Source: an uncultured Clostridium sp. (lineage in GTDB: Bacteria; Bacillota_A; Clostridia; TANB77; CAG-508). From it: a stretch of 10,838 bases of DNA. The stretch is from positions 1 through 10,838 of the forward strand of contig CAJKKA010000052.1 in the NCBI GenBank assembly GCA_905200315.1, given 5' to 3'. Position 1 is the first letter of the stretch, and each line of letters opens with the position of its first letter. The notes under the pieces were generated by a model. The model had not been told where the DNA came from. It made no database searches and saw only the letters and a list, made by a program, of their open reading frames with translations. A program made the translations under genes and the position numbers. This document shows, in pieces, positions 1 to 10,838 of the stretch.

Positions 1-37
1 AAAGAAGCCTAAGGGTGGGGGCGAAAATCAAGTCCAC

Positions 38-59
38 TTATTGGGGCATAGCTCAATAA
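38..59 (+). repeat. Small inverted repeat upstream of the HAD gene
   Basis: Arms TTATTGGG (38-45) and CTCAATAA (52-59) can pair over 8 bp with one G-U, around loop GCATAG. It is followed by A residues, not T, so it is not a canonical intrinsic terminator on this strand. It lies in the GC-richer left edge of the window. Its function is unknown. Confidence 0.3.
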
Positions 60-91
60 AAAATAAATATAAATAATTAGGAGGAAATTTT

Positions 92-961
92 ATGTATAAA
101 TTAGTTGCTATAGATTTAGATGGAACACTTTTAAATTCTTATGGAGAAGTTAGCAATGAAAATAAACAAGCAATAAAAAGGGCAATAAACAAAGGCGTAG
201 AAATTGTATTATCATCTGGAAGAATAGGAAATTCTGTAGAAAGTATTGCAAATGAGCTTGGGGCAAACAATTACTATATTTCAGGAAATGGCTCAATGCT
301 ATATAATATGAAAGAAGAAAAAATAGAATATGAAAATTTTATTAGCAAAGAAAAAATGCTTAAACTAATTAAAATATGTGATGAAAATAGTATTTATTAT
401 AGTATATATACTGAAAATATGGTAATAACAAAATCGTTAAAATATAATGTTGTATTTTATAATTATGAAAATAGTAAAAAAGCATTTGACAAACGTACTA
501 ATATAAATATTGTCCAAAATGTATATGAATATGTTGAAAACTTAGAAGATAATAAATTTTTAAAAATAACAATATGTGATGATAGTGAAATTATATTTTC
601 TAGAATAATTGAAAAATTTAAAAAAATAAATAACATAGATGTATTAGATGTATCACATATGTCAAGAAAAATTATAAAAGATGGAACAGAGGAAGTCCCA
701 ATAGAATATTACTACACAGAAATAACAAATAAAAATGTAGATAAATGGACAGCAATAGAATATTTAATTGAAAAAATAAATATAAAAAAAGAAGAAGTAA
801 TCGCAATAGGAGATAATATCAACGATAAACTTATGATAAAAAATGCTGGAGTAGGAGTAGCAATGGGGCAATCAAATCCAATAATAAAGGAAATGGCAGA
901 TGTAGTAACACAAGACAATAACAACAACGGAGTAGCAAATATTTTAAATAAAATAATTTAA
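92..961 (+). CDS. Cof-type HAD-superfamily phosphatase
   Basis: 289-residue cytosolic hydrolase of the Cof/YwpJ-like HAD family, whose members typically remove phosphate from sugar phosphates or related metabolites; the substrate cannot be read from sequence. All four HAD motifs are visible: motif I DLDGTLL at residues 8-14 (nucleophile D8, acid/base D10), motif II as SSGR at 41-44 (usually TGR), motif III lysine K218 in DKW, and motif IV GDNIND at 240-245 for Mg2+ binding. The region between motifs II and III (about 85-195) is the C2-type cap. Length is normal for the family and there is no signal peptide. The start is set by AGGAGG at 79-84, seven bases upstream. A 145-bp gap and a possible promoter separate it from the pilus-like genes, so a functional link to them is not supported. 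Family call is very safe; substrate unknown. Confidence 0.95.
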   Translation: MYKLVAIDLDGTLLNSYGEVSNENKQAIKRAINKGVEIVLSSGRIGNSVESIANELGANNYYISGNGSMLYNMKEEKIEYENFISKEKMLKLIKICDENSIYYSIYTENMVITKSLKYNVVFYNYENSKKAFDKRTNINIVQNVYEYVENLEDNKFLKITICDDSEIIFSRIIEKFKKINNIDVLDVSHMSRKIIKDGTEEVPIEYYYTEITNKNVDKWTAIEYLIEKINIKKEEVIAIGDNINDKLMIKNAGVGVAMGQSNPIIKEMADVVTQDNNNNGVANILNKII

Positions 962-1051
962 AATATTCGAATTTATAATTGTTACAAGAATATTACAATA
1001 ATATTAAATATATATTACAGTTTCCGAAATTCATTGTACTCAGTCGAGAAT

Positions 1052-1060
1052 TGTTATAAA
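1052..1060 (+). promoter_or_regulatory. Candidate extended -10 promoter for the Tad-like gene run
   Basis: TG-T-TATAAA at 1052-1060 matches an extended -10 element. An overlapping alternative is TAAAAT at 1057-1062, 17 bp downstream of a weak TTGTAC (1034-1039). Either would start transcription about 30-40 bases before the AAGGAGG and ATG of the SAF-domain gene. It lies in the only sizeable gap between the HAD gene and the co-directional run, where a promoter is expected. Such AT-rich matches also arise by chance. Confidence 0.35.
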
Positions 1061-1106
1061 ATAAGTTATAGATGAAAATAATGCAAATTTTAAGGAGGAA
1101 ATATAA

Positions 1107-2210
1107 ATGGCAAGTAATCCAATGCAAAGACAAAAAAAATTATCATTTTGGAAAGGTGTATTAATAACATTGTTACTATGTGCAATAGTTATTGGAGGTT
1201 TAGGGTATATGCTATACCAAAAAATAGATGCAGAAAAGAAATTGAAAGCAAGTATGGTTCAGGTATATACATTAACAACAGATGTATCATCTGGACAAGC
1301 AGTAACATCAGATATGCTAAAAATGCTAACTGTTAGTAGAACAACTGTACCAAGTAATGCAATAAGTGATAGTTCTGTATTTTCAAGCTATTCATTGCAA
1401 GATGAAAACGGAAATGAAATATATACAGATTCTCAAGGTTTATATGTAAAAGATGGAAACAAAACAGTTAGGATTACACAAGATGACAACGGAAACTACA
1501 TAAAAAATAATGAAACAATAAAATTAACAGAGGTTCCTTTAATTGCAAAAGTAGATATGAAAGCAAATACAGTATTAACTAAAGAACTAGTTGCACAAAG
1601 TGATGAAGTAAATACAGATGATGTAAGAACACAAGAATTTAATATGGTAACATTACCAACAACATTAGAAACTGGTGATTTTGTAGATATACGTTTACGT
1701 TTGCCAAATGGAACAGATTACATAGTTGTTTCTAAGAAAGAAGTAAATATACCAGATATAGCAGGAGTTCCTTCAACAGATACAATGGAAGTTAAAATGT
1801 CAGAAGATGAAATTTTAACAATGAGTAATGCAATAGTAGAAGCATACATAATGAAAGGTTCAGAATTATATGCAACAAAATACACAGACCCAGGAAATCA
1901 AGCAAAATCTACACCAACATATCCTGTTAGTAAAGAAACAATGGATTTAATAAATAATGATAGCAATATTGTAGAAACAGCAAAAAATGCACTTTGGGCT
2001 AGATACAATACAGACCAAAGAAATGGAAATGTAAATAACAATCTAAACAAAAATACAGAAGACTCAGCAGATAATGTTGAAAAAGGAATTGAAGATCAAA
2101 TACAAAAACAAAAAGAATTAAGACAAAATTATTTAGAAGCACTAAGCGGAGGAGAAACATCAACAACAACAACATCATCTTCTTCAACAACAACATCTTC
2201 ATCAAAATAA
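1107..2210 (+). CDS. Membrane-anchored SAF/RcpC-domain protein, CpaB-like
   Basis: 367 residues. A short basic N-terminus and one transmembrane helix (about 15-37) put the rest outside the membrane. The external part resembles CpaB/RcpC of Tad pilus systems: SAF-like strand and loop VYTLTTDVSSGQAVTSDML (53-71) plus TVPSNAI (80-86), its continuation VPLIAKVDMKANTVLTKELV (143-162), then LETGDFVDIRLRLPNG (187-202), matching the usual 'pGD.VDv' segment. Two oddities are an Asn/Asp/Gly-rich insert of about 55 residues (88-142) splitting the SAF fold, and a C-terminal Thr/Ser tail (351-366). In diderm Tad systems CpaB works with the secretin; no secretin is seen here, so this copy may act in the cell wall of a one-membrane cell (inference). 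AAGGAGGA at 1092-1099 fixes the start. It is the first gene of the run. Confidence 0.8.
   Translation: MASNPMQRQKKLSFWKGVLITLLLCAIVIGGLGYMLYQKIDAEKKLKASMVQVYTLTTDVSSGQAVTSDMLKMLTVSRTTVPSNAISDSSVFSSYSLQDENGNEIYTDSQGLYVKDGNKTVRITQDDNGNYIKNNETIKLTEVPLIAKVDMKANTVLTKELVAQSDEVNTDDVRTQEFNMVTLPTTLETGDFVDIRLRLPNGTDYIVVSKKEVNIPDIAGVPSTDTMEVKMSEDEILTMSNAIVEAYIMKGSELYATKYTDPGNQAKSTPTYPVSKETMDLINNDSNIVETAKNALWARYNTDQRNGNVNNNLNKNTEDSADNVEKGIEDQIQKQKELRQNYLEALSGGETSTTTTSSSSTTTSSSK
2157..2204 (+). repeat. ACA/TCA/TCT triplet tract encoding a Thr/Ser tail
   Basis: A low-complexity triplet run encodes 16 consecutive Thr or Ser residues (351-366) at the end of the SAF-domain protein, just before a terminal Lys. 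Codon-level repetition of aca, tca and tct makes slippage in multiples of three possible, which would change tail length without breaking the frame. Such tails outside the membrane may be wall-spanning or glycosylated; that is inference. Confidence 0.7.
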
Positions 2211-2226
2211 TTTATAGGAGGAAAAA

Positions 2227-2916
2227 ATGAAAAAAGTAGGATTTATCGGAGGATATAAAAAAACAGATTTGCTTTTGTACATTGCAAAAATGTTAATAAT
2301 AGCAGGAAAAAAAGTTTTAGTAGTTGATACAACAATAGAGCAAAGAGCTAAATATATAGTACCATCTATAGACCCTACTTTTTCATATATTACTAATTAC
2401 GAAGATATAGATGTGGCAATAGGTTTTAAAGAAATAGATGAAATACAAGAATATTTAGCATCAAAAGATCCGGATTATGATTATGCATTAATAGATATTG
2501 ATAGAGCAAGTACATTATTAAACTTTGAAATGCTAAATAGCTTTAAAAATTATTTTGTAACAACATTTGATTTATACTCAATAAAAAAAGGACTAGAAAC
2601 ACTTAGTCAAATTTCTGAACCAATGGAATTAACAAAAATAATTTTTTCAAAAGAAATACTAAGTGAAGAAAACGAATATTTAGATTTTCTTTCATTAGGA
2701 TATAAAATAAAATGGGATGATTATAGAGTATACTTCCCATTTGAAATGGGAGACGAATCTGCAATAATAGACAACCAAAGACTAGCGAGAATAAAATTTA
2801 AAAACTTAAGTCCACAATATAAAGAAAGCCTTATGTATATTGCAGAAGAACTTTTAGGAGAAAAAGAAGTAAACAACTTTATAAAAGCATTAAAAAATTT
2901 TGAAAAAGGAGAATAA
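2227..2916 (+). CDS. ParA/MinD/CpaE-like protein with degraded P-loop (first copy)
   Basis: 229 residues, cytosolic, with the SIMIBI/ParA-like pattern: opening strand KKVGFIGG (2-9), a loop GGYKKTD (8-14) where KGGVGKT would sit, helix, then KKVLVVDTT (28-36; D34 is the Walker A' position) and YALIDID (86-92) as Walker B. The signature first lysine and glycine spacing of the deviant Walker A are absent, so nucleotide binding may be altered or lost; K12-T13 may be remnants. CpaE-type proteins guide Tad machines to a cell position or hold ATPase partners, and its place between the CpaB-like and CpaF-like genes fits that role. AGGAGG at 2216-2221 lies six bases before the ATG. It starts 16 bases after the SAF gene and ends two bases before the second copy. 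Fold assignment is good; catalytic status is uncertain. Confidence 0.7.
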   Translation: MKKVGFIGGYKKTDLLLYIAKMLIIAGKKVLVVDTTIEQRAKYIVPSIDPTFSYITNYEDIDVAIGFKEIDEIQEYLASKDPDYDYALIDIDRASTLLNFEMLNSFKNYFVTTFDLYSIKKGLETLSQISEPMELTKIIFSKEILSEENEYLDFLSLGYKIKWDDYRVYFPFEMGDESAIIDNQRLARIKFKNLSPQYKESLMYIAEELLGEKEVNNFIKALKNFEKGE

Positions 2917-2918
2917 AA

Positions 2919-3743
2919 ATGGCTATAGTAACATTTTGGAGTGAATGTAAAAAAGAAATAGGACAAACATCTACAGCTATAGCTGTTGCAACACAAATGG
3001 CTATAGAACATAACTATAAAATATTATTACTATCAACATACGATACAAACGATATGGACAAAGCCTACTGGAATGAAGATAAATTAAACAAAGGATTAAA
3101 AGGAATATTTGGAAATACAAAAAAAGTAAATATTGATTCTGGAATACAGGGATTAACAAAAGTTGCATTAAGTAACAAATTAACACCAAATATAATAACA
3201 AACTACTCAAAAATTGTATTTAAAAATAGACTAGAAGTTTTAGATGGATACACAGGAAAAGAAACAGATTATGAAACAATTTTTGGAGTATATCCAGAAG
3301 TAATACTAAATGCATCAATGTATTACGATATTGTACTTGTAGATTTAAATAGAGAAATAGACAATCAAATTACACAAAAAATTTTAGAAACTTCAAATGT
3401 AATAATGTATGGTTTTAATCAAAAAATGAGTACAGTAGACAAATTTATAGAGTCTGAAATGCAGGAAAAGAAAAATGTAGTACCATATATAGGTAGATAC
3501 GATAAATTTTCAAAATACAATTCAAAAAATATAAGTAGATACATAAAAAGCAAGAAAGATATAAATTATTTATCTTACAATACTTTATTTAATGAATCAT
3601 GCGAAGAAGGATTAGTAGCAAATTTATTTTTAAATTTGAAACAAATAAAAAGTGAGGATAAAAATTTAGATATACTAAAGGAAACCAGAAAAATTTCTGA
3701 AAGTATTATATATAAAATACAAGAATTAGAATTAAAAATCTAA
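2919..3743 (+). CDS. ParA/MinD/CpaE-like protein with degraded P-loop (second copy)
   Basis: 274 residues, soluble. It begins with strand AIVTFWSE (2-9), then KKEIGQTST (11-19) at the P-loop: glycine G15 and T17-S18 are kept, but the catalytic lysine position is Q16. It continues with helix AIAVATQMA (20-28), strand KILLLSTYD (34-42) and Walker-B-like DIVLVDLNRE (137-146). Lysine to glutamine at this place usually destroys ATP hydrolysis in P-loop NTPases, so this may be a structural partner rather than an ATPase (inference). It is not a simple recent duplicate of the preceding gene, since little primary sequence is shared outside the fold pattern. Its Shine-Dalgarno AGGAG (2907-2911) lies inside the end of the preceding gene, so translation of the two is probably coupled and expression roughly equal. 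Confidence 0.7.
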   Translation: MAIVTFWSECKKEIGQTSTAIAVATQMAIEHNYKILLLSTYDTNDMDKAYWNEDKLNKGLKGIFGNTKKVNIDSGIQGLTKVALSNKLTPNIITNYSKIVFKNRLEVLDGYTGKETDYETIFGVYPEVILNASMYYDIVLVDLNREIDNQITQKILETSNVIMYGFNQKMSTVDKFIESEMQEKKNVVPYIGRYDKFSKYNSKNISRYIKSKKDINYLSYNTLFNESCEEGLVANLFLNLKQIKSEDKNLDILKETRKISESIIYKIQELELKI

Positions 3744-3762
3744 TTTTAGGAAGGAGCAAAAA

Positions 3763-5718
3763 ATGATAATCAACATAGTTTTAATAATAGCAGTATTATT
3801 AATTACAATTTTTGTTATATATAGCAATGTAAAAAAGAAACAAGCAGAAGAACCTGAAGAAGAAATTCAAGTTGACGATAAAACATTTACAATACAAAAA
3901 ATGACAGAATATGTAAAAAAGAGACTTGATGAAATAACAAAAATTAACTTATATGATATAGGACTTTCAGAAGAAGAATTAAAAAGAAGAAAAAACAAAA
4001 AATATGAATTGAAAAAAGCCTTAAAAGGATGTACATATGGAGATGTTAACGATAAAAAATACGTTAAAGAGTTAATATTTGATATACTTTCTAAAGAATA
4101 TGGAGTAGATGAAACAAACGTATCAAAAGCAATTCAATTCGATACACCTTCACTATTAACATCACAAGATAAATTTGACATATTAATATATGTATATAAA
4201 GAACAATTCGGTTATGAAGCATTAACTGAATTAATAAAAAAATACAATTTAGCTTCTTTAAAATATATAGCAGGAGAAACAAAGCCTTCATATGTAATAA
4301 CAGCAGAAGAAATAGCAGATATATTTGAAAAAGAACAAATAGTATTAACATTTACAGATAAACTAAATGTTGTAGTACAAAGAATTTATCAACATTATAA
4401 AGGCTATTCAAGTATAGATGAAATAAGAGATATGAATATAGATGGTGTATCTGGAGGTGTTTCAGGTTTACCAGAAAGTTTCTTAAGCCAAGTTGCGCAA
4501 ACAGATGGAGATTACCTAGTACAAGTTGCAGAACATAAAGTACCACGTGCTTGTGATAGTATATGGATATTTTTCCAAGGTAAATCTATACGTTTAGCAT
4601 TCTTATCATTTAATACAGAAGCAGAACTAAAAAGAGTATGTCAAAACATATATAAATACAATAACCCAGGACAATTATCAGATACAAATGGTTACAAAAT
4701 TAATGAAATGAAAGACGGTTCTCGTGTAGTTGTTGTTAGACCAAGTTTCTCTGAAACATGGGCTTTCTTCGTAAGAAAGTTCGATGTAAAAAGAGCAACA
4801 CTAGAACAATTAATTACAATACCAGGAAAAGAAGATGCAATAAGCCTATTAAAATTCTTAGTAAAGGGAGCAAGAATTATAGCATTAACAGGAGAGCAAG
4901 GTTCTGGTAAAACAACAATGCTAATGGGAATGATAGAAAACATATATGAAACAATGAACATAAGGGTTCAAGAGGTTGCATTCGAGCTTCACTTAAGAAA
5001 AATATATCCAACAAGAAACATACTATCTTTTAGAGAAACCGATACAATCTCAGGACAAGAAGGACTTGACGTTCAAAAGAAAACTGATGGTTCTGTTAAC
5101 ATTATAGGTGAGGTTGCAACAGATCCCGTTGCATCTTGGATGATCCAGGCAGCGCAAGTTGCATCTAAATTCACATTATTTACTCACCACGCAAAAACAT
5201 TTCCAAACTTAGTTACAGCATTAAGAAACTCAATGCTTAGAACAGGAGTATTCAACGACGAGAAAACAGCAGAAGAACAAGTTGTACAAGTACTTAACTT
5301 TGATATACACTTAGTAAAAGACTTTAGAGGAAGAAGATACATAGAAAGAGTTACAGAATGTATACCACTAGAATCAAAAAATGAATACACATTTGACTAT
5401 AGAAAAGAAAAAACACTAGAAGGAAAAATAAATAAATTTTTCGACAATGCAACAAACTACTTTACAAAAATAACAAACAATGATTTATACGCATACAGAA
5501 ACATAATGGAATATGTAGACGGAAAATATGTAATAACAAACCCGATATCAGACGAAAACATAGCAGCAATGAGGCTAAATATGTCAGATGATGATTTAGC
5601 AGAATTTGACGAATTTTTAAATAACCATTGGGGAATAAAACCACAAAGCTTTGACTACGAAGAAAAAACAGAAGAGAAACCACGTAGAGGAAGAAAACCA
5701 AAAACAATCACAGAATAA
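3763..5718 (+). CDS. CpaF-like type II/IV secretion ATPase with N-terminal membrane anchor
   Basis: 651 residues. Residues 2-21 form a transmembrane helix followed by KKK (24-26), expected to leave the bulk in the cytosol. After a charged linker and helical N-domain, MKDGSRVVVV (316-325) and FVRKFD (336-341) match the CpaF N-domain. The motor domain has Walker A GEQGSGKT (377-384), an Asp-box-like segment EVAFELHLRKIYP (404-416), Walker B VNIIGE (445-450) and His-box-like THHAKT (474-479). Relatives usually read GEVR after Walker B; here it is GEVA (A452). CpaF powers Tad pilus assembly and is normally soluble, about 450-500 residues, so the anchor and extensions are unusual. The tail (635-651) is basic, with PRRGRKPK (640-647). 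AGGAAGGAG at 3748-3756 supports the start and hence the anchor. It is the motor for the TadB/TadC platform encoded next. Confidence 0.88.
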   Translation: MIINIVLIIAVLLITIFVIYSNVKKKQAEEPEEEIQVDDKTFTIQKMTEYVKKRLDEITKINLYDIGLSEEELKRRKNKKYELKKALKGCTYGDVNDKKYVKELIFDILSKEYGVDETNVSKAIQFDTPSLLTSQDKFDILIYVYKEQFGYEALTELIKKYNLASLKYIAGETKPSYVITAEEIADIFEKEQIVLTFTDKLNVVVQRIYQHYKGYSSIDEIRDMNIDGVSGGVSGLPESFLSQVAQTDGDYLVQVAEHKVPRACDSIWIFFQGKSIRLAFLSFNTEAELKRVCQNIYKYNNPGQLSDTNGYKINEMKDGSRVVVVRPSFSETWAFFVRKFDVKRATLEQLITIPGKEDAISLLKFLVKGARIIALTGEQGSGKTTMLMGMIENIYETMNIRVQEVAFELHLRKIYPTRNILSFRETDTISGQEGLDVQKKTDGSVNIIGEVATDPVASWMIQAAQVASKFTLFTHHAKTFPNLVTALRNSMLRTGVFNDEKTAEEQVVQVLNFDIHLVKDFRGRRYIERVTECIPLESKNEYTFDYRKEKTLEGKINKFFDNATNYFTKITNNDLYAYRNIMEYVDGKYVITNPISDENIAAMRLNMSDDDLAEFDEFLNNHWGIKPQSFDYEEKTEEKPRRGRKPKTITE

Positions 5719-5748
5719 AAACAAAATAAAACAAAAAGACAAATCAGC

Positions 5749-5788
5749 GTCAAACGTTGTAGGGGGCGGAGTCCTTATGGCGACCCGC
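5749..5788. repeat. GTAGGGG hairpin repeat, copy A (imperfect type)
   Basis: GC-rich element in the CpaF-TadB gap: leader GTCAAACGTT (5749-5758), core GTAGGGGGCGG from 5759, and end GGCGACCCGC (5779-5788). The two GC-rich ends can pair only imperfectly. It closely matches copy C in leader, core and end. The surrounding sequence is extremely AT-rich, so the element looks foreign to its setting. No T-run follows, so it is not a typical intrinsic terminator. Confidence 0.7.
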
Positions 5789-5810
5789 AATAAGATAACA
5801 ATAGATTAAC

Positions 5811-5846
5811 GTCAAACGCTGTAGGGGCAGACGCCTCTGTCTGCCC
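5811..5846. repeat. GTAGGGG hairpin repeat, copy B (perfect stem)
   Basis: Leader GTCAAACGCT (5811-5820) is followed by GTAGGGG at 5821 and a perfect 8-bp hairpin: GGGCAGAC (5825-5832), loop GCCTCT, GTCTGCCC (5839-5846). It lies 62 bases downstream of copy A, counted from GTAG to GTAG. Compared with copy D the loop is identical and one stem pair differs on both sides (A-T here, G-C there), so pairing has been preserved. Confidence 0.8.
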
Positions 5847-5887
5847 AAAATATAAAAAAATAACAAAAAACGAAAGGAGCAAAACAA

Positions 5888-7195
5888 ATGTCAAACGAAG
5901 TATTATTGTACATAGTAATAGCAGCAGTAGCAATGCTAGCAATAATTATAGTCGCATTCCTAATACTAAGCAAAAAAATGCAAAGCTCAGAAATAAAACA
6001 AATAAAAGCGTTAAGACAAGGAACAGAAAAAAGCTCCTTTTCAGCAGATATAATATTTCAAAAACTATACTTAAACTATAGAAAAATACCAATAATAAAA
6101 AGGTACTTACTAAAACTTAGAAGAAGACTAGAAATAACCAATATAGACGACGAATTTTTAACAAGACAACAATCAGCACAAATACTAACAAAAGCACTAG
6201 GAATTATTATTCCAACAACAATATTAATAATAATGCTTACAAAATCAAACATATTATTAATGGCAATGCTATTAATATTTGAACTATTCCTAATAGATAC
6301 AATAATTGATGGAATGGTAGATAAAATAGATAACAACCTATTAAAACAACAAATAGACTTTTTTGGTGAAATACGTCATGCATACCATGAATATAACATG
6401 GTAGAAGAAGCAATATATCAAACAGCACAAGAAATGGAAAACGAAGTTTCAAGACAAGCAGAAAAAATATACGAAGTATTAATTTCAGATGATCCAGAAA
6501 TGGAACTAGAAAAATATTACGATGTAGCACCAAATAGCTACCTAAAAGAATTTGCAGGAATATCATACTTAACAAAAGAATTTGGAGATAGAAAAACAGA
6601 CACATCTTCATCATTATACTTAAAAAACCTAAACAACATAACACAAGAAATGCAACTAGAAATATTAAAAAGAGATAAATTAGACTATGTATTCCAAAGT
6701 TTATCCGTAATTTCTGTAGTACCAATGCTATTTCTAGAAATGATAAAAAACTGGTCAGTTAGTCAATTTTCATTTACAAAAAGTTTTTACTATGGAAAAC
6801 AAGGATTAATAGTACAAATACTAATTCTTGTAGTTACAACTATAGCATATATGCTAACAAGAAAACTAAAAGACAATGGAGCAGTAAACACTGCAACGAA
6901 AAACTACGAAAATCCATGGCAAGAAAAACTATATAAAAAGAAAATTGTAAAACGTGTTATAGATACACTTATGCCAAAACCAGGAACAAAAGACTATAGA
7001 AAAATAAGAGCTCTACTCAAAGACTCAGCCTCAAAATTAAAAATGAAATGGCTATACATAAACAGAGTTTCAATATGTTTAGTTACTTTTATAGTATCCT
7101 TTGTATTGTTTGCACAATTACATAAAGTTGCAATTAATTATATATATACACAACCAACCACCACTTACGACATAATACGGAGATATGTCAGATAA
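5888..7195 (+). CDS. TadB-like inner-membrane platform protein
   Basis: 435 residues, multi-spanning. Hydrophobic segments lie at about 6-27, 103-138 (probably two close helices), 270-286, 307-323 and 391-409. The cytosolic part around 155-265 begins LLKQQIDFFGEIRHAYHEY (151-169) and fits the helical GspF/T2SF-type domain of TadB and TadC, which sits on the CpaF motor and couples ATP use to pilin insertion. It is longer than most TadB proteins (about 300 residues) because of the N-terminal helix and a C-terminal extension. Assignment rests on topology and position after CpaF, as GspF-like sequences diverge strongly. AAAGGAG (5873-5879) lies eight bases before the ATG. Its last 11 bases overlap the next gene. 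The hairpin pair A+B separates it from the ATPase gene and could alter the relative expression of the two parts. Confidence 0.78.
   Translation: MSNEVLLYIVIAAVAMLAIIIVAFLILSKKMQSSEIKQIKALRQGTEKSSFSADIIFQKLYLNYRKIPIIKRYLLKLRRRLEITNIDDEFLTRQQSAQILTKALGIIIPTTILIIMLTKSNILLMAMLLIFELFLIDTIIDGMVDKIDNNLLKQQIDFFGEIRHAYHEYNMVEEAIYQTAQEMENEVSRQAEKIYEVLISDDPEMELEKYYDVAPNSYLKEFAGISYLTKEFGDRKTDTSSSLYLKNLNNITQEMQLEILKRDKLDYVFQSLSVISVVPMLFLEMIKNWSVSQFSFTKSFYYGKQGLIVQILILVVTTIAYMLTRKLKDNGAVNTATKNYENPWQEKLYKKKIVKRVIDTLMPKPGTKDYRKIRALLKDSASKLKMKWLYINRVSICLVTFIVSFVLFAQLHKVAINYIYTQPTTTYDIIRRYVR
7179..7182 (+). promoter_or_regulatory. Tightly spaced ribosome binding site inside the TadB-like gene
   Basis: GGAG at 7179-7182 ends only two bases before the ATG at 7185, much closer than the 5-8 bases used by neighbouring genes. 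The start lies inside the upstream frame, whose TAA is at 7193-7195. Re-initiation by ribosomes finishing the upstream gene is the likely mode. An alternative ATG at 7212 has no better ribosome binding site. Confidence 0.5.
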
Positions 7196-7970
7196 AGATG
7201 AACAAGAAGCAATGAAAGTAACAGAACAAGACAATATATTCTTAAATCAATTTAAAGGAAAACTAAAAACAACACAAAAAGACATAGAATTTGCAATGAA
7301 ACACTCAAAATATTATAAAGAAGCATCAGACGATGACATACAAACAGATGCAGAAAGAGTATACAAAAAACTGCAAACAGTAAACAGTGAATACATGAAA
7401 TGGTTTGAAGTATTGCTAGCAATAGTATTTGCACTACTAGGATATATGTCACCAGTATGGTTATTGGTATTCCAAAAGAAAATGCGTTTAATGGAAATGG
7501 AAGACGAAGTAATGCAATTCCATACAATAATATTAATGCTTATGAAAATAGAAAGAGTAAACGTAGAAATGATACTAGAATGGCTAGAAAGATACTCAAA
7601 TATATTCAAAGCACCATTAAGCAAATGTATAAACAACTACGAAGCAGGAGCATGGGAAGCACTAGAAGCAATGAAAGATGAAATATCATATCAAGAAATG
7701 ACAAGACTAATAGAAAGTATGCAAGCAGCAGTTGAGAAAATACCAATAAGAGAAGCATTCGACGAACTAGACACAGAAAGAGCATACTACCAAGAAAAAA
7801 GAAAAGAATCAAACAACAGATTAATATCAAAAAAAGGAATGATAGGAAAAGCAATAGGCTTCACACCACTAGTATGCGTATTCGTTGGATACCTAATAAT
7901 ACCATTAGTATTCATAGGACTAACAAGTATGTCAACATCATTCAGCACAATGTCAAAAATGAAAATGTAA
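7185..7970 (+). CDS. TadC-like (GspF/T2SF domain) platform protein
   Basis: 261 residues. A charged cytosolic N-terminus (1-70) is followed by a transmembrane helix (about 74-97), a cytosolic helical domain (about 105-205) and a strongly hydrophobic C-terminal segment (about 224-246). The middle domain, with FHTIILMLMKIERVNVEMIL (112-131), the WLERYSNIFK stretch, EKIPIREAFDEL (184-195) and the charged run ERAYYQEKR (198-206), is typical of TadC/GspF proteins, which pair with TadB to form the membrane platform for pilin polymerisation or export. The overlap with the TadB-like frame implies coupled translation and roughly equal amounts, as expected of a heteromer. It is the last machine gene before the pilin-like cluster. 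The start at 7185 is the first ATG with any GGAG; initiation at residue 10 is possible and would not change the domains. Confidence 0.82.
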   Translation: MSDKDEQEAMKVTEQDNIFLNQFKGKLKTTQKDIEFAMKHSKYYKEASDDDIQTDAERVYKKLQTVNSEYMKWFEVLLAIVFALLGYMSPVWLLVFQKKMRLMEMEDEVMQFHTIILMLMKIERVNVEMILEWLERYSNIFKAPLSKCINNYEAGAWEALEAMKDEISYQEMTRLIESMQAAVEKIPIREAFDELDTERAYYQEKRKESNNRLISKKGMIGKAIGFTPLVCVFVGYLIIPLVFIGLTSMSTSFSTMSKMKM

Positions 7971-7994
7971 AATGAAAGCAACAATAAAATTAGT

Positions 7995-8032
7995 GTCAAA
8001 CTTGTAGGGGGCGGCGGCTTTAGGGCGACCCG
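7995..8032. repeat. GTAGGGG hairpin repeat, copy C (imperfect type)
   Basis: Leader GTCAAAC (7995-8001), core GTAGGGGGCGGCGG from 8004, and end GGGCGACCCG (8023-8032). It matches copy A except for a 2-base shorter leader and a few substitutions. It lies between the TadC-like gene and the first pilin-like gene and is followed by copy D, as copy A is by copy B. Confidence 0.7.
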
Positions 8033-8055
8033 AAAAAAATAATAAAAAATTAATA

Positions 8056-8100
8056 TTAGATGATGTAGGGGCGGACGCCTCTGTCCGCCCGAACATCTAA
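8056..8100. repeat. GTAGGGG hairpin repeat, copy D, with flanking inverted repeat
   Basis: Core GTAGGGG at 8065 and a perfect 8-bp hairpin GGGCGGAC (8069-8076), loop GCCTCT, GTCCGCCC (8083-8090). Outside it lies a second perfect 7-bp inverted repeat, TTAGATG (8056-8062) and CATCTAA (8094-8100), so the whole 45 bases can fold as a two-part stem. Its GTAG is 61 bases from that of copy C, almost the same spacing as between A and B. It ends 33 bases before the first pilin-like start codon. Confidence 0.8.
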
Positions 8101-8133
8101 AAAAATTAAATCTCTAAAGAAAGGAAGAAGAAA

Positions 8134-8775
8134 ATGGAAAATGCAGCAAAAGCCCTTACAATAGCTGGAACAATACTAATATCAGTACTAGTAATATCAG
8201 CAGTTGTATTTATGTATAGAGATTTAACAAGTGTAAAAAGACAAGATGCAGAAAATCAAAAACTGCAAGAAATAACAGATTTCAACAAATCCTTCGAATC
8301 ATTCGATAAAACACTTAGCGGAGCAAAAATGCTATCATTATCAAATAAAATAAAAGACTATAATGAAAAATATACAGTAAGCGAAGGATATAAAAAAATA
8401 GAACTTTATATTAATGAAAATAACAATAATAATGGAACTGAATGGTATGAATATTATTCAAAATTACAAATTGATGTTGATAATATGATGAACGATAAAT
8501 ACATTTCAGCAAACTATTTAGAAGCATTAAAAGAAGCTTGTGAGGTAAAAAACAAAGCTGGTTCTTCTCATTTAGAACGAGAACAAGCAGATGAAACCTT
8601 AAAAGAATTAGAACAAAAATTAGGTTCTAATAAATATTCACAAGCAATTAATAAATATAAAGAAGATTATCCAATATATGAACAATATTTAATTATAAAA
8701 AAACAAACTTTTAAACCAGCTGGAATAGAATACGATACAAATGGAAGAATAATAAAAATGTCATATACAACGTAG
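8134..8775 (+). CDS. Pilin-like one-helix protein 1, with helical insert
   Basis: 213 residues. The N-terminus MENAAKALTIAG (1-12) runs straight into a hydrophobic helix (8-28), followed by a charged external part. The family motif DFNKSFESFD (49-58) and KIKDYN (72-77) precede an extra charged, mostly helical region of about 80 residues (102-185; Lys/Glu/Tyr-rich) absent from the paralogues. The protein ends with the shared strand pair FKPAGIEYDTNGRIIKMSY (193-211). There is no prepilin leader or G|xxxxE cleavage site. From the paralogy and the position after TadC, it is probably a structural subunit or cargo of the machine (inference). AAAGGAAG at 8120-8127 supports the start. The stop TAG (8773-8775) lies within hairpin copy E, so the final residue or two may derive from that insertion. 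It is the longest complete family member in the window. Confidence 0.75.
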   Translation: MENAAKALTIAGTILISVLVISAVVFMYRDLTSVKRQDAENQKLQEITDFNKSFESFDKTLSGAKMLSLSNKIKDYNEKYTVSEGYKKIELYINENNNNNGTEWYEYYSKLQIDVDNMMNDKYISANYLEALKEACEVKNKAGSSHLEREQADETLKELEQKLGSNKYSQAINKYKEDYPIYEQYLIIKKQTFKPAGIEYDTNGRIIKMSYTT

Positions 8776-8797
8776 GGGCACGACACCCCGTGCCCAC
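8772..8797. repeat. GTAGGGG hairpin repeat, copy E, overlapping a stop codon
   Basis: Core GTAGGGGC at 8772 with a 7-bp perfect hairpin: GGGCACG (8776-8782), loop ACACCC, CGTGCCC (8789-8795). The TAG of the core (8773-8775) is the in-frame stop of the upstream pilin-like gene. The GTC-type leader of copies A-C is absent because coding sequence occupies that place. Confidence 0.75.
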
Positions 8798-8811
8798 AAT
8801 ACAAAAAAACG

Positions 8812-8820
8812 AAAGGAGAA
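8812..8820 (+). promoter_or_regulatory. Ribosome binding site that decides the start of pilin-like protein 2
   Basis: AAAGGAGAA at 8812-8820 lies just before ATG 8826. It would be coding if translation began at the in-frame GTG at 8790, which is inside hairpin copy E. Starting at 8826 gives the same MENA N-terminus as the paralogues, so 8826 is preferred. The stretch ACAAAAAA(A)CGAAAGGAG here is nearly the same as the leader before the TadB-like gene (5863-5879). Confidence 0.75.
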
Positions 8821-8825
8821 AAGAT

Positions 8826-9335
8826 ATGGAAAATGCATCAAGAGCCTTATTAATGGCAGCAACTGTACTAATATCAGTAATGTTAATATCACTAGGAACA
8901 TATCTTTTTACGACATTTGGAACATATTCAAAAAACATAAACAAAAATCTAAGTGCAAAACAAAAAGATGAATTTAATGCACAATTTACCAAATACGAAG
9001 GTGGAGACCTGTGTACAGTATACGATATAGTAACAATAATAAACCTTGCCCAAAATAGTAATAATCAATACGAAGAATATTATAAATTAAATAATAGACC
9101 AAGAGACTTTAGAAACAATTCGAATACATATATATATGTGGATATAAAAGATATAAACATTAATGAACTATCACCAGAACCAAATTTAAACGAATTTATA
9201 AGTAGTAATAATAAAACAAAAGTAATTAATGATGGTAATGATAACAAAATTGTATATGAAAATTTGTATACATGTACTGTAAATATAAGTAATGAAACAG
9301 GAATTGTAAAAGCAATTACATTCACGAAAAAATAG
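8826..9335 (+). CDS. Pilin-like one-helix protein 2
   Basis: 169 residues. N-terminus MENASRALLMAATVL (1-15), hydrophobic helix to about residue 29, then a polar external domain. The family motif is clear: DEFNAQFTKYEGGDLCTVYD (48-67), then IVTIINLAQN (68-77). A low-complexity Asn/Tyr/Asp region follows, and the C-terminus has the shared strand pair YTCTVNISNETGIVKAITF (148-166). A single cysteine (C63) in the motif and a second (C150) could form a disulfide outside the membrane (inference). No leader peptide, and no other recognised domain. It begins 50 bases after the first paralogue, with copy E between them, and is followed by a 190-base gap holding an AT-rich inverted repeat and copy F. 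Pilin-like by context and paralogy; no direct functional evidence. Confidence 0.75.
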   Translation: MENASRALLMAATVLISVMLISLGTYLFTTFGTYSKNINKNLSAKQKDEFNAQFTKYEGGDLCTVYDIVTIINLAQNSNNQYEEYYKLNNRPRDFRNNSNTYIYVDIKDININELSPEPNLNEFISSNNKTKVINDGNDNKIVYENLYTCTVNISNETGIVKAITFTKK

Positions 9336-9342
9336 TACGAGC

Positions 9343-9387
9343 CAAAATAATAAATTAATCTGAAATTTAATCTTAATTATTATTTTG
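9343..9387. repeat. AT-rich inverted repeat downstream of pilin-like gene 2
   Basis: CAAAATAATAA (9343-9353) and TTATTATTTTG (9377-9387) are perfect 11-base inverted repeats. With one bulged A, TTAA on each inner side extends the stem by four pairs. It starts eight bases after the stop at 9333-9335 and is followed by TCTTT. It could slow transcription or mark an mRNA 3' end, but the stem is nearly all A-T, so it is not a classical terminator. Confidence 0.4.
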
Positions 9388-9404
9388 TCTTTAAACTAAT
9401 AAAT

Positions 9405-9436
9405 GTCAGATTTCGTAGGGGCGGTCATTGACCGTC
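9405..9436. repeat. GTAGGGG hairpin repeat, copy F
   Basis: Leader GTCAGATTTC (9405-9414) has the same length and a similar start to the leaders of copies A and B. The core GTAGGGGC begins at 9415. The hairpin is shorter: CGGTC (9422-9426), loop ATT, GACCG (9430-9434), extended by one G-U and one G-C pair. It is the most diverged copy. Confidence 0.6.
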
Positions 9437-9480
9437 ATGAAAAATAATACAAAATTTTACAAATAAACCACAAAAAACTA

Positions 9481-9509
9481 TTTACAAAAAACAATAAATA
9501 ATATAAAAT
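9481..9509 (+). promoter_or_regulatory. Possible sigma-A-type promoter before the MKKY pilin-like gene
   Basis: TTTACA (9481-9486), 17 bases, then TAAAAT (9504-9509): each box has five of six consensus matches. Transcription would start near 9516, on top of the AGGTG ribosome binding site, leaving almost no leader, which weakens the call. The gap is long enough to hold a promoter, but the AT-rich background gives many chance matches. Confidence 0.2.
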
Positions 9510-9525
9510 TCAAATAGGTGTAAAA

Positions 9526-9954
9526 ATGAAAAAATATATAATAACCATATTAATATTGGTTGCAATAGTAATTTCATCCATGCTATATGCATACAACACA
9601 TATAAAAAAAATATACAAGATTTAAAAGACTACAACAATGAATTTACAAAATACCAAAACACAGAAATAGCAGGAACAGAAATAGCAACAATATTAAACA
9701 AAGCAGTAAACAACAATGAGCAAAATAAAGTAAGCAAAAATGAAAAAGAAATGTATATAGAAAATGATGAAAATTCAATAAAAGTAGACATATACATAAA
9801 AGATAATGATACAACCTACTCAATGGAAACAATATATAATATGGGAGTAGAAAAATTTATAAATAGTTTTAGTTTAGAAACATTTAAAATAACAGATGTG
9901 CAATATCACACAAAAACCAAAAAAATAAAATATATAAAAATAGAACAACAATAA
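9526..9954 (+). CDS. Divergent pilin-like one-helix protein without the MENA N-terminus
   Basis: 142 residues. It begins MKKYIITILILVAIV and has one hydrophobic helix (4-22), which could be an uncleaved anchor or signal-like segment, then a polar Lys/Asn/Glu-rich part. It lacks the MENA start but shares family features: DYNNEFTKYQNTEIAG (35-50) lines up with the FN..F..YEG motif, IATILNKAVNNN (53-64) with the helix after it, and FKITDVQYHTKTKKIKYIKI (120-139) with the C-terminal strand pair. A likely diverged paralogue, perhaps a minor or tip subunit or a chaperone-like partner of the others (inference). AGGTG (9516-9520) is a weaker ribosome binding site than its neighbours have, so lower expression is plausible. 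It sits between the second and third MENA proteins. The homology is modest and based on motif positions. Confidence 0.6.
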   Translation: MKKYIITILILVAIVISSMLYAYNTYKKNIQDLKDYNNEFTKYQNTEIAGTEIATILNKAVNNNEQNKVSKNEKEMYIENDENSIKVDIYIKDNDTTYSMETIYNMGVEKFINSFSLETFKITDVQYHTKTKKIKYIKIEQQ

Positions 9955-9970
9955 AATAGTTATCAATATT

Positions 9971-9986
9971 TGTCTAAAAAAAGACA
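9971..9986. repeat. Short inverted repeat between pilin-like genes
   Basis: TGTCT (9971-9975) and AGACA (9982-9986) pair around a six-A loop in the 74-base gap before pilin-like gene 3. No T-run follows. A TTGTCT (9970-9975) and TATAAA (9995-10000) spaced 19 bases apart could be a weak promoter, but neither reading is strong. Confidence 0.2.
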
Positions 9987-10028
9987 GTATAGAATATAAA
10001 AAATAAAAAAAACTAAGGAGGAAAAGTT

Positions 10029-10445
10029 ATGGAAAACGCATCAAAAGCCTTAATAATAGCAGGTGCAATATTACTTTCAATTTTAATTATAGCATTAGGA
10101 GTATTTGTATTTAACCAAGCAAAAAGTGCAGTAGGGAATACAGGTTTATCAGACCAAGAAGTAGCAGCATTTAATAGTAAATTTGATTCTTATGAAGGAA
10201 AACAAAAAGGTTCATCAGTAAAGGCTTTAATAAATACAGTAAAAAACTATAATAAATCAGCTGAGAATGGAGAAATTATTGATATAAAAAATACTGCAGC
10301 TGGAACTGGTATAGTGGATCAACTTCCAAACGATACAAATGTTTCTTATGCAAATACTAATATAGTTTCTGGTAAGATGTATACAGTTTCATTTGAATAT
10401 AATAAACAAGGCAGAATTTCTGCAGTTTGCTATGTAGCTAATTAA
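10029..10445 (+). CDS. Pilin-like one-helix protein 3 (compact family member)
   Basis: 138 residues; the most compact complete member and perhaps the closest to the family core. N-terminus MENASKALIIAGAILLS (1-17), hydrophobic helix to about residue 29, linker, motif AAFNSKFDSYEGKQKGSSV (47-65), helix KALINTVKNYN (65-75), then a small domain ending in the strand pair MYTVSFEYNKQGRISAVCYV (117-136). There is no leader peptide. It has the strongest ribosome binding site of the pilin-like genes, AAGGAGG at 10015-10021 with seven bases to the ATG, which would suit an abundant subunit (inference). It is separated by 12 bases from the next paralogue, so the two are very probably cotranscribed. It is pilin-like by topology, paralogy and placement next to TadB/TadC-like genes; polymerisation is not shown by sequence. 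Confidence 0.78.
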   Translation: MENASKALIIAGAILLSILIIALGVFVFNQAKSAVGNTGLSDQEVAAFNSKFDSYEGKQKGSSVKALINTVKNYNKSAENGEIIDIKNTAAGTGIVDQLPNDTNVSYANTNIVSGKMYTVSFEYNKQGRISAVCYVAN

Positions 10446-10457
10446 TAGGAGTGTATT

Positions 10458-10838
10458 ATGGAAAATGCGACAGAAGCTTTAAAAATAGCAGGTTTTACAT
10501 TGCTATTTGTTGCAGCCTTATCAATAGCAATGGTAACAATAATGCAAGCAAAGAGAACATCACAAGATGTTCTCTCATATTCAGACAAAACGAGATATTC
10601 ATCTAATATTGAAAGTGATACTAGTAAATTTGAGAATGGCAATAGAATAGTAAATGTGTACGATATAATACCAACATTATATAGATATTACCAAGAAAAA
10701 TATATAGTTTTATTTTATAATGGAAGTTCTCCATTGGAAATTTACAATGGACCTATTAAAGATAAAAATAGTACAATATATGATCCCGCGAAGGTTATAT
10801 TCCCCTCTTTTTGCAGGATCGGTGCATCAACTGCGGAC
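10458..10838 (+). CDS. Pilin-like one-helix protein 4 (3' end cut by window edge)
   Basis: 127 codons are open to the edge with no stop. MENATEALKIAGFTLLFVAA (1-20) keeps the family start, although position 6 is Glu rather than Lys or Arg, and the helix runs to about residue 29. The external part differs from the compact paralogue: it lacks the FN..F..YEG stretch in its usual form but has NRIVNVYDIIPTLYRYYQEK (62-81), which aligns with VYDIVTIINLAQ of pilin-like protein 2. It is followed by YIVLFYNGSSPLEIYNG (82-98), a likely strand pair. AGGAG (10447-10451) lies six bases before the ATG. The last 19 codons come from sequence of quite different base composition, and that part of the protein may not be genuine. 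Possibly a minor pilin or a different functional class from proteins 1-3. Confidence 0.7.
   Translation, partial: MENATEALKIAGFTLLFVAALSIAMVTIMQAKRTSQDVLSYSDKTRYSSNIESDTSKFENGNRIVNVYDIIPTLYRYYQEKYIVLFYNGSSPLEIYNGPIKDKNSTIYDPAKVIFPSFCRIGASTAD
10782..10838. other. GC-rich right edge, possible chimeric or foreign tail
   Basis: The final 57 bases are about half G+C (30 of 57 by count), against the strongly AT-rich sequence just before. They begin at GATCCCGCG and contain no feature of the GTAGGGG family. The frame of the pilin-like gene stays open through them, giving residues 109-127. An assembly join or read error at the contig end is the simplest explanation. Confidence 0.45.

Follow-up and report, generated by a model that had tools for sequence, protein, structure and literature searches.

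A Tad-like gene cluster of Bacillota with leaderless, pilin-like subunits: a candidate type IV filament machine

How would a type IV filament machine be supplied if its subunits were translated with no leader to remove? The question is raised by a 10,838-nucleotide stretch of DNA (hereinafter the window) from an uncultured Clostridium sp. (contig CAJKKA010000052.1), in which genes for a Tad-like apparatus precede a row of proteins mostly starting with MENA (Table 1). The cluster is common to many Gram-positive bacteria, and its pairing of a pilus-type motor with subunits that begin at the finished end hints at a pilus-like structure whose assembly would skip the customary trimming of the subunits. 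Our search of literature titles, with most subscription papers and preprints lying outside it, found none on leaderless type IV pilins or this operon.

Table 1. Genes of the window; fractions give presence among the 81 loci compared.
Feature	Coordinates	Strand	Remarks
HAD-family hydrolase	92..961	+	Upstream neighbour; PF08282, E 3.4e-57; 61/81
CpaB/RcpC-like membrane protein, SAF-like region	1107..2210	+	78/81
P-loop-like protein 1	2227..2916	+	AAA_31 weak, E 0.011, below cut-off; 79/81
P-loop-like protein 2	2919..3743	+	Kept in 81/81
CpaF/TadA-like secretion ATPase, N-terminal membrane anchor	3763..5718	+	PF00437
TadB-like half of membrane platform	5888..7195	+	
TadC-like half of membrane platform	7185..7970	+	T2SSF-like fold suggested
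MENA subunit 1, leaderless	8134..8775	+	213 aa; in 403-protein cluster
MENA subunit 2, leaderless	8826..9335	+	169 aa; starts MENASRAL
Subunit 3, related head	9526..9954	+	MKK-type N-terminus, not MENA; clusters with MENA proteins
MENA subunit 4, leaderless	10029..10445	+	Small; 7069 relatives at E<=0.001
MENA subunit 5, leaderless	10458..10838	+	Reading frame runs past window end

The window encodes an assembly ATPase of the T2SSE/PilB/CpaF family. It scores 28.2 bits against PF00437 (cut-off 24.9), carries a Walker A motif at residue 377 and FTHHA at residue 473, and at E<=1e-5 aligns in the PDB to CpaF chains only (three distinct sequences), in line with the first-pass annotation, which had placed a Tad-like machine beside the MENA genes; its orthologue in locus L115 scores 16.6, below the cut-off. 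For the platform, sequence comparison (Pfam, NCBIfam, PDB sequence search, hhalign against PilC) gave no decisive match, and none of the PF00482 matches listed for the 27 ATPase-encoding genomes lies at the ATPase locus; structural models are suggestive of the GspF/PilC type. Its two halves are fused (>600 aa) in 66 of the 81 loci and form separate ORFs in 13 (identical junction in 10). Against TIGR03177 the CpaB/RcpC-like protein reaches 31.2 bits, below the cut-off of 71. P-loop-like protein 2 has no above-cut-off match in Pfam or NCBIfam, and the genes at its position in loci L115 and L167 match AAA_31 weakly, below cut-off; a CpaE/TadZ role is possible for both P-loop-like proteins. The HAD-family hydrolase is probably not part of the machine, and Rfam yielded no match in the window.

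Downstream of the platform, the four MENA ORFs reported earlier are present, starting MENAAKAL (8134), MENASRAL (8826), MENASKAL (10029) and MENATEAL (10458). The motif F-N-x-x-F-x-x-[Y/F]-[E/D] ascribed to the first three recurs as FNKSFESFD, FNAQFTKYE and FNSKFDSYE; the C-terminal Y-x-x-x-G-R-I, described as frequent, is carried by two complete MENA proteins (YDTNGRI, YNKQGRI) and missing from the third, the ORF at 8826. An additional paralogue, subunit 3, had been overlooked: it begins MKKYII and carries YNNEFTKYQ. The last 60 nucleotides of the window have a G+C content of 50% as against 28% overall, and an artefact of the contig end may therefore account for the final part of the fourth MENA ORF; relatives of this subunit 5 in other loci mostly have 189-288 aa.

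Clustering united 403 such proteins from the window and 80 related loci. MENA is the start of 274 of them and a further 70 have an MK[KR]-type N-terminus; D or E occupies position 2 in 310 of 403, as opposed to 81 of 659 other genes of the same loci (at least 100 aa, Shine-Dalgarno match at least 5), an enrichment that lies above chance. The 310/403 is the unfiltered figure, and our E2 and N3 column frequencies, drawn from members filtered for M[ED][ND], contain these residues by construction. Choosing a gene by its position (the one following the MKK-type gene, with a length of 110-175 aa; absent from the remaining 16 of 81 loci) returned a MENA start in 65 of 65 cases, and in these subunit-4 proteins conservation declines from 98% over residues 1-8 through 82% (9-16) and 68% (17-24) to 21% (33-40). 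Between paralogues of one locus (448 pairs), 43% of residues 8-24 are shared, versus 18% after shuffling, and 27% from residue 41 onward.

The classical leader is absent, as first proposed. No in-frame ATG, GTG or TTG lies between the previous stop and the start in 284 of 296 ME[ND] members, and 294 of the 296 have a Shine-Dalgarno match of at least 4 nt. Near-cognate codons (CTG, ATT, ATA and ATC with the usual ones) do occur upstream in 143 of the 296; given the ribosome-binding sites and an upstream open stretch of at most 6 codons in 187, non-standard upstream initiation is unlikely in general, though individual members may use it. For the ORF at 8826 we considered an in-frame GTG at 8790 and rejected it, the Shine-Dalgarno sequence sitting 3' of the GTG and before the ATG at 8826. 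The strict leader site, Gly-x4-Glu within the first 35 residues, was found in 0 of 303 MENA-type members and a relaxed site followed by a hydrophobic run in 4; among the other 100 cluster members the strict site occurs in 3, with a hydrophobic run in none. The classical prepilins used as illustration (9 rows, some duplicates) were retrieved by a pattern that requires the site and form no control set. Independent annotation concurs: the best 120 of the 7069 database relatives all start M-E, and 79 of 82 independently annotated database proteins start M-[DE]. The gene directly downstream of the platform begins M[DE] in 77 of 79 loci of the window lineage and in 22 of 23 from elsewhere, two of the three exceptions reading MTM-ENA and MF-MENS and the third (L078) having MENAAKG just upstream of its called start. 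Glu at position 2, to which the first-pass annotation drew attention, holds in the window lineage; at this position two named Bacilli plasmids show Asn or Ser and three further loci Asn, so Glu2 is no fixed substitute for Glu5.

Does such a subunit polymerize? An AF2 model of subunit 4 predicts a helix over residues 2-35 and an alpha/beta head. Compared with the PDB, the predicted head matched no solved pilin, a result that is not decisive on pilin identity; the fold search returned only weak NTF2/KSI-like rows, neither assigning nor excluding a known fold. The head by itself also forms the C-terminus of proteins of about 600 aa encoded outside the machine, in genomes with no ATPase (G195, G262, G323). 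In genome G177, the one compared with Pfam, the protein is DUF6583 (PF20224): the head (profile residues 14-139) is again C-terminal, and the protein differs from the MENA subunits in its length (about 570 aa) and N-terminus. Homologues lacking Tad genes, which the first-pass annotation had named as counter-evidence, thus exist for the head and not for the N-terminal helix. These observations fit a static or short-lived envelope complex, in which ATPase and platform organize anchored subunits for secretion or adhesion with no filament, as do the very different N-terminus of subunit 3 and the presence of SpoIIIAB, part of a sporulation complex without pilins, among the platform's fold matches. 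Yet conservation in subunit 4 peaks at residues 1-8, which would be odd for a plain anchor; several paralogues with a common helix and differing heads resemble a pilin set; and known CpaF-type machines assemble pilins. We regard the static complex as unlikely, if still worth weighing.

The gene order is conserved across related loci. As the first-pass annotation had suggested checking, we searched for the subunit's N-terminus together with the machine: matches occurred in 10 genomes, all 10 belonging to the 27 of 293 that encode the ATPase (Fisher 8e-12). The same operon occurs at four loci in three further large genomes and at four annotated Bacilli plasmid loci. With gene families named from locus L001, a SASP gene lies nearby in 50 of 81 loci and a SpoIVB-type peptidase gene downstream in 65; genome-wide, SpoIVB is encoded in 26 of 27 ATPase genomes as against 191 of 266 others (p=0.0045, kinship uncontrolled). 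A sporulation-linked envelope device, as opposed to a surface pilus of growing cells, would account for these neighbours; in other lineages, however, they are different (a kinase in L115, S-layer-homology proteins on plasmids), and we hold that reading improbable.

The subunit is present on 22 plasmid records, and the carriers include the cultured strains Paenibacillus polymyxa M1 and Alkalihalophilus pseudofirmus OF4, making the system testable now. On Bacilli plasmids the machine might be a mating pilus, bringing cells into contact so that the plasmid can be transferred: the locus is carried by a plasmid of Lysinibacillus sphaericus, and Lysinibacillus plasmids of the pBsph type have been reported to be conjugative (PMC13239906). 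We give this little credence, for PLSDB types all 22 records as non-mobilizable, and the passages of that source used here describe a type IV secretion system with mention of neither pilus nor CpaF. Moreover, the window-lineage locus lies among genes that look chromosomal.

A different maturation route, proposed at the outset, fits the missing leader; it sits less easily with the genomes at large, since 49 of 50 window-lineage and 23 of 27 ATPase genomes encode a prepilin peptidase (PF01478) and classical N_methyl prepilins exceed the cut-off in 27 of 34 carriers tested. We therefore discarded genome-wide absence of the peptidase as proof of leaderlessness. With a model from 10 PilD-like proteins, no peptidase gene was detected in the window or in 104 of 105 loci; one locus carries it. 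That these are ordinary type IV pilins, cut by the genome's peptidase at a non-classical internal site such as after residue 11 or 12, would suit the wide presence of PF01478 in the window lineage, this one locus and genomes G001 and G002, which have PF01478 with no PilC or N_methyl match over the cut-off, but it is very improbable, as only 61% of M[ED][ND] members have Gly at position 12, cleavage there would discard the best-conserved residues, and the leader-site counts above speak against it.

We consider it rather probable that the locus encodes a Tad-like machine for type IV filaments in Bacillota, with leaderless subunits. The platform, driven by the CpaF-type ATPase, would lift small membrane proteins with a single helix and build a filament or a short pseudopilus from them, with the CpaB-like and P-loop proteins as candidate base and positioning factors. 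The subunits may be inserted N-in/C-out through the first helix and need no prepilin peptidase because translation would begin at the end produced elsewhere by processing. Methionine aminopeptidase leaves Met in place before Glu, Asp and Asn, and the initiator Met is probably retained here. Polymerization would proceed through the near-invariant N-terminal helix, leaving the variable heads outside; subunit 4 is the probable major subunit and the others may be minor or tip subunits. More tentatively, at somewhat short of an even chance, we propose a Bacillota-wide, undescribed class of leaderless type IV filaments, whose MENA-like subunits are translated mature, use no prepilin peptidase and keep the initiator Met, polar residues 2-6 (E/D/N/S, often then K) replacing Glu5 pairing, and which has spread to large plasmids of Paenibacillaceae and Bacillaceae, there maybe for contact or transfer.

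Among known systems, the locus resembles the Tad/Flp (type IVc) pilus, such as Caulobacter CpaA-F/PilA, in its CpaF-type ATPase, putative TadB- plus TadC-like platform (fused or split) and run of candidate CpaB-like and P-loop-like genes; it departs from it in the rarity of a peptidase gene within the locus. Caulobacter pilin is described with a 14-residue signal peptide and Glu19/Tyr20 (PMC11067988); judged by the features of a Flp pilin (short, with leader and Glu5-Tyr6), the MENA subunits lack leader and Glu5-Tyr6 pair and carry extra domains beyond the helix. With the wider type IV filament superfamily (type IVa pili, T2SS, Com pilus) the locus shares a motor, a putative GspF/PilC-like platform and several single-helix subunits with a common N-terminus and varied heads. 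Subunits of that superfamily are described as having, by definition, a class III signal peptide that prepilin peptidase processes (PMC6668835, PMC10191384), and this peptide, a leader to Gly/Ala and a hydrophobic stretch, often with Glu at +5, is absent from MENA-type subunits. Leader processing is presented as required before type IV filament assembly (PMC10191384); a machine clade with leaderless subunits, if real, would show that step to be dispensable, allow the roles of Glu5 and N-terminal processing to be tested by comparison, and add to the known filaments a surface structure invisible to leader-based searches.

The window carries a single same-strand run of genes in which the CpaF/TadA-like ATPase is the only machine gene above its Pfam cut-off; the five small proteins at its 3′ end reach the cut-off of no Pfam or NCBIfam model. 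The motifs that the first-pass annotation described in the small proteins beginning Met-Glu-Asn-Ala (MENA proteins) were correct bar two points: a fifth paralogue, starting at 9526, had been missed, and the Y-x-x-x-G-R-I motif is present in two of the three complete MENA proteins and absent from the third. The A+T-rich contig also has short G-rich intergenic elements (GTAGGGGC...CGCCC and similar) and six TAGGGG sites altogether; GTAGGGGC was present in 9 of 80 related loci (one strand only scanned), and the window has no Rfam match.

Features of the window and occurrence of the gene families in 81 loci (best 80 related loci plus the window)
Feature	Position (nt)	Strand	Loci of 81	Remarks
HAD hydrolase	start 92	+		first gene of the run
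CpaB-like protein	start 1107	+	78	NCBIfam CpaB-like pattern, below cut-off
Two P-loop-like proteins	starts 2227, 2919	+	79 and 81	
CpaF/TadA-like ATPase	start 3763	+	81	Pfam 28.2 bits, cut-off 24.9
Platform, split in the window	starts 5888, 7185	+	81	
Small-protein cluster	starts 8134, 8826, 9526, 10029, 10458	+	79	four of the five begin MENA; 403 members over all loci
'MGDT' protein with RQDD motif			70	
Larger MK(L/I)Q protein			62	
SpoIVB-type peptidase			65	
G-rich intergenic elements	5757-5850, 8002-8092, 8773, 9416			
Contig end (last 60 nt)	10779-10838			50% G+C vs 28% overall; perhaps chimeric

A protein search with the ATPase recovered 7657 relatives among 8000 candidates scored, and an ATPase-alignment scan of genome contigs confirmed at least 445 relatives, the best 80 of which supplied the related loci (their record titles give Clostridia, Clostridium sp. 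or Clostridiaceae; almost all are metagenome assemblies). Where present, nine gene families keep their order and strand in all 81 loci, and 56 loci hold the complete set. The small-protein cluster has five members in 51, six in 17 and seven in 2 of the 70 loci with both cluster ends. The platform is a single protein of more than 600 aa in 66 loci and two ORFs in 13, with an identical junction in 10 of the latter, including the window.

The claim that the MENA proteins are made without a leader is supported by several lines of evidence. Strict Gly-x4-Glu within the first 35 residues is found in none of the 303 MENA-type members, and the relaxed [GA]-x4-[DE] pattern in eight, four of them with a following hydrophobic run. 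Strict matches occur in 3 of 100 other cluster members and relaxed ones in 26 of 72 RQDD and 2 of 68 MK(L/I)Q proteins, none of these pattern-bearing proteins having the hydrophobic run. Among 296 members starting ME[ND], 284 have no in-frame ATG, GTG or TTG between the previous stop (median 5 codons away) and the start; a Shine-Dalgarno match (≥4 nt) is present in 294 and a near-cognate codon upstream in 143. Picked by position, the gene directly 3′ of the platform begins with M[DE] at 77 of 79 loci; one exception reads MTM-ENASKAL, and in the other (locus L078) MENAAKG lies immediately upstream of the called start. Independent gene calls agree: the product of the 10029 gene has 7069 relatives at E≤0.001, the best 120 of which, all inspected, start M-E, and in a second lineage 79 of 82 start M-[DE], the remaining three being shorter pieces.

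In the class sample, the ATPase occurs in 27 of 293 genomes (best E ≤4e-213 in every case), with none under the 1e-30 limit in the remaining 266. Co-occurrence with the ATPase holds for the subunit N-terminus and not for the head alone: of 13 class genomes matching the subunit profile, the 10 with an N-terminus match all lie within the 27, and the three matching by the C-terminal head domain only all lie outside them. We examined loci in 25 of the 27; the remaining two, G016 and G043, are the genomes of L022 and L063. The platform is unsplit in 24 of the 25, and 23 of these yielded the next gene, which begins M[DE] in 22 (e.g., MDNAQKAI, MENSLKAI, MEGNLSKAL, MDDVMKLI) and MF-MENS in the other; at the split-platform locus, L103, the following gene begins MENASKAL. 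The phylum sample gave matches in 4 of 348 genomes, namely the centre itself and three large genomes with four loci of the same operon, whose subunits begin MNNASSALKVAAG or MNNASAALKVAAG in three and MEENASKG in one. A search of 72,556 plasmid records with a query from these large-genome loci matched 22, of which 10 are from Paenibacillus, 7 from Lysinibacillus and one each from Cohnella, Thermobacillus, Alkalihalophilus, Sporosarcina and Cytobacillus. Four annotated plasmid regions (L171-L174) read SAF protein, two more genes, ATPase, platform, subunit and three small-to-middling hypotheticals, followed downstream by an S-layer-homology (three) or stalk-domain (one) protein and, in all four, a DUF5704 protein; these downstream products are perhaps a surface anchor or tip. 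Their subunits start MDSVTKAII, MSTNASKAL, MNNASSALK and, from TTG, MESPVVKAI. Leaderlessness is thus general among the loci examined; the Glu at position 2 in the original proposal is not, nor is an acidic residue there (MSTNASKAL, MNNASSALK). In Paenibacillus sp. IHB B 3084 the subunit and the ATPase are matched on separate plasmid records, NZ_CP013206.1 and NZ_CP013205.1, in each case close to a record end; the two are perhaps one plasmid filed as two pieces.

The best case for the proposed maturation route without cleavage would be carriers devoid of a prepilin peptidase, yet most encode one: PF01478 occurs in 49 of 50 window-lineage genomes and, in the class sample, in 23 of 27 ATPase genomes vs 175 of 266 others (p 0.05). 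This peptidase likely has other substrates; of 34 carriers (27 class sample, 7 window lineage), 32 encode PF00482 proteins and 27 N_methyl prepilins over the cut-off. Genomes G001 and G002 (completeness not given) encode the peptidase with no PF00482 or N_methyl match over the cut-off. Large prepilin-like proteins appear to be expanded in three genomes (G008, G228, G029): each has 24 to 45 N_methyl-type matches at E≤1, of which many do not reach the cut-off and many fall in 400-600-aa open frames. A model from 10 PilD-like proteins detected a peptidase gene at one locus of 105, L120 (3023-5049). In this lineage the A24 peptidase is encoded, alongside a DUF6382-FHA gene, in the operon of the leaderless subunit, possibly an intermediate from classical Tad loci.

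The subunit head recurs in proteins of ~540-660 aa with an N-terminal hydrophobic stretch (L122:1088-2803, a DUF6583 protein, and L123-L126); some of the genomes concerned have the machine and others lack it. At L001 the locus lies between genes for an alpha/beta SASP (5996-6202) and a SpoIVB peptidase (19402-20628); the SASP family occurs in 50 of the 81 loci, and SpoIVB in 26 of 27 class-sample carriers. In other lineages a Ser/Thr protein kinase gene precedes the operon (L115:1955-3379, with a confirmed kinase domain, and similar genes at L105, L111, L120, L167 and L168).

At the level of sequence, these data show a predicted Tad-like machine with MENA-type subunits that lack a recognisable class III signal peptide; our literature searches found no description of such a leaderless-subunit machine. 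This peptide is part of the field's definition of type IV pilins, as worded in two papers (PMC10191384, PMC6668835), so under that definition the MENA-type subunits do not count as type IV pilins. The parts of the machine suggest that it works like a type IV pilus system, and the likeliest reading, which we favour with moderate confidence, is that leaderless subunits build a type IV filament or pseudopilus.
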